A stretch of 64,000 bases of DNA, taken from NCBI GenBank assembly GCA_028688225.1, contig JAQTYQ010000006.1, positions 62,001-126,000 of the forward strand, read 5' to 3'. The DNA comes from Opitutaceae bacterium. GTDB taxonomy: Bacteria; Verrucomicrobiota; Verrucomicrobiia; Opitutales; Opitutaceae. A model generated the notes under the pieces. The model did not search any database. It had not been told where the DNA came from and was given only the letters and a program-made list of their open reading frames with translations. Position 1 is the stretch's first letter, and every line of letters starts with the position of its first letter. A program made the translations under genes and the position numbers. Below are positions 1 to 64,000 of the stretch, piece after piece.

Positions 1-546
1 CAGCCGCCGCCAGCAGGCCTCGTATTGCTTGGCCGACATCCGGTCCTTGACGATGATCGCCTGGTCGCAGTCCTTCTCGACCGCCTGCAGCACCTCCGTC
101 ACCAGGTCGAGCTGCATCTGGCCGCCTGGATCGTCCGTAGGCGGCGCGGCGGGCAGCCGGTAAAGCTCGGTCGGCTTCTTGCCGTGCAGCGCCCGGCACG
201 AGCGCAGCGCCTCGATATCGCGCTCCGTCGATGACGCCGACAGGCCGGCGTTCTCCGCCGCCCGCATATAGTTTTGGGCTGACCGCTCGCTGATCTTCAA
301 ATCCGCAACGGTTGCGGATTTGGCCAGGAAGTCCCCGAAGTAGCCGTGCCCGACGCGCTCTTTCGCTTGCAGGAAGAGCACGCCGGCACGGACGATGATG
401 TAGATCAGCTCATCATGGAAACGGGCGGTCTTGGTGCCGATCTCGCCGATCACCTCGGCAATGCCCGTGCCAAGCTCGATCAGCTCCGGCGTGTCAAATG
501 CCGGCACGATCTCGACCTGGGTGGAAGGTTTTTTGGGTCTGCTCAT
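1..546 (-). CDS. DUF3102-like phage protein, 3' end outside window
   Basis: Manual reverse translation is open from ATG at 546 to the window edge: MSRPKKPSTQVEIVPAFDTPEL...FHDELIYIIVRAGVLFLQAKERVGHGYFGDFLAKSATVADLKISERSAQNYMRAAENAG. Not in the ORF track because no stop lies in the window. Confidence 0.6.
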   Translation of the reverse strand, partial: MSRPKKPSTQVEIVPAFDTPELIELGTGIAEVIGEIGTKTARFHDELIYIIVRAGVLFLQAKERVGHGYFGDFLAKSATVADLKISERSAQNYMRAAENAGLSASSTERDIEALRSCRALHGKKPTELYRLPAAPPTDDPGGQMQLDLVTEVLQAVEKDCDQAIIVKDRMSAKQYEACWRRL

Positions 547-764
547 GAAAGAGGAATCCCGCCCGGCCCGAAGGCCGTGGTTGCCTCGGCGCGCATGGCC
601 GAGTCGGCTTCCTGTCGCCGGATCAACTCGACCTGTTTGACGGCCGTCGCCTTCAGGGCTTCGAGTGCACCACCGGTGCACTTGATCCGTTCGTCCTGGA
701 TGACGGACAGCGCGGAGCGGGTTGAAGCTGAATGGTTGCCCTTCATTGGAACAGCTCCCTCCAC
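543..764 (-). CDS. small hypothetical phage protein
   Basis: ORF with 4-nt ATGA overlap with the downstream gene. Confidence 0.5.
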   Translation of the reverse strand: MEGAVPMKGNHSASTRSALSVIQDERIKCTGGALEALKATAVKQVELIRRQEADSAMRAEATTAFGPGGIPLS

Positions 765-979
765 AACTGAACGTTGCTGCGGCAGGGGTCGTATTCTCGC
801 CAGACACGGCGGTAAAAACCGATTTGCGAGCGGCTGAGGCCGGTGAGGCGGGCCTGATGCGCAATGGTTCGGCGCCTGGCTGAGTTGATCGTGATCGCCA
901 GTTGCAGTTGCTGCTGGGCTCGAAGTGCGCGTCGCTGTTGGGCGTGCCGCCGCCTGATTGCTTGGAGGCGTCTCTTCAT
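743..979 (-). CDS. small hypothetical phage protein (MKRRLQAIRRRHAQQ..., basic, HTH-like)
   Basis: ATG at 979 overlaps the stop of the upstream ORF (ATGA). Confidence 0.5.
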   Translation of the reverse strand: MKRRLQAIRRRHAQQRRALRAQQQLQLAITINSARRRTIAHQARLTGLSRSQIGFYRRVWREYDPCRSNVQLWRELFQ

Positions 980-1272
980 GAGATATTCCCGCCCGGCCCG
1001 GAGGCCGTGGTTGCGTGGCCGGAGGCGCGTCCTGTCTCGGGCGCCGCCATTTGCCCAGGCGGCGCCAGGGCGCGCATGGCGTTGCGGATGCCGCATGTCT
1101 CTGCGGCGGGGGCCGGCGTGACAGCCGGGCGGGAAAGCCTGTCCTCCGAAGCCTTGACGAAGGAGGAAGAGATCGCGGAAGACGGGATAGATCGGCCCAT
1201 GGCGAGGAACCGGTCGAGGCAGCCGGTCTCCTCGGCGATCAGCTCATAGATAACCTGGGCTTCGCGGCTCAT
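976..1272 (-). CDS. hypothetical phage protein
   Basis: 4-nt overlaps at both ends with the same-strand ORFs; contains an SSFVKASEDR repeat-derived segment. Confidence 0.45.
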   Translation of the reverse strand: MSREAQVIYELIAEETGCLDRFLAMGRSIPSSAISSSFVKASEDRLSRPAVTPAPAAETCGIRNAMRALAPPGQMAAPETGRASGHATTASGPGGNIS

Positions 1273-1664
1273 CGGCGGTCCCTCCGCTGCTGCTCGACAT
1301 AGGCCGCATCGGCGATCTGCTGCAGTTCCTCGCGGTCAAACTCCCGCAGGCAGGAGCAGAAGGTCTGCAACTTGGCCTCGGCGGTGTAGCGCGCGCTGCG
1401 CACCAGGAGCGCCCCCAGAAAGGCGCGGGTAATGCGCTTCGTCAGCCGCTCGCCCCGGCCGGCGTTAAATTCATGGCCGCTCACCTGACCCTGGTCCCAC
1501 AGCTTCTCGATAAAGCTGTCGCTCAGGTGCAGCAGTCCGGCCGCGGCCTTGAGGCTCCAAAACTGCCGCTCACCAAGCAGCCAGTCGAATTGCAACTGGC
1601 CTCTGACTTCCCTGTCCGCCGAAGCCTTGGCGAAGGAGGATGGCCTCTGGAGCGTGGCGGGCAT
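1269..1664 (-). CDS. putative HTH DNA-binding phage protein
   Basis: LKAAAGLLHLSDSFIEKLWDQGQVSGHEF resembles an HTH; first gene of a leftward operon; contains SSFAKASADR repeat. Confidence 0.5.
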   Translation of the reverse strand: MPATLQRPSSFAKASADREVRGQLQFDWLLGERQFWSLKAAAGLLHLSDSFIEKLWDQGQVSGHEFNAGRGERLTKRITRAFLGALLVRSARYTAEAKLQTFCSCLREFDREELQQIADAAYVEQQRRDRR

Positions 1665-1728
1665 AGTCAGGCTTTCCGCTTGTCGATTGGCGATTGCCGA
1701 GAGCAGGTCGTTGACGCAAACTTCGGAG

Positions 1729-2208
1729 ATGGATGCCCCTCAACGTTGGGACGCGATCGGCTGGCGCTTACAGGCTTGGCTTGTGGATCTGCTTCAGCGC
1801 GACGGAGAGAAGCACGCGATTGCCGCCGCCGAGAATACTTGGGAGTCGATGACGCTCTTTCTTTTTCCCGACGAACAGGCTTCGCGGGAGGAAGTAGACC
1901 AGCTAGTGCGCGATGCAGTGCGGCTTGGCCGCCTGCCACCAACGATTTCTCCCAGGGCGCGTTATTATTTAGGGTACCGCATCCAGTGCGCTCTTGATTT
2001 TGAAGGGATGCTTTTCCCTCCGCTGTCGAAAGGTTCTCCGTTTGGCGAATTGCGCCGGGCGTGGAGCGATGGCCAGTTGATCGAGTGGTTGTTGATCGAT
2101 CTCTGGGCGCGCCGGCATGATCACTGGTTGAAACTGAACGCGATTGGCGTTCTAGGACCATTCGCGTTTTACGGCGTCGGACCAACCGATCCCAGCCAGC
2201 CTCGATAG
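1729..2208 (+). CDS. hypothetical phage protein
   Basis: ATG at 1729; balanced composition (MDAPQRWDAIGWRLQAWLVDLLQRDGEKHAIAAAENTWESM...), unlike the R/S-rich opposite frame. Confidence 0.4.
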   Translation: MDAPQRWDAIGWRLQAWLVDLLQRDGEKHAIAAAENTWESMTLFLFPDEQASREEVDQLVRDAVRLGRLPPTISPRARYYLGYRIQCALDFEGMLFPPLSKGSPFGELRRAWSDGQLIEWLLIDLWARRHDHWLKLNAIGVLGPFAFYGVGPTDPSQPR

Positions 2209-2226
2209 TTGGTTTGAGGAACATGC

Positions 2227-2391
2227 TCATAGCGGCCTCCCTTTCCGCGCCGGCTCCGCGCCGGCGCATTGCCACAGCAGACGCTGGCGCAGGAACTCCA
2301 GCGCTTCCTGCAGCTCGCCCAGCAGCCGTACATCGTGCCGCTGTTCGGCCGCGCGGATCCGTGCCTCCAATCTGGCCAGGGCACGATTCAT
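2227..2391 (-). CDS. small hypothetical protein MNRALARLEARIRAAEQ...
   Basis: Short ORF read manually; its N-terminus is duplicated at 2969. Confidence 0.25.
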   Translation of the reverse strand: MNRALARLEARIRAAEQRHDVRLLGELQEALEFLRQRLLWQCAGAEPARKGRPL

Positions 2392-2435
2392 CGACCTTGC
2401 TCCTTTCGCCCAGCCCGCGCAGGCTGCATCGCCCC

Positions 2436-2894
2436 ATGACCGGCATGGAGAGTGGCATCACCCTCGGAGTCGCACTGCTCGGCGCAGCGCTTGGTATTCT
2501 GAATTACTGGCGCTCCGTTACCCGCGACCGCATCTGCCTGCGCGTCGCGGCGCGCTGGTACGTCGACCGTGAGCGCGTGTGCAGCGGCATCGCGATCGAG
2601 GTGATCAATCTGGGCTTCTTTCCGGTTACGCTGGCCGAGGTCGGCTTTCTCGCCCCTGGCCGGGTGCGCCTGCCGCCGGCGTTCGGCCTGGACCAGAGCA
2701 GCCTGCCACAACGCCTGGAACCGCGGGCAGCTTTCACTGCACTCCTGCCGGCAGGAGCTCAGTATAATGAAGCGGTGGGAAGGGTGGTCGATGCCTATGC
2801 CCTCACCGCCTGCGGATTGCGCTTCACCGCCGGCCGCCGGCAGGTCCGCGAATGCCTCCAGGCGGCTCGGGCAGCCGAACATCCCCCGGCGTAG
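2436..2894 (+). CDS. hypothetical membrane-anchored protein
   Basis: N-terminal hydrophobic segment ITLGVALLGAALGIL followed by a plausible globular domain. Confidence 0.4.
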   Translation: MTGMESGITLGVALLGAALGILNYWRSVTRDRICLRVAARWYVDRERVCSGIAIEVINLGFFPVTLAEVGFLAPGRVRLPPAFGLDQSSLPQRLEPRAAFTALLPAGAQYNEAVGRVVDAYALTACGLRFTAGRRQVRECLQAARAAEHPPA

Positions 2895-2965
2895 GGCGTA
2901 CAGGCCTCGCAGGGCGGCGTGCTCCGCCGCGCGGATCCGTGCCTCGAGTCTGGCCAAGGCGGTGT

Positions 2966-3145
2966 TCATGCGGCCCGGCCTCCCTGTTTGCGGACCCATT
3001 CAGCATACCGGGCGCGCAGGTTGGCCTTGTCTGGATAGTGCCCTTTTAGGGTGCGCCATAGTGTAATGCGGTGAACTTTGAGCGCCTTCGCCGCCATCAC
3101 GATGCCAGGAAACGCCGTGACTTTCTGCCTAGAAGTTGGCAACAT
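2966..3145 (-). CDS. small HTH-like phage protein (59 aa)
   Basis: Read manually: MLPTSRQKVTAFPGIVMAAKALKVHRITLWRTLKGHYPDKANLRARYAEWVRKQGGRAA; stop overlaps the next ATG (ATGA). Below the ORF-track length cut-off. Confidence 0.45.
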   Translation of the reverse strand: MLPTSRQKVTAFPGIVMAAKALKVHRITLWRTLKGHYPDKANLRARYAEWVRKQGGRAA

Positions 3146-3146
3146 G

Positions 3147-3213
3147 CTGCGATTTGTCTTCGAAAATCGCAGTAGGGCAAGCTAAAAATCGCAGTGCTGT
3201 TGATTTTTCGCAG
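3147..3213. promoter_or_regulatory. candidate operator cluster (CTGCGATTT / AAATCGCAG repeats) in a divergent region
   Basis: CTGCGATTT 3147-3155 inverted against AAATCGCAG 3164-3172; a further AAATCGCAG at 3186-3194; related TTTTTCGCAG at 3204-3213. Confidence 0.5.
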
Positions 3214-3243
3214 CGCACTGATGCCATTGCGCTAGCATTAGAG

Positions 3244-3684
3244 ATGCCCTTGCGTGCCTTACCTATGAAAATAGGGGTCTCTGACCGCATGTTTTGGGGC
3301 TATCGATCAGGTAAATATCCAGTGAAGAAAAAGGGATGGGAAAAGCTGCGCAACTGCGAAATAGCAGTCGGTTTAGCAGCACCAGATCCCGAGATTAAAG
3401 CGATACCCAACACCGCCGCACAGCCGGCGACGGCAAATGCCGCCATCGCCATGCGCGATGTAATCCAGAAGACATTGGGCGATTTATTGAAACGGTCGGG
3501 CGACGACCTCCATCAACTGAGTTTAATCCTCGCCCGGCTCACTCAGCCGACGCAATCAAGCCTATCCACAATGTCGGAGGAAGACCGCCGTTGGGCGGAG
3601 CGTAAATATGCCGAACTCAAGGCTCGGGCGGCTGCGGAAGCTGGGGCTGCTCAATTGTCCAAGGAACGGCGACAAGCTTCTTAG
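3244..3684 (+). CDS. putative phage regulator (HTH-like N-terminus)
   Basis: IGVSDRMFWGYRSGKYPVKKKGWEKL resembles an HTH; lies beside the operator repeats. Start could be 3136. Confidence 0.45.
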   Translation: MPLRALPMKIGVSDRMFWGYRSGKYPVKKKGWEKLRNCEIAVGLAAPDPEIKAIPNTAAQPATANAAIAMRDVIQKTLGDLLKRSGDDLHQLSLILARLTQPTQSSLSTMSEEDRRWAERKYAELKARAAAEAGAAQLSKERRQAS

Positions 3685-3856
3685 CCTCGGCTGCGACAAA
3701 TTCATTCATGCGACTGAATTCTGCCAGCTTTATATGCAAAAGCGCGTTTTCCCATCGGAGGCGCGCGTTTTCGGCTTCCACGCCCCGCAGTCGGGCTAGT
3801 TCGCGCCACACTTCATGCGGCGGCATTTCCGCGGTGGATTGGCGTGACGAGGGCAT
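3617..3856 (-). CDS. small coiled-coil-like hypothetical protein
   Basis: Heptad-like VWRELARLRGVEAENARLRWENALLHIKL. Confidence 0.35.
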   Translation of the reverse strand: MPSSRQSTAEMPPHEVWRELARLRGVEAENARLRWENALLHIKLAEFSRMNEFVAAEAKKLVAVPWTIEQPQLPQPPEP

Positions 3857-3974
3857 GACTCAATGATAGCAGCCTGACAGGACCCCGGTATAATTTCACG
3901 AAAAGGAATTGAACAATCCCTTTTCCAGGCCAAGGCTTGCTGCGTTTGTCCAACCCCGGCGCTGATCTCACCCC

Positions 3975-4271
3975 ATGTCATTCATCAGCTCGAAAACCAT
4001 CCGCGAGGCTGATCAATCGGCCGCGGCCAGGAAGGAGGTGCCCATCCTGGTCGGCATCTACCTGTTCGGCGGCGCGCTCAGCGCCCTGGGCGGCGTCACG
4101 GGAATCGTCTTCGGCGTGGGGCGATTGGATTCCATGATGATCCTCGGCGGCATTGGTGGACTCGGGTTTAGCTTCCTTCTTTTCGGCCTGGCCGAATTCT
4201 TCGCCCAGATTGCCCGCATCGCGACTGCCACCGAGGAAACCGCCCGCCTGCTCCGCCAACTCAAGCCATGA
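3975..4271 (+). CDS. small phage membrane protein
   Basis: Two hydrophobic segments (ILVGIYLFGGALSALGGVTGIVFGV; MMILGGIGGLGFSFLLFGLAEFFA). Confidence 0.55.
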   Translation: MSFISSKTIREADQSAAARKEVPILVGIYLFGGALSALGGVTGIVFGVGRLDSMMILGGIGGLGFSFLLFGLAEFFAQIARIATATEETARLLRQLKP

Positions 4272-4972
4272 AAACCCTGAAAATCACCCTGCTCGCCCTG
4301 GCCTGCGCGCTCATCGCCGCTACCGGCGCGCTGCACCGGTATCTCTATCTGCAGGTCCGGGTGCTGCAGTCAGACCTCGCGGCCGAGCGCACATGCGCTG
4401 AAAATTTTTGCCGCATCACCGAGCAGCTACTGGCGGACTCACAGGCCACTCGGGAGAAAACAGAAAAGCTCATGGCCGAGCAAAATGAACACTACAACAA
4501 GCTCGCAAAGCTGGCGCGGGAAATGGCCGCAGAGCTTGGCCAGCGCGACCGGCTCGCCGCTCAAAAAGCTGAGGATGATAGAATCGCATCCGCCGCCTAT
4601 GTCACGCGTGGCAATTATCAGCCGGCTGATTCGCGCCCCGCCCCGGCGCCGCGCTATTCTCCTGCGCCTGCGCTCCCGGCCGGCCCCTCGATGGACGCCA
4701 TCCGTGCGGCCGCCGAACGCCGCGCCGACACTTATTTCCGCTACGACTACCGGCCGGGTTCCTCGGCCACGCTCTCCATCGATGTGCGGATCGACCTCGA
4801 GGAGCCCGAGCCCATGCCGGGCTGGCCGGGCCAGTATCACGTGCGCGGCATCGGCCGCCTGTCATTCTTCGACAGCAAGGGAATCTCCTTTGGCAACGCC
4901 ACTGAGAAATTCGAGGTCACGGTGATCACCGCCGGCGGCGCGCTGCGCACCGAGCATTTCACGCTCAAATAG
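4268..4972 (+). CDS. hypothetical phage protein with N-terminal TM and coiled coil
   Basis: 4-nt overlap with previous ORF; N-terminal TM segment. Confidence 0.55.
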   Translation: MKTLKITLLALACALIAATGALHRYLYLQVRVLQSDLAAERTCAENFCRITEQLLADSQATREKTEKLMAEQNEHYNKLAKLAREMAAELGQRDRLAAQKAEDDRIASAAYVTRGNYQPADSRPAPAPRYSPAPALPAGPSMDAIRAAAERRADTYFRYDYRPGSSATLSIDVRIDLEEPEPMPGWPGQYHVRGIGRLSFFDSKGISFGNATEKFEVTVITAGGALRTEHFTLK

Positions 4973-5047
4973 AGCCCCGGCCGGCGGCCGGAGCCTTTAT
5001 TTTTCGGGCGCAGACCGAAAAATAGTCGTCACCGTTCCCACCTTGCC

Positions 5048-5077
5048 CACGCAAGGCTAACGGCCTTGCGTGTTTTT
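5048..5077 (+). terminator. intrinsic terminator
   Basis: CACGCAAGGC-TAACG-GCCTTGCGTG, perfect 10-bp stem followed by TTTTT. Confidence 0.85.
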
Positions 5078-5093
5078 GTGCACACTGGGCGGC

Positions 5094-5312
5094 GTGATCC
5101 GCCCCACCGCCCACCTTTTCGGATTTTGCCCGCCGCAGGTCAAGCCCGACGGGCATCTCATCCTGCCGGCGCGGAAGCAGGATGGCGAGATCATCGGCCT
5201 GTGCGCGCGGCGCGATCTCTGGCGCAAGGCCGCGCTCGAAATCATGGTCGCCACCGCGCCGCCAGAGGATCCCGCCTCGCCCGTCCTGAAGCCCTCGGGC
5301 CATCTGCTTTAG
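5094..5312 (+). CDS. small hypothetical phage protein (GTG start)
   Basis: Reads VIRPTAHLFGFCPPQVKPDGHLILPARKQDGEIIGLC; GTG lies just after the terminator. Confidence 0.45.
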   Translation: MIRPTAHLFGFCPPQVKPDGHLILPARKQDGEIIGLCARRDLWRKAALEIMVATAPPEDPASPVLKPSGHLL

Positions 5313-5325
5313 CCAGCTACTCCCT

Positions 5326-5383
5326 ACTTTCACTTTCACCCCTCACTTTCACTCTCACTCTCACCTTCACCCTCACTCTCACC
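5326..5383 (+). repeat. pyrimidine-rich CACTYT hexamer tract directly upstream of an ATG
   Basis: ACTTTCACTTTCACCCCTCACTTTCACTCTCACTCTCACCTTCACCCTCACTCTCACC-ATG. Confidence 0.8.
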
Positions 5384-5773
5384 ATGAAGACCATGCTCCG
5401 CCTCCTCTCTCTCGCGGCCATCGCGGCCGTTGTCTGCGCGCTCCCGGTGGCCTTGCTTGCCCAGGCTGCCGACCCCAGCGCGATCGTCTCGACCGATACC
5501 GCGGCCGGCATCGCCACGCCGTTCGTGGTGGCGCTGGCGCTCAAATATCCGGTCATCATCACGATCCTCGCCGCGGTCGGCACGCTTCGGTTTTTTTTCA
5601 AACCGGTCGTCTCGCTCATCGAGGCCTACGTGCAGTCGACGCCATCGCCCGCTGATGATGAAGCCATCGCCAAGGTCGAGGCTTCGGCACCCTGGAAGTG
5701 GTTCTGCTGGGCGCTCGACTTCTTTTGCTCGATCAAGGTCGGCCCGCAATTCACCGCCAAACCTCAGGCCTGA
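5384..5773 (+). CDS. putative holin-like membrane protein
   Basis: Signal-like N-terminus plus second TM (YPVIITILAAVGTLRFFF). Confidence 0.45.
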   Translation: MKTMLRLLSLAAIAAVVCALPVALLAQAADPSAIVSTDTAAGIATPFVVALALKYPVIITILAAVGTLRFFFKPVVSLIEAYVQSTPSPADDEAIAKVEASAPWKWFCWALDFFCSIKVGPQFTAKPQA

Positions 5774-5805
5774 TTTTAGTACCAACCCATCGAACGCATC
5801 CACGG

Positions 5806-5976
5806 ATGGCTGCCCTGCTCGCATTCCTGTTGGCGCTGATGCGATCGCTGCCCGCGCTCGAACGCCTGGTCCGCCAGGCCATCGCCGCGCGGGACCAGGA
5901 GCGCGAGCAGGCAGCCGCGGCGCGGCTCGCCGCCAAGGATGCCGCGGTCGACGCCGCGATCGACTCAACACCATGA
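5806..5976 (+). CDS. small hypothetical phage protein
   Basis: Short ORF overlapping the next start codon by 4 nt. Confidence 0.35.
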   Translation: MAALLAFLLALMRSLPALERLVRQAIAARDQEREQAAAARLAAKDAAVDAAIDSTP

Positions 5977-6203
5977 GAGCCCCGTCCTCCCTGCTCCATA
6001 CCCCCTTGCGCCTTGGCGTCTGCGCCTTGCTCCTTGCTCCATGCGCCTTGCTCCTGACGGCCTGTACGACCGTCCGTCTCGACCACGCCCGGCGCCTCAT
6101 GGAGCGCCCCGATTTTGCCGCCGCCCGCGCCGCCGCGCCCGAGTGGTGCCGCGATGCGCTCAAGACGATCAACCAGCTCGAATACCAGCTCGAAGCAAAA
6201 TGA
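5973..6203 (+). CDS. small lipoprotein, possible Rz1-like spanin subunit
   Basis: Lipobox-like LLLTAC after a hydrophobic leader; lies among small membrane proteins. Confidence 0.45.
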   Translation: MRAPSSLLHTPLRLGVCALLLAPCALLLTACTTVRLDHARRLMERPDFAAARAAAPEWCRDALKTINQLEYQLEAK

Positions 6204-6586
6204 CATCCTCCAGCTTCACTCCCGGAGAACTCGCCGCCTTCCTCGGCATCCTGGCTTTCCTCCTTGGCATCGCCCTGGCGCTCAAACGGCTGTTGCAACG
6301 CGAGCCGCCGCTGCACCGCGAATTCGCGACGGTCGAGAGCGTCCAGAAACTTGACGGCGATCTCAGCCGGATCCGCGGCGAGGTGCATGCCGGGTTCAAG
6401 GACCTGCGCGAGGAGCGCAGCCGTTCGACCGGCAACCTGCATGAGAAGATCGAGGAGTTCGACCGGAAGAACGAGACGCGCATCGCCGAGCTGCGCTGTG
6501 AACTCAAGGACGACATCCGCGGCGTACATGATCGGGTGAACGAGGTGCTGCATGCGGTCGGCCGTCTGGAGGGAAGGCACGAATGA
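6200..6586 (+). CDS. membrane-anchored coiled-coil phage protein
   Basis: N-terminal TM plus long charged helix; 4-nt overlap with neighbours. Confidence 0.55.
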   Translation: MTSSSFTPGELAAFLGILAFLLGIALALKRLLQREPPLHREFATVESVQKLDGDLSRIRGEVHAGFKDLREERSRSTGNLHEKIEEFDRKNETRIAELRCELKDDIRGVHDRVNEVLHAVGRLEGRHE

Positions 6587-6843
6587 GGACTCACCGCCAG
6601 CACCGCCTCGACCGCGTCATCGCCCGCGAACTGTTCAATTGTGGCTCCTACCTGGTGCCGGAATCGACGCTGATCGATGCCATTATGGTGCTCGGTCTGG
6701 TGCCGCGCCCGACACAGGCCGAGATCGAGGAATCGATCCGCCACCATGAGACCGAGGGCCGGCTCACCGGCGTGACGAGCGATACCGGCACGAAATGGAA
6801 ACTCAGCGATGCCGGCCGCGCCTGGTGGCACGAAAATCAATGA
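6583..6843 (+). CDS. hypothetical phage protein, winged-helix-like
   Basis: MRTHRQHRLDRVIARELFNCGSYLVPESTLIDAI...; overlapping operon position. Confidence 0.5.
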   Translation: MRTHRQHRLDRVIARELFNCGSYLVPESTLIDAIMVLGLVPRPTQAEIEESIRHHETEGRLTGVTSDTGTKWKLSDAGRAWWHENQ

Positions 6844-6886
6844 TCACTTTTTCACCCGAAATTTGCGCGGTGATGAATTCGGCGCC

Positions 6887-6914
6887 CCGGCAGCCGGCTC
6901 GATCCGGCTGCCGG
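6887..6914. terminator. strong hairpin, probable terminator
   Basis: CCGGCAGCCGG-CTCGAT-CCGGCTGCCGG, perfect 11-bp stem in the intergenic gap; weak U-tract. Confidence 0.6.
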
Positions 6915-6980
6915 TCATTTCTCCCGGTGCATAGCACCTGGGGTTTTGGGGTTACGAAAACCAACACGGCATGTGATGCG

Positions 6981-7010
6981 CCCGGCGGGGTTAGGGGTAG
7001 CCCCGCCGGG
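6981..7010. promoter_or_regulatory. perfect 10-bp-stem hairpin upstream of the morphogenesis operon
   Basis: CCCGGCGGGG-TTAGGGGTAG-CCCCGCCGGG, followed by SD-like CCGGAGG and ATG 7028. Confidence 0.55.
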
Positions 7011-7027
7011 TTCTCCGGAGGCCAGGC

Positions 7028-7537
7028 ATGAGCAAGCGGCGCGGAGATTCAAAGCTGTGGACTTTGCCGGCGCCGGTGCAGACGGAGCTCTATGCCCTGT
7101 GCAGCGGCGAGGGCGGTTATGCCGCCGGCCGGGAATGGCTGCAGCGGCAGCATGGGCTCTTGGTTCGCTCGGATGGCACCTTCTCGCGCTGGTGGGCGGC
7201 CTATCCCTTTTCGCTGCCGGCGGCCACGGATTTCGCGCAAACCTTTGAGCGCGAGCTGACGAAGCTGCCGGAGATGGAAGGCCAGGCAGACAAAATTTCC
7301 CGGCTGGGCCAGGTCGGCTTCGAGATGATGGCCTTGCGCAACCAAAATCTCGAAGGCTATGCGATGCTCAAAAAACTCCGCCTCAAGGAGGCCGAGCAAA
7401 AACTCGTCGAACGGCGGGTCGCTATTCTGGAAAAGAAAGCCGCCCAGGCGGATGCGGCGAAACAGGTGACTGACGAGCCCGATCTGACTCCGGAAGAACG
7501 CCTGCAACGGTACCGGCAAATATTCGGCGGAGGATGA
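7028..7537 (+). CDS. Mu gp27-like (DUF3486) small terminase subunit
   Basis: Length, position immediately 5' of the large terminase, and composition typical of Mu gp27-like proteins. Confidence 0.65.
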   Translation: MSKRRGDSKLWTLPAPVQTELYALCSGEGGYAAGREWLQRQHGLLVRSDGTFSRWWAAYPFSLPAATDFAQTFERELTKLPEMEGQADKISRLGQVGFEMMALRNQNLEGYAMLKKLRLKEAEQKLVERRVAILEKKAAQADAAKQVTDEPDLTPEERLQRYRQIFGGG

Positions 7538-8982
7538 TCATGCGCAAGAAACTCATCATCTCGCCACGCGATATCCTGCTGCCTTACCAGCGCGCCTGGA
7601 GCGACGATCGCGCACGCTTCAAGGCCGGCCTCTGGTCCCGCCAGACCGGCAAGGATTTTTCCTCGGCCGAGGAAATCGTGCGCGACTGCCTGACCCGCGC
7701 CAAGACCACCTGGCTTATCGCGGCGCCTTCTGAACGCCAGAGCATCGAATCGCTCGCCAAGTGCCGCGAATGGAGCGAAGCCTATAAGCTGGCGATCACG
7801 GATGCCCGCATCGTCAATGAGTCGTCCAACCCCGAGGCGCTGCTCAAATCGAGCGAGATTATCTTTGCCAATGGCGCGCGGGTGGTCGCGGTGCCCGGCC
7901 GGCCTGATACCGTGCGCGGATTCTCGGCCAATGCGCTCCTTACGGAATTCGCATTCTTCGAGGATGACGACGCCACCTGGCGGGCCATCCTGCCCTCGAT
8001 CACCAATCCGCTCAGGGGGGGCGAAAAGAAAATCCGGATCATCTCGACGCCCAATGGCCGGCAGGGCCGGTTTTTCAAGATCATCGACGAGAATCTGCTC
8101 AATCCCGTGCCGGGCCGGAAAATGGTCTGGAGCTGCCATAAGGTCACGATCCATGAGGCCGTGCGCCTGGGATTGCCCGTGGACATCGACCAGATCCGCG
8201 AAGGCATGGATGACGCCGAAGGGTTTGCCCAGGAATTCGAATGCGAATTTCTCGACAGCAGCAACGTGCTGCTGCCTTACGATATCATCGGCCTGGCCGA
8301 GAGTGCGGAGGCCACGGAGTTCGGCGATCCCGCATTTTGGGATGTGCGCGCGGGCAATCCGGTGGTGCTGGGCATCGATTTCGGTCGCACCAATGATCCG
8401 ACGATCTGCTGGGCGCTGGAACGGATCGGCGATATTTGGTGGACGCGCGAGGTGCTGGTCCTGAAGGGCATGTCTTCACCCGCGCAGCAGACGATCCTTT
8501 CCAGCCGGATCAAACGCGCCGGCCGGGTCTGCTTCGACAACACCGGCCCCGGCATCGGCCTGGGCGATCATTTGGTGCAGGAACATGGCGAGTACGATCC
8601 GGCTGCGCATAAGTTCGGCAGGATCGAGCTCGATACGTTCACTGCGGGCTTCAAGCGGGAGATTTTCCCGAAGCTGCGGCGCGCTTTCGAGGCGCCCGTG
8701 AAACTCAGAATCCCGGTTTCAAAGGCCGTTCGTGAAGACCTCCACGAAATGCGTCAGATCGTGCGCAATGGCGAATACACCTATGCTGCTCCGCACACGG
8801 CCGAGGGTCACAGCGACCGTTGCACCGCCCTGGCATTGGCCCTGCGGGCGACAGCGGCGAGCGCCGGCCCCTTCGCCTTCCGCACCGTCCCCCTGTTTTC
8901 ACCGCCGTCCACCGCGCCCGGCCCGGACGATCTGGATGAGCCATTTGCCCGCGGTCCACGCGGCCGGGAGGTCGTGTTATGA
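7534..8982 (+). CDS. Mu gp28-like terminase large subunit
   Basis: LLPYQRAWSDDRARFKAGLWSRQTGKDFSSAEEIV and nuclease-like GIDFGRTNDPT. Confidence 0.85.
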   Translation: MIMRKKLIISPRDILLPYQRAWSDDRARFKAGLWSRQTGKDFSSAEEIVRDCLTRAKTTWLIAAPSERQSIESLAKCREWSEAYKLAITDARIVNESSNPEALLKSSEIIFANGARVVAVPGRPDTVRGFSANALLTEFAFFEDDDATWRAILPSITNPLRGGEKKIRIISTPNGRQGRFFKIIDENLLNPVPGRKMVWSCHKVTIHEAVRLGLPVDIDQIREGMDDAEGFAQEFECEFLDSSNVLLPYDIIGLAESAEATEFGDPAFWDVRAGNPVVLGIDFGRTNDPTICWALERIGDIWWTREVLVLKGMSSPAQQTILSSRIKRAGRVCFDNTGPGIGLGDHLVQEHGEYDPAAHKFGRIELDTFTAGFKREIFPKLRRAFEAPVKLRIPVSKAVREDLHEMRQIVRNGEYTYAAPHTAEGHSDRCTALALALRATAASAGPFAFRTVPLFSPPSTAPGPDDLDEPFARGPRGREVVL

Positions 8983-9164
8983 ATAAAGCCCGCCAAATCG
9001 TCCAGGAAGGCCGATCTCCCCTTTGTGAGGGTGAAGACCGCGGCAGCCCCGTCTCAGGCCCACAGCGTTCGTTTGCAACGGCTTTGCAAAGGCATTCCGC
9101 CGGACCTTCATCGGCGATGCATCGCTCCAGAAACCCCATTTTGGGCACGGAGGGCCTCCGATGA
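8979..9164 (+). CDS. small ORF between terminase and portal
   Basis: 4-nt overlap with both neighbours; composition is poor. Confidence 0.25.
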   Translation: MNKARQIVQEGRSPLCEGEDRGSPVSGPQRSFATALQRHSAGPSSAMHRSRNPILGTEGLR

Positions 9165-10765
9165 GCGCTGATACCCCCGGATTTTCCCTGGCGCTGATCG
9201 CGGCCGACCGCCGGTCGCGGTTCGACCCCCTGCGCAATTTCGATCCCGCCCGGCTGACGCGGTACCTCGACAGTTTCCGGGCCGGCCGCTTGCGCGACCT
9301 CGCCCTGGTCATGGACGCCATCGAGGAGCGCGACGATGTGCTGGCCTCGGTCGCGCCCAAGGCCAAGTCCGCGGTCGCCCGGCATGGCTGGGAAATCCTC
9401 ACGGTCGACACCGAGGATGAAGCCGCCGCCCGGCAGGCGCAGGAGCAAAAGGCCGTCCTGGAACAATTCTATAACAACCTGCGCGTCACGAGCGCGCTCG
9501 ACCAGGACGAGTTGGGTGGCGTTTCGCTGCTGCTCCGCCAGATGATGGATGCCAAGGGCAAGCGCTATGCCGTCCATAACATTGTTTGGCAGCCGCTGGC
9601 CGGCGGCCGCTACACCGCCACCCTGTGGTTCACCCCGCTTTGGTTCTGCGAGAACTCCACCGGGCGCATGCGCTTCATCCAGGATGCCTTTGGGTACGAC
9701 GGCATCCCGATGGACCCCGGCGAGTGGCTGGTGACGCGCGGCCAGGGTGTCATGATCGCCTGCGCCGTCGCCTGGATGTTCAAGCACCTGCCGCTGCGCG
9801 ACTGGCTCATCTACAGCCAGCGCCATGGCATGCCGGGCATCGAGGGGGTAACCGATGCGGCCGAAGGCTCCCCGGAATGGGAGACCCTGGTGCGGGCCGT
9901 GCGCTCCGCCGCCTCGGACTTCAAATGGGTGCGCAACCGCAATTCCGAGATCAAGACGATCGATTTCTCCGCCCAGGGCGCGCTGCCTTATCCGCCGCTG
10001 GTCGAGCGGATGGACCGGGCGCTGGCCGCGCTCTGGCGCGGCGCCGACCTCTCGACCATCAGCGCCGGCTCCGGACAGGGGCAGGGGGCCAGCCTCCAGG
10101 GCAAGGAGGCCGATCTCATTGAGCAGGATGACGCCGCCTGGCTGAGTGAAATTCTCCAGCTCAAACTCGATCGGCTGGTCCTCGACAACGTCTTCGGCGA
10201 GGGCACGCCGGCCCTTGCCTATTTCCAGATCCGCTCGGCCAACCAGCAGAATATCGACCTCGATCTCAAGATCGACGACTTTGCGCTGCGCGCCGGGCAT
10301 CCGGTTTCGCAGAAGCAGTTTGCCGAACGCTACCAGCGGCCGCTGCCCGACCCGGAGGATGCTCTTCTGCATGCGGCCCCGGCTGCGCCGGCGGCAGATC
10401 CGGCTTTCGCCGGCCTGCCCTCCGCTTTGGCGGCGCCGGCGGCCAATGAACGGCCGCTCGGCTCCATTGGTCGCGAGGCGGCGTTCCGCGCCCATGCCGT
10501 CGAACAGCTCTCGCGCGCCCAGGCGGCCGCGCTTTCGCCCTTGATCACCCGCCTCCGGGCGATCGCGGCGCAGCCGGATGAAGATTTCAACCGTGAGCTC
10601 GCGCGCCTCAAGGCCGATCTGCCCGATCTCTACCGCACCGTGCTATCCGATCCCGCGCTGGCCGCGGCCTTCGAGGAGATCCTCGGCGCGGCCCTGGTCT
10701 CCGGCGCGGCCGAGGCCGCCCAGGCGCATCAGCCGATCAAGACGCACAAGGGGGAACGCGCATGA
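9161..10765 (+). CDS. Mu gp29-like (DUF935) portal protein
   Basis: FDPARLTRYLDSFRAGRLRDLALVMDAIEERDDVLASVAPKAKSAVARHGWEI pattern. Confidence 0.85.
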   Translation: MSADTPGFSLALIAADRRSRFDPLRNFDPARLTRYLDSFRAGRLRDLALVMDAIEERDDVLASVAPKAKSAVARHGWEILTVDTEDEAAARQAQEQKAVLEQFYNNLRVTSALDQDELGGVSLLLRQMMDAKGKRYAVHNIVWQPLAGGRYTATLWFTPLWFCENSTGRMRFIQDAFGYDGIPMDPGEWLVTRGQGVMIACAVAWMFKHLPLRDWLIYSQRHGMPGIEGVTDAAEGSPEWETLVRAVRSAASDFKWVRNRNSEIKTIDFSAQGALPYPPLVERMDRALAALWRGADLSTISAGSGQGQGASLQGKEADLIEQDDAAWLSEILQLKLDRLVLDNVFGEGTPALAYFQIRSANQQNIDLDLKIDDFALRAGHPVSQKQFAERYQRPLPDPEDALLHAAPAAPAADPAFAGLPSALAAPAANERPLGSIGREAAFRAHAVEQLSRAQAAALSPLITRLRAIAAQPDEDFNRELARLKADLPDLYRTVLSDPALAAAFEEILGAALVSGAAEAAQAHQPIKTHKGERA

Positions 10766-12162
10766 AATCCGCCGAAAAAATTGGCCTCGCACCGGGCTCT
10801 TGCCGGCTTTCGCCGGCCGAGGCCTTGACGTCCGAAACGTGGAGCGAGGCTGACAAGCATGCGGAGGAACTCTCCGGCCAAGGGCCGTGGAGCCCGAAAC
10901 GCCCGAGGCGTTCCGCAAGCTTCGATCATCACTATGGGCTTTGGCCCCGCTTTCTCAAGATGAAAACCATCAGTCTCTATTTCCGCCCGCTCCTCATGGC
11001 CGCCAACGAGGCCGTCACTTTCCGCTGGGTCGGAGCCGCCAATGAGCTGTCCGACGCCGGCCATTCGTGGTTTCGCCTGAGCCCTTATGGGGATTATCCG
11101 GTCAACATCGCGGAGCATGGCCGCAGGCGGCGCGTCATTCAGCGCATTGATCGCGCGGCGGCCGATGAAATGATCGCAGCCTTTAACAGCCTGGCTGGCC
11201 GCGCGGCCCGGCTGTTCCGCGGCCTGCCGGTTTATATCGGCCATCCCGATGACCCGGAATGGAAGCGGGAAAACCCCGGCATTCCGGCGCAGGCCCAGGG
11301 CCGCGTGAAAGAACTACAGGCGCGCGCCGACGGCCTCTACGGCCGCATCGCCCTCAACGCGGCCGGCGCCGCGCTCATCAGCGGCGAGGCCGCGCCCTAC
11401 GACGCGCAGAGCCCCCATTGGGGCATGATCCAGATCGCGGAAGGCATTTATCGGCCGGTGAAGCTCTTCTCCATCGGCCTTACCAACCACCCGAACATTC
11501 CCGATACGGCCATCGGCCTCAATGAGGCCGCGGCCGCGGAATCCTCCGCCACCATGAAAGAACAACTGCTCAAACTCCTCGCGGCGCTCGGTCTCACCGT
11601 CGCCGCCGACGCCGATGACGCGAAAGTGACGTCGGCCGCCAACGAAGCCCTGCTCAAGGCGCAGGCGGCCCTGGCCGCCCAGGGCGAACTCACCACCGCC
11701 AAGACCCAGCTCGCCGCTGCCGCCAACGAAAAAGCCGCGCTGCAGGGTCAGCTCGTCACCGTCACGAATGAAGCCGCGACCGCGAAGACCAGGGTCACGA
11801 CGCTGGAATCCCAGGTCGCCGCCGAGCGTGAGGCCCGCGCCGAGGCCGTGCTCACCCGCGCGGTCAATGAGGGCCGCATCGCCCAGGCCCAGCGGCCTGA
11901 ATGGAAAAGCAAGCTCATCGCCGCGCCGGATTTCGCCTCGACGGAGGGCGAGCTCGGCAAGCTCAAAAAGACCGTCAATACGCAGAGCCGCGTCGCCGAT
12001 CTGGGCGCGCGCAAGGCCGAGCAGGCCGCCTCCGCCGAGACCATCCGCGCGATTAACGATGCCGTCGCCAAAAAGCAGAAGGAGACCGGCTGCTCGCATC
12101 GCACTGCCTACCAGGCGATCCGCCAGGAGAAGCCCGAGCTGTTCGCGGCCGGCAGCGATTGA
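10762..12162 (+). CDS. Mu gpI-like protease/scaffold protein
   Basis: FRLSPYGDYPVNIAEHGRRRRVIQRIDRAAADEMIAAFNS... with Ala-rich coiled C-terminus; start may be 10,960. Confidence 0.7.
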   Translation: MKSAEKIGLAPGSCRLSPAEALTSETWSEADKHAEELSGQGPWSPKRPRRSASFDHHYGLWPRFLKMKTISLYFRPLLMAANEAVTFRWVGAANELSDAGHSWFRLSPYGDYPVNIAEHGRRRRVIQRIDRAAADEMIAAFNSLAGRAARLFRGLPVYIGHPDDPEWKRENPGIPAQAQGRVKELQARADGLYGRIALNAAGAALISGEAAPYDAQSPHWGMIQIAEGIYRPVKLFSIGLTNHPNIPDTAIGLNEAAAAESSATMKEQLLKLLAALGLTVAADADDAKVTSAANEALLKAQAALAAQGELTTAKTQLAAAANEKAALQGQLVTVTNEAATAKTRVTTLESQVAAEREARAEAVLTRAVNEGRIAQAQRPEWKSKLIAAPDFASTEGELGKLKKTVNTQSRVADLGARKAEQAASAETIRAINDAVAKKQKETGCSHRTAYQAIRQEKPELFAAGSD

Positions 12163-12216
12163 GCCGCATCCTCCCATTGATTCCGAAACTTCGCCCAAAC
12201 TCAGCCAATTCCCACC

Positions 12217-12915
12217 ATGATTACCATCATCTCCGCGATCACGATCGCGTTTTGCCTCCTCTTCGCCGGCGCCCTGCTCGTCAGTTGGGCGCGCGGCTTT
12301 CGCCGTCGGGGCCGCCTCATCCCGGCCATCAACACGCTGCCGGGCAATGTCGGCACGTCGAAACATTCCCGCCGCTACCTGGCGTCGGCCGCCGTGGCGA
12401 CGCGCTACCTCCTGGCCAAACTCGGCGCCGATGCCGAGCATATCGCCGTCGTGGCCGCCACCAGCGACCAGCCCATTGGCGTTATGACCGACGAGGCCGC
12501 CGCCGCCGAAGATCCGATCAACGTCGAGCTGCTCGGCGTCACCGGTCGCACGCTGCCACTCGTCGCGGCCGGCGCCATCGCCACCGGGGCGGATGTCTAC
12601 CAGACGGCCGCCGGCAAGGTCGATGTGAAGCCCACCGCCGCCGGCACCTACTGGCGCATCGGCACGGCGCTCACGGCCGCGACTGCCGACGGCGATCCCA
12701 TCGAGGTCGCGACCAGCAGGCCGCGCAAGCTCATCGTCATTGCCGCGCTCGGCAATGTGAATGGCGAAATCGCCGCCCTGACCTTCACCGCGGGCGGCGC
12801 CACCGGCCCGGAAGTCGAGGCGCTCCGCGACAAGTGCGAGGAGCTGGCCGATGATGTCCGCGCCATCGCGGCCGCGTTGAACGGCGACGCCGACGTGGCG
12901 CTGGCCACCACCTAG
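12217..12915 (+). CDS. DUF2190-like capsid decoration protein with N-terminal TM
   Basis: Position before the capsid gene; AVVAATSDQPIGVMTDEAAAAEDPINVELLGVTGRTLPLVAAGAIATGADVYQT. Confidence 0.55.
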   Translation: MITIISAITIAFCLLFAGALLVSWARGFRRRGRLIPAINTLPGNVGTSKHSRRYLASAAVATRYLLAKLGADAEHIAVVAATSDQPIGVMTDEAAAAEDPINVELLGVTGRTLPLVAAGAIATGADVYQTAAGKVDVKPTAAGTYWRIGTALTAATADGDPIEVATSRPRKLIVIAALGNVNGEIAALTFTAGGATGPEVEALRDKCEELADDVRAIAAALNGDADVALATT

Positions 12916-12958
12916 GCCTGCCTCCGCTTCACTCCCACTCCCACGATCACTCTCACAT

Positions 12959-13954
12959 TTGATTTCCATGAATAAAATCCACTCCTCTCCCGCGGAGCTG
13001 TTTGCTCCGCTCGGCGTTGATCTCGGCGAAGGCCGTAATCCCGCCGGCCTGATCTGCGCGGCCAATGAGTCGCGCTTCACCGCGGGCCATTATTCCGAGC
13101 CTCTCACCGCTTACACGGTGGGCTGGAAAGACCCCGAGCAGGTCGATGCGATCCTGCAGCGCCTGTTCCCCGAGGTGCCCGTCTCGCGGCGCTTCGAATT
13201 CAAGAAGGCCGACAACGCCCAGGCCTTCCTCTCCGAGCTCGACGATATCCGCCCGATCGGCTCGCCCTTCAAGCGGGTCGAATACACGGGCTCGACGGCC
13301 AACGAGAAGACGCTCAACAAGGGCCTCACGGTGCGCATCGATCACGATCAATGCGATGACCTCGAGGCCGAGAAGACGCTCACCATCGACCGGCTGCTCC
13401 AGCGCCTGGCGCGCAATGAGCTGCGCCGCGGCATCGCCCTCCTCGAGGCCAACGATACCACCGCCGGCGCCGTCTTCAGCAAGACCACCAATCCGGACGG
13501 CTTGATCCGCGCCATGCTGGTGGCCGGCGCCAACATCACGGGCATCCGGCCCAACGTGCTCGTCTACGGAGAGGCGGCCTGGGATCTGCGGCTCGACGCC
13601 TATGAAGACCCGGCCCGCGTGCAGCCAACTAACCGGGCGGACAAGACTCCGGAGGAGCTCGCCCGCTATTTCATGGTCGACCTGGTCGAGATCGTGAAAG
13701 CCCGCTACCAGTCGAGCGCCTCCGCCAAGGCGGTCATCGTGCCCACGACCGTGTACGGCTACCTAGCCATGCAGGGTATGGGCAAGGACGATCCCAGCGC
13801 GGTCAAACGCTTCACCTCGCAATCGCGAGGTGGCCAGCGCTATGGCGTCTACGTGGTCGAACACGAGAAATTCACCGATATCTCGGTCGAGCTCTATTCG
13901 AACATTGTCGCGACCGGCCTCGGCATCGTCACGCGCACCATCACCACTTCCTAG
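12959..13954 (+). CDS. major capsid protein
   Basis: Position between decoration and connector genes; KTLNKGLTVRIDHDQCDDLEAEKTLTIDRLLQRL...RGIALLEA. Confidence 0.75.
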   Translation: MISMNKIHSSPAELFAPLGVDLGEGRNPAGLICAANESRFTAGHYSEPLTAYTVGWKDPEQVDAILQRLFPEVPVSRRFEFKKADNAQAFLSELDDIRPIGSPFKRVEYTGSTANEKTLNKGLTVRIDHDQCDDLEAEKTLTIDRLLQRLARNELRRGIALLEANDTTAGAVFSKTTNPDGLIRAMLVAGANITGIRPNVLVYGEAAWDLRLDAYEDPARVQPTNRADKTPEELARYFMVDLVEIVKARYQSSASAKAVIVPTTVYGYLAMQGMGKDDPSAVKRFTSQSRGGQRYGVYVVEHEKFTDISVELYSNIVATGLGIVTRTITTS

Positions 13955-13969
13955 AGCGGTGATTTCTTC

Positions 13970-14018
13970 GAGCCTCCTGCCCTGAGCCTGTCGAAGGGCG
14001 CCGAGCGGGGGGCTCTTT
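13970..14018. repeat. CCTGAGCCTGTCGAAGGG-type short repeat, may act as terminator after capsid gene
   Basis: CCTGAGCCTGTCGAAGGG at 13981-13998 flanked by imperfect GAGCCTCC/GGGGGGCTC arms. Confidence 0.6.
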
Positions 14019-14034
14019 AGAAACCATCCCGCCA

Positions 14035-14090
14035 CTTTCTTCACTTTCACTCTCACTTTCACTTTTACTCTCACTTTCACCCTCACTCCC
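14035..14090 (+). repeat. pyrimidine-rich CACTYT hexamer tract upstream of GTG start
   Basis: TTCTTCACTTTCACTCTCACTTTCACTTTTACTCTCACTTTCACCCTCACTCCC-GTG. Confidence 0.8.
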
Positions 14091-14543
14091 GTGTCCTGGA
14101 TCGCCCTCACCGAAACCAATGTCCGCACCAAGCTCAGCGGCCCCGAACTCTCGGCGCTCAAGACGGCCGCGCTTGCCTCCGGGCAGACCGATCCGCTGCC
14201 GGACATCATCAGTCAAATCGTCAAGGAGGTGCGCGGTTATGTCGCCGCCTGCGCGCGGAACAAGCTCGGCGATGGCGCGACGATCCCCGACGAGCTCGAA
14301 GGCGCGGCCATCTCGCGCATCCGCTTCGAGCTCGCCACGCGACTGCCCATCGCCTCGCTTCTCACTGAGGACCGCCGTACCGCCAATGCCAACGCACTCT
14401 CGCTCCTGCGCGATGTGGCCGTCTGCCGCTTCCTGATTGTTCAGCCGGTCACCGCTGCCGCCGACCAGGCCGCCGGCGGCACATCGGCCGAACTCGTCAG
14501 CGAGGGGCGGGATCTCGCTGGGAGCGACCTGGCGGGAGTTTGA
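14091..14543 (+). CDS. Mu gp36-like (DUF1320) head-tail protein
   Basis: WIALTETNVRTKLSGPELSALKTAAL...ISQIVKEVRGYVAAC. Confidence 0.7.
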   Translation: MSWIALTETNVRTKLSGPELSALKTAALASGQTDPLPDIISQIVKEVRGYVAACARNKLGDGATIPDELEGAAISRIRFELATRLPIASLLTEDRRTANANALSLLRDVAVCRFLIVQPVTAAADQAAGGTSAELVSEGRDLAGSDLAGV

Positions 14544-15376
14544 CCATGATCATCGCCGCACCACAGCCATTCCAGGAGGCGATCGCATCGCGGATCATCC
14601 GCTCGATCCTGCCGACGGATTTTCGCACGCGGCTCTTGCGCGAGATCCCGGCTGCGCTGCGCGAACGCGCCTTCTTCTCCGCCGGCGTCACCAAGGCCGA
14701 ATTTCTGCAACGCGCGAGCGCCGGCATCGACGAGTTGCTCGCCGGCAAGACCGACCGCGCCACCCAGCGTGCCGGACTCAAACAGCTCCTGCAACAGCTC
14801 GGCTATCAGCCCCATGGCGGCCATGAGGGCACGTTGCTCGATCTCAGCAGCGATGCGCGGCTCAACTTGATCCTCGATACCAATCTGGAGCTGGCCCAGG
14901 GCTACGGCCACTTCGCGGAAGGGCAGAACCCGGCGATCTTGGATCAATGGCCCGCGCAGGAATTGGTCCGCGTGGCCAACTTCGGCTCGACGCATCAACG
15001 CGATTGGGCAGAAAGGTGGGTGCAGGCCGGCGGCCAATTTTTTGGCGGCCGGATGATCGCGCTGAAGGATGACGAGGTCTGGAACCAACTGGGCAATTCC
15101 GACCTCTTCGATGACGGTCTCGATACACCATACCCGCCGTTCGCCTTCAATTCGGGGATGGACGTCCAGGACGTCGATCGCGACACGGCGATCGCCATCG
15201 GCCTCATTGATCGCGATACCCAGGTCGCGCCGCAAGATCGCGGGTTCAATGCCGACCTGCAGGCCTCGCCGGACGTGCGCGACCGCGCCCTGAAATCGGC
15301 GCTGCAAGACCTTTTCCAGGGCGCTGCAGCCTTCGATGCTGGCGGCGTGCTGCGTTGGCTGGGAGGTGCCGCATGA
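14540..15376 (+). CDS. MuF-like head morphogenesis protein
   Basis: LNLILDTNLELAQGYGHFAEGQ resembles the MuF motif region; gene order. Confidence 0.6.
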   Translation: MTMIIAAPQPFQEAIASRIIRSILPTDFRTRLLREIPAALRERAFFSAGVTKAEFLQRASAGIDELLAGKTDRATQRAGLKQLLQQLGYQPHGGHEGTLLDLSSDARLNLILDTNLELAQGYGHFAEGQNPAILDQWPAQELVRVANFGSTHQRDWAERWVQAGGQFFGGRMIALKDDEVWNQLGNSDLFDDGLDTPYPPFAFNSGMDVQDVDRDTAIAIGLIDRDTQVAPQDRGFNADLQASPDVRDRALKSALQDLFQGAAAFDAGGVLRWLGGAA

Positions 15377-16029
15377 GCATCGGGATCTCGATCAAGCTTG
15401 CCAGCGATGACATCACGCCTTCGGCGCGGGCGCTGCAGCGCGGCCTGCAGCCGGACCGGCTCTTCCCGATCATCGGCCGCTCGGGCGTGAACACCATTCG
15501 CGAGCATTTGTTCGGGCTTAATCAGACCCGGCCCAACGCGCTCGGCGGCCCCCGCACCAATTTCTACGCCGCGGCGGCGCGCGGCACGCATTTCGACGTC
15601 GCGGCCGATGGCGCGCAGATCTCGATCAACCAGGTCGGCATCGCCCAGCGCTACTTCGGCGGAGCGATCTCCCCGCGGAAGGCGAAATATCTCACGATCC
15701 CCGCCCGCGCCGAGGCGTATGGTAAACGCGCGGGGGAATTCCCCGACCTGGTGGTCCTCTGGGGCCGGCATGGCCCTTATGCGCTGGCCCGCGCGGCGCA
15801 GAGCGCGGTCAGCTTCCGCCGCGGCCGGGACGGCCGCTACAAATTGATCAAAGGTGGCGCCCGCGGCGGGGAAGTGCTCTTTTGGCTCGTCAAATCGGCC
15901 ACGCAACCACCCGACGAGACTGTGCTGCCATCCGATGAGGCGATGCGCGATCAGCTCGATCGCGATGTCGGCAGTTACGTGCAGCGCCTGCATCGGCGCG
16001 GCGCAGATACCACCGGAGGCGCATCATGA
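15373..16029 (+). CDS. phage virion morphogenesis protein (Mu gpG-like)
   Basis: Gene order and basic composition; 4-nt overlap. Confidence 0.6.
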   Translation: MSIGISIKLASDDITPSARALQRGLQPDRLFPIIGRSGVNTIREHLFGLNQTRPNALGGPRTNFYAAAARGTHFDVAADGAQISINQVGIAQRYFGGAISPRKAKYLTIPARAEAYGKRAGEFPDLVVLWGRHGPYALARAAQSAVSFRRGRDGRYKLIKGGARGGEVLFWLVKSATQPPDETVLPSDEAMRDQLDRDVGSYVQRLHRRGADTTGGAS

Positions 16030-16745
16030 GCGATGCCTTGATCCTCGATCCCATCGTCCTCGATCAGACCGATATCGCCGCCCGCCTGGCCGCGGATGAT
16101 TTCTTTGCGGACATCCCGGTCATCCTGGAGCGGAAGGGAATCACCGAAAACGACATCGAGGTCGCCCTCGGTTCGCTGAATCAACAAAGCGGCAAGGCCG
16201 GGGCCGTGGCAATCGTGCTCATGCCGTCGCTGCGGCCGGCCGGGCCGAGCGCGCCGGGACCGGAATACCGCGTGGCGCCGGCGGTACAGGTGATCGAAAT
16301 GCCGCTCATCAACCTGGGCGACACCGGCACGGGCAAATTCGTCGAGCAGATCGCCGCCCGCGTGCGCCAGCTCATTCATTATTGGTCGCCGGGCCGGGGC
16401 TATGTCTTCGATTTTGCCGGGCAGGATCCCATCAACGCCCGCGAAGGCCTGCGCAGTTATGCCGTCAATTTCCTGCGCCTGGGCCAGGATGATCGAGGGC
16501 CGAAGGTCGGCAATGTGCTTATCTCACCCGACGAGGGCGTTGCGCCGGTCGAGGTCACGCTGAGCTGCCCCACCGCCGGGGCCGCGATGTGGTATACGCT
16601 CGATGGCTCTGCGCCGACCCCGTCCAACCCGGCCGCCCAGCTCTATGCCGCGCCTTTTAACGTCGCAACCGCCGCCACACTCCGCGCCGCCGCCTTCGCC
16701 GCCGGCCTCGATGCCTCGAATGTTTTCCAGGCCACGTTCACCTGA
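16026..16745 (+). CDS. tail completion protein with C-terminal chitobiase/Ig-like domain
   Basis: C-terminus EVTLSCPTAGAAMWYTLDGSAPTPSNPAAQLYAAPFNVATAATLRAAAF is CHB_HEX_C_1-like. Confidence 0.6.
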   Translation: MSDALILDPIVLDQTDIAARLAADDFFADIPVILERKGITENDIEVALGSLNQQSGKAGAVAIVLMPSLRPAGPSAPGPEYRVAPAVQVIEMPLINLGDTGTGKFVEQIAARVRQLIHYWSPGRGYVFDFAGQDPINAREGLRSYAVNFLRLGQDDRGPKVGNVLISPDEGVAPVEVTLSCPTAGAAMWYTLDGSAPTPSNPAAQLYAAPFNVATAATLRAAAFAAGLDASNVFQATFT

Positions 16746-16769
16746 TCCTCACCATCACTCCCTCCTCCT

Positions 16770-17930
16770 ATGAATCTCGCCACCCTCCTCGAAGGCCCGG
16801 CCAACGTCACCCACCGCGGCCAGACCCTGCATTTTCGCGGCGGCCTCACGCTCACGCCGCTCGCCGAATTGTTCTCGATCGACAGCGATCTCTACGGCCC
16901 GCTCGATCAGCGCGCCTCGGATAATTCCGTCGTCATCTCCGGCACACCGGTGGGCGTGTGGACCGCGGCACAACTGGCCGTCCTCTATCGCTGGACCAAT
17001 CCCGCGATCGGATCGCTGGTCACCCCGCGCTATGACGTGTCCTCCGTCACGCCGGCGACCGATGTGATCGCCCTCGTTGGCGCCGCCGCCCCGCGCACCG
17101 GCTGCCCGGTGCGATTTGCGCTTTTCCCCGGCGCCACCATCCCGGCCGGCCTCTCCGAGGCCACCCTCTACTATTGGGGCGCCGCCGGCACCCTGCACCC
17201 GACTGAGGCCGATGCTCTCGCCGCCACCAACCCGGTCGACATCACCAGCGCCGGCGCCGGCGACTTCGCGCTCATCGAGCAGGAGCCGGTGATCATCGAC
17301 GCCCTGGCGGCCAACCGGCGTATCACCTTCCACAACGGCGCCATCACCGGCATGCCGCCGATCATCCATTCGGCGGTCGCCAGCATGCTCGGCGCGGCGA
17401 GCTTCGGCTGCTTCCGCAAAAACAACGCCGCCTGGAGCGATGCCAACAGCCTCTACACGGTCGCGAAGGTGGCGCTCTCCGATACGCCGCCCGATGCGGC
17501 CAACATCGTGACGCAAGATTACTCGCTAGCTTTTGGTGCCGCGCCCTGGGACAGCTTCAAGGCCCGCGGCCCGATCACCCTGACGCCGCAACTCCGCACC
17601 GAGCCGATCATCACCGACGGACTCGGCACACTCGGGCTCAGGATCGCCGGGCTGGATGTTGCGGCCATGTTTGCGCCACAGGGGTTTTCGGAGGAGCAGA
17701 TGCTCGACCTGCTCGGCCTGCAGGGCGGCACGGCCGCCCGCGGCAAGAGCAAGGTCCGCGGCAACTTGGTCATCACCGGCACCGGCGTGCACAACATCGT
17801 CTACAATGCCGCGCCGCGACAGCTGCCGCAGACCTTCTCGCCCACCGGGCCACGCGCCGGCGAACTTGAGGCCCGCGGCGCGGCCGGCATCACCGGCGCG
17901 CGCTTCTATGTCGGCACCGCCGCTCCCTGA
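16770..17930 (+). CDS. putative major tail tube protein
   Basis: Position and beta-rich composition. Confidence 0.55.
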   Translation: MNLATLLEGPANVTHRGQTLHFRGGLTLTPLAELFSIDSDLYGPLDQRASDNSVVISGTPVGVWTAAQLAVLYRWTNPAIGSLVTPRYDVSSVTPATDVIALVGAAAPRTGCPVRFALFPGATIPAGLSEATLYYWGAAGTLHPTEADALAATNPVDITSAGAGDFALIEQEPVIIDALAANRRITFHNGAITGMPPIIHSAVASMLGAASFGCFRKNNAAWSDANSLYTVAKVALSDTPPDAANIVTQDYSLAFGAAPWDSFKARGPITLTPQLRTEPIITDGLGTLGLRIAGLDVAAMFAPQGFSEEQMLDLLGLQGGTAARGKSKVRGNLVITGTGVHNIVYNAAPRQLPQTFSPTGPRAGELEARGAAGITGARFYVGTAAP

Positions 17931-17978
17931 TCTCCATCCTCCGACCTCTAACCTCTAACCACCGTCCTCCGTCCCAGT

Positions 17979-18638
17979 GTGCGCATCACCTACTCAACGA
18001 CTCTCATTTGTTCCGATCAGGTCGCGCTGGGGCGCCTCGGCGCCGGCGCCAGCTGGCAGGGGCAGCCGATCATCGATGCTGCGCAGTTTTTTCGCGCGGC
18101 CGTGGCCACGGTCTACGGCCGCGGCGATGGGCCGGAGGAATTCTCGCTCCGGGTCTGGGCGTTATTCGCGACCGTGGCGGCGGCGCTGCATTTCTGCGGC
18201 ACCCATCGCGCTTCGCTGCCAGTGCAGGCAGATCTCATCCTGGTCGATGAGGGCGGGACGATCCAGCTCCGGATGGCCGATGCGGTGCGCAGTGTGCGGA
18301 TCGTCGAGCGCCGCGGGCTGGCGGTGCTGGTCGATTACAATTTCACGGGGAGTAAGTTTGCCTCCGAGGATGTCTCCGCGGAGCCGGATCCCACCGATCT
18401 CATGAAAGTGGGTATCTTAGATCTCACCGGGGGTGATGAGTCGAAGGCGGTGGTCTTCGATGTTCCCTTCGCCTCAAGTCCGCGCGCCGTGCATGTCACC
18501 GTGCTGGCGCCGGCCGGAGGCTTTGTCATCGGCGCGGGCGTAGATGAGTCGACCCGCACCACCGCCGGCTTCACCGCGCGCTTTGGCGCCGCCATCCCCG
18601 CCACCGGCTACAAACTCTCCTGGACTGCCATCTTATAG
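17979..18638 (+). CDS. hypothetical tail protein
   Basis: Intact ORF in tail module. Confidence 0.5.
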   Translation: MRITYSTTLICSDQVALGRLGAGASWQGQPIIDAAQFFRAAVATVYGRGDGPEEFSLRVWALFATVAAALHFCGTHRASLPVQADLILVDEGGTIQLRMADAVRSVRIVERRGLAVLVDYNFTGSKFASEDVSAEPDPTDLMKVGILDLTGGDESKAVVFDVPFASSPRAVHVTVLAPAGGFVIGAGVDESTRTTAGFTARFGAAIPATGYKLSWTAIL

Positions 18639-18651
18639 TGCCCTCCATGCC

Positions 18652-20964
18652 ATGAAACGCCTCCTCATCCTCCTACTTTTACTCTCGCTTTCACTCGCGC
18701 CCCTGGCGCGCAACCAGCAGCTCGTCTCCGACCTCAATGTCCAGCGCACCATCAAATTCGGCACGCTCGCTGCCGGCACCATCACGCCGGCGCAGCTCAC
18801 TGCCGACCAGAACGATTTCAACCCCACCGGCCTGGCCTCGGCCTTCGTCGTCCGCCTGAGTTCCGACGCCTCGCGAAACATCACCGGCCTGGTGCCCGGC
18901 ACGGCTCCTGCAGGGCGGATGCTGATCCTTTGCAACGTCGGAGCGCAGCCGATCGTGCTGGCGGATGAGTCGGGCAGTTCGACTACCGCGAATCGATTCG
19001 CGTTTTCGGGCGACTATACCCTGGCCGCCGATACCGCCGCCTGGCTGGTCTATGATGATTCCAGCACCCGCTGGCGTCTGATCCAAACGACCAGCGCTAC
19101 CTTGGCCGCCACCTACCAGCCGCTCGACGCCACGCTCACGGCGCTGGCTGGCTTTAACACCAATGGCATGCTGGCGCAGACCGCGGCCGATACCTTCGCT
19201 GGGCGCACCATCGCCGGCACGGCCGACCGGATCTCTGTCACCAATGGCGACGGCGCCGCCGGCAATCCCACGCTCGACATCGCCGCCACCTATGCCGGCC
19301 AGACGAGCATCACCACACTCGGCACGATCGGCGCAGGTACTTGGCAGGGCAGCGTGATCGGCGGTGCCTATGGCGGCACGGGCGCGGCCAACACTGGCAA
19401 GACCATCACCCTCGGCGGCAGCCTCACAACCTCGGGCGCATACGACACCACACTCACCGTCACCGGCGCCACCAACGTCACCCTGCCGACTGCAGGCACG
19501 CTCGCCACGCTCGCCAACGCGGTCCCGCTGCTGAAGCCCTACGCGCTCGCACCCACTCCCTGTCTCGTCAAGACCGGAGCTGACACCATCGCGGTCGCCG
19601 CAAACACGAAGGTGATCATCAACGGCACTATGCTCGTCACCTTCGCATCGCAGACGGCGGCGACCATCGACACCGGCTCAATCACCATCGGCACAGATTA
19701 CGCGGTCTATGCCACCAATGCCGGCACCGCGGTTTTCTCCGCAAATTTCTCCGCCCCATCCGGCTATACCACCACCACCTCGCAGCTCATCGGCGGCTTC
19801 CACTATGCTCCGGGAGGTAACGCGCATACAACCCTGGGCGACGGACCAATCCTCTCGCGTGGGACGACCGATACCGCCATCGCCTCCACGGCCTTTGACT
19901 TTTCCATCGGGGGTACCTGGTACGCCAAAGCCGCCGTGCCAGCCGGCACGGCCATTCCAGCGGAGACAGTGACCGCGGATAAATGGGCGCTCTACCGACT
20001 CTCCATCATCGCAGATGGCACCATCACCGTCACCCCGGCGGCCGGCAATGTGGCCGGATATGCCGACGAGGCCTCGGCGATCACTGCCCTGCCGGCGCTG
20101 CCCGGTTCCTCGGCTGCGATGGGTTATATCACAGTGCAGACGAAGACCGGCTTCGCCTGGATCGCCGGCACTGATGCCCTGGCTGGCGGGTCGAGCGGCA
20201 ATGTGGCCAATGCCACGAATTATTACCCTGAGTCGGCCTCCGGCGCGCAGATCAACGAGTACTCCATCTGGGACCTCAAATTTCGCCCGGCGTGCGCCGA
20301 TCCTCGAGGGATGACTCTCATCGCCGGCGGCTTCTGGATGGATATCTATATTTGCGGCACCTCGACGGACGTCGCCGGCAGCTCCAAATATGGATCCACG
20401 ATCGCAGACGGGGCGAGCCCTCCGAAGATTCCGGCAGCCTTTGGGGGTAACGGCACGACAACCTACGGCACGCTGACCTGGTTCGAGGCTTCAGAGCTCG
20501 CCGCCGCCTATGGCAAACAACTGCCGTCGTATTCAGAACTGATCGTGGCATCCTATGGGGTCACGGAGCAGACCAGCCGCAACCTGGAACCGAGCACCAC
20601 GCAGTTGGACGCCCCCCGAACAAGCAAATGGGGCGTCATGCAGGCCACGGGCAACATATGGGTCTGGATGCGGGATCTCCTGTTTATCCCTCATACCACA
20701 GCCCTCACGGGGACACCTCCCGCCGATGCCGATTTCGAGACCTGGATCAATGTCTCCAAAACTCTAGGCGGGAAATCGATCACCGAGAGCCGCGGCTCTG
20801 TCTACACCTACGGCAATAATGGGATTTCTGCCGGCCTCTTCGGCGGCCCCTGGTACAACGGCTCCTACGCCGGTTCGCGCGCTTCCGACTGGGGCGCCGC
20901 GCCGTCCGCCTCGGGCAACAACATCGGGGCGCGGTTCGCCTGTGACCACCTGGTCCTGCCATGA
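18652..20964 (+). CDS. DGR variable protein: tail-fibre-like protein with C-terminal FGE-sulfatase/C-type-lectin-fold domain
   Basis: Signal-like MKRLLILLLLLSLSLAPLA; fibre-like repeats; C-terminal MTLIAGGFWMDIY...ATGNIWVWMRD...GGPWYNGSYAGSRASDWGAAPSASGNNIGARFACD; contains VR at the 3' end. Confidence 0.88.
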   Translation: MKRLLILLLLLSLSLAPLARNQQLVSDLNVQRTIKFGTLAAGTITPAQLTADQNDFNPTGLASAFVVRLSSDASRNITGLVPGTAPAGRMLILCNVGAQPIVLADESGSSTTANRFAFSGDYTLAADTAAWLVYDDSSTRWRLIQTTSATLAATYQPLDATLTALAGFNTNGMLAQTAADTFAGRTIAGTADRISVTNGDGAAGNPTLDIAATYAGQTSITTLGTIGAGTWQGSVIGGAYGGTGAANTGKTITLGGSLTTSGAYDTTLTVTGATNVTLPTAGTLATLANAVPLLKPYALAPTPCLVKTGADTIAVAANTKVIINGTMLVTFASQTAATIDTGSITIGTDYAVYATNAGTAVFSANFSAPSGYTTTTSQLIGGFHYAPGGNAHTTLGDGPILSRGTTDTAIASTAFDFSIGGTWYAKAAVPAGTAIPAETVTADKWALYRLSIIADGTITVTPAAGNVAGYADEASAITALPALPGSSAAMGYITVQTKTGFAWIAGTDALAGGSSGNVANATNYYPESASGAQINEYSIWDLKFRPACADPRGMTLIAGGFWMDIYICGTSTDVAGSSKYGSTIADGASPPKIPAAFGGNGTTTYGTLTWFEASELAAAYGKQLPSYSELIVASYGVTEQTSRNLEPSTTQLDAPRTSKWGVMQATGNIWVWMRDLLFIPHTTALTGTPPADADFETWINVSKTLGGKSITESRGSVYTYGNNGISAGLFGGPWYNGSYAGSRASDWGAAPSASGNNIGARFACDHLVLP
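20842..20946 (+). repeat. DGR variable repeat (VR)
   Basis: 105 bp aligned without gaps to TR at +531; 13 mismatches, all at TR adenines. Confidence 0.96.
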
Positions 20965-20982
20965 GTGGCGCGGAAGCGCCAC
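20965..20982 (+). promoter_or_regulatory. DGR target-site hairpin/cruciform downstream of VR
   Basis: GTGGCGC-GGAA-GCGCCAC: perfect 7-bp stem with GNRA-like tetraloop just 3' of VR and the stop codon; absent after TR. Confidence 0.8.
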
Positions 20983-21020
20983 GGCCAAACGGACCCCCCC
21001 ATGATACAGAGCACCATTGC

Positions 21021-21365
21021 ATGCAGCAGCTCGCCATCGTCGAGCGCTACGAGGGTTTCGTTAATTACGTTTACCCTGTGCTGCTGGGTATCGCCCGCTC
21101 CCACCATATGGCCCGCGACCGCGCCATCGGCGCCGTGCTCGATCAGGTCGGACTCTTCAACGACGCCGGAAAATCCGGCATGCTCAGCAAGCTTTACGCG
21201 GCCGATGCCGGCCTGGCTTCGCTGCGGTTCTATTTGCGGTTCTTCGCCGCGCCAGGGCGCAAGCTCATCTCCCAGCACCAACACCAGACCGCGGCGATTC
21301 ACCTTGCCGAGGTCGGCAAGATGCTGGGCGCTTGGATCAGGCGCGTGCAGGCCGCAAAGAGATGA
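21021..21365 (+). CDS. avd: DGR accessory variability determinant (Avd), four-helix-bundle protein
   Basis: LAIVERYEGFVNYVYPVLLGIARSHHMARDRAIGAVLDQVGLFNDAGKSGMLSKLYAADAGLASLRFYLRF; located VR-avd-TR-RT. Confidence 0.85.
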   Translation: MQQLAIVERYEGFVNYVYPVLLGIARSHHMARDRAIGAVLDQVGLFNDAGKSGMLSKLYAADAGLASLRFYLRFFAAPGRKLISQHQHQTAAIHLAEVGKMLGAWIRRVQAAKR

Positions 21366-21372
21366 CCGGGAT

Positions 21373-21477
21373 GGCGGCAACTGGAACAACGGCTCCAACG
21401 CCGGTTCGCGCGCTTCCAACTGGAACAACGCGCCGTCCAACTCGAACAACAACATCGGGGCGCGGTTCGCCTGTGAC
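21373..21477 (+). ncRNA. DGR template repeat (TR), part of the template RNA
   Basis: Match to VR; 11 AAC codons in VR frame hold 22 of its 24 adenines; 157-bp spacer to RT start. Confidence 0.95.
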
Positions 21478-21634
21478 GATCCGTCAAAGCCTTCTCGACC
21501 CCGGCTGCTCACGGGCACCGGGACAGGCCATCAAGGTGGTCAGCCCGGTCGTCTCGCTTCGGCAAACACACTCAGAGGTAGGGGCGCGGAGAGTAACCTC
21601 CGGGCGAAAACCGTCAGCCCCTCATTTTTGCATC

Positions 21635-22624
21635 ATGGGTAAACGACATCACGATCTCTTCGGCCGCATCTGCGCGATGGACAACCTGCGTGATGCCTAC
21701 GCGCGCGCGGCGCGCGGTCGCAAACGCAGCGGTGGCTATCTGCGGTTCAAGGAGCAGGCAGAGGCCAACCTCTCCATCATGCAACAGGAGCTGCTGGTCG
21801 GCACCTATCGGCCCGCGCCACCGCGCGAATTCACCGTCTATGAGCCAAAACCGAGGAAGATTTCTGCCCTGATGTTCGCCGACCGCGTGGCGCAGCATGC
21901 GCTGCACAACGTGCTTGGCCCGATCTTTGAGCGCATCCTCATGGGCCGCTGCTACGCCTGCCGCCCAGGTCGCGGCACCCATGCCGGCGTGCGCGCCGTG
22001 CAGGCCGAACTCCGTCGCGCGTTGCGTGAGAGCGGCGACGTGTATTTCCTGAAAACGGATTTTCGGCAGTATTTCGCCAGCATCGACCTCGCCGTCCTCT
22101 GGCGCGAGATCGAGCGCAAGATCGCTTGTCCGGCCACGCTGGCGTTGATCGAGGTGTTCACGCCACGCACCGGCCGCGGCCTGCCCATCGGCAACCTCAC
22201 CAGCCAGCTCTGGGCTAATGTCTACGGGCACATTTTCGACCGCTGGCTGGTCAGCCAGGGCGTGCGCCTCTGGCACCGCTATATGGACGACGTGGTCGTG
22301 ATCGGCCCATGCTGGCGTCCGCTCGCCGCGCTGCTCAGCCGCGCCCAGCAGTTCGCGCAGGACTGCATGGGGCTCACGCTCAGCCGATGGATGGTGGCGC
22401 ACTATGAGCGCGGGGTGAACTTCCTCGGCTACCGCATCTGGCCCACGCACAAGCTGCTGCGGCGCTCAAGCGTCACACGGGCGCGGCGCGCGCTGCGACA
22501 CTTCGCCCGCCACGACGATGCCGCGGGCCGCCAGCGCTTCCTCGGCGCATGGCTCGGCCACGCGCGCTGGGCCGACAGCCACAATCTTCTCCGATCACTC
22601 AATCTCAGCCCTATTTTACCATGA
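21635..22624 (+). CDS. DGR reverse transcriptase
   Basis: YMDDVVV catalytic motif, GLPIGNLTSQLWANVYGHIFD (GxxxSQ type typical of DGR RTs), GVNFLGYRI; ATG at 21635. Confidence 0.95.
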   Translation: MGKRHHDLFGRICAMDNLRDAYARAARGRKRSGGYLRFKEQAEANLSIMQQELLVGTYRPAPPREFTVYEPKPRKISALMFADRVAQHALHNVLGPIFERILMGRCYACRPGRGTHAGVRAVQAELRRALRESGDVYFLKTDFRQYFASIDLAVLWREIERKIACPATLALIEVFTPRTGRGLPIGNLTSQLWANVYGHIFDRWLVSQGVRLWHRYMDDVVVIGPCWRPLAALLSRAQQFAQDCMGLTLSRWMVAHYERGVNFLGYRIWPTHKLLRRSSVTRARRALRHFARHDDAAGRQRFLGAWLGHARWADSHNLLRSLNLSPILP

Positions 22625-22875
22625 ATCAGAAGCCCGTCATCAACACCCGTGCCGACCTCGATGCCATCGCCGGCACGCCTGAGCATGCTGCTTTCGTCGC
22701 CGCGCTGAAGGGATCCCTGTTTATCGAGGTCGATACCGCCATCTACCCCGAAGGCTATGACCGCAGCCTGGCTCCGGGCGCCCCTGGCTATATCGCCCCG
22801 GTAATCCAACAGATCGAGGACGACACCGCCGCCCGCCGCTTTGGTTTCACTCGCGCCGCGCTGCTCTCCATGTGA
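22621..22875 (+). CDS. small hypothetical phage protein
   Basis: MNQKPVINTRADLDAIAGTPEHAAFVAALKGSLFIEVD...; 4-nt overlap with RT stop. Confidence 0.55.
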   Translation: MNQKPVINTRADLDAIAGTPEHAAFVAALKGSLFIEVDTAIYPEGYDRSLAPGAPGYIAPVIQQIEDDTAARRFGFTRAALLSM

Positions 22876-22887
22876 GTGCTGAAGATA

Positions 22888-22920
22888 TTCACCTTCACCC
22901 TCACTTTCACTCTCACTCCT
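22888..22920 (+). repeat. pyrimidine-rich CACTYT hexamer tract upstream of tape-measure gene
   Basis: TTCACCTTCACCCTCACTTTCACTCTCACTCC. Confidence 0.75.
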
Positions 22921-22921
22921 C

Positions 22922-24457
22922 ATGCCCGAGCTGCGCTATGAAATCAAGGTCGAGGGCGCCGGCCAGGCCGCCGGTGAATTCGGCCGCGTCGGCCAGGCCG
23001 CCGAAAAAGCCGGGCAGCCGCAGATCACCTTCCTCGGCAAGCTCGGCGAGGCCCAGCGCGCCCAGCAGGCTGCCGCAGACGCTGCCTCCAAGAGTCTCCG
23101 CGATGCCGGGTTGGCGGCCGGTCAGGCTAACCAGGTCATCGGCGGCCTCACGCGCGGCGGCATCGGCGGGCTGGTCACCGCCCTGCGTGGCCTCATCGGC
23201 CTGATCCGCGGCCCCTTCGCGGCCGCCATGGGCTCGATGGGCGTCGTCGCCGCCGCCATCGCCACGCCGGTCCTGGTTGCGATCAAAATCATGCGCGATA
23301 AGTTCGATGAGAACCGCCAGGCGATGGAGGACATGTGGACCGGCGCCGCGGCGCGCGCTGATCGGTATAAGCAGGCGATCGAGCAGATCGATGCCGCGGC
23401 GCAGAAGATGACCGCCGACATGCTGGCCGACCTCGACTCGATCAACGATCGCATGTCTGAGATGGAGGGCACCATGGGGCGCGCCGACGAGCGCTCCCGC
23501 ACGCTCGGGCAGGCCCGGAAAGAGCAGGCCTTTGCTGAACTCGAACTCCAGCGCCAGGATGCCCTCACCAAGGCTGTCACCCCCGAGGCCCGACAGGCTA
23601 TCGAGGAGCAATATGCGCAGAAAAAAACCGGCATGGAGAACGAATATGCCCGGAACGACCTCCTCAATCAGCAGCTCGATGCCAAGCGTGATATCACCAA
23701 TTTTTCCCGCACGCAGGCTGAGGCGCGCGAGCGCGCCCGCGCGGCTCGGGTACAGGCGGTGCAGGCCCGGAGCGAAGCCGAGAATAAAATTGCCCTTGCC
23801 GGCGATGCCGCCCGCCTGCACGCCGAAGGTGTCGAGGAATGGAATGCGCTGCGTGCGAAGGGCGAGGCGACGCCCGCGGCCCTGGAAAAAATCCAGAAGA
23901 GAGTAGGGACTCTAAAAAATGTGGAGGATCTCCAGGAGCAGGCGCGCGAGCTCGTCCGCAAGGCCGAACTAGCTGAGGAGGCTGCCACCAAAGTCGAGGA
24001 GGGGGTCGCAAAAACCATCGCTGCGGCCCAGCAGCGGATCGACAAGGCCACATTGACCCTCGAGCAGGTGCCCATCCTGCAGAAAACTCAGCAGATCAAG
24101 GAGCAGATCCAAGCGAAGGAGCGGATCAATGCGCCGGCAGCTTCGGGGGGATCTTCTCAGATCGATGCGCTGAGAAAGCAAGCCGGCGGCATCGACTCCG
24201 AGATCGGAGCGCTGCAATCTGCGCTCTCGGCCAGTCAAGGTCGCTTCTCAATCCTCGGCGGCGGAGGCTATAATCCCGAGCGCAGCGAATATGAGAGTAA
24301 TTTGCAGGCCAAGATGGATCAGCTCATCAAAACGCGCGACGTGACCAATAGTATGCTCGGCGATGCTCTCACGGTGCAGACCCGCCAGGAGCGCGACACT
24401 CAGAAAAGACTCAAGAAGGCCGAGATCGCCAACCGCAATGCCGGCCCCGGCGGCTGA
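22922..24457 (+). CDS. tail tape measure-like protein
   Basis: Long Ala/Gln/Glu-rich coiled coil with central hydrophobic stretch (GGIGGLVTALRGLIGLIRGPFAAAMGSMGVVAAAIATPVLVAIKIM). Confidence 0.7.
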   Translation: MPELRYEIKVEGAGQAAGEFGRVGQAAEKAGQPQITFLGKLGEAQRAQQAAADAASKSLRDAGLAAGQANQVIGGLTRGGIGGLVTALRGLIGLIRGPFAAAMGSMGVVAAAIATPVLVAIKIMRDKFDENRQAMEDMWTGAAARADRYKQAIEQIDAAAQKMTADMLADLDSINDRMSEMEGTMGRADERSRTLGQARKEQAFAELELQRQDALTKAVTPEARQAIEEQYAQKKTGMENEYARNDLLNQQLDAKRDITNFSRTQAEARERARAARVQAVQARSEAENKIALAGDAARLHAEGVEEWNALRAKGEATPAALEKIQKRVGTLKNVEDLQEQARELVRKAELAEEAATKVEEGVAKTIAAAQQRIDKATLTLEQVPILQKTQQIKEQIQAKERINAPAASGGSSQIDALRKQAGGIDSEIGALQSALSASQGRFSILGGGGYNPERSEYESNLQAKMDQLIKTRDVTNSMLGDALTVQTRQERDTQKRLKKAEIANRNAGPGG

Positions 24458-24466
24458 GGTATTACC

Positions 24467-25840
24467 ATGGCCATGGCTTCCACCTGGACAATCACTCGCG
24501 CCGGCGAGACTCGCTCGCTGACTGACTGGGGTATCGCATCGATCCGCCTCACGCGCCGGTCGCTTGAGGTCGACGATCTGGTCTTCTCTCTCAAGCCAGC
24601 CGACGGGCTCGCTGCGCCCAGCTTCGTCTTCGACGATGTCATCACGCTCGCCCAGGATGGGGTTACGCGCTTTGTCGGCCGCATCGGCGGCGAGACCATC
24701 GATGCGGCCGACAGTAAAGAACAATTGTCCTTCCTTGCTAAAAACCTCTGGGATGACCTGGAGACCCTGGTCTACGAGCAGAACCGCAAGATCGTCGATG
24801 AGGACTTCGCCAATCCGGCGCCCATCCCCACGACTCAGGTCGTGCTCTTCCGGCAGGAGGATTATTCGGAGGACGGCTGGCACCATGTCACCAGCTTGGG
24901 CCAGATCGCGAGCTGTCTGGCCTTCGCCGCCGCCCGTGGAGTCGGTCTCACCCCGGCGCTCGATTTCACCGGAGTGCAGCCACCCTGGTCCGAGGCACGC
25001 GATCTCTCGGTCGCCGCCGCGATCCGCCGCGCCGCGGCCTGGACGCCAGACCTGGCTACCTATATCGATTATACCACCATTCCGCCAACCGTGCATGTCG
25101 TCCGCCGCGCGACCATGTCCACTCATGAGCTCGATCTCACCGCCGGCACCCAGGTCCTTGAGCTGTCCGGGCTCCGCGCCCGGAAGGATCTCGTGCCGCT
25201 CGGAGTGGTTTTCATCTACCTTACCTCCGCGGTTAATCCGATCGACGGCCTCGCCTATACACGGGTCTCAACCTCCGGCGCCGGCGTCACCAGCGGGGCG
25301 CGGGTGATCAAGGCGACGGTTGACCTGACAAATCTAGAGAATAACACCACACCGATGACCGGCGGCGCACTCCATCTGGCCGGTGCTTACTTCGCATCGC
25401 TGCAGCAGGTGTTCTTCGACGGATCGATCACCTTGAAAGCATTTGATTGCCCTGGCGGGCTGCATCCCGGCATGAAGGTCAACCTGCTCAATGGTCGCGC
25501 CGACTGGGCGACCGCCGAGGCGATCATCCAGGAGATCAGTGAGGATCTGCTGCTCGGAGTCACCACGATCATTTTTGGCCTGCCCTCGCCCTTGTCCGGA
25601 GCTGATTTCGTTGCGCTGCGTACCGTCGCAAAAAACGCGCGCAAGGATTACCCCGGCGCGCCCGGTAGTGCCGGTGGCAGCACCGGGACCGATGGCGGCA
25701 GCGCCGGCGCGCCAGGCACTCCCGGTGGATCTAATCCAGGTGGATCTGCCGAGACCGGCCAGCAGCAGCCGGATGGCGGCTACAACCAGCAGCCGCTCGA
25801 ACTCTGCGGCGGCCAGGTGATCACCGTCTTGACGCCATAG
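24467..25840 (+). CDS. tail hub/baseplate-like protein with Gly-rich C-terminus
   Basis: Position after tape measure; C-terminal GAPGSAGGSTGTDGGSAGAPGTPGGSNPGGS. Confidence 0.55.
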   Translation: MAMASTWTITRAGETRSLTDWGIASIRLTRRSLEVDDLVFSLKPADGLAAPSFVFDDVITLAQDGVTRFVGRIGGETIDAADSKEQLSFLAKNLWDDLETLVYEQNRKIVDEDFANPAPIPTTQVVLFRQEDYSEDGWHHVTSLGQIASCLAFAAARGVGLTPALDFTGVQPPWSEARDLSVAAAIRRAAAWTPDLATYIDYTTIPPTVHVVRRATMSTHELDLTAGTQVLELSGLRARKDLVPLGVVFIYLTSAVNPIDGLAYTRVSTSGAGVTSGARVIKATVDLTNLENNTTPMTGGALHLAGAYFASLQQVFFDGSITLKAFDCPGGLHPGMKVNLLNGRADWATAEAIIQEISEDLLLGVTTIIFGLPSPLSGADFVALRTVAKNARKDYPGAPGSAGGSTGTDGGSAGAPGTPGGSNPGGSAETGQQQPDGGYNQQPLELCGGQVITVLTP

Positions 25841-25845
25841 GGGGA

Positions 25846-27114
25846 TTGACCATGGACGTCCCCAAGCTCGACGCCCGCAGGAAGGGTACCGCGACCGATC
25901 CTTGCTGTGATTGCGGAATCACCTGCAGTTTGATTTGCCAGACCAAAGGAGGCATTCCCTGCCTCTGCGGCTTTCCGGAATTGACTGCCCCCTCGACGCC
26001 TCCGCGCCGCTTTAAGCGGCGGACGATATCTGGCGTGATGGACATGGGGAAATTCCTCGATGCAGGCTGTGCTGGTTGTCCTCAGGCTAATTATGTGCAC
26101 CTCCAGTGGAGCAACGTCGGGGGAACAGGTTCTTGGATCGAATATGAATTCTGGTGGTACTCAGATTTCGTCCGCTGTCGCATGACCGCGCACATGACCT
26201 ACTCTGGAGGTTATTACGTGTCAGTTGTGCTGAACGATGGAGCTGGCTGGAACCCGTCGCACGAATTCGTCTGGTCTGATGGGGAGCCTGGGGGGCCAGG
26301 GTTTGATCCACCGCACGTCACCGTGATGGAATATACGTTCAGCGGAGTCCCGAGTGGGGCTTTATCCGTCAATTGCGCGGCTACCGGTGCTGGTTCTCAG
26401 GTGATATATCGGCCGGTGATACACGCGGTTCACGACTCTTGGGATGTGGTTCAGGATTACGCTCCCGGTCTATTGGAAACCCCTCCTGTCTGCGTGCCTG
26501 CGGAGACAGACAATAGCAGCCGCACTGAGGCGGACACCTGTGATTTTCCCCTCGCCGGCGGTGGCGAGCCAGGGGATTTCCCGGTAGGGGGGCCACTCGA
26601 TGCATATCCTGGGCTGCTCGATGTGATCGCGCTCACGAACGCTCGGAGAGAATGGGGGGGCAGTGAAGAATGTCTACCAGGCTCTCCCCCTTATTGGTTC
26701 AAGGCCCTTGGTGGTATCGTGGAAGAACTGACGGAGGAAGACACGGAACTATCTGCCATCAATCGCATGAGCCCTGGGCTCGCTTGGTCTGACGATTGCG
26801 GAGCTCCAGATTACTGCCTGGACTGCACGGCCTTCTGGACAATGCGCGGGCCCGCGGACCTCTGCTTTGCGTTCCGGGATGCCCGCTCCAAGGCTCATTT
26901 GAGCGGACTGACCGTTGGCCTGGTTTATAATGTCACCGTGAAATTTTGGCGCCGCCCCGTCGGTGGATCAGCAGGCCAATGGGTACTTTATGGTTCTGCC
27001 GTTACCCAGATCATCGCAACGGCCGATGAACAGGATACTGACTGGGTCACGGTGCCAAATGAGGCGGGATGGGAGACTTGGGCGCGTTCCTGCTTTTCGG
27101 AGCGCGTCGTATGA
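25846..27114 (+). CDS. Cys-rich putative distal tail protein
   Basis: Intact 422-aa ORF; N-terminus DPCCDCGITCSLICQTKGGIPCLCG. Confidence 0.6.
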   Translation: MTMDVPKLDARRKGTATDPCCDCGITCSLICQTKGGIPCLCGFPELTAPSTPPRRFKRRTISGVMDMGKFLDAGCAGCPQANYVHLQWSNVGGTGSWIEYEFWWYSDFVRCRMTAHMTYSGGYYVSVVLNDGAGWNPSHEFVWSDGEPGGPGFDPPHVTVMEYTFSGVPSGALSVNCAATGAGSQVIYRPVIHAVHDSWDVVQDYAPGLLETPPVCVPAETDNSSRTEADTCDFPLAGGGEPGDFPVGGPLDAYPGLLDVIALTNARREWGGSEECLPGSPPYWFKALGGIVEELTEEDTELSAINRMSPGLAWSDDCGAPDYCLDCTAFWTMRGPADLCFAFRDARSKAHLSGLTVGLVYNVTVKFWRRPVGGSAGQWVLYGSAVTQIIATADEQDTDWVTVPNEAGWETWARSCFSERVV

Positions 27115-27509
27115 ATACGTGGGTCTTCACCGTCGAAAACCCCGCGTTCAAGGGGAGCACTATACCCCCGCAACAGCAGCGTATACCGCTCCCTGAGCTC
27201 GCCAGCCCTATGACCAAACTCCGCCGCCTACGCCGGGAAGTATGGGCATGGGCGCAGGCCGGCCTGCCGCGGGCCTCACGTCAGGAGCGCCAACGCCGCC
27301 TGGCGATCTGCCAAGCCTGCCAATACTATGCTCCGACCGGCAACCTTGGTCTCGGCGAATGCCGGGCTCCCGGCTGCGGCTGCACCCGAGCCAAGCTCGC
27401 CCTGGCGACTTCCCAATGCCCCCTTATTCCGCCCAAATGGGGGCCATATTATGCCCCACGCAAGACCCTTTCCGCGCCCTTGCAACCGCCCGCCAAGCCC
27501 CCTGTTTGA
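27111..27509 (+). CDS. small Cys-rich, putative zinc-binding phage protein
   Basis: RRLAICQACQYYAPTGNLGLGECRAPGCGCTRAKLALATSQCPL; last gene before the prophage end. Confidence 0.6.
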   Translation: MNTWVFTVENPAFKGSTIPPQQQRIPLPELASPMTKLRRLRREVWAWAQAGLPRASRQERQRRLAICQACQYYAPTGNLGLGECRAPGCGCTRAKLALATSQCPLIPPKWGPYYAPRKTLSAPLQPPAKPPV

Positions 27510-27519
27510 CCCCCCGTAT

Positions 27520-27565
27520 TTCTCAAACCTGCTGGAATTCTTCTCAAACTCCGCTGGAATTTACA
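27520..27565. repeat. prophage right-end tandem repeats (putative transposase binding sites)
   Basis: TTCTCAAACCTGCTGGAATT (27520-27539) and TTCTCAAACTCCGCTGGAATT (27541-27561), then ..TTACA ending in CA at 27565. Confidence 0.75.
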
Positions 27566-28016
27566 GCGCGTCATCAATTCGTTGTATCTGTATCCGGACC
27601 AGTTGGAGACCCATGTCCGTGCGATTTACCGCAAATATGCCGAGATGGAGGGTACGGAAGTGCGCTACGAACTGCACAACTGCGATCAGGCCGACGTCGT
27701 CATCGTGGCGTACGGCACCACCTCGCGCATCGCGCGCTCCGCCATCGAGAAATGCCGCCGACTCGGCCTGCGCGCCGGCCTGCTCCGCCCGATCACGCTG
27801 TATCCGTTCCCGCATGCGGCGTTCGACCAGGTTATCGAACGGGCCAAGGCCGTTCTGGTCGTGGAAATGAGCATGGGGCAGATGCTGGACGACGTAAAAA
27901 TCGCCGTAGCGGGCCGGCGGCCCATTACCTTCTACGGCCGCACCGGGGGAATCGTGCCGACGCCGGAGGAGATCGTGAAGCAGGTGCAGAACCTCCTCGA
28001 AAGGCCCGGCGCATGA
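27566..28016 (+). pseudogene. vorB: vorB-like 2-oxoacid:ferredoxin oxidoreductase alpha subunit, C-terminal part, interrupted by prophage
   Basis: RVINSLYLYPDQLETHVRAIYRKYAEMEGTEVRYELHNCDQADVVIVAYGTTSRIARSAIEKCRRLGLRAGLLRPITLYPFP; frame starts at the phage/host junction. Confidence 0.8.
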
Positions 28017-28759
28017 AGATCGTCTACGAAAAGTCGCGGGGATTGACCGGCGTGCCCATGCATTACTGCCCGGGTTGCACGCACGGGATCATCCACAAAC
28101 TGGTCGCGGAGACGCTGGTGGAACTCGATGTGCTGGGCCGCACGGTGGCGGTCGCCCCGGTCGGTTGCGCCGTGTTTGCGTACGAGTATTTCAACTGCGA
28201 CGCGCAGGAGGCGGCCCACGGCCGAGCCCCGGCCGTCGCAACCGGCATCAAACGGGTGCATCCGGACAACATCGTGTTCACCTACCAGGGCGACGGCGAC
28301 CTGGCCTCGATCGGCATGGGCGAGATCGTCCACGCCGCCATGCGCGGTGAAAACATCACCGTGGTCTTCGTGAACAACGCCATCTACGGCATGACGGGCG
28401 GACAAATGGCGCCCACGACGCTGGTCGGCCAACCGACCACCACGTCGCCCCAGGGCCGCTCCCGCCTCGGTCAGGGCGCGCCGCTGCGCGTCTGCGAGAT
28501 GCTGGCGACCATCGAGGCGACGGCCTACATCGCCCGGGTCTCGGTCCACACCATTCCGCGGCTGAACGGCGCGAAACGCGCGATCAAAAAGGCGTTCCAG
28601 ATGCAGCTCGAGAACAAGGGCTTCAGCCTGGTCGAGGTGCTCTCGACCTGTCCGACCAACTGGGGCCTCTCGCCGATCGAGTCCCTGCGATGGGTGGAGC
28701 AGAACATGCTCCCGGCCTATCCGCTCGGCGTGTACAAAGATGTCGAGGGAGGGACCTGA
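28013..28759 (+). CDS. vorA: 2-oxoacid:ferredoxin oxidoreductase TPP-binding beta subunit
   Basis: MHYCPGCTHGIIHKLVAE...FTYQGDGDLASIGMGEI...VFVNNAIYGMTGGQMAPTT. Confidence 0.9.
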   Translation: MKIVYEKSRGLTGVPMHYCPGCTHGIIHKLVAETLVELDVLGRTVAVAPVGCAVFAYEYFNCDAQEAAHGRAPAVATGIKRVHPDNIVFTYQGDGDLASIGMGEIVHAAMRGENITVVFVNNAIYGMTGGQMAPTTLVGQPTTTSPQGRSRLGQGAPLRVCEMLATIEATAYIARVSVHTIPRLNGAKRAIKKAFQMQLENKGFSLVEVLSTCPTNWGLSPIESLRWVEQNMLPAYPLGVYKDVEGGT

Positions 28760-28761
28760 CC

Positions 28762-29313
28762 ATGGCAGAGGAACGCATCATCATCGCCGGTTTCGGCGGC
28801 CAGGGGGTCCTGATGATCGGCAAGCTGCTGGCGCACGCCGGCATGATGGAGGGGAAAAACGTCACCTGGCTGCCCGCCTACGGGCCGGAAATGCGCGGCG
28901 GCACCGCCAACTGCAACGTGATCATTTCCGACGGCATCATCGGCGCGCCCATCGTTACCGAGGCCACGTGCGTCATCGCCATGAATCTTCCGTCGCTCGA
29001 CCGATTCGAGTCGTTTGTCCAGCCCGGCGGCTGGCTGCTGGCGAACAGTTCCCTCATCCCCCGCGCGCCCGTCCGCCGCGATGTGCAGGTCCTCGCCATC
29101 CCCGTGAACGACCTGGCCCAGCAGCAAGGCAGCCAGAGGGTGGCCAACGTCGTCATGCTCGGCGCCTACCTCGCGGTCACGCCGGTCGTCCGGAAGGAAT
29201 CGGTCATCGCCGCGATCGAGGATGTGCTCGGGCCGGGCAAGCGGCACCTGCTCGACATCAACCTCAACGCCCTGGCCGCGGGCCTGGCTTTCCCAACCAA
29301 GGTGCACGCTTAA
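28762..29313 (+). CDS. vorC: 2-oxoacid:ferredoxin oxidoreductase gamma subunit
   Basis: IIIAGFGGQGVLMIGKLLAHAGMMEGKNVTWLPAYGPEMRGGTANCNVIIS. Confidence 0.88.
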   Translation: MAEERIIIAGFGGQGVLMIGKLLAHAGMMEGKNVTWLPAYGPEMRGGTANCNVIISDGIIGAPIVTEATCVIAMNLPSLDRFESFVQPGGWLLANSSLIPRAPVRRDVQVLAIPVNDLAQQQGSQRVANVVMLGAYLAVTPVVRKESVIAAIEDVLGPGKRHLLDINLNALAAGLAFPTKVHA

Positions 29314-29315
29314 TC

Positions 29316-29756
29316 ATGGAAAAAATCACCCTCGAGATCCCCGCCCGGGCCTTGCATGTGGAGCACGCGCAATGCCCTCGCGGCCACAGCCTGATGGACT
29401 CCGCCATCCCCATCAACGGCTACCCCTCCATCAAGGTCGTCATCCAGTACGGCGCCATCCGTGGAAGCATCCACCTCGATCCGGTCTACGGCAGTTTCCA
29501 CAACCTTTTCGACGTGGATATCCCCGAAGGCGTGGTGGTCGAGATGTTCTGTCCGACGTGCGGCGTTTCCCTGAAGATCGAGCATGAAAAATGCGACTTC
29601 TGTTTCTCACCCATGTTCGCCCTGTACCTGCCGAACGGCGGCATGCTCGAGGGCTGCCTGAAGGGCGGCTGCCACGAACACAAACTGGTGCTGGTCGACG
29701 TCCATGAACAACTGGGGGAGGTCCACGGCCATGATCAAATTCAACTGCTCATGTAG
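29316..29756 (+). CDS. hypothetical protein with CPTC..CDFC Cys pairs
   Basis: EMFCPTCGVSLKIEHEKCDFCFSPMFALYLPNGGMLEGCLKGGCHEHKL; in the vor operon. Confidence 0.6.
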   Translation: MEKITLEIPARALHVEHAQCPRGHSLMDSAIPINGYPSIKVVIQYGAIRGSIHLDPVYGSFHNLFDVDIPEGVVVEMFCPTCGVSLKIEHEKCDFCFSPMFALYLPNGGMLEGCLKGGCHEHKLVLVDVHEQLGEVHGHDQIQLLM

Positions 29757-29843
29757 CCGCTCGAGAGGCTCAGGGCGTTGGTCCTCCGGCTTCCGGCCTC
29801 TGACCCCTGACTTCCGGCCCCTGCCCTTCCTTCATTCGCTGCC

Positions 29844-31151
29844 ATGAGTGCCACATCACTGGGTTACCGGGACCGCATCACCACGGCGGAACAGGCCGTG
29901 CAGGCGATCCGGCCCGGCATGCGCATATTCCTGATGGGCACCTGCGCCGCGCCGCGGACGCTGCTGGCCGCACTCGTGAAACGGGCGCCGGCGTTCACGC
30001 CCCCCGTCGAGATCGCCCAACTGTTCGCACTCGGCTGCCCGGATTATCTCGCCCCCGGCATGGAACGGCATCTCCACGTCAACACGCTGTTCACGGGCGC
30101 CAACGTACGGCCGGCCGTGAACGAGGGCCGGGCGGACTACACCCCGTGTTTCCTGTCGGAGGTCGCGGGCTTGTTCCGCAACGGCCAGCTGCCGCTCGAC
30201 GCCGCGCTGGTCCAACTCAGCCCGCCGGATGCGCACGGTTTTTGCAGCTTCGGCACCGAGGTCGGACTGACCAAGGGTCCGGCCGAGTGCGCCCCGATCA
30301 TCATCGCCGAGGTGAACGACCGCATGCCGCGCACGCTCGGCAACAGTTTCATCCATGTGTCCCGGCTGACCCACATCGTCCCCGTCTCCTATCCTCTGAT
30401 CGAGATCAACCAAGGCGACGGCAGCGACGAGGAGCGCGGGATCGCGCGGCACTGTGCCAGCTTGATCGAAGACGGCGCCACGCTGCAGATGGGCATCGGC
30501 GGCGTCCCGGAGGTCGTCCTGAGCCTGCTGGGCGACCGGCGGGACCTCGGCATCCACAGCGAGATGCTGTCCGACGGCCTGATCGATCTGGTCGAGCGCG
30601 GCGTCATCACCGGCGCCCGCAAGACACTGCACCCCGGCAAGATCATCGCCGGGTTCCTGATGGGGACCCAGCGCCTCTATGATTTCGTCGACAACAATCC
30701 GCTGCTCGAATTCCATCCGACGGAATACACCAACGATCCGTTCCGCATCGCGCAGAACGACCGCATGGTGGCGATCAACTCGGCCATCGAGGTTGACCTG
30801 ACCGGCCAGGTGTGCGCCGACTCGATCGGCCCTCGGATCTACAGCGGTGTCGGCGGGCAGGTTGATTTCGTTTACGGCGCCAGCCGCTCCAAGGGCGGCA
30901 AGCCCATCATCGCCCTGCCCAGCACGGCCGTCTGCAAAGGGCAGCCGATGAGCCGGATCGTCCCGATGCTGAAGCAAGGGGCGGGCGTGGTGACCACGCG
31001 CAACCATGTCCGCTACGTCGTCACCGAGCACGGCATCGCCTACCTCTACGGCAAATCCCTCCGCGAGCGGGCCCGGGCCCTGATCGCGGTGGCCGCCCCC
31101 CAATTCCGCGACGAGCTGGAAAAAGCGGCGCGCGAACTGCGGTATCTGTGA
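29844..31151 (+). CDS. acetyl-CoA hydrolase/CoA transferase family protein
   Basis: LQMGIGGVPEVVLSLLGDRRDLGIHSEMLSDGLIDLVERGVITGARKTLHPGKIIAGFLMGTQRLYDFVDNNP. Confidence 0.88.
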   Translation: MSATSLGYRDRITTAEQAVQAIRPGMRIFLMGTCAAPRTLLAALVKRAPAFTPPVEIAQLFALGCPDYLAPGMERHLHVNTLFTGANVRPAVNEGRADYTPCFLSEVAGLFRNGQLPLDAALVQLSPPDAHGFCSFGTEVGLTKGPAECAPIIIAEVNDRMPRTLGNSFIHVSRLTHIVPVSYPLIEINQGDGSDEERGIARHCASLIEDGATLQMGIGGVPEVVLSLLGDRRDLGIHSEMLSDGLIDLVERGVITGARKTLHPGKIIAGFLMGTQRLYDFVDNNPLLEFHPTEYTNDPFRIAQNDRMVAINSAIEVDLTGQVCADSIGPRIYSGVGGQVDFVYGASRSKGGKPIIALPSTAVCKGQPMSRIVPMLKQGAGVVTTRNHVRYVVTEHGIAYLYGKSLRERARALIAVAAPQFRDELEKAARELRYL

Positions 31152-31192
31152 AGGCACGGGATGGTGCTGGGGTGCAATGAGGACAAGATCTC

Positions 31193-31803
31193 TCATCTTC
31201 GCCGTGCGCTGCGCACCCGGTGGAGACGTTCCGTGAAGCCGCCCTCCATCTCGAAGGCCGCGGCTTGCGTCGCCAACTGGCGGTCCAGCAGCGCCGTGGC
31301 CACGGCGATCAGCGTCAGGGCGGCGTTAGCTGCAATTTCAGAAAAGGCGGGAGGCTTAATGGACGGGGTGGACATTGTGAACGTGCCGTGAGCCTCGCGC
31401 GGTCCACTTTGTCTACTCCTTTCGCGCACCTCCTTTACCCACCGTGCCACGGCCTCAGCGGTGTTGCAGCGTCGGTCGATGAGCTCCTGACGCCGGGGAT
31501 CTTCTTGGCGCCATTGCGTCAGTCTGCGCTGCCGGAGGAAGTCCTCATAATCTAGACGCAACTCCTCCAGGCTGGCGCACGCAACATTGGTGAGCTTGAG
31601 CTCCATCTTTTTGGAGGTGCCAGAAGCTTTGCCGCCTTCGGCGATGTTTTGCCCGCCACTACGGGCAACTTGCACCATCTGGTCGTGCGGACGGCTGCGT
31701 CGGTCGACTTACCGATCACAGAACCTGAAGGTCACGTCATAGATCAACTGGGCCACCTGAAAACTCTTCAAGTGCCGGTAGCCGCCGTGCAGCGGAATAA
31801 GTC
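31193..31803 (-). pseudogene. four-helix-bundle (23S rRNA IVP-like) protein, interrupted by in-frame TAA
   Basis: LIPLHGGYRHLKSFQVAQLIYDVTFRFCDR*VDRRSRPHDQMVQVARSGGQNIAEGGKASGTSKKMELKLTNVACASLEELRLDYEDFLRQRRL; stop at 31709-31711. Confidence 0.7.
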
Positions 31804-31919
31804 CAGCGGCAACGCCGATGCCGCCGCGACTTTGGCGAGGTTCGGCGAGCCCTCCTACATCAAACACTGTGCATGGCTTGGAGCCTGTCGCTTACCGCCT
31901 AAAATTTACCGTTTTGCCC

Positions 31920-33092
31920 CTAGCTCTTGGCCCTGAGCGTAATTCTGAGAATCTCGCCCGGCCGCCAGAGGCGCATGCGCGGACCCCACGTGCCGGTGCC
32001 GCGGCCGACGATCACCGGCATGCCGTCGATCTCGTAGCGCCCGCCAAGCAACGGATAGAACAGCCGGACCAGATGGTTGAACGGCCAGATCTGGCCGTTG
32101 TGGGTGTGCCCCGAAAGCATGAGCCCGGCGCCGCCGGCGGCGGCAGTGCCGGCCTGCAGGGGGGAGTGCGACAGCAGGATGACGGCGCCCGACGGACGGT
32201 CCGCCGGCTCCGCCGCACCGACACGAGCCAGCCCCGCCGATGCGGCGCGGGCCAGCGCCTTTTCGATCGCCCGGTCGGGGTGACCGAACTGCCGGCGGGC
32301 GCTGAGGTCGTCCACGCCCGCCAGCACGAGGCCGGGCGCGACCTGGGCCGCATGGTCCCGCAGCACCGTGTAGCCCGCCGCCTGCAGCAAATCCACACTA
32401 CGGTCGAGGCCCGTGTAATACTCGTGGTTGCCGGTAACCGCCCATACCCCCAAGGGCGCCTGCAGGGTCTTGAGCACGGGCAGCAGCGGCTCCAGCCGCC
32501 CCACCTCGCTGTCGACGAGGTCGCCGACGACCACGATGATGTCGGGCTTCAATCCGTTCACCTGGGCGATCAGACGGGTCATCCAGTGCGCCCCGATCAG
32601 CGTACCCAGATGCAGGTCCGAAACCGCCACCAGCACCAGGCCGTCGCGCTCCCGCGGCAGACCGGCCAGCTTCACCTCATAATCCCGGACCACAGGCGGT
32701 CGCAGACCCTGCACCAGCGCCAGGGCAGCCAGCACCAGCGCCGTGACCGCAGCCCAGCCGCGGATGACTGGAACCAGCCGGGGCAGCAGCCAACCGCCCA
32801 GCGTGATCGCATCCGCGAGCACGAGGATCGAGAGCAGCAGGAACAGGACGCCGACCCAGTTGGCGGCGATGAATTCCAGCGGCTCCCCCGCTGTCGCCAG
32901 CCCACGCGCGTTGAGAAGCCTGGCCACGGGATAACTCGCCCAAAATCCCACGGCCAGCCAGACCAGCATCCGCCGGGAGAGGTGGGCCGCCACCCACGGC
33001 ACCGATGCCAGCCGCCAGAAGACATAACCGTGCATGGCCGTCCACACGGCGAAAATGACCGCGATGAAGAGGACGATTCTGGGAGGGCTCAT
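31920..33092 (-). CDS. membrane-anchored metallophosphoesterase
   Basis: VAVSDLHLGTLIG, VVVGDLVDSEV, VTGNHEYYTG, LSGHTHNGQIWPF. Confidence 0.88.
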   Translation of the reverse strand: MSPPRIVLFIAVIFAVWTAMHGYVFWRLASVPWVAAHLSRRMLVWLAVGFWASYPVARLLNARGLATAGEPLEFIAANWVGVLFLLLSILVLADAITLGGWLLPRLVPVIRGWAAVTALVLAALALVQGLRPPVVRDYEVKLAGLPRERDGLVLVAVSDLHLGTLIGAHWMTRLIAQVNGLKPDIIVVVGDLVDSEVGRLEPLLPVLKTLQAPLGVWAVTGNHEYYTGLDRSVDLLQAAGYTVLRDHAAQVAPGLVLAGVDDLSARRQFGHPDRAIEKALARAASAGLARVGAAEPADRPSGAVILLSHSPLQAGTAAAGGAGLMLSGHTHNGQIWPFNHLVRLFYPLLGGRYEIDGMPVIVGRGTGTWGPRMRLWRPGEILRITLRAKS

Positions 33093-33182
33093 GGATTTGC
33101 GCCGCCCATTCCATCATCAAGCGGCAAGAAGCCGCAAAGATATTTCCTCGTTCCGGCGTGGCACCGGGACTGGTACAGTCTG

Positions 33183-33415
33183 CCTGTCATCGCGCGCCCG
33201 GCATCGCCGGGCAGCCTGTCCTCCATAGCCTCGGCGAAGGAGGATGGCGATCCAGCCCCGCCGCTGCGGCGGGGTTCAGCCAGCCTTCGCCAAGGCTCCG
33301 GCTCGGTCCGTCCGGCAACAGCAGTCGCGCCGAAGCTCGCAAGAGCGAAGGCGGACTGGATTGCTTCGTCGCTCTGCTCGTCAGCAGAGCTCCCCGCAAT
33401 GACAAACTGTACCAC
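33183..33415. repeat. cluster of short palindromic repeats
   Basis: GCCCGGC-ATC-GCCGGGC (33196-33212); CTCC..GCCTCGGCGAAGGAGG (33215-33249); CCCCGCCG-CTG-CGGCGGGG (33256-33274); GCCTTCGCCAAGGCTCCGG (33281-33302); GGATTGCTTCGTCGCT...CGCAATGAC at the 3' side. Confidence 0.65.
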
Positions 33416-33526
33416 TACTTGTGGCACGCGGCGTTGACTTGCCTCCATCTTCGGCGAACGTTGCACGATTCCAAGCGCAGCCCCCGGCGCCCCATTCACC
33501 TGCCGCCCCCCCAACGACTCTCCTCC

Positions 33527-34975
33527 ATGAGCGAACCCGCGCCCGCCCCCCAGACCGCCGCCCAATTGATCGTCGGCTACTTCAGGGACTTCGGGGTGCT
33601 GCGGGAGACAGGCCGTGAATACTGGGGCATCCAGATCATCAACTTCCTGGACTGCACGTTCTACTTCGCGATGCTGACGATCGTGACGCTCTTCCTTTCG
33701 ACGGATCTGGGCGTCAGCGACGAGCATGCCGGCTATGCGGTGGCGTTTTTCACCTCGGCCGTCACCCTCCTGCTCACCTTTTCCGGCGTCATGACCGACT
33801 GGCTTGGCATCCGCACGTCGCTGCGGGTCACCATGGGCTCGATGCTGGTGCTGCGCGCGGCGATGGTGTTCGTCGGACTCACCCCCGCGCTGCCCCACCG
33901 CGGCTGGATCGCCACGGCCCTGCTCGTGCTCATGGCCCCGTTCATGGCCGGCATCCAGACCATCTTCCAGGCCGCCACCCAGCGGTATACGGCGCAGCGC
34001 GCGCGCAGCGCCGGCTTCAATCTCTGGTACCTCTTCATGAACATCGGCGCGGCGACAGGCGGCGCGGCGGTCGACATCGTGCGTCTCAAGCTGAAGGTCG
34101 CCAACGTCCACATTTTCACGATGGGCGTCGCGACGGCGGTGCTTTGCCTGGTCTTCGGCGAACTCATGGTGCGGCGGGAAAAACAGTTGCGCGGAGCCGG
34201 GGAGGAGCCCGAGCCCGTCAGCAACGGCACGGGAAAAAGATCCCCGTGGCGGATCTTTGTGGAGGTCGTTTCCGAGCGGGCGTTCTTCCGCCTGCTGGTG
34301 TTGATCGCGCTCATCCTCGGCGTCCGGGCCGTCTACACCTACCTCTACCTGCTCATGCCAAAGTACTGGGAGCGCACCATCGGCCCCGACGCGGCGATCG
34401 GGGTGCTGAACATGATCAATCCCATCGGGATCGTGGTGGGGATCATCCTCTTCATCCCGTTTGCCAACCGGTTCAAGGTCTTCGACCTGCTGGTGTACGG
34501 GGCGATGGTCTCGGCGTTTGCGCTCTTCCCGATGGCCCTGCCGTGGCAGGTTTACGGAGGAGACATCGCCCGTTCCCATTACATCATGGCTATCCTCTGC
34601 ATGGTCATCGTCACCATCGGCGAGGTCCTCTGGTCGCCCAAGCTCAACGAGTACACCGCCGCGATCGCCCCGAAGGGCCAGGAGGGCACCTACCTCGGAC
34701 TGTCGATGATCCCCTGGTTCCTCGCCAAGACCCTGGTCAGCGCGTTTTCCGGACACATGCTCACGCGCTGGTCGCCGGAACGGGTCATGGTGAACGGGGC
34801 CGAGGTGCCGCTGAAACAGGCGCTGGAGCAGAACCAGGTGCCTTACTGGCAGAGCCCGGCGGCGATGTGGCTGCTCTTGGGCGCCTATGCCATGGTCGGC
34901 TGCATCATCGCCGTGCTCCTGCGCAACTGGCTGACCCGGGGCGCACACTGGAAGCCCGCGCCGGCCGCGGCATAG
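33527..34975 (+). CDS. MFS transporter
   Basis: Multiple TM segments; FLDCTFYFAMLTIVTLFLSTDLGVSDEHAGYAVAFFTSAVTLLLTFSGVMTDWLGIR. Confidence 0.8.
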   Translation: MSEPAPAPQTAAQLIVGYFRDFGVLRETGREYWGIQIINFLDCTFYFAMLTIVTLFLSTDLGVSDEHAGYAVAFFTSAVTLLLTFSGVMTDWLGIRTSLRVTMGSMLVLRAAMVFVGLTPALPHRGWIATALLVLMAPFMAGIQTIFQAATQRYTAQRARSAGFNLWYLFMNIGAATGGAAVDIVRLKLKVANVHIFTMGVATAVLCLVFGELMVRREKQLRGAGEEPEPVSNGTGKRSPWRIFVEVVSERAFFRLLVLIALILGVRAVYTYLYLLMPKYWERTIGPDAAIGVLNMINPIGIVVGIILFIPFANRFKVFDLLVYGAMVSAFALFPMALPWQVYGGDIARSHYIMAILCMVIVTIGEVLWSPKLNEYTAAIAPKGQEGTYLGLSMIPWFLAKTLVSAFSGHMLTRWSPERVMVNGAEVPLKQALEQNQVPYWQSPAAMWLLLGAYAMVGCIIAVLLRNWLTRGAHWKPAPAAA

Positions 34976-35194
34976 ATTCCGTGTTCACCGCGGAGCTTTG
35001 GCCCGCGCTTTGCTGTCGAGGCGCGCAGGCGACAGCGGTTTAAGGAATTATGTAGCGGGGTGTCGCTGACCCCGGTCTGCTTGGTCGCGAGGCAAAAAAA
35101 GTCACCGTGGCCACCGGCCACGGCTACAGCATTTCAGAAAACGCTCTATTGCGCTGCGCTACGGCGCACACGGCGTCACTTCACTGTGTGACTG

Positions 35195-38050
35195 TCAATC
35201 GGGGCCGCTTTTCCCCGGCTCCCACTCCATCCGCACCACCACCCCATCTGCGTCGTTGGCGTACCGGAGGAGCACGGTGTCGCCATCGACCTGTGAAGTG
35301 ACGGGGACCGGCACGCCCAGGACGGTGAATACCTTGACGTCCTGGGGGTGGCGTTGACCAGCCCAGACCCGGGCCACCCCTTCCGTCTGGGCGGGAGCCT
35401 GGACCAGAAAGGAGGTTTTGTGCGTCCCCTCGTAGTAAGCACGCAGGCGGCCCGACACCGCGAGGACGCGGGGAGTTCCCGATGTCTGATTCGCATCGGC
35501 CAGGAAGGCGCATTCGTGAGGAGGAATGACAGGGCGATCCAAGACCGCCAGCGTCGGGCTCAGCAGATCGACGAAACGGCCCGGCGCCGTATAGGATCCA
35601 TCCAGGGTGCGGATGGCGGTGTACGGGCCCCGGTGGACGAGGTAGTATGGTTGCTCCCGGTAAGTTCCTCCCGCTTTCTCGAGAGCGTACCTGGCCAGCG
35701 CCCGCACCCAAGCCGGGCCTTGTTTGGACGATTTGAGATAACCGGGGGCAACACCGACGAAAATCGCCCGTCCTTTGCCCACCCCGGCCTCCCAAGCGGC
35801 CGGCAGCGCCTCGCCCGCGACGCGATATAGCGGAGTCGCACCAGTCGGCGGGGCATACAAGGTGACCGGATAGCGGTGCACGATTTGTTCCGCGGCTTCC
35901 TCCGTTTGCCGGATGGGAATCTCGCGACGATACTGCTCTTCACCCGGCGACGGGCCCAGCGGGATGCGCAGGGAAGACAGCGTGGAAGCAAAGACGGAGG
36001 TCGTGGCTTCGAGGGCGATTTCTTTGCCGGGATCGGAGAGCACCCGCGCGTCGCGGATGGGCAGGCCCATTTGCGCGAACAGCTCTTCGAGCGGTGAAGC
36101 TTGTCCTGCGTGTTTCCACCAGGCCTCGGTAACCGCGTTGTAAGCGTCCGTGCCGCCAAAGCACACCAGCGCTCCGCCCCGCCGCGTCCAGTCCGCCAGC
36201 GCCCGGTTGAGTGACGCATCGGCCGGCTTGAGAAAATCGTAGGAGACGAGCAGACATTTGATTCCGTCAAGATAACCGGGTTCGGCCGCACGATCCAACG
36301 AGAGCACTTCGACCGGCACCCCCTGTTGCACCAACGGCAAGGAGAGGCCGTAGAAGCCGTCAAAATCGCTGGGCGATGGTTCGGCACGCTGCCAGCCCAT
36401 CGAGTCGGCAATAAAGGTCCCGATCCCCCGGCTGCCGACCTCCATCCGCCCATCCGGGTAGCGCCACAGTTCGCTCAAGGCGCCGACCACCGTGTTGATC
36501 AAGGTTTCGTATTCCTTCGGGATGTGCCCGTAAAGCCGGTTCGGCCAGATGAGCGGCTGATACGTATCAATCTGCGGCAGCATCAGCGCGGCCAGTAAAT
36601 TGTCGCCATAGCGGCGCTTGTAGAAATCCAGGGACATGGCGGGACTGTCACCCCATGGATCCATCATGAACCACAGGCGCTTGCCCGTTCCCCGCACCAG
36701 GTGATAAAAGGACGAGTACTCCAAGAAGCTCACATCGAACGGGTCGTTCCAGACCTCGGCGACCACCTCCTGCAAGGCTGGCATCGATACAAGGCGGTGA
36801 TGGGGCGTGACCATCCTGATCTGGTAGTAATTGATCGGACTATGCATCGCGATCATGCGGACGGCGGAGGGCTGGCGTTGCCGCACATCTTCCAGGATGC
36901 TCTCCACCAACCGCCGCAGCATAAAGGCCTTAAGTTGCTCGGATTGGTAACGTGTATCGACGCTGAGGTGCGGTGGCTGCCACGCCGTACCGTACTTGGC
37001 CCGCCACTCCTGCTTGAAGGCCTCGGAGTAGCCGGCTTGGGCCCAGATTTCAGGCTCGTCAAAGCAAAACCCCTGCGCACCGGCGGCCAGCGGCCACCCG
37101 TAATATTGCTTTGCCAGTTCAATCCGCGCCTGGGTCGGAATCTTGTAATAGTCGAACGCTTCAACCGTGGTGCCTTCGCCATGCTTCTTCACCATCATGG
37201 CCTTGTACTCCGGCGTAATGGGGCCCACCGCCAAGTCGACCGGCTTGCCGTCGCGCATGGCATCCATCACCACCAGTGGCCGCCCATCTCGGTCGGTCTG
37301 GTTATCTGCCGTTACGTCGCGGGCCGCCCACGCGCCATAGCGACTGTGGAGGAAGGTTTGCACGCCAAAGCCCTTTTCGGCCCAGGTTGAGTAGATGCTC
37401 GGGTCGGGCGAGGTGCTCCCGTTGTACAGTTGCACCGCGTCGGTCGGCATGGCCATGGCCGCATCGTATGGCTGAGAAAAGAAAAAGGCGGTGTGTGGGA
37501 CCGTCGGGCGCGGGACAAGGTTGGCGCGTTCACCCGATGACAGGCCCATCATGGCTTCGACCGCATCGCTCAAGCCGTCGCCATTGCGATCCGGCAGCCA
37601 CAAAACAAGCCGGACCTCGCGAACCGCGATGGGACCGCCCGTCGCGTCGAACCGAAACCGGAGTTCGCCTCCCAGCGGCTGATCCGCCGCCATCGTGATC
37701 CGGACCGAATCGCTGTCGCCCGCCTTCTCTTCGCGGCTGGAAAGCGTCTTCCCTTCCGGGTTGGTCACGCTGACGACCGGGGAGCCTTTGGCCTTGAAGG
37801 CCAGTTCACAACGCGCCGCCGCCGGGGAAATCACCACGCGGTAGGTCCAACTCTTGCCCGCCGCCGCCAGTCGCGCCCCGTTGTCCACCGAAGTGCCGGA
37901 ATCGTCGGTCACGGCCCCGGTTTCCGCCGGCGTGCCGGGGAGCAAGAACACCGTGTGCTGAATGTCTCCGCGCATCGGCACGGTAAACCACAGGCAACTC
38001 ATCACCATCAGCCGACTCGGGGTGGTTGTCAGGAGTTTTTTTATGTTCAT
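35195..38050 (-). CDS. large secreted protein, putative glycoside hydrolase-like (TIM barrel plus glutamine-amidotransferase-like domain)
   Basis: 951 aa; signal-like N-terminus, NGDGLSDAVEAMMG, GFCFDEPEIWAQAGYS, RRGGALVCFGGTDAYN. Confidence 0.55.
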   Translation of the reverse strand: MNIKKLLTTTPSRLMVMSCLWFTVPMRGDIQHTVFLLPGTPAETGAVTDDSGTSVDNGARLAAAGKSWTYRVVISPAAARCELAFKAKGSPVVSVTNPEGKTLSSREEKAGDSDSVRITMAADQPLGGELRFRFDATGGPIAVREVRLVLWLPDRNGDGLSDAVEAMMGLSSGERANLVPRPTVPHTAFFFSQPYDAAMAMPTDAVQLYNGSTSPDPSIYSTWAEKGFGVQTFLHSRYGAWAARDVTADNQTDRDGRPLVVMDAMRDGKPVDLAVGPITPEYKAMMVKKHGEGTTVEAFDYYKIPTQARIELAKQYYGWPLAAGAQGFCFDEPEIWAQAGYSEAFKQEWRAKYGTAWQPPHLSVDTRYQSEQLKAFMLRRLVESILEDVRQRQPSAVRMIAMHSPINYYQIRMVTPHHRLVSMPALQEVVAEVWNDPFDVSFLEYSSFYHLVRGTGKRLWFMMDPWGDSPAMSLDFYKRRYGDNLLAALMLPQIDTYQPLIWPNRLYGHIPKEYETLINTVVGALSELWRYPDGRMEVGSRGIGTFIADSMGWQRAEPSPSDFDGFYGLSLPLVQQGVPVEVLSLDRAAEPGYLDGIKCLLVSYDFLKPADASLNRALADWTRRGGALVCFGGTDAYNAVTEAWWKHAGQASPLEELFAQMGLPIRDARVLSDPGKEIALEATTSVFASTLSSLRIPLGPSPGEEQYRREIPIRQTEEAAEQIVHRYPVTLYAPPTGATPLYRVAGEALPAAWEAGVGKGRAIFVGVAPGYLKSSKQGPAWVRALARYALEKAGGTYREQPYYLVHRGPYTAIRTLDGSYTAPGRFVDLLSPTLAVLDRPVIPPHECAFLADANQTSGTPRVLAVSGRLRAYYEGTHKTSFLVQAPAQTEGVARVWAGQRHPQDVKVFTVLGVPVPVTSQVDGDTVLLRYANDADGVVVRMEWEPGKSGPD

Positions 38051-38067
38051 CTCCCCGTCGGTTTAAG

Positions 38068-38079
38068 GAAATCGATTTC
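38068..38079. promoter_or_regulatory. candidate LacI-type operator
   Basis: Perfect palindrome GAAATCGATTTC 18 bp upstream of the 38050 start codon. Confidence 0.4.
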
Positions 38080-38161
38080 TCCTTGTGAATTAACCCTAGG
38101 TCCTCTGGCCGGCTGCAGAGGCCCTCAGCTCGGGTCCTGGCTTGGGTTCATCCCGCTATTC

Positions 38162-39622
38162 TCATTGGGACGGCACATCGTCAGTCTGATCGATGTTATT
38201 TGCAACCGCCACCTTGCCCTTGGATTTGTTAACAATCCTGAGCGGACCATAGAATTCGTTGCCCATGATCGTGGCGGCGATGACATCCGGTTCCAGAACG
38301 ACTTGGTCCGGGGCCCACGGCCCGCGCCCAGAACCGGGGTGGTCGATGAACGTGCGTTCGCTGTTCATGAACACGGAGTCTCCGATGTTGATGCGTCCGC
38401 TCGAGACATGGATCAGCGGCTTACCCGGAAATGCGCTCAGCGCGTAGAAGTGACAATTGCTGAAGGAAACGCGGGAGCGTCCCGCGTCGATTTCCGCGAG
38501 AGCTGCGTTGCCGGTGCCCTCCGGCATGCGACCGAAGAAGCCGCAGGCCGTAAAACGAACCGGACCGGAGTTGGTCGGGCGGACGACGAGGCTGCCGAAG
38601 ATCTGGCAGTTTGCGAAACTTAGACCGGCGTGCGACTGCGAGTCTTCGACGAGAATGGCCGTATCGCACATGTCAGCCCCGCCCCCGGTGATCATCACGT
38701 TGCCTGTCGGCAGATTTGTGAATTTCGAGTCCTGGCTAGGCGTTGTCCTGCTGACTCCCGACGGACTGCTTTTGGTAAAGCGAAAGCCCACCTTGTAGAT
38801 CGCCGCGAAACAATCGCGCACCAGCTGCCAGTCGGTGCGGCCAAAAATGAATCCCTCGCCGTTCTCAAGAACGAACTTCGTCAAGGGGCTTTCGAGGGTC
38901 CAGTGCCAGAAGGGAGCCAGGTGCACGTTCTCGAGCCGGGCGATATCCATGCACCGATCGATGTAGACGCCGCGATATAACGCGTCCGCGTAGAGGTTGC
39001 AGATGTAAGGGCGCATGGTCTCGAAACTGCCGAAGTCCACCGCCTGGTACGGGTTGACCATGAACACGTCGATGATCGAGGGATTCTCTGTCCCGCCGGG
39101 CCCCGTGGCTACGGTCCAGGGGTAGCTTACGGGCGGATTGGTTTTGGTTTGCTCGGGATAGAAGATGACCATCCCTTTAAGGGTGGCGTTCGACTTCAAG
39201 GTAATGAATGGCGTGCCGTCAGCCTTACCGGCTTCGTCGACGGCAAGCAGGATGCTGCCAGTCAACGGCTCACCCGGTGCGCCCACCTTCATCTCCGCCA
39301 CGTTCCCGATGCTGGCGGGTGCCCGCCAGGTTCCCTCCAGTGTCACCGATTCGGGAATCACCAGGTGGGTTTTGATCAGGTATTTGCCGGCCGGTACCTC
39401 AACGATCCCCCCGCCCTTGCGGGCGCGCTCGTCCATGGCCTTTTGGAACGCTGCCGTATCATCGGCCTTCGCGTCACCCTTGGCGCCGAAATATCGGACA
39501 TCAAAGCTGAGTGTCTTTTCCTCTGGTAGTACACCGTCACCCTTTAGATTCCCGATACCAAAAGTTAAGGCGATCATGGTAACCATGCCCCATACTGTGA
39601 ATCGTCCTACAGCTTGATTCAT
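38162..39622 (-). CDS. pectate-lyase-superfamily (right-handed beta-helix) secreted protein
   Basis: FDVRYFGAKGDAKADDTAAFQKAMDERARKGGGIVEVPAGKYLIKTHLVIPESVTLEG. Confidence 0.85.
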   Translation of the reverse strand: MNQAVGRFTVWGMVTMIALTFGIGNLKGDGVLPEEKTLSFDVRYFGAKGDAKADDTAAFQKAMDERARKGGGIVEVPAGKYLIKTHLVIPESVTLEGTWRAPASIGNVAEMKVGAPGEPLTGSILLAVDEAGKADGTPFITLKSNATLKGMVIFYPEQTKTNPPVSYPWTVATGPGGTENPSIIDVFMVNPYQAVDFGSFETMRPYICNLYADALYRGVYIDRCMDIARLENVHLAPFWHWTLESPLTKFVLENGEGFIFGRTDWQLVRDCFAAIYKVGFRFTKSSPSGVSRTTPSQDSKFTNLPTGNVMITGGGADMCDTAILVEDSQSHAGLSFANCQIFGSLVVRPTNSGPVRFTACGFFGRMPEGTGNAALAEIDAGRSRVSFSNCHFYALSAFPGKPLIHVSSGRINIGDSVFMNSERTFIDHPGSGRGPWAPDQVVLEPDVIAATIMGNEFYGPLRIVNKSKGKVAVANNIDQTDDVPSQ

Positions 39623-40192
39623 GATAAATCTCCTTGAACAGTATTCGGTTATGACAAGGCCACATCAGCGGCCACTTTTTGATTCATTCAAGACTATTGC
39701 GAGTTCTGCGTTCACTATGAGATTGGAAGTTGGATGCAATCCCGCTGCGGAACGAATACAGGAACAGAGTGGGGGCATGTCGCGAGCATAAAACCCTGGT
39801 CATGGTCGGCTGTGATCTTTCGCATGCTTAAGAGTTGAGCGGCTTCAATGGCACGCCTCAAGCACCGGCCATTGCAACCAGAATGCCCCCTGGCTCCATG
39901 GGCGAAGGCAGGCTCTACGGAATTCACGCCAGATTAGCGACCCGATCAATCTCCGCCCGTTTGCAAGCGGACCTCGACAGCGAAAAAATACCGCGGCTCC
40001 AATAAATTTTGGCATCCTGCCGGCCGCTGTGTCCTTGCTGCGTGCTCCTTGTGCCTTCGCGGCGTGGTTCCGCGGTGAAGTCCGCTGCGAGGCGGGAGTC
40101 GATGAGTTTTCTGTCAAAATGGATGGGCTCCTTCACCACGGCGATCCAGCGGCGTATCGTGGGGTCAAAGACAATCAAGCGCATCATCCCAT

Positions 40193-40445
40193 GAACCTCC
40201 CTGCAGAGCATCTGGCAGCCATCTGGGGCGAGTTACCCATCGTAGCCGAGCTGGTGATCTTCCTCACGGTGGCGGTCATCGTCGCGATCATCGTCTGGCC
40301 GCACTACCGGCGCCTGCGGCAACGGCGCCGGTGGCAAAAGTTTCCGCCCCCACCCGTCCGGGAGGAGCTCAAGGCCCCCGCTCTGCTGGCCAGCAGAGTG
40401 CGCCTCCCCCGGCGCACCGCCGGCAGCCGGCTGCCGGAGCGTTGA
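40193..40445 (+). CDS. small single-TM protein
   Basis: ELPIVAELVIFLTVAVIVAIIVWPHYRRLRQRRR. Confidence 0.4.
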
Positions 40446-40479
40446 AGGCTCAGGGGGACACGGAGAACCGGCCGCCACA

Positions 40480-40713
40480 CTACGACGTCTTTTGCCTGGC
40501 CTTGGTCAGCCGGTACCAGTCTTCCACCTTTTTCCGGGCCCACGGGGTTTTTCTCAGGAACTCCAGGCTGGAGTTGACGCTGGGCTTGTGGGTAAAGCAC
40601 CGGATGTGGATCGTCCTCCCCATTTCCTCCCAGCCGTAGTGTTCCACCAGCTGGTGCAGCATCATCGCCAGCGTGATGCCATGCAGCGGATCCTTGGATT
40701 GCGGGAGTGTCAT
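40480..40713 (-). CDS. VF530 family (DUF2132) protein
   Basis: KDPLHGITLAMMLHQLVEHYGWEEMGRTIHIRCFTHKPSVNSSLEFLRKTPWARKKVEDWY. Confidence 0.9.
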   Translation of the reverse strand: MTLPQSKDPLHGITLAMMLHQLVEHYGWEEMGRTIHIRCFTHKPSVNSSLEFLRKTPWARKKVEDWYRLTKARQKTS

Positions 40714-40811
40714 GCGCAGAGTCCTGCCGGAAAGGCAACCGCCCCTGAGGCCGGTCTCCGCCTGGCAGAACTGACCAGGAGTGGCGCGTCGCCGGGAGAA
40801 TTAGTCAAGGG

Positions 40812-42236
40812 TCAAGCCATGGCCCCGGCGGCCCGGCTATCGCCCCACAGCTTCCGCTGCAGCTCGACGAACCGGCTGACAATCGCCCCCTGATAGGGAT
40901 GCCGCCCGTTCGCCACGCGCTGGTGTGCACCCACCCATACTTCGCGGATCGCCCGGCGTTCGAGCGAAAACACGACGTGGTCGAGCAGCGTGTCGGGCTC
41001 CGCGCCGGCAATCGACGGGTCGTAAAGGTTGACCGTGAAAAAATCCGCCGGGCGGCCGACCTCCAGCGCGCCGCTGGGCGCGCCGAGGCTGCGCGCGCCC
41101 GCCGTGGTCGCGACCTGCAGGAGCAGCCCCGCCAGTCCGGCGGCAGGCCCGCCGGGCCGGTGCAGCGCGTCCGCGAACAGGCGGGCGTCCTCCAGCAGAT
41201 TGATCCGCCCCTGGCGGTCGGTGCCGAGCGCCAGTGCCGCCCCGGCGGCCAGCAGCTTGTCGGCAGGCGCCGCGCCGCCCCGGCCGGGCTCCGCGTTCGG
41301 ACACGCGCACACCGTCGCCCGCGCCACTCCGAGGAGCCGCACCTCATCGTCGGTGAGGTGGCGGGCATGCACCGCCGTGAACCGCTTGTCGAGCAGGCCC
41401 AGCTCCGCCAGCAACGCGACCGGCGTGCGGCCATGTTCGGCGACGCAGGCCTCATTGTCGGCCGGCTGTGCGGACACCGGGACATGCAGCCGCAGCCGCT
41501 GCGCGTGGGCATAGGCGGCCACGGTCTTCAGGTAGTCGAGGGGCATCGAATGCAGGCTGTGAAGGGCCACCCCCACCCACGCGTCGTCTCCGGGATGGTT
41601 GCGCGCGACAAATTCCCGCAGTGCGTCCACCTCGCGCAGATACTGCTCCGCCACCGGCGTGAGACTGCGGGCCTGGCCGGGGTCGGGCGGCTGGCGGAAA
41701 CCGGCGCAGGCGACCTTGAACAGCGCGACGCGGAGACCGCAGTCACGCGCCGCGCGGAGGATCTCGTGGCTGAGGAAATTCGGTTCGGACCACGACGTGC
41801 CGTCCGGCTGGTGGTGCAGGAGGTGAAACTCGCCCACGCACGTGATGCCGGAGAGCAGCATCTCCATGAACGCCATCCGCGCCGCGTCGTAAAGGTCCGC
41901 GACGGCAAGACGCCCGGCGGCAAGCACCAATGGATCATGTCCGGCCTGGGTCCGCTGGCGTCCGCGGAGCACCCGCTGCCAGGCCTGCGAATGACCGTTG
42001 ACGAGCCCCGGCAGGGCCGCCTGCCCCGCGAGGCGTTTCGCCACAGCGAGGTCCGCCGGCTCGCGCGAGAAACGCGTGATGCGGCCCAAGGTGTCGGCAA
42101 AGAACGCGAGGCCGGATTCGAATTTATCGCCGGTGTAAACACAGTCGGGCAGCCAGCCGGTTTCCCGCGCCGCCGGCGGCGCGCCGGCCTTCGGAGCGGC
42201 AGGGACGACGCCGATGCTGGGTTCACGGACGTTCAT
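40812..42236 (-). CDS. amidohydrolase, formimidoylglutamate deiminase-like
   Basis: QAALPGLVNGHSQAWQRVLRGR, CVGEFHLLHHQPDG, VHARHLTDDEVRLLG, LALGTDRQGRINLLEDARL. Confidence 0.75.
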   Translation of the reverse strand: MNVREPSIGVVPAAPKAGAPPAARETGWLPDCVYTGDKFESGLAFFADTLGRITRFSREPADLAVAKRLAGQAALPGLVNGHSQAWQRVLRGRQRTQAGHDPLVLAAGRLAVADLYDAARMAFMEMLLSGITCVGEFHLLHHQPDGTSWSEPNFLSHEILRAARDCGLRVALFKVACAGFRQPPDPGQARSLTPVAEQYLREVDALREFVARNHPGDDAWVGVALHSLHSMPLDYLKTVAAYAHAQRLRLHVPVSAQPADNEACVAEHGRTPVALLAELGLLDKRFTAVHARHLTDDEVRLLGVARATVCACPNAEPGRGGAAPADKLLAAGAALALGTDRQGRINLLEDARLFADALHRPGGPAAGLAGLLLQVATTAGARSLGAPSGALEVGRPADFFTVNLYDPSIAGAEPDTLLDHVVFSLERRAIREVWVGAHQRVANGRHPYQGAIVSRFVELQRKLWGDSRAAGAMA

Positions 42237-42325
42237 GGGTGGGCGGTTGATGCCAGCACAAACGATCCGCCTCCCGGGTCAACCCATCGTCGGAGGGGGA
42301 CAGGAAAAAAGAGCCAGCCACGGGG

Positions 42326-42533
42326 CTACTTTTCCAGCCAATCGGGCTCTGCGGGTGCGGGCGATGGCGAGGGCGCGGGACGGGATGGCTTGGCCTTTGT
42401 GGCGGATGTCATGGACGGCGATGATGCGACGGCCTTCCATGAACAACCAGAGCACCCGGGTGTTGAGTTTCCCCACGTGGCGGAGCTCGAAGAGGCTGTC
42501 TGTGAATGCCTCATCGATTTTGGCGTAAACTGG
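42326..42533 (-). pseudogene. phage-derived Gp49-like/HigB-type toxin remnant, truncated and frameshifted
   Basis: PVYAKIDEAFTDSLFELRHVGKLNTRVLWLFMEGRRIIAVHDIRHKGQAIPSRALAIARTRRA then +1 shift to DWLEK*. Confidence 0.6.
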
Positions 42534-42598
42534 TCAGGCCGCCAGGGCCACGTTGAGCCCTTCCAAGAGCGGGTGCAGCCGGTCGCCGAAAAGCTGGG

Positions 42599-43723
42599 TC
42601 AGGCCGCCGGGATCGGAAGACTGAAATGGCTGGTGGTGCCCTTGCCGTCCTGGCTCTCGAGGCGGAACTCACCCCCGAGATGCCGCACGAGCTTGCGTAC
42701 AAGCGCCAGTCCGAGACCGAGTCCGGGCTGCCCCGACTCCTCACGGCCAGGCGACCGCAACGTCCCCACCTGCGCCAGTTGCTCCGGCGTCATGCCGCGG
42801 CCGGTGTCGGTCACGGAGAAATTCAACCGGTTGCCCTCCTCCCACGCCCGCACGTGGACCTTGCTCTCCCGGCGGGAAAAGCTGAGGGCGTTGTCGACCA
42901 GTTCCTCGGCGAGGATCGCCAGATCCGCCGGGTCGGCCTCGATTTTGGCGCTGGTGAGATCCACCATCACATCGGCGGGGCGCTGGTGACGCTCGGCGGC
43001 CGCCTTGATCCCGGTGGACAAGGCCGCCAGGATGGTCTTTTCGCCCAGCAGGGCGCTGGGGCGCGCGATCTTGGCGGTGTCCAGTTCGAGGATGAGCAGA
43101 TAGTTGCGCAGGGTCCGGTGGAGCCGGCGGCCGGCCAGGCGGATGTCGCGCAGATCCTGCCGGATCTCCTCCTTGCTGACAATGTCGAGCTGGTTTTCCA
43201 GCACTTCGGTGAGGCCCAGGATGCCGGCCAGCGGTGTAAAAAGCTCCCGCGGCAGGTTCGCGTGCAGACTGGCCTGCAATCGTTCGAGCACGCGATCGTC
43301 GACGCGGCGGCTGATGGCCGCCCGCTGCAGGCGGGCCGCGATGCAATTGAGCAGATCGGTCAGCGAGAAAGGCTTCAGCAGCAGGTCGTCCGCCCCGAGA
43401 TCCATGGCCGCCCGGGGGCTGCCGTGGGCCAGCTTGCCGGTCATGAGGACGAATTGACGGTCGGCCAATTCCGGATCCGCCCGCATTTCCTGCAACAGCC
43501 GGGGACCGTCCTTGCCGGGCATCTGGATGTCGCAGAGAATGAGATCGGGCAGGTGGGCCCGGGCGAGGTTCCAACCGGCGGTGGCATCGGAGGCGCTCAG
43601 CGCGCGGTAGCCGCTTTTCTCAACGCTTAAGGCCAGGGTCGCAACCAGCTGCACATCGTCATCAATGATGAGGATGGTCTTGAGGCCGGCGGCGGGATTG
43701 GAGGAAGTATCTGGAGGTGGCAT
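42599..43723 (-). CDS. response regulator receiver - histidine kinase hybrid
   Basis: ILIIDDDVQLVATL, LILCDIQMPGKDG, VDNALSFSRRESKVHV, DTGRGMTPEQLAQ, GLGLGLALVRKLVRHLGGEFRLES. Confidence 0.88.
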   Translation of the reverse strand: MPPPDTSSNPAAGLKTILIIDDDVQLVATLALSVEKSGYRALSASDATAGWNLARAHLPDLILCDIQMPGKDGPRLLQEMRADPELADRQFVLMTGKLAHGSPRAAMDLGADDLLLKPFSLTDLLNCIAARLQRAAISRRVDDRVLERLQASLHANLPRELFTPLAGILGLTEVLENQLDIVSKEEIRQDLRDIRLAGRRLHRTLRNYLLILELDTAKIARPSALLGEKTILAALSTGIKAAAERHQRPADVMVDLTSAKIEADPADLAILAEELVDNALSFSRRESKVHVRAWEEGNRLNFSVTDTGRGMTPEQLAQVGTLRSPGREESGQPGLGLGLALVRKLVRHLGGEFRLESQDGKGTTSHFSLPIPAA

Positions 43724-43934
43724 GGGGGACCGACCGGCGGTTTGGGGTGGCCTGAGATTCCCCTAATTTATTAGGCGATGGACGAGGAAAGACAAGACCG
43801 GACCCGCTGGGGTAGTGACCTTATATGTCCCCCGCCGGAGGCGTCTGCTTTTCCAACCACGAGGATGCGCAGTGCCCTTTTCGCATCGGCCGGATGGCTC
43901 GTGCCGAACGCCCCTCCCCTGCCGGCCGGGCCGC

Positions 43935-44138
43935 TCAGTCGCCGGACCGCTTGCGACGGGTAAACAGCAGCAGCACCGCGCCGAACAGCGCGAAGACCGC
44001 GCCCCAGAGCAGGTTCACGTTCTGGCCGAGCGAATGCCGGGCATAGATGGCCGGATCGGACGTGAAGCCGAAGACGACGAGGACGAGGCCGAGGATGAGA
44101 AAGAGCAGGCCGAGCGGGATGCGAACGTCGAGATGCAT
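43935..44138 (-). CDS. small two-TM membrane protein
   Basis: MHLDVRIPLGLLFLILGLVLVVFGFTSDPAIYARHSLGQNVNLLWGAVFALFGAVLLLF. Confidence 0.6.
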   Translation of the reverse strand: MHLDVRIPLGLLFLILGLVLVVFGFTSDPAIYARHSLGQNVNLLWGAVFALFGAVLLLFTRRKRSGD

Positions 44139-44332
44139 GGCGGCAGGGAGTAAGGTGTAAGGGTTAAGGGTTAGCGGCCTGTTCAGAAGCGGGACCGATA
44201 CGTCCTCGGACCCGGTTTGGTTTGCCCGCGTCCGCGAAGCGGGCGCGGGGCAAGGCGCCGGCAACCGTCTCCGTAAACGCTGCTGCATCTTCCATCCATA
44301 AGCCTCCGTTGGGTCCTGAAGTGGCGCCTTGC

Positions 44333-46099
44333 TTACCAGAAGAGGATGTTGAGCAGGAGGGCCGCCGCGAGCACGAACCCGCCGAGGATCGCCGGGCGCG
44401 CGTACCACTTCGTGCCCTCGTCGCGGATCTTTTCCGTGAGCGAGTAAACCAGGCCCCGGAGCTGGTCATCGGTCTTGTTCGGGCTGGTGGCCAGCGAGAT
44501 GGCAATGGTGCCGAGCAAGCAGCCGAAAAAGGCGAAGATGGCCATCCAGAAGTTCTGCGCCATCGAGCTGGAGAAGAACCAGTGCGCGCCCATCCAGCCA
44601 CCCTTGATCCCGGCGGTCTCGCCGACCGGCAGGGTCAGGCCGTGGAAGACGGCGGCGGAGAGCGTGCCGAGCAGCAGGCCGAAGAACGCGCCATGGCCCG
44701 TGGCGCGCCGCCAGAACATGCCGAGCAGGAAGATCGCGAAGAGCGGCGCGTTGACGAAGCCGAACACGAGCTGGAGCATGTCCATGATGTTGTTGAACTG
44801 CCGGGCCGTGTAGGCGCAGGCCACGCTGAGGAGCAGTCCGGCCACCGTGGTAATCCGGCCCACCTGCACGAGGTGGGCGTCGCTGGAATTTTTGTGCAGG
44901 TAGCTCTGGTACAGATCGTAGGTGAACACCGTGTTGAACGCGGTGACATTGCCCGCCATGCCGGACATGAAGGAGGCCATGAGCGCGGTCAGGCCGATGC
45001 CGAGCATGCCGTTGGGGAAATACTGCGCGAGCAGGGCCGGCACGACCATGTTGTAGTTGGGCGAGCCATCGGCGGCCGACGGCAGCTGGAAGCCCGAGCC
45101 TTTCTGCCAGAGCCCGACCGCGAGCATGCCGGGCAGGATCACCAGCGCGGGAAACAGCATCTTGGGGATGGCGGCGAGAAGGGGCGTGCGCCGGGCGGCG
45201 CCCATGTCCTTGGCGGCCATGGCGCGCTGCACCACGAGGAAATCGGTGCACCAGTAACCGAAGGAAAGCACGAAGCCGAGGCCCATCGCGAGGCCGAACC
45301 ACTCGACGCCCATCGGATTGGCCTTCGCGCTGCCCATGTAAGCCCACGAGTGTGACCAGGCGCCCGGCATGCCTTGGGCCGTGGAGTAATCCTGGAGCTG
45401 CGTCATGAGACCGCTCCACCCGCCGATGTCCTTCAGGCCGAGGAGCACGAGCGGCAGCAGGCCCAGCACGATCAGGAAAAATTGCAGCACCTCGTTGTAG
45501 ATCGCCGAGGTGAGGCCGCCGGTGTAGATGTAGATCAGCACGATCAGGCTCGAGACGAGGATGCAGAGGTTGTAGTCGAACCCGAGGATCGAGTGCAGCA
45601 GCAGGGCCAGGGCGTGCATCGAGATGCCCGAGGAAAAGACGGTCATCACGGCGAAGGAAAGCGCGTTGAAGGCGCGGGTCTTCTCGTCGAAGCGGAGCTT
45701 CAAGTACTCGGGCACCGAGCGGGCCTTCGAGCCGTAGTAGAACGGCATCATGAAAACACCGACGAAGACCATGGCCGGAATGGCGCCGATCCAGTAGAAG
45801 TGGCTCGTGGCGATGCCGTACTTCGCGCCCGAGGCGGCCATGCCGATGACCTCCTGCGCCCCGAGATTGGCGCCGATGAAACCGAGCGCGCAGACCCAGG
45901 CCGGCAGCGAGCGACCCGACTCGAAGAAGTCGGCGCTCGTCTTGAGGTATTTCCGCAGAATCCAGCCGATGGCGATGACGAAGGCGAAATAGATCGCCAG
46001 AATCAGGTAATCGACGCCGGCCAGCTTGAGCATCACCTCATGAACCGCGCGGCCGGCGGCGGACCCATCAGTAGCAGCCAGGAGGGGGGTGGAGTGCAT
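44333..46099 (-). CDS. sodium:solute symporter (SSS family)
   Basis: LGFIGANLGAQEVIGMAASGAKYGIATSHFYWIGAIPAMVFVGVFMMPFYYGSKARSVPEYL. Confidence 0.9.
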   Translation of the reverse strand: MHSTPLLAATDGSAAGRAVHEVMLKLAGVDYLILAIYFAFVIAIGWILRKYLKTSADFFESGRSLPAWVCALGFIGANLGAQEVIGMAASGAKYGIATSHFYWIGAIPAMVFVGVFMMPFYYGSKARSVPEYLKLRFDEKTRAFNALSFAVMTVFSSGISMHALALLLHSILGFDYNLCILVSSLIVLIYIYTGGLTSAIYNEVLQFFLIVLGLLPLVLLGLKDIGGWSGLMTQLQDYSTAQGMPGAWSHSWAYMGSAKANPMGVEWFGLAMGLGFVLSFGYWCTDFLVVQRAMAAKDMGAARRTPLLAAIPKMLFPALVILPGMLAVGLWQKGSGFQLPSAADGSPNYNMVVPALLAQYFPNGMLGIGLTALMASFMSGMAGNVTAFNTVFTYDLYQSYLHKNSSDAHLVQVGRITTVAGLLLSVACAYTARQFNNIMDMLQLVFGFVNAPLFAIFLLGMFWRRATGHGAFFGLLLGTLSAAVFHGLTLPVGETAGIKGGWMGAHWFFSSSMAQNFWMAIFAFFGCLLGTIAISLATSPNKTDDQLRGLVYSLTEKIRDEGTKWYARPAILGGFVLAAALLLNILFW

Positions 46100-46267
46100 G
46101 CAGAGGTTGGTGGAAAAGAAGCCACAAAGCCGTAGCCGACCACCACAGGCTTGGAAAGACTTTTGATTCCGCAGGTTTCAGCCAGGCCGCCGCGGTCGAA
46201 CCAAGATTCTCCCGGACAAACCATCACACCTTGCGGTGGAGCCCGCCGTCGTCAACTCCCGTCCGGT

Positions 46268-47485
46268 TCAGCCGCGCGGGGCGGATCTGGCCACGCGAAG
46301 ATAAATAAGGAAGGCAGCCAGCCCCAGAGCCAGAAGCACGCCTTCGCCCAAGGCCAGAGTGAGCGACGAAGTCCAGACCAGCGGCGCCACGACCGCCGTG
46401 GCGAGAGCGTTGCCGGCGGTCTGGACGAAACTTTGACAAGAAGAAGCCAGCCCCCGTTGCTCGGGAAAAAGATCCAGCGCCATCAGTGCCAGGCTGGGCA
46501 TGGCCAGCGCCGAGCCGGCAACATAAACGAAGATCGGCAGCACGCTCCACGGCAGTCCGGGCGGCCGCAGCAGGTTGAGCAACAGGTTGCCTCCCGCAGC
46601 CGCGATCATGATCCCGTAGCCCCACCACACCGTCTGCCGCCGGGAGATGCGACCGGCGCTCCGGCCCGAGAGCCAGGCGCCGGATACGATGCCGGCCGTG
46701 GCCGGTCCAAACAGCCAGAGAAAACCGGTCTCCCCGACGTGCAGCTGGTTGATCAGAAACTCCGGTGCCGACACGATATAGATGAAGATCGCGGCAAAGT
46801 TGAAGGTGATCGCGAACGATAGTGCCATAAAAGGCCCCGCCCGCAGCACCCGGTTGTAGGCGCCCAGCAGATAGCCGATGTTCAGCGGCTGCCGCTGCTC
46901 CCGGGCCAGCGTCTCCGGCAGCGCGCGCCAGCAAAGCAGCCACACGCCGCCGGCGAACAGCACCAGGAAGACGAACACCGCCCGCCAGCCGAACCAGACA
47001 TGCAGCCAGCCGCCGAGCACCGGCGCCACCGCCGGCGCCACGGCAAACACCAGCGTCACCTGCGACATGAGCCGCTGGGCCTCGGCCCCGTCCAGCACAT
47101 CGCGCACGATGGCGCGGCCGATGACCATGCCGGCCCCGGCGGTCATGCCCTGCAGGACGCGGAATGTCAGCAGGCTCTCGATGCTCCAGGCCAGCGCGCA
47201 TCCCGCCGAGGCCAGCAGGAACAACGCCAGCGCCACGAGTGTCACCCGCCGCCGCCCGAGCGCATCGGAGATCGCACCATGCCAGAGCGTCATGAGCGCG
47301 AAGGGCGCCAGGTAGGCGGTCAGGGTCTGCTGCACCAGCAGCGGCGAGGCACCGAAGGTGCGGCCGATTTCCGGCATCGACGGCAGATAGGCGTCGATGG
47401 AAAAGGGGCCGACCGCCGAAAGCGCGGCCAGCATCGCGGCTAGTCCGCGGTGGCGGTGGGCGGCTGGCTGGGAAAGGTTGGCCAT
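46268..47485 (-). CDS. Bcr/CflA-type MFS multidrug transporter
   Basis: FSIDAYLPSMPEIGRTFGASPLLVQQTLTAYLAPFALMTLWHGAISDALGRRRV. Confidence 0.88.
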   Translation of the reverse strand: MANLSQPAAHRHRGLAAMLAALSAVGPFSIDAYLPSMPEIGRTFGASPLLVQQTLTAYLAPFALMTLWHGAISDALGRRRVTLVALALFLLASAGCALAWSIESLLTFRVLQGMTAGAGMVIGRAIVRDVLDGAEAQRLMSQVTLVFAVAPAVAPVLGGWLHVWFGWRAVFVFLVLFAGGVWLLCWRALPETLAREQRQPLNIGYLLGAYNRVLRAGPFMALSFAITFNFAAIFIYIVSAPEFLINQLHVGETGFLWLFGPATAGIVSGAWLSGRSAGRISRRQTVWWGYGIMIAAAGGNLLLNLLRPPGLPWSVLPIFVYVAGSALAMPSLALMALDLFPEQRGLASSCQSFVQTAGNALATAVVAPLVWTSSLTLALGEGVLLALGLAAFLIYLRVARSAPRG

Positions 47486-47621
47486 GGGGAACCGGTCATC
47501 ATGAGACCGCCGGCCGCCGGCGACAAACCCTGTTTGCAGGGCCTGCGCCGCCCGCGTCTCCAGGCCTGGAAGCGGCGTTCCGGCGGAACCGGCATCCCGG
47601 TCCACGAGTCTAACTGCCCTC

Positions 47622-48131
47622 GTGAACAGCAAAATCACCCTTCTCCTGGCCGCGGCCCTGTCAACCCTCGGCAACGGATGCGTGGGCACCGGCCCGAATA
47701 CCCAGCAGGGAGCCGTGGGCGGCGCGGCGGTGGGTGCCGTGGCCGGCGGCATCATCGGCAACAACAGCCGCAGCCACGACACGGTTGGCGGCGCGCTGAT
47801 CGGCGCCCTCGCAGGCGCAATCGCCGGCGGCACGATCGGCAACAGTCTCGACCATCAGCGCGGCACGATCTACCGCTCCGAAGCCGAGGCGACGACCGAC
47901 GTCGTGGTGGACGAGCCCCCGCCTCCACCGGCCCCGCCGACGGAGGTGGTCACGGTCCAGCCCGGCCCCGCCGCCATCTGGGTGGGCGGCTACTGGGTCT
48001 ACACCGGCTACCGCTATGAGTGGGTGCGCGGCCACTGGGAAGTGCCGCCGCCGCACTGCCGCTCGTTCGTCACCCCGCACTGGGGGCGCCGCCGCGGCAA
48101 TTATGTCTATATCCAGGGCTACTGGCGCTGA
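47622..48131 (+). CDS. glycine-zipper protein with YXWGXW-like C-terminus
   Basis: GAVGGAAVGAVAGGIIGNN...GGALIGALAGAIAGGTIG; WVGGYWVYTGYRYEWVRGHWEVPPP. Confidence 0.7.
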   Translation: MNSKITLLLAAALSTLGNGCVGTGPNTQQGAVGGAAVGAVAGGIIGNNSRSHDTVGGALIGALAGAIAGGTIGNSLDHQRGTIYRSEAEATTDVVVDEPPPPPAPPTEVVTVQPGPAAIWVGGYWVYTGYRYEWVRGHWEVPPPHCRSFVTPHWGRRRGNYVYIQGYWR

Positions 48132-48350
48132 GCCCGGGCGATGATCTTGGAGCCGGCCCGGCGCGTCCCGCGTGCGTCCGGTCGACAGCGACGGCCATGT
48201 TCCCGCCGCCGGCATGACAGGCGCAGCCGGACAAACGCGCCGCTAAGGGATCCTCAGCCGCCCACCCTGCCGGCCCGGAATCCCGAGGCACTGTGCCGTT
48301 GATTCACTTTTTATCGCCTCGGCGACCAGGGGTTGTTTCAGTGTCCGGAT

Positions 48351-50849
48351 ATGCGGACCGTCGACCTCACCTCTCACTGGGAATTCCACCATCCAGAACA
48401 CCGGCGCTGGTTTCCAGCCCGGGTGCCCGGCTGCGTGCATACCGACCTGCACCGCCACGGCTTGATCCCCGATCCATTCTACGGCGTCAACGAACACCGC
48501 CTCCAATGGATCGAGCGCCTGGACTGGACGTACCGCACCGCATTCGACCTTCCGGCCGACCTGCTCCGCGAGGAGGAGGTGGAATTGGTGTGCGAGGGCC
48601 TCGACACGCTGGCCACGCTGGTGCTGAACGGCGAGACCATCGGCCGCACCGAGAACATGTTTTGCGGCTACCGCTTCCCGGTGCGATCGCAGCTCCGCCC
48701 GGGCCGGAATGTCCTCGAAGTCACCTTTGCCAACACCCTCGACTACCTGCGGGCCCACGAGGCCTGGCAGCCGGTCAAGGAGCGCAATGATCCCGTGGGC
48801 GGCCGCTCGCGCATCCGCAAGGAGCAGTGCCAGTATAGCTGGGATTGGGGTCCGCGTTTCGTGACCTGCGGCGTCTGGCGGCCGCTGCGCTTGGAAGCCT
48901 GGTCGCGCAACCGGCTCGCAGACGTGCAGGTCAAGCAGCTGCATGCCGCCGATGGCACGGTGACCCTGCTGGCCATGCCCGCGCCGACCCGGCCCGAGGT
49001 AACTGCGCGTTTCCGTGTGTCCTGTTCATTCGGAGATGCGGTCATCGGCGAGGCGGTCGGCACGGGCCCGGAGCTGTCGCTCAAGATCCCGCACCCCCGG
49101 CTCTGGTGGCCCGCGGGTCAGGGCGACCAACCCCTCTATCTGGTGCGGGTGGAACTGCTCGACGCCGCGGGCGCCGTTGCCGACATCTGGCAGCGGCGCA
49201 TCGGCCTGCGGACGGTCGAGCTGGTGCGGGAAAAGGATCCCGCCGGCGAGAGCTTCTTCTTCCGGGTCAACGGCCGGCCCATCTTTGCCAAGGGCGCGAA
49301 CTGGATTCCCGACCACGCCTTCGTCACGGAATGCACCCGCGCGAGCTACGCCGACCGGCTGCACTCGGCCGTCGGGGCGCACATGAACATGCTGCGGGTC
49401 TGGGGCGGCGGCGTCTACGAAGCCGATGATTTTTACGACTTGTGCGACGAACTCGGCCTGCTCGTCTGGCAGGACTTCATGTTCGCCTGCGCCCTGTATC
49501 CGGGCGCGCCGGAGTACTGCGAACTCGTCCGCGCCGAGGCGGCGCACCAGGTCCGGCGCCTGCGCCACCATGCCTGCCTCGCCCTCTGGTGCGGCAACAA
49601 CGAGATCCCGATGATGGACATCCTCTTCGACGTGCTGCGCCGCGACCGGGAGAAGGCGGGAAATTACGCGCGCATTTTCCACGAGGTGCTGCCCCAGGCC
49701 GTGGCCGCGCACGATGGCGTCACCCCCTACTGGCCGTCGTCGCCGTGGACGCCGCCCGAACTCTTTGCCGACGCCAATGCGCAAGGGGCCGGGGATGTGC
49801 ATTATTGGGAGGTGTGGCATGCCCGCGCCCCGGTGAAAAGCTACGAGCGGCTCGAGGTGCGGTTCTGCTCGGAGTTCGGCATGCAATCATACCCCTCCGC
49901 CGAATTGGCCGCGACCTTCTGCCCGCCGGAATCGCTGAACGTGTTCTCCCCGGTGATGGAAAGCCACCAGAAGCACGGCAGCGGCAACGCGACGATGCTG
50001 CACTACATGTCGCAGCGCTATCGCTACGCCTCCGGCTACCGCCATCTGGCGTACCTGTCGCAGCTCAACCAGGCCTGGTGCATGAAGGTCGGCATCGAGC
50101 ATTTCCGGCACCGCATGCCGTTCACCATGGGCGCCCTTTACTGGCAGATCAACGACTGCTGGCCCGTGGCCTCCTGGAGTTCGATCGAATTCGGCGGCCA
50201 GTGGAAGGCGCTGCATTACGAGGCCCGCCGGTTCTTCGCGCCCAGCCTGGTTTACCTGCACACACCCGGCGACGTGGAAATCGGCCGTTACAACCGGGTG
50301 CACAACACCATCGACGCCTACGAGATCTTCACCGTTCACGACGGACCCTCGGCCCGTCCGGCGCGCCTGGTCTGGTCGCTGCGCACCCTGGCGGGGCGGC
50401 GGCTTGGCCCCGAGCACTCCCGCGACCTCACGCTCACGCCGGGCGAGTCGGTGCAGCAGGCCGCCTGCGCGCTCACCGAGGCCGGGGCGGAGGCGACGAA
50501 AGAGAGCGTTTATCTCCGCGCGGAACTCCAGGGCGCCGGAGGCGAGGTGCTCTCGCGGCAGACCGCGCTTTTCACCGTGCCGCGATTCATCAACTTCGAA
50601 GACCCCAGGATCAGGGTCGACCTGCGCGCCGCGGCCGGCGGCGCCGTCGAGCTCACGCTCCAGAGCGTCTCCCTGGCCCCTGCCGTGGCCATCGGTTTTG
50701 GCGCCCTCGCCGTCCGGCTCTCCGACAACTGGTTCGACCTGCATGCCGGCGAGCCGCACCGGGTGACCGCCCGTCCGCCGGCGGGCGTCGGCATCGATGA
50801 TCTGCGCGCGGCCCTGACCGTCACCTCGCTCTGGCACAGTTATCAATGA
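48351..50849 (+). CDS. GH2 beta-mannosidase-like
   Basis: RVPGCVHTDLHRHGLIPDPFYGVNE, YSWDWGPRFVTCG, GANWIPDHAF, MLRVWGGGVYEADDFYDLCDELGLLVWQDFMFAC. Confidence 0.92.
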   Translation: MRTVDLTSHWEFHHPEHRRWFPARVPGCVHTDLHRHGLIPDPFYGVNEHRLQWIERLDWTYRTAFDLPADLLREEEVELVCEGLDTLATLVLNGETIGRTENMFCGYRFPVRSQLRPGRNVLEVTFANTLDYLRAHEAWQPVKERNDPVGGRSRIRKEQCQYSWDWGPRFVTCGVWRPLRLEAWSRNRLADVQVKQLHAADGTVTLLAMPAPTRPEVTARFRVSCSFGDAVIGEAVGTGPELSLKIPHPRLWWPAGQGDQPLYLVRVELLDAAGAVADIWQRRIGLRTVELVREKDPAGESFFFRVNGRPIFAKGANWIPDHAFVTECTRASYADRLHSAVGAHMNMLRVWGGGVYEADDFYDLCDELGLLVWQDFMFACALYPGAPEYCELVRAEAAHQVRRLRHHACLALWCGNNEIPMMDILFDVLRRDREKAGNYARIFHEVLPQAVAAHDGVTPYWPSSPWTPPELFADANAQGAGDVHYWEVWHARAPVKSYERLEVRFCSEFGMQSYPSAELAATFCPPESLNVFSPVMESHQKHGSGNATMLHYMSQRYRYASGYRHLAYLSQLNQAWCMKVGIEHFRHRMPFTMGALYWQINDCWPVASWSSIEFGGQWKALHYEARRFFAPSLVYLHTPGDVEIGRYNRVHNTIDAYEIFTVHDGPSARPARLVWSLRTLAGRRLGPEHSRDLTLTPGESVQQAACALTEAGAEATKESVYLRAELQGAGGEVLSRQTALFTVPRFINFEDPRIRVDLRAAAGGAVELTLQSVSLAPAVAIGFGALAVRLSDNWFDLHAGEPHRVTARPPAGVGIDDLRAALTVTSLWHSYQ

Positions 50850-50852
50850 TCG

Positions 50853-51953
50853 ATGAACCGACGCGATTTCATCAGCAGGTCGACCGTGGCGGCAGCCGGC
50901 CTGCTGCTGGCGTCGCGGGGCGCCGCCGCTCCGGCCGGGCAGACATCAACCCAGCCGTGCATCCCCCGCCGGCGGGGCTTCAACCTGACCGAACTGCTCG
51001 GCGGCGAGCCCGGCCAGGCCTTCCGCGAATCCGATTTCGAGTGGATGGCCGGATGGGGCTTCGACTTCGCCCGGCTGCCGATGTCCTACTGGACCTGGTC
51101 CGACCGCCGGGACTGGAAGCAGATCGATGAGCGGGCGTTCGCACCGATCGACCAGGCCATCGAGTACGGCCGGCAGCACGGCATCCATGTCAACCTGGGC
51201 TTTCATCGGATTCCCGGCTACTGCGTCAACCAGCGCGAACTGGAGCCATTCCAGCTATTCGACAGCCCGCGGGAGTCGATGGCGCAGGCGCTCGATGTCG
51301 CCGTCCGGCACTGGCGGTATTTTGCCGAACGCTACCGCGGCATCCCCAGCACGCGGCTCAGCTTCGATCTGCTCAACGAGCCTCCCCGGATGAATGACCA
51401 GTCCCGTTACGTGGAAATCGTCCGGATGCTGGTCGCGGCGATCCGCGAAAAGGACCCTGACCGGCTCATCGTGGCGGACGGCGCGGACATCGGCCAGACG
51501 CCGGTGCCGAGGATCGCGGATCTCGGGCTGGTCCAGAGCACCCGCGGCTATCTGCCCAAGGCGGTCAGCCATTACACGGCCACCTGGGTGCCAAAAAACG
51601 AATTTGAGTCATTGGCGCGTCCGACCTGGCCGCTGGTCGACGCTCAGGGACAAACGTGGGACCGGGAGAAGCTCCGCCAGGAACTGATCGGCAAATGGCA
51701 GCCGCTCGCACAGCAGGGCGTCCCCATTCACGTGGGCGAATGGGGCTGCTTCAACCGCACGCCCCACGCCGTGACCCTCGCCTGGATGAGCGACCTGCTG
51801 GGGCTCTGGCAGGCCGCCGGCTGGGGTTGGGCCCTGTGGAACCTCCGCGGCGCCTTCGGCCTGGTCGACAGCGGACGGGCCGACGTCCGGTATGAGAACT
51901 TTCACGGGCACCAGCTGGACCGGAGGATGCTCGAACTGCTGATCGCCCATTGA
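50853..51953 (+). CDS. GH5 family glycoside hydrolase with Tat-like signal
   Basis: MNRRDFISRSTVAAAGLLLA; RRGFNLTELLGG, FDLLNEPPRM, HVGEWGCFNRTPH. Confidence 0.88.
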   Translation: MNRRDFISRSTVAAAGLLLASRGAAAPAGQTSTQPCIPRRRGFNLTELLGGEPGQAFRESDFEWMAGWGFDFARLPMSYWTWSDRRDWKQIDERAFAPIDQAIEYGRQHGIHVNLGFHRIPGYCVNQRELEPFQLFDSPRESMAQALDVAVRHWRYFAERYRGIPSTRLSFDLLNEPPRMNDQSRYVEIVRMLVAAIREKDPDRLIVADGADIGQTPVPRIADLGLVQSTRGYLPKAVSHYTATWVPKNEFESLARPTWPLVDAQGQTWDREKLRQELIGKWQPLAQQGVPIHVGEWGCFNRTPHAVTLAWMSDLLGLWQAAGWGWALWNLRGAFGLVDSGRADVRYENFHGHQLDRRMLELLIAH

Positions 51954-52189
51954 CCCGGACCGGATCCCCGGCGCGCCGGGTTAACCACGGCGCTTTGGGT
52001 CTTTGCTCGACGCGCCTGTTTCCCAGCCCGTAGGAACGCTCGACCGTGGAATCGCCACCGGGCGGGCGGTGATCCATCCCTCCTGCCCCGCCGCGAACGG
52101 ACCTCGCCGGGCTTGCGATCCGTCCGCCGGCGATTTACCTCCCTCTTGCGTCGTCCCCGGACGGATTTTCCTTCCACCGACCAACCAGC

Positions 52190-53404
52190 ATGGCATCCGA
52201 ACCCAACGCGCTCGACGAACTGAAGATCCATCGCCCCGCGATCCCGTCGCGCACCCCCGGCATCGCGGTGCTGGCGGGCGCGGCCGCGATTGCGCTGCTG
52301 GCCGCCGTGGCGGTCTGGTGGTCGGGCCGGGCGCGGGCCGTGCCCGTGCGCACGGCCCCGGTGCAACCGGCGCCCGCGGGCGGCGACACCACGCTGCTCA
52401 ACGCCTCGGGCTACGTGACGGCCCGGCGGGAGGCGACCGTGTCCTCGAAGGTGACGGGCCCGATCGTCGAGGTGCTGATTGAGGAGGGCATGCGCGTGAC
52501 CGAGGGCCAGGTGCTGGCACGGATCGACGCCTCGAACGTCGAGGCCAACCACCGCCTGGCCGAGGCCCAGCTGGAATCCGCGCGCCAGGCGCTGGGCGAA
52601 ACCTCCGCCGCACTGGAGCAGGCCCGGCGGACCCTGCACCGCACGACGGAACTGGCGGCCAAGCACGTGGCCAGTCCGGCCGACCTGGACCGTGCCCGCG
52701 CGGATGCGGAAACTCTGCAGGCGCGGCTGGCCCATCAACGCGCGGACGTGAACGTGGCGGAGCACAGCCTCGGCCTGTGGCGGCAGCAGCTTGAGGACAC
52801 GGTCATCCGTGCGCCCTTCGCCGGCATCGTCACCTCCAAGAACGCCCAGCCGGGCGAAATGATCTCGCCCATGTCGGCCGGCGGCGGCTTCACGCGCACC
52901 GGCATCTGCACCATCGTGGACATGAGCTCGCTGGAGGTGGAGGTGGATGTGAACGAGAGCTACATCAACCGCGTGACACCCGGCCAGCCCGTGGTGGTCA
53001 CGCTCGACTCGTATCCCGACTGGCGCATTCCCGCCAAGGTCATCGCCATCATCCCGACCGCCGACCGCCAGAAGGCCACCGTCCGGGTGCGCGTCGGTTT
53101 CGACAGCCTCGATCCCCGGATCCTGCCCGACATGGGGCTGAAGGTCGCGTTTCAAAGCGCCGACGGGAAACAGCCCGCACGCCGCGGCGTCACCATCCCC
53201 CGGAGCGCCGTGCGCCGCATCGACGGGCGCGATGCCGTGTGGGTCGTGCGCGACAGCCGTGCCGAGCGGCGCGCGATCGCGGTCGACCTGACGCGCGGGG
53301 ACGTGGTCACGGTCTCCGGCGGGCTGGAGGCCGGCGAGCAGGTCGTGATTGAAGGACCGGAAACCCTGGCCGAGGGAGCCCGCGTGAAGGAGAAACCATT
53401 ATGA
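52190..53404 (+). CDS. HlyD/MacA-type periplasmic adaptor subunit
   Basis: GYVTARREATVSSKVTGPIVEVLIEEGMRVTEGQVLARID; VIRAPFAGIVTSKNAQPGEMIS. Confidence 0.9.
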   Translation: MASEPNALDELKIHRPAIPSRTPGIAVLAGAAAIALLAAVAVWWSGRARAVPVRTAPVQPAPAGGDTTLLNASGYVTARREATVSSKVTGPIVEVLIEEGMRVTEGQVLARIDASNVEANHRLAEAQLESARQALGETSAALEQARRTLHRTTELAAKHVASPADLDRARADAETLQARLAHQRADVNVAEHSLGLWRQQLEDTVIRAPFAGIVTSKNAQPGEMISPMSAGGGFTRTGICTIVDMSSLEVEVDVNESYINRVTPGQPVVVTLDSYPDWRIPAKVIAIIPTADRQKATVRVRVGFDSLDPRILPDMGLKVAFQSADGKQPARRGVTIPRSAVRRIDGRDAVWVVRDSRAERRAIAVDLTRGDVVTVSGGLEAGEQVVIEGPETLAEGARVKEKPL

Positions 53405-54099
53405 GCACAAGCGATGGCGTCCTGGTCCGCGTCCACGACGTGGAAAAAGTCTTTCACCGTGGTTCCGAGGAAATCCACGTTCTGACCGGCCTCGGCCTGG
53501 AGGTGCCGCGGGGCGAGTTTCTTGCGCTCATGGGCCCCTCGGGTTCGGGCAAATCGACCCTGCTCAACCTCATCGGCGGCCTGGACCGCGCGACCCGGGG
53601 CACGGTCGAGATCGGCGGCGAGCGGGTGGACCAGATGTCCGAGCGGAAACTCGCGGCCTGGCGCGCCCGGCACGTCGGTCTGGTCTTTCAATTCTACAAC
53701 CTGCTCCCGGTGCTGACCGCCGAGCGCAACATCGAGCTGCCGCTCCTGCTCACGCACCTGGCAAAGGCGGAGCGCCGCCGGCATGTCGAAACCGCGCTGC
53801 GCGCCGTCGGTCTGACTCATCGCGCCCGGCATTTCCCCCGCCAGCTTTCGGGCGGCGAGCAGCAGCGCGTCGGCATCGCGCGCGCGATTGTGACGGATCC
53901 CACCATCCTGCTCTGCGACGAGCCGACGGGCGACCTCGACCGCAAATCTGGCGACGAGATCCTGAGCCTGCTCCAGGCGCTCAACCGCGAGCAGGGCAAG
54001 ACCATCATCATGGTCACGCACGATCCCCATGCCTCGGCGCGGGCCAGCCGGACGGTGTACCTCAACAAGGGCCAGCTGTTCGCGGAGAACCCGGGATGA
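53401..54099 (+). CDS. ABC transporter ATP-binding protein (MacB/LolD type)
   Basis: MGPSGSGKSTLLNLIGGLDRATRGTV, LSGGEQQRVGIARAIV, LCDEPTGDLD. Confidence 0.95.
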   Translation: MSTSDGVLVRVHDVEKVFHRGSEEIHVLTGLGLEVPRGEFLALMGPSGSGKSTLLNLIGGLDRATRGTVEIGGERVDQMSERKLAAWRARHVGLVFQFYNLLPVLTAERNIELPLLLTHLAKAERRRHVETALRAVGLTHRARHFPRQLSGGEQQRVGIARAIVTDPTILLCDEPTGDLDRKSGDEILSLLQALNREQGKTIIMVTHDPHASARASRTVYLNKGQLFAENPG

Positions 54100-55253
54100 A
54101 ATTTTTCTATCTCGTCTGGCGGAACCTGACCCGGAAGAAACTGCGCACCGCGCTCACGCTGCTTTCGATCCTGGTGGCGTTCCTGCTCTACGGCTTCCTC
54201 GGCGCCATCCGGCTGGCGTTCACGGCCGGCGTCAACATGGCCGGCGCGGACCGGCTGATCGTGCGCCACAAGGTGTCGATCATCCAGATGCTGCCGGTCA
54301 CCTACAAGGAGCGCATCGAGCGCCTGCCCGGCGTGGTGGCCGCGGCCCACCAGACGTGGTTCGGCGGGATCTACCAGGACCCGAAGAACTTCTTTGCGAG
54401 CATGCCCGTCGTGCCGGACGATTTTCTCGCGATGTATCCCGAATTGGTCCTGCCCGAGGCGCAAAAGCAGGCGTGGAACGCCAGCCGCACCGGCGCCGTC
54501 GTCGGCCGCACCACCGCCATCCGCTTCGGCTGGAAGGCGGGCGACCGCGTGGCCCTGCAGTCCCCCATCTGGCCGCGCGGCAGCCGCAACGACACCTGGG
54601 AGTTCAACATCGTGGGCATTTACGACGGGGCGAAGAAAAACACCGACACGTCGCAGTTCCTCTTCCGCTACGACTATTTCGACGAGGGGCGGCCCTGGGC
54701 GAAGGGCGAAGTCGGCTGGTACACCGTCCGCGTGCGCGATCCGGCCCAGGCCGCCGCCGTGGCCCAGGCGATCGACGCCGAGTTCGCCAATTCGGCCTAT
54801 GAGACCAAGGCGGAGCCCGAGGGAGTCTTCATGCAGGGGTTTGCCCAGCAGATCGGCGATATCGGCACGATCATGATCGCCATCCTCAGTGCGGTGTTCT
54901 TCACGATCCTGCTCGTGGCCGGCAACACGATGGCACAGTCCGTGCGCGAACGCACGGAGGAACTCGGCGTACTCAAGGCGATGGGCTTCAGCAACGAGCT
55001 CGTGCTGGCCGTCGTGCTGGGCGAATCCTTCCTCATTGCCGCCCTGGGCGGACTGACCGGGCTCGGGCTGGCCTGGCTGATCATCTCCCGGGGCAGCCCC
55101 GTGCCGGGCATGCTGCCGATTTTCTACCTGCCCACCGGTGATCTCGTCATCGGCATCGTGCTCGTGGCCGCGCTCGGATTCGTGGCAGGCATCCTGCCCG
55201 CCCTGCAGGCCGGCCGGCTGCGGATCGCGGAGGCGTTGCGGCGGCAAACCTGA
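54096..55253 (+). CDS. FtsX/MacB-like ABC transporter permease
   Basis: MKFFYLVWRNLTRKKLRTALTLLSILVAFLLYG; RERTEELGVLKAMGFS. Confidence 0.88.
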   Translation: MKFFYLVWRNLTRKKLRTALTLLSILVAFLLYGFLGAIRLAFTAGVNMAGADRLIVRHKVSIIQMLPVTYKERIERLPGVVAAAHQTWFGGIYQDPKNFFASMPVVPDDFLAMYPELVLPEAQKQAWNASRTGAVVGRTTAIRFGWKAGDRVALQSPIWPRGSRNDTWEFNIVGIYDGAKKNTDTSQFLFRYDYFDEGRPWAKGEVGWYTVRVRDPAQAAAVAQAIDAEFANSAYETKAEPEGVFMQGFAQQIGDIGTIMIAILSAVFFTILLVAGNTMAQSVRERTEELGVLKAMGFSNELVLAVVLGESFLIAALGGLTGLGLAWLIISRGSPVPGMLPIFYLPTGDLVIGIVLVAALGFVAGILPALQAGRLRIAEALRRQT

Positions 55254-55289
55254 GGCTGCGCCGCCGGCATCAACCCACCCTTCCCGCCC

Positions 55290-56489
55290 ATGCTCGCGCT
55301 CATCAACTGGCTCTCGCAAGTCGGGTCGATCACGCATGTCAACCTGCGGACGATCGTCGAACGCAAAGGCTCGGCGATCACCGCGGCGGTCGGCATCGCC
55401 GGCGTCGTGGCCGTGCTCGTCGGCGTGCTCTCGATCGCCGAGGGATTCCGCCAGGTGATGAGCGCCACGGGCGCGGACGACGTCGCCCTGGTTCTGCGCA
55501 GCGGCGCCGACGGGGAAATGACGAGCGGATTGGGCCGCGAGGACACCCGCCTGATCGCGGATGGCCCCGGCCTGGCGCGCGACGAGGACGGCGGGCTGGC
55601 CTCGCCCGAGTTGTTTGTCATCATCAATCTGCCGAAACGTTCCACCGGCACCGACGCGAACGTGCCGATGCGCGGCGTCGGCCCTGCCGCCTTCGCGGTG
55701 CGCGGCAATATCAAGCTGGTCGCGGGTCGCCGGTTCGAGCCGGGACGCAACGAGGTCATCGCCGGCGTGGGCGCGGCGCACGAGTTTTCCGGCCTCGATG
55801 TCGGGCACACGATCCGCCTCGGTACCTACGAATGGAAGGTCGTGGGGGTGTTCTCCGCCGGCGGCGGGGCGGCGGAGTCGGAACTCTGGACCGACGCCGC
55901 CGTCTTGCAGCCTGCGTATCACCGCGGCGATACGTTTCAGACGGTGTATGCGAAACTCAGTTCGCCGGAGAAATTCCAGGAATTCAAGGACGCGCTGACC
56001 TCCAACCCGCGGCTCAACGTCAAGATCGTCCGGCAGACCGACTTCTTTGCAGAGCAGTCCACGGTCATCATCAGCTTCATCCGCGGGCTCGGCGTGTTCA
56101 TCGCCTTCCTCATGGCCCTGGGCGCGCTGTTTGGCGCGTTGAACACGATGTACGGCGCCGTGTCGGCCCGCGTGCGCGAGATTGCCACGCTGCGGGCGCT
56201 GGGCTTTGGCGCCAGCGCGGTCATCGTTTCCGTGCTGCTGGAGTCCCTCGTGATCGCGCTCGCCGGCGGAGCGGTCGGAGGCACGCTGGCCTATGTGGCC
56301 TTCGACGGCTTCCGCGCCGCGACGATCAACTGGCAGACGTTCAGCCAGATCGCCTTCGCGTTCCGGGTGACGCCGCACCTGTTGTTCAGCGCGATCATCT
56401 GGGCCGCCGTCATCGGCCTGCTCGGCGGCCTGTTCCCCGCGATCCGCGCGGCGCGCCTGCCGGTCGCGCAGGCCCTGCGCGAAACCTGA
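55290..56489 (+). CDS. FtsX/MacB-like ABC transporter permease
   Basis: VNLRTIVERKGSAITAAVGIAGVVAVLVGVLSIA; RVREIATLRALGFGASAVIVSVLLESLVIALAGG. Confidence 0.88.
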   Translation: MLALINWLSQVGSITHVNLRTIVERKGSAITAAVGIAGVVAVLVGVLSIAEGFRQVMSATGADDVALVLRSGADGEMTSGLGREDTRLIADGPGLARDEDGGLASPELFVIINLPKRSTGTDANVPMRGVGPAAFAVRGNIKLVAGRRFEPGRNEVIAGVGAAHEFSGLDVGHTIRLGTYEWKVVGVFSAGGGAAESELWTDAAVLQPAYHRGDTFQTVYAKLSSPEKFQEFKDALTSNPRLNVKIVRQTDFFAEQSTVIISFIRGLGVFIAFLMALGALFGALNTMYGAVSARVREIATLRALGFGASAVIVSVLLESLVIALAGGAVGGTLAYVAFDGFRAATINWQTFSQIAFAFRVTPHLLFSAIIWAAVIGLLGGLFPAIRAARLPVAQALRET

Positions 56490-56586
56490 CCCAGCACTAT
56501 CCGCCTTGGGCCTTTGCCTCTGGCCCCAGGCGATGGGAAATATCTGGTCAGGGGCAACCGATCGCGCATGGTGTCTAACCTCCATC

Positions 56587-57636
56587 ATGAAGCTCTCCGT
56601 CTGGTTGCCCCTCACCCTCGTTCTCCTGTCTCCGCCGGCGGCGGAGGCGGCCCTCGCGCCGGCCAACCCCCAGGTCAACCCCCGGGCCCGCGCCGTGCTC
56701 GACTTCATCGGGAGCCTGGAGACGCGGCCGGACAAACATCTGCTCTCCGGCCAGTTCACCAATTCCGGCACGCTGGTGAGCATGGAGTTGCCGGAAAAAA
56801 TCCACCAGCAGACGGGACGCTGGCCGGCGCTGATCGGCGTGGACTACGCCGACTTCTACGACCCCACGGACGCCCAAAGGTGCAACCTCTCCCCCCGCGT
56901 GCCAAATCAGGCGGCGATCGCCTATTGGCGCGCGGGCGGACTGGTGACGGTCTGCGCCCATCTCTACAATCCGGCCAATCCCGCGGGCGGCGGTCTGCGC
57001 GACCAGGGCGTCGATCTCGCCGAACTGCTCGCGCCGGGCACCGCCACCCACCAGCGGTGGATGAAGGAACTCGATGAACTGGCGGCGGGCCTGCAGGAGC
57101 TCAAGGAGGCGGGCGTGGTTGTGCTGTGGCGCCCCTTCCACGAGATGAACGGCGGGTGGTTCTGGTGGGGGAAAAAGGATCCGGCGATCTTCATCCGCGT
57201 CTGGCGGCACATGTTCGACTACTTCACCAAGGACAAGGGCCTGGATAACCTGCTGTGGGTTTACGGTCCCAACCACGGCGACCACACCGCGGACTACTAT
57301 CCGGGCGACGCTTACGTGGATGTGGTCGGGCTCGACGCCTACACCGATGACGTCGATCAGGACCATATCAAGGGGTACGCCGAGGTGGCGCGCCTGCCCA
57401 AGCCCTTCGGCTTTACCGAATATGGTCCGCACGGCCCCAAGGATCCACCAGGCGACTATGATTACCGGCGCTTCATTCCGGCTCTGCAGGCCCACTTCCC
57501 CCGCGCGACCTTCTTCATGATCTGGAACGACAAATGGTGCCCCGCGCACAATTTCCACGCCAGGGAGTTTTTTGAGCATCCCTGGATGGCAAACCGCGAA
57601 GACCTGCCGCCCGGGCTGGCCGGCGGCACACCGTAG
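56587..57636 (+). CDS. GH26 beta-mannanase-like, copy 1
   Basis: Signal peptide; LLSGQFTNSGTL, VVLWRPFHEMNGGWFWWGKKDPAIFIRVWRHMFDYFT, YYPGDAYVDVVGLDAYTDD. Confidence 0.92.
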   Translation: MKLSVWLPLTLVLLSPPAAEAALAPANPQVNPRARAVLDFIGSLETRPDKHLLSGQFTNSGTLVSMELPEKIHQQTGRWPALIGVDYADFYDPTDAQRCNLSPRVPNQAAIAYWRAGGLVTVCAHLYNPANPAGGGLRDQGVDLAELLAPGTATHQRWMKELDELAAGLQELKEAGVVVLWRPFHEMNGGWFWWGKKDPAIFIRVWRHMFDYFTKDKGLDNLLWVYGPNHGDHTADYYPGDAYVDVVGLDAYTDDVDQDHIKGYAEVARLPKPFGFTEYGPHGPKDPPGDYDYRRFIPALQAHFPRATFFMIWNDKWCPAHNFHAREFFEHPWMANREDLPPGLAGGTP

Positions 57637-57758
57637 GCCCGCGGTGGCGATCGCCGGCTACAGTTTCTCCTCGGTCAGGGACTGTTCGCCCGCCAGAGGT
57701 GGTCGGAAATTACTGGCCCTGGGGCAGCTGGCCGCGACCATGGTGTCTAAAAGACATC

Positions 57759-58808
57759 ATGAGAATACCCGTTTTGCTGCCCCTGATCATGTTCTGCCTG
57801 ACTCCGCATTCCGCCGATGCGGCCCTCGCGCCGGCCAATCCGCAGGCCAGCCCCCGCACCCGGGCCGTGCTGGACTTCATCGGGAGCCTGGAGGCGCGGA
57901 CGGACAAGCGCCTACTCTCCGGCCAATTCACCGATTACGGCACCCAGGCGAGCCTGGAGTTGCCGGAAAAAATCCACCTACAGACGGGCCACTGGCCGGC
58001 CCTGATCGGCGTGGATTACGCGGAATTTCTTGATCCCGACGATTCCCAAAAGAGTACCCTGACCAGCCGCGTGCCGAATCAGGTGGCGATCGCCTACTGG
58101 CGTGCCGGCGGGCTCATCACGGTCAACGCCCATCTCTACAATCCGGCCAAGCCCCACGAAGGCGGGCTGCGCGACCAGGGGGTCGATCTCGCCGGGTTGC
58201 TCGCCCCGGGCACCGCCATGCATCAGCAATGGATGCAGGAACTCGATGAACTCGCCGCCGGCCTGCAGGAGCTCAGGGAGGCGGGCGTGGTCGTGCTGTG
58301 GCGCCCCTTCCACGAGATGAACGGCGGGTGGTTCTGGTGGGGGAAAAAGGATCCGGCGATCTTCATCCGCGTCTGGCGGCACATGTTCGACTATTTCACC
58401 AAGGCCAAGGGCCTGGACAATCTCCTCTGGGTATACGCCCCCAATCACGGCGACCACACCGCGGACTACTATCCCGGCGACGGCTATGTCGATGTGGTCG
58501 GGCTCGACGTCTACACCGACTTTGTCGATCCAGAGCACGTCCATGGCTATGCCGAAGTGGCCCGCCTGCCCAAGCCGTTCGCTTTTAGCGAATACAGCGC
58601 GCGGGTGCCCGGAAAATCGCCGCCCCCTTACGACTACCGGCAGTTCATGCCGGGCCTGATGGCGAACTTTCCGCGCGCGATCTATTTCATGAACTGGAAC
58701 GCCAAGTGGAGCCCGGCGAACAATCAACACGCCAAGGAGCTTTACAACCACCCCTGGGTGGTGAACCGCGAAGACCTGCCGCCCGGGCTGACCGGCGGCA
58801 CGCCGTAA
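57759..58808 (+). CDS. GH26 beta-mannanase-like, copy 2
   Basis: Paralogue of the preceding gene, same motifs and length. Confidence 0.92.
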   Translation: MRIPVLLPLIMFCLTPHSADAALAPANPQASPRTRAVLDFIGSLEARTDKRLLSGQFTDYGTQASLELPEKIHLQTGHWPALIGVDYAEFLDPDDSQKSTLTSRVPNQVAIAYWRAGGLITVNAHLYNPAKPHEGGLRDQGVDLAGLLAPGTAMHQQWMQELDELAAGLQELREAGVVVLWRPFHEMNGGWFWWGKKDPAIFIRVWRHMFDYFTKAKGLDNLLWVYAPNHGDHTADYYPGDGYVDVVGLDVYTDFVDPEHVHGYAEVARLPKPFAFSEYSARVPGKSPPPYDYRQFMPGLMANFPRAIYFMNWNAKWSPANNQHAKELYNHPWVVNREDLPPGLTGGTP

Positions 58809-58968
58809 CAACGCCAACTCGCGCAGTTTGGATCGTGGCAGCCGACTCAGGAGGCTGGTCCCCAAAAGGTGTAGCAACAGCCTCGTTACCTCGGCTGCTA
58901 CCCGGTTACCGCGGTGCTACCCGGTGGAGTATTTCCAGCCTGCATGAATCCGTATCGGCGATCGCCGG

Positions 58969-60636
58969 CTACAGCCTGTCCTCGGGCACGGTTTGTTCGC
59001 GGCAGGTGTCGGGCAGGCCGGGGCTGTGGCGCACGTCCAGGCCGGTGACATTTTTCAGCACCAAGGCCGACACCCCGGTCGCGGACGGCGCCTGAAAATG
59101 GTCGAAGTCGGCGCCGGTGACATCATCCAGGATGACCGCCGGACGCCGGTCATCCTGGAGCAATTCGAACCGGACGTCGCGGACGGACAGCCCCCGCACA
59201 TGGCGGGCGAACAAGCCGTAGGCGGGAAGGATGCCGAAGTTTCCGGCCTCGGGGTAGTCCCGCTCCAGCTCCGGCACCACGCGCGCCGCCTGCTCCGCCG
59301 TGCCACCGCCCTGAAATTGGATCAGGATGTTGCTCAGGGTAACGTCTTCGATGGCATGCCCGGGGATGCCGCTGATGAGAATGCCCTGGAAAAACATGAC
59401 ATCCGAGGCCACGACGTTGCTGATCAGGATGCGGCGGGCCTTCCCCACCGGCGGGTGGTCCGGTCCGCGCGACCGCGCGCCCAAGCGGATGAAAATCGGC
59501 GCGTGGGGAATCTCCCGCATCGCGAGGTTGGTGATCGTCACGTCCTCCATCGCGCCGCCGTCGACCTCCTCCAGCGCGAGACCGAGGCTGTAGACAAAGA
59601 CGCAGTTGGCGATGGTGATGTTCTTGAAGCCGCCGTTGGCCTCGGTGCCAAACTTGATGCGCCCGACCGGGCCGCGGGGCGGCGGTCGGCGCTGATAGGT
59701 GCCGTCGAGCAGCGTGCCCTCCTCAAAACCGCTCACCTGGCAATTGGCGATGGTCACGTTCTCCGTCGCCCGGATCTCGTCGAGGCCATAGCTGGATTTC
59801 AGGCAGATGCCGTCGTCGTTGGGCGAATTGACCGTGCAATTGGAAATGCGGACGTTGCGACAGCAATCCACATCGATGCCGTCGCGGTTGGTGTCGATCT
59901 TGAGGTTGTCGATGGTGAAGTTGTCGACGCCGGTGGCGAGGATGCCGAAGTGGCCGCCATGGAAGATGGTGAAATCACGCAGAATGACACCGCGGCAGTT
60001 CTTCAGCGCGATCGCCTTGTTGCCGACTCCCGCGGGGAGGGCGTCCCGCGCGTCCGGCAGGCCAAACGGACCCGGGAGCGGGTCGCCGGGCTTGAGCGGG
60101 GGAAGTTCGGGCGGCCACGGAAGCTGCGGCTCGCCCGGCGGGGGATCCTTGCGCCCGAAACCCCGGCTCAGGCCCCGGCCGAAAATCATGCCCGGACCCA
60201 AGATTGACACGTTTTCCAGGTTCTCTCCCCAGATCAGGCTGTTGTGCCAGTGGCTGTGGCCGAAGTCCTGGTACTGGTCGAACGGGCACGGCTCCGGCGC
60301 ATCGTAACCGCCTGCAGCGCCCTCCGGGGGCGGATCCGCGGCCAGGATCGTGGCCCCGGGACCGAGGTACAGCGCGATGTTACTGCGCAGGCGGATCGAG
60401 TGACTCGCATAGATCCCGGCCGGGAAATATACCGTCCCACCGCCCGCGGCGGCCGCCGCCTCGATCGCCTGATTGATGGCACCGGTATCCAGCGTCCGGC
60501 CGTCTCCCGCGGCGCCGAAGGCGCGCACGTCAAACGCCGGCGCACCGCCGTCCGGCAACGGGCCGCCTGCGACCGGGGCAAGGCAGATCATCGACAACCA
60601 GAACCAACGCAGCGAATGGCGGATCTTGAGGCTCAT
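58969..60636 (-). CDS. GH28 polygalacturonase-like
   Basis: FDVRAFGAAGDGRTLDTGAINQAIEAAAAAGGGTVYFPAGIYASHSIRLRSNIALYLGPGATI; DTNRDGIDVDCCRNVRISNCTVNSPNDDGICLKSS. Confidence 0.9.
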   Translation of the reverse strand: MSLKIRHSLRWFWLSMICLAPVAGGPLPDGGAPAFDVRAFGAAGDGRTLDTGAINQAIEAAAAAGGGTVYFPAGIYASHSIRLRSNIALYLGPGATILAADPPPEGAAGGYDAPEPCPFDQYQDFGHSHWHNSLIWGENLENVSILGPGMIFGRGLSRGFGRKDPPPGEPQLPWPPELPPLKPGDPLPGPFGLPDARDALPAGVGNKAIALKNCRGVILRDFTIFHGGHFGILATGVDNFTIDNLKIDTNRDGIDVDCCRNVRISNCTVNSPNDDGICLKSSYGLDEIRATENVTIANCQVSGFEEGTLLDGTYQRRPPPRGPVGRIKFGTEANGGFKNITIANCVFVYSLGLALEEVDGGAMEDVTITNLAMREIPHAPIFIRLGARSRGPDHPPVGKARRILISNVVASDVMFFQGILISGIPGHAIEDVTLSNILIQFQGGGTAEQAARVVPELERDYPEAGNFGILPAYGLFARHVRGLSVRDVRFELLQDDRRPAVILDDVTGADFDHFQAPSATGVSALVLKNVTGLDVRHSPGLPDTCREQTVPEDRL

Positions 60637-60765
60637 GGGCGGGATGATGAGTGAAGCCCCTGTGAGCGCAAACCCAAGGACAGACGGCTTGTCGTTCAGC
60701 CGGCGGACAGGAGCGACCGCCCCCCTGCGGCAGATGCCGGCAGCAAAGCGACGCCTCTCCTCGCT

Positions 60766-62937
60766 TCAACGCATCATCCGGACGGTGACCGGCCGGCCAT
60801 CGATGCCCTCGGCTTCGCTCGTTCCTGATTCGGTGAGGACCTGGATCACGAGCCGGCGGGCCGGCCGAGGACGCTTGCCCTCGGCCTGAGCGATAGTGAC
60901 GACGACTTCGTCGCCCTGCCGCACCGCGGCATAGGTCGTCAGCAGATAGCCGCCGTCACGATAGGCGTAGCCGTCGCCGTCGTCCTCGTAAAGCCGGCCG
61001 GATGCGCGGCCCTGTTCATCGAGTACAACCAGCAAGGTGAGCGGATCGAGCGATTCCTCGACGGTGCTTTGGACCACCCGGCCGAGCGGAACGATGGCGC
61101 CACCGCGAACCTTCAGGTCGGGTTGAAATTTGTCCGTCCCGGCGTTCTCGCCGACGAGCGCAACCGTGCGCCAGAGGCCCTTGGGCAAATGGGGTTGCTC
61201 CGTCCATTTCGGAATCACGAGCAGATCGTCGCCGATGAGAAAAGCGTGATCCTCCGCGCGCAACGCCGGATCGCGGGGATCGGCGAAGAACACGGGACGC
61301 ATGACCGGCAGACCGTCGAGCGAGCTTTCGCGAAACAGCGTGTAATAGTACGGCAGCAGCCGGTAGCGTCGCTCCAACGCGGTGCGCGCGGCCGCTTCCA
61401 CCTCCGGTCCGAACGCCCACGGTTCCTTGGCCGGCGCCCCTTTGTCCGAATGCCCGCGGCAGAAGGGAAAAAACGCGCCGACCGCGACCCAATGCGCCCA
61501 CAGCTCGCCGGTCGCCTCGCCGGCAAATCCGCCGAGATCGGGGCCGTTGAAGGGCTGGCCCGACAAGCCTAGGTTCAGGGTCATCGGGATCGACAGCTTG
61601 AGATCCTCCCAGGTCGAGGCGTTGTCGCCCGTCCACGTCGCCGCGTAGCGCTGCCCGCCGAGGAAATTCGAGCGCGTAAGGACGAATGGCCGCCGGTCGG
61701 GATTCGCGGCGGCGACGCCGACGCGCGTCGCCTGCACCATCAGCAGGCCGTAGACGTTGTGATACCGCGCGTGCGGCCCGGCAGGCAGGCCGCCGCCACC
61801 GCGGTGCCAATTGTGCGGCGGCATCGTCTTGCCGGGCACGTTGAAGACGGCGGGCTCGTTCATGTCGTTCCACACGCCGTCGACGCCCTGGGCCATGAAG
61901 TCGCGATAGAGCCCCGCCCACCACGCCCGGGTTTCAGGCCGGGTGAAATCGGGAAACACGCACTCGCCCGGCCAGACCGCGCCGTGATAGTCGCCGCCAA
62001 ACGCGTCGTGGACCCAGACGTCGGCGGCGGTGCCGGAATCGTAGACGCGATAATCCGGCTCGGCCTTCACGCCCGGGTCGATCATCCAGACGCTTTTGAA
62101 GCCCCGCGCATGCAGGTAGGCGTTGAGCGCCTTGGGATCGGGAAACTCCCGCGGACTGAATGTGAAGACGCGGTACCCATCCATGTAATCGATGTCCATC
62201 CAGATGACGTCGCAGGGGATTTTTCGCGCGCGAAACCCGTCGGCGATTTCCCGCACCCGCGCGTCAGGCTGGTAGGACCAGCGGCATTGCTGGTAGCCGA
62301 GCGCCCACCGGGGCGGCAGCGGCATCCGCCCGGTGAGTTCCGCGAGGCCACGCAACACGGCCTGCGGTGATTCGCGCTCGATCACGATGACCGGGAAGGA
62401 GGGACCCCGGCTCGTGAACTCGATGCGTCCGTCGAGGGCGATCTTCGTGGCCCAGGTCGTATCGGCGATGACGCCGAACGCCGTTCCGTCCGTCCGGACA
62501 GCCAGCACCCACGGATGCGATTGATAAAGCCGCCGCCCCTCGTCGTCACGATAGTTGAAGTTGTCTGTATTCCAGAGCGTGATGCTCCGGCCGTTGCGCA
62601 ACAGCGGGCCCGTCACCTCACCCGTGCCGTAGAGACTCGTCCCGTCCGGGACCGGGATCGTCGCCCGGGTGCGCGCATCGCTGAAGGAAAATGCCGGCGT
62701 CACCCGCCAAGCCGCCGGCGGGGCCTCCCCGGGCTTGGGCCGGTCGAGCAAACACAGCGACGGTGGAAGGCGGTCGAGCGGAAGATCGGTCGGCAGGAAC
62801 AACGCGATCCGGTCGCCGAGCATGCCGGCCAGACCGGTCGCGCGCGGCGCAAACGTCTCCTCGGCTGCCCCCGGCAGGCGGGCGAGGAGCGCGAACAGCA
62901 GCGCGACGCAGAAAAGCCGAGAGCGATGAAGATTCAT
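60766..62937 (-). CDS. GH31 alpha-glucosidase/xylosidase-like
   Basis: ALGYQQCRWSYQPDARVREIADGFRARKIPCDVIWMDIDYMDGYRVFTFSPREFPDP; GVWNDMNEPAVF. Confidence 0.95.
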   Translation of the reverse strand: MNLHRSRLFCVALLFALLARLPGAAEETFAPRATGLAGMLGDRIALFLPTDLPLDRLPPSLCLLDRPKPGEAPPAAWRVTPAFSFSDARTRATIPVPDGTSLYGTGEVTGPLLRNGRSITLWNTDNFNYRDDEGRRLYQSHPWVLAVRTDGTAFGVIADTTWATKIALDGRIEFTSRGPSFPVIVIERESPQAVLRGLAELTGRMPLPPRWALGYQQCRWSYQPDARVREIADGFRARKIPCDVIWMDIDYMDGYRVFTFSPREFPDPKALNAYLHARGFKSVWMIDPGVKAEPDYRVYDSGTAADVWVHDAFGGDYHGAVWPGECVFPDFTRPETRAWWAGLYRDFMAQGVDGVWNDMNEPAVFNVPGKTMPPHNWHRGGGGLPAGPHARYHNVYGLLMVQATRVGVAAANPDRRPFVLTRSNFLGGQRYAATWTGDNASTWEDLKLSIPMTLNLGLSGQPFNGPDLGGFAGEATGELWAHWVAVGAFFPFCRGHSDKGAPAKEPWAFGPEVEAAARTALERRYRLLPYYYTLFRESSLDGLPVMRPVFFADPRDPALRAEDHAFLIGDDLLVIPKWTEQPHLPKGLWRTVALVGENAGTDKFQPDLKVRGGAIVPLGRVVQSTVEESLDPLTLLVVLDEQGRASGRLYEDDGDGYAYRDGGYLLTTYAAVRQGDEVVVTIAQAEGKRPRPARRLVIQVLTESGTSEAEGIDGRPVTVRMMR

Positions 62938-63181
62938 GGGCGGGGGGATGATTTCTGGACCGGCGAAGCGGTCAAATATCGCGGAGGGAGCCGGTGGTCG
63001 CCTCCGGTCTGGTTTTCCAACGGACGAAGATCGTTGTTGAGCAGCCCGTCGGACTCTGCGTCCTCCCGACTGCTGTTGATGCCTGCCAAATAGCCTGATG
63101 GGTAGGGACGGACCGCTGGGCCGTCCTTGTTTCTCGGCGTGCCCGGCTCTGCCGGCCGGCAGAGCGCCCTACCTCCAAACG

Positions 63182-64000
63182 TCAGTCTGATACGTGAACC
63201 TTACTAAGGGCGTCGTCGCGGTCCGGCTTGAATCCGATGGCGTCCAGCGCCGGCTGGATTTCCGGGTTGGCCATGAATTCCTTCCAGAGGAGCCCGCTGC
63301 GGTGGTTTTCGATCATGACGACGATCTGCGCCTGGTTGAGCCCCATCCATATTTCCTCGAACCAATTGCGCGAAAGATTGAAGCCGTCATGAAACCCATA
63401 GATCCCCCATGTCTTGGCGCCGAGATCGCGATAATAGTGCTTCAACGCGGCCATCGATTCTTCGGGCGTGTAGGGGAACGCGCCGAGCGCGGCCGAGATG
63501 CAGATGGTGCCGCCGTCGTCGCGGGGGACGGGCCGGCCGCCCCCCGAATTGATGCCCGCCGAAAGCCCCCAGCAATCGGGACCGTAGCCGGCATACCCGC
63601 GCGGATTTTCCATGCAGTAGGCGCGGTTGATGAGGGCGAGCGCGCGGTTGTTCCGGAAATAATCCGTATAGGCGTCGCGCCGGCCGCGCGGATCGAAACC
63701 GAGGAAGGAGAACTGGGTGAAGAACAGCTCGCCGCCGTGGCCGCAGCCGACGTCGAGCTTGATGCCGTAGTAGCTGTGGCCGTTCGTATAATGGTCGCCG
63801 TCGGTCGTCCGGCTCCAGTGCCGGCGGTAGCGGACCGCCGGGGCGGATTGGCCGGCCCACCCCGTGTGGTAGAGGCTCGCCGGCACCGCATGCGTCGGCG
63901 ACGCAATCGCCAGCAGATAGACGATCAGCGTCTCATTCCAGCCGATCAGCGGATGGCTGATGTGCCAGCCGTGGTCGGGCGACCAATGCCAATAGAGGAA
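63182..64000 (-). CDS. glycoamylase-like (PF10091-type) protein, 5' end outside window
   Basis: Frame stays open to the window edge: [48 protein letters not shown]...[42 protein letters not shown]. Confidence 0.88.

Follow-up and report, generated by a model that had tools for sequence, protein, structure and literature searches.

The window analyzed here, a stretch of 64,000 nucleotides, carries the parts of a diversity-generating retroelement (DGR) on its plus strand. The order is a target gene with a variable repeat (VR) near its 3′ end, a hairpin, the accessory gene avd, a template repeat (TR), an RNA spacer, a reverse transcriptase (RT) gene and a small gene resembling bbp4 of the Bordetella phage BPP-1. 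The original prediction of a full DGR set in BPP-1-like order was borne out, with every part found where it had been placed.

Repeats and Homing Elements

A repeat search of the region returned a single strong direct repeat, formed by the VR (20842-20946, plus strand) and the TR (21373-21477, plus strand). The two copies align without gaps over 105 nt and differ at 13 positions, all 13 of them TR adenines (7 A>G, 4 A>C and 2 A>T). As adenine occupies 24 of the 105 TR positions, the probability of such an adenine-only pattern arising by chance is 1.8e-10. The VR falls inside the final ~120 nt of the target gene, at the extreme 3′ end where it had been predicted. Read in the frame of the target, the TR contains 11 AAC (Asn) codons, together with one ATC and one GAC. 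Eight AAC codons are altered in the VR, each non-synonymously, and substitutions at the two adenines of AAC never give a stop codon. The nominal repertoire amounts to ~10^14 proteins. Within its own genome the TR matches only itself and this VR; no second VR or target was found there.

The 3′ end of the VR (20923-20952, plus strand; ATCGGGGCGCGG...TGTGACCACCTG) resembles, by eye against the BPP-1 VR, an initiation-of-mutagenic-homing site, and it extends beyond the TR/VR homology. The TR diverges after GAC and the VR goes on with CACCTG, as it does in BPP-1 and most relatives. A predicted hairpin or cruciform element lies at 20965-20982 (plus strand; GTGGCGC-GGAA-GCGCCAC), with a DNA fold z of -3.5, and begins 18 nt past the VR as against 19 nt in BPP-1. 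Studies of BPP-1 have shown that homing requires a GC-rich hairpin stem and a GRNA loop (Guo et al., PMC3240598). The element here is of this type (GC-rich stem of 7-10 bp with a GRNA loop, after the VR; PMC3240598), having a 7-bp stem and a GGAA loop.

Avd, DGR RNA and Reverse Transcriptase

The avd gene encodes 134 amino acids (20961-21365, plus strand), although a start at 21021 is also possible. Its product matches PF22296 (2e-24), NF033474 (2.6e-25, above the cut-off) and PHROG 3206. Between the TR and the RT gene lies a DGR RNA spacer (21497-21621, plus strand), which the original prediction had missed. It matches the Rfam family RF03022 (Phage_DGR) at 60.5 bits (E 5.4e-9), the gathering score of the family being 50. 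A search of 20900-22000 by simple consensus found no promoter-like site.

The RT is a protein of 329 amino acids (21635-22624, plus strand) that matches PF00078, PHROG 1423 (7e-106) and PDB 8ub7 (1.8e-106), the last of which we take to be the BPP-1 DGR enzyme. It contains YMDD (22280-22291) and GNLTSQ, in agreement with the YMDD and GxxxSQ-type motifs first read from the sequence. The RT also weakly matches group II intron RTs, as would be expected if it belonged to a retron or a group II intron and the repeat pair were unrelated to it. A tree of 39 rows with retron and group II outgroups points elsewhere: the DGR rows are set apart (99/97) from the group II introns (97/94) and the retrons (100/100). 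The RT is placed with those of the viral contigs L006 and L008 (100/99). A Comamonadaceae locus and others come next (100/100), and this group then joins BPP-1 and its relatives (100/100). A grouping with retrons or group II introns had been named beforehand as the outcome that would count against a DGR; the RT falls among the DGR RTs (99/97). Where this RT has YMDD and GNLTSQ, the retron and group II RTs used for comparison have YADD and an SP motif. With the tree and the adenine-only TR/VR mismatches against it, a retron or group II identity was rejected and is hardly conceivable.

The Mtd-Like Target Protein

The target gene (18652-20964, plus strand) encodes 770 amino acids; an alternative upstream ATG at 18544 would overlap the preceding gene. 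The product matches a tail protein family (PHROG 11262, 2.9e-100) and the solved Mtd, the BPP-1 receptor-binding protein (PDB 1yu3, 1.5e-65), so that the prediction of a tail-protein target held. The second domain of Mtd is recognizable at 19564-19833 (plus strand; residues 305-394; PF21916, 3.4e-17). The C-terminal C-type-lectin domain corresponds to 20242-20958 (plus strand; residues 531-769), as delimited by phmmer alignment to residues 159-380 of 1yu3. This alignment spans 239 target residues, with the VR in the corresponding place, and the VR-bearing end is predicted by homology to solved Mtd to adopt the C-type-lectin fold. The Asn columns of the TR-encoded GGNWNNGSNAGSRASNWNNAPSNSNNNIGAR coincide by eye with those of the BPP-1 TR.

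Residues 45-212 of the target match phage structural proteins, among them a tail fiber protein from a Bradyrhizobium phage. Because of these N-terminal matches, the protein is probably a tail-fiber shaft fused to an Mtd tip. By its homology to Mtd, it would serve in adsorption to the host. Matches to T7 were rejected as natural relatives, as they trace to an engineered gp17-Mtd chimera.

The predicted N-terminus, MKRLLILLLLLSLSLAPLA, resembles a signal peptide when read from the sequence, which would suit a protein with another role than receptor binding, for example as a surface lectin produced by the lysogen. The gene nevertheless sits amid phage structural genes (terminase, portal, head), its C-terminus is that of Mtd and its N-terminal part matches tail-fiber proteins. 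In addition, a pyrimidine tract like those preceding other prophage genes overlaps the leader, so the start of the target may be misplaced. A role of this sort is thus improbable, and a receptor-binding tail protein is the preferred assignment.

The tracts themselves are hexamer-periodic (YTYACY repeats) and were observed on the plus strand at 5323-5382, 14040-14086, 18678-18694 and 22888-22916. There are 16 matches compared with 0.03 expected. They lie mostly directly upstream of prophage gene starts, one being located at the start of the target gene.

The Carrying Prophage and Its Host

The prophage encodes terminase, portal, head protease, scaffold and major head proteins inside the window. 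Upstream of the window are MuA-like (phrog_310), MuB-like (phrog_296) and Gam-like (PF07352, 1.8e-22) genes. Homology to the host ends at C45:53677, on the same contig, and restarts at window position 27564, giving an insert of ~35.9 kb. The right end of the prophage maps to 27557-27570, where CAGCGCG (27564-27570) forms one copy of a target duplication; the left copy is at C45:53661-53667, outside the window. The flanks are contiguous, that is, the site is empty, in four congeneric genomes (L062, L063, L064 and L065). By eye, L062 and L065 have one copy of the CAGCGCG present at both junctions here, and the duplication is 5-7 bp long. L063 and L064 carry sequence variants of the insertion site that are likewise uninterrupted. 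The region interrupted by the prophage encodes a TPP-dependent oxidoreductase. The MuA, MuB and Gam genes and the short target duplication confirm the earlier view of a Mu-like (transposable) prophage.

A Verrucomicrobia-type host, as proposed, is probable. No 16S gene was found in the host's own genome assembly. The position-338 variant ACACCTACGGGTGGCAGC, which we take to be typical of Verrucomicrobia, gives an indirect indication, being present in the 16S of another genome from its family (G085).

Distribution and Comparison with Known Systems

Among 388 genomes sampled from the phylum, Avd was found in one, namely the host's own. No close relative of the RT was found in five other genomes of the genus; one of these congeners has two weak RT matches, the longer of which groups with group II introns. 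The closest named relative of the RT in the genome collection belongs to a Comamonadaceae MAG (56%). The closest RTs overall (68-69%) are those of the IMG/VR contigs L006, L007 and L008, which share the cassette and the bbp4-like gene. L008 also has several structural genes in common with the prophage, with 77% for the protein at 16770-17930. These contigs are fragmentary and contain no match to the first ~300 residues of the target.

A TR/VR pair was present in 32 of the 37 related loci scanned, and in nearly all of these pairs the mismatches were adenine-only; in the outlier L031 there were two at adenines and one other. Long blocks of the sister phage contigs L006 and L007 show 98-99% identity, with ~1% divergence across a 3.9-kb block. 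The two have the same TR sequence, and the 12 positions that distinguish their VRs are all TR adenines, suggesting that this lineage has been active. An invariant VR lacking adenine bias had been proposed as evidence against a DGR; near-identical relatives were found to vary at TR adenines. The comparison adds a lineage whose near-identical phages differ in the VR at adenines only, in nature.

The closest characterized system is that of BPP-1. The gene order (mtd-avd-TR-brt), the position of the hairpin and the bbp4 neighbor are shared, as are the variable Asn-codon columns. The RT is 53.8% identical to Brt over 97%, Avd is 48% identical and the Mtd C-terminus 41% identical. In contrast, BPP-1 has a tRNA-derived attachment site, while the carrier here is a Mu-like prophage, and the host is of Verrucomicrobia type, unlike that of BPP-1. 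BPP-1 Mtd has 381 amino acids, whereas the target here has 770, with a long extra N-terminal part before the same domains.

The hankyphage of Bacteroides, whose host belongs to a different phylum, is likewise a Mu-like transposable prophage that carries a DGR; its target duplications are 5 bp long (PMC6199706). BalMu-1 carries an RT of the DGR clade. DGRs of the BPP-1 type are known, and the locus is less new than first implied because transposable phages with a DGR have been described as well (PMC6199706). What it provides is a transposable prophage with a full BPP-1-type cassette in a Verrucomicrobia-type host.

Mtd and the bbp4-Like Gene

The bbp4-like gene encodes 84 amino acids (22621-22875, plus strand), and its start overlaps the stop codon of the RT. 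It is kept in BPP-1 (bbp4) and its relatives, with 17 invariant columns. Among 80 viral loci with such a gene, 49 have matches to RT, Avd and Mtd, although several weak Mtd matches ~1.1 kb upstream probably hit the TR and not Mtd. In another 17, Mtd is present but neither RT nor Avd was detected; the remaining loci are partial cassettes or short contigs. The bbp4-like gene starts 7-79 nt past Mtd in 15 of the 17 Mtd-only loci. The Synechococcus phages S-CBS1 and S-CBS3 also have an Mtd homolog followed by a bbp4-like gene, as in the unit here, and the ~160 nt between the two matches leave no space for a cassette.

Some loci retain traces of the missing block. L070, L074, L098 and L133 still contain the hairpin along with fragments of avd or RT, and alignment of L093 and L098 to BPP-1 reveals deletions of ~1.6 and ~1.1 kb, respectively. 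The fragments and deletions indicate that these loci are losses; several phages are thus seen to have lost the DGR by deletion yet kept the target. In L093, a relative of BPP-1, the deletion extends from within the hairpin as far as the RT 3′ end. L117 is an exception, with RT and bbp4 but no Mtd and a break between TR and RT.

As the bbp4-like gene follows Mtd without a detectable DGR in 17 of the 80 loci, it is unlikely to be a DGR accessory. Across the 80 phage loci, its association seems to be with Mtd and not with the DGR; the Mtd-only loci and deletion remnants suggest that the gene accompanies Mtd and that the cassette is removable. A role of its product in tail assembly or attachment is a guess, and no paper on bbp4 function was found in the literature searched. 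On balance, we lean slightly towards Mtd and the bbp4-like protein forming the basic unit, a receptor-binding tip with a dedicated assembly or attachment partner, between whose genes avd-TR-RT would be gained or lost as a module. If so, loss or acquisition of a single 1.6-kb block could turn a phage's receptor-binding tip from diversifying to fixed or back. The comparison makes bbp4, a small and unexplained gene of BPP-1, testable as a partner of Mtd.

Proposed Mechanism and Integrity of the Locus

We are highly confident that the locus is a complete, probably functional DGR of the BPP-1 type that would diversify an Mtd-like tail tip. By analogy with BPP-1, the TR-containing RNA (TR with the RF03022 spacer) would be copied by a complex of RT and Avd, with random bases inserted opposite the TR adenines. 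The resulting cDNA would replace the VR at the 3′ end of the Mtd-like gene, guided by the GC-rich VR 3′ end and the hairpin just downstream. In this way, rewriting could affect as many as 11 AAC codons of the tail protein's C-type-lectin tip, and the altered tip may allow the phage to bind changing receptors.

Upstream of the window, the MuA-like transposase is divided between two genes that overlap at ATGA (L042:17712-19897, minus strand; contig C45:59712-61897). The catalytic part has 459 amino acids and the C-terminal part 269. The same division into overlapping genes occurs in two diverged genomes (L164 and L165), so it seems to be conserved and not a lesion. No related split transposase was found among viral contigs.

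With MuA homology on two overlapping genes, the prophage might be defective. The DGR could then be real but fixed, either the prophage or the DGR itself being inactive and the VR a fossil of past diversification; the deletion-made remnants in L070, L074, L093, L098 and L133 lend this some weight. The parts are, however, all intact, including an open RT with YMDD, Avd, the RNA and the hairpin, and an open frame is preserved through the VR. The transposase split, shared by two diverged genomes, need not be a lesion. A fixed DGR is therefore rather unlikely, and a functional one is favored.

A second Mu-type transposase, an open frame of 740 amino acids, is located elsewhere in the genome (L047; G000:C38:3768-3947) and possibly represents another transposable element or prophage.
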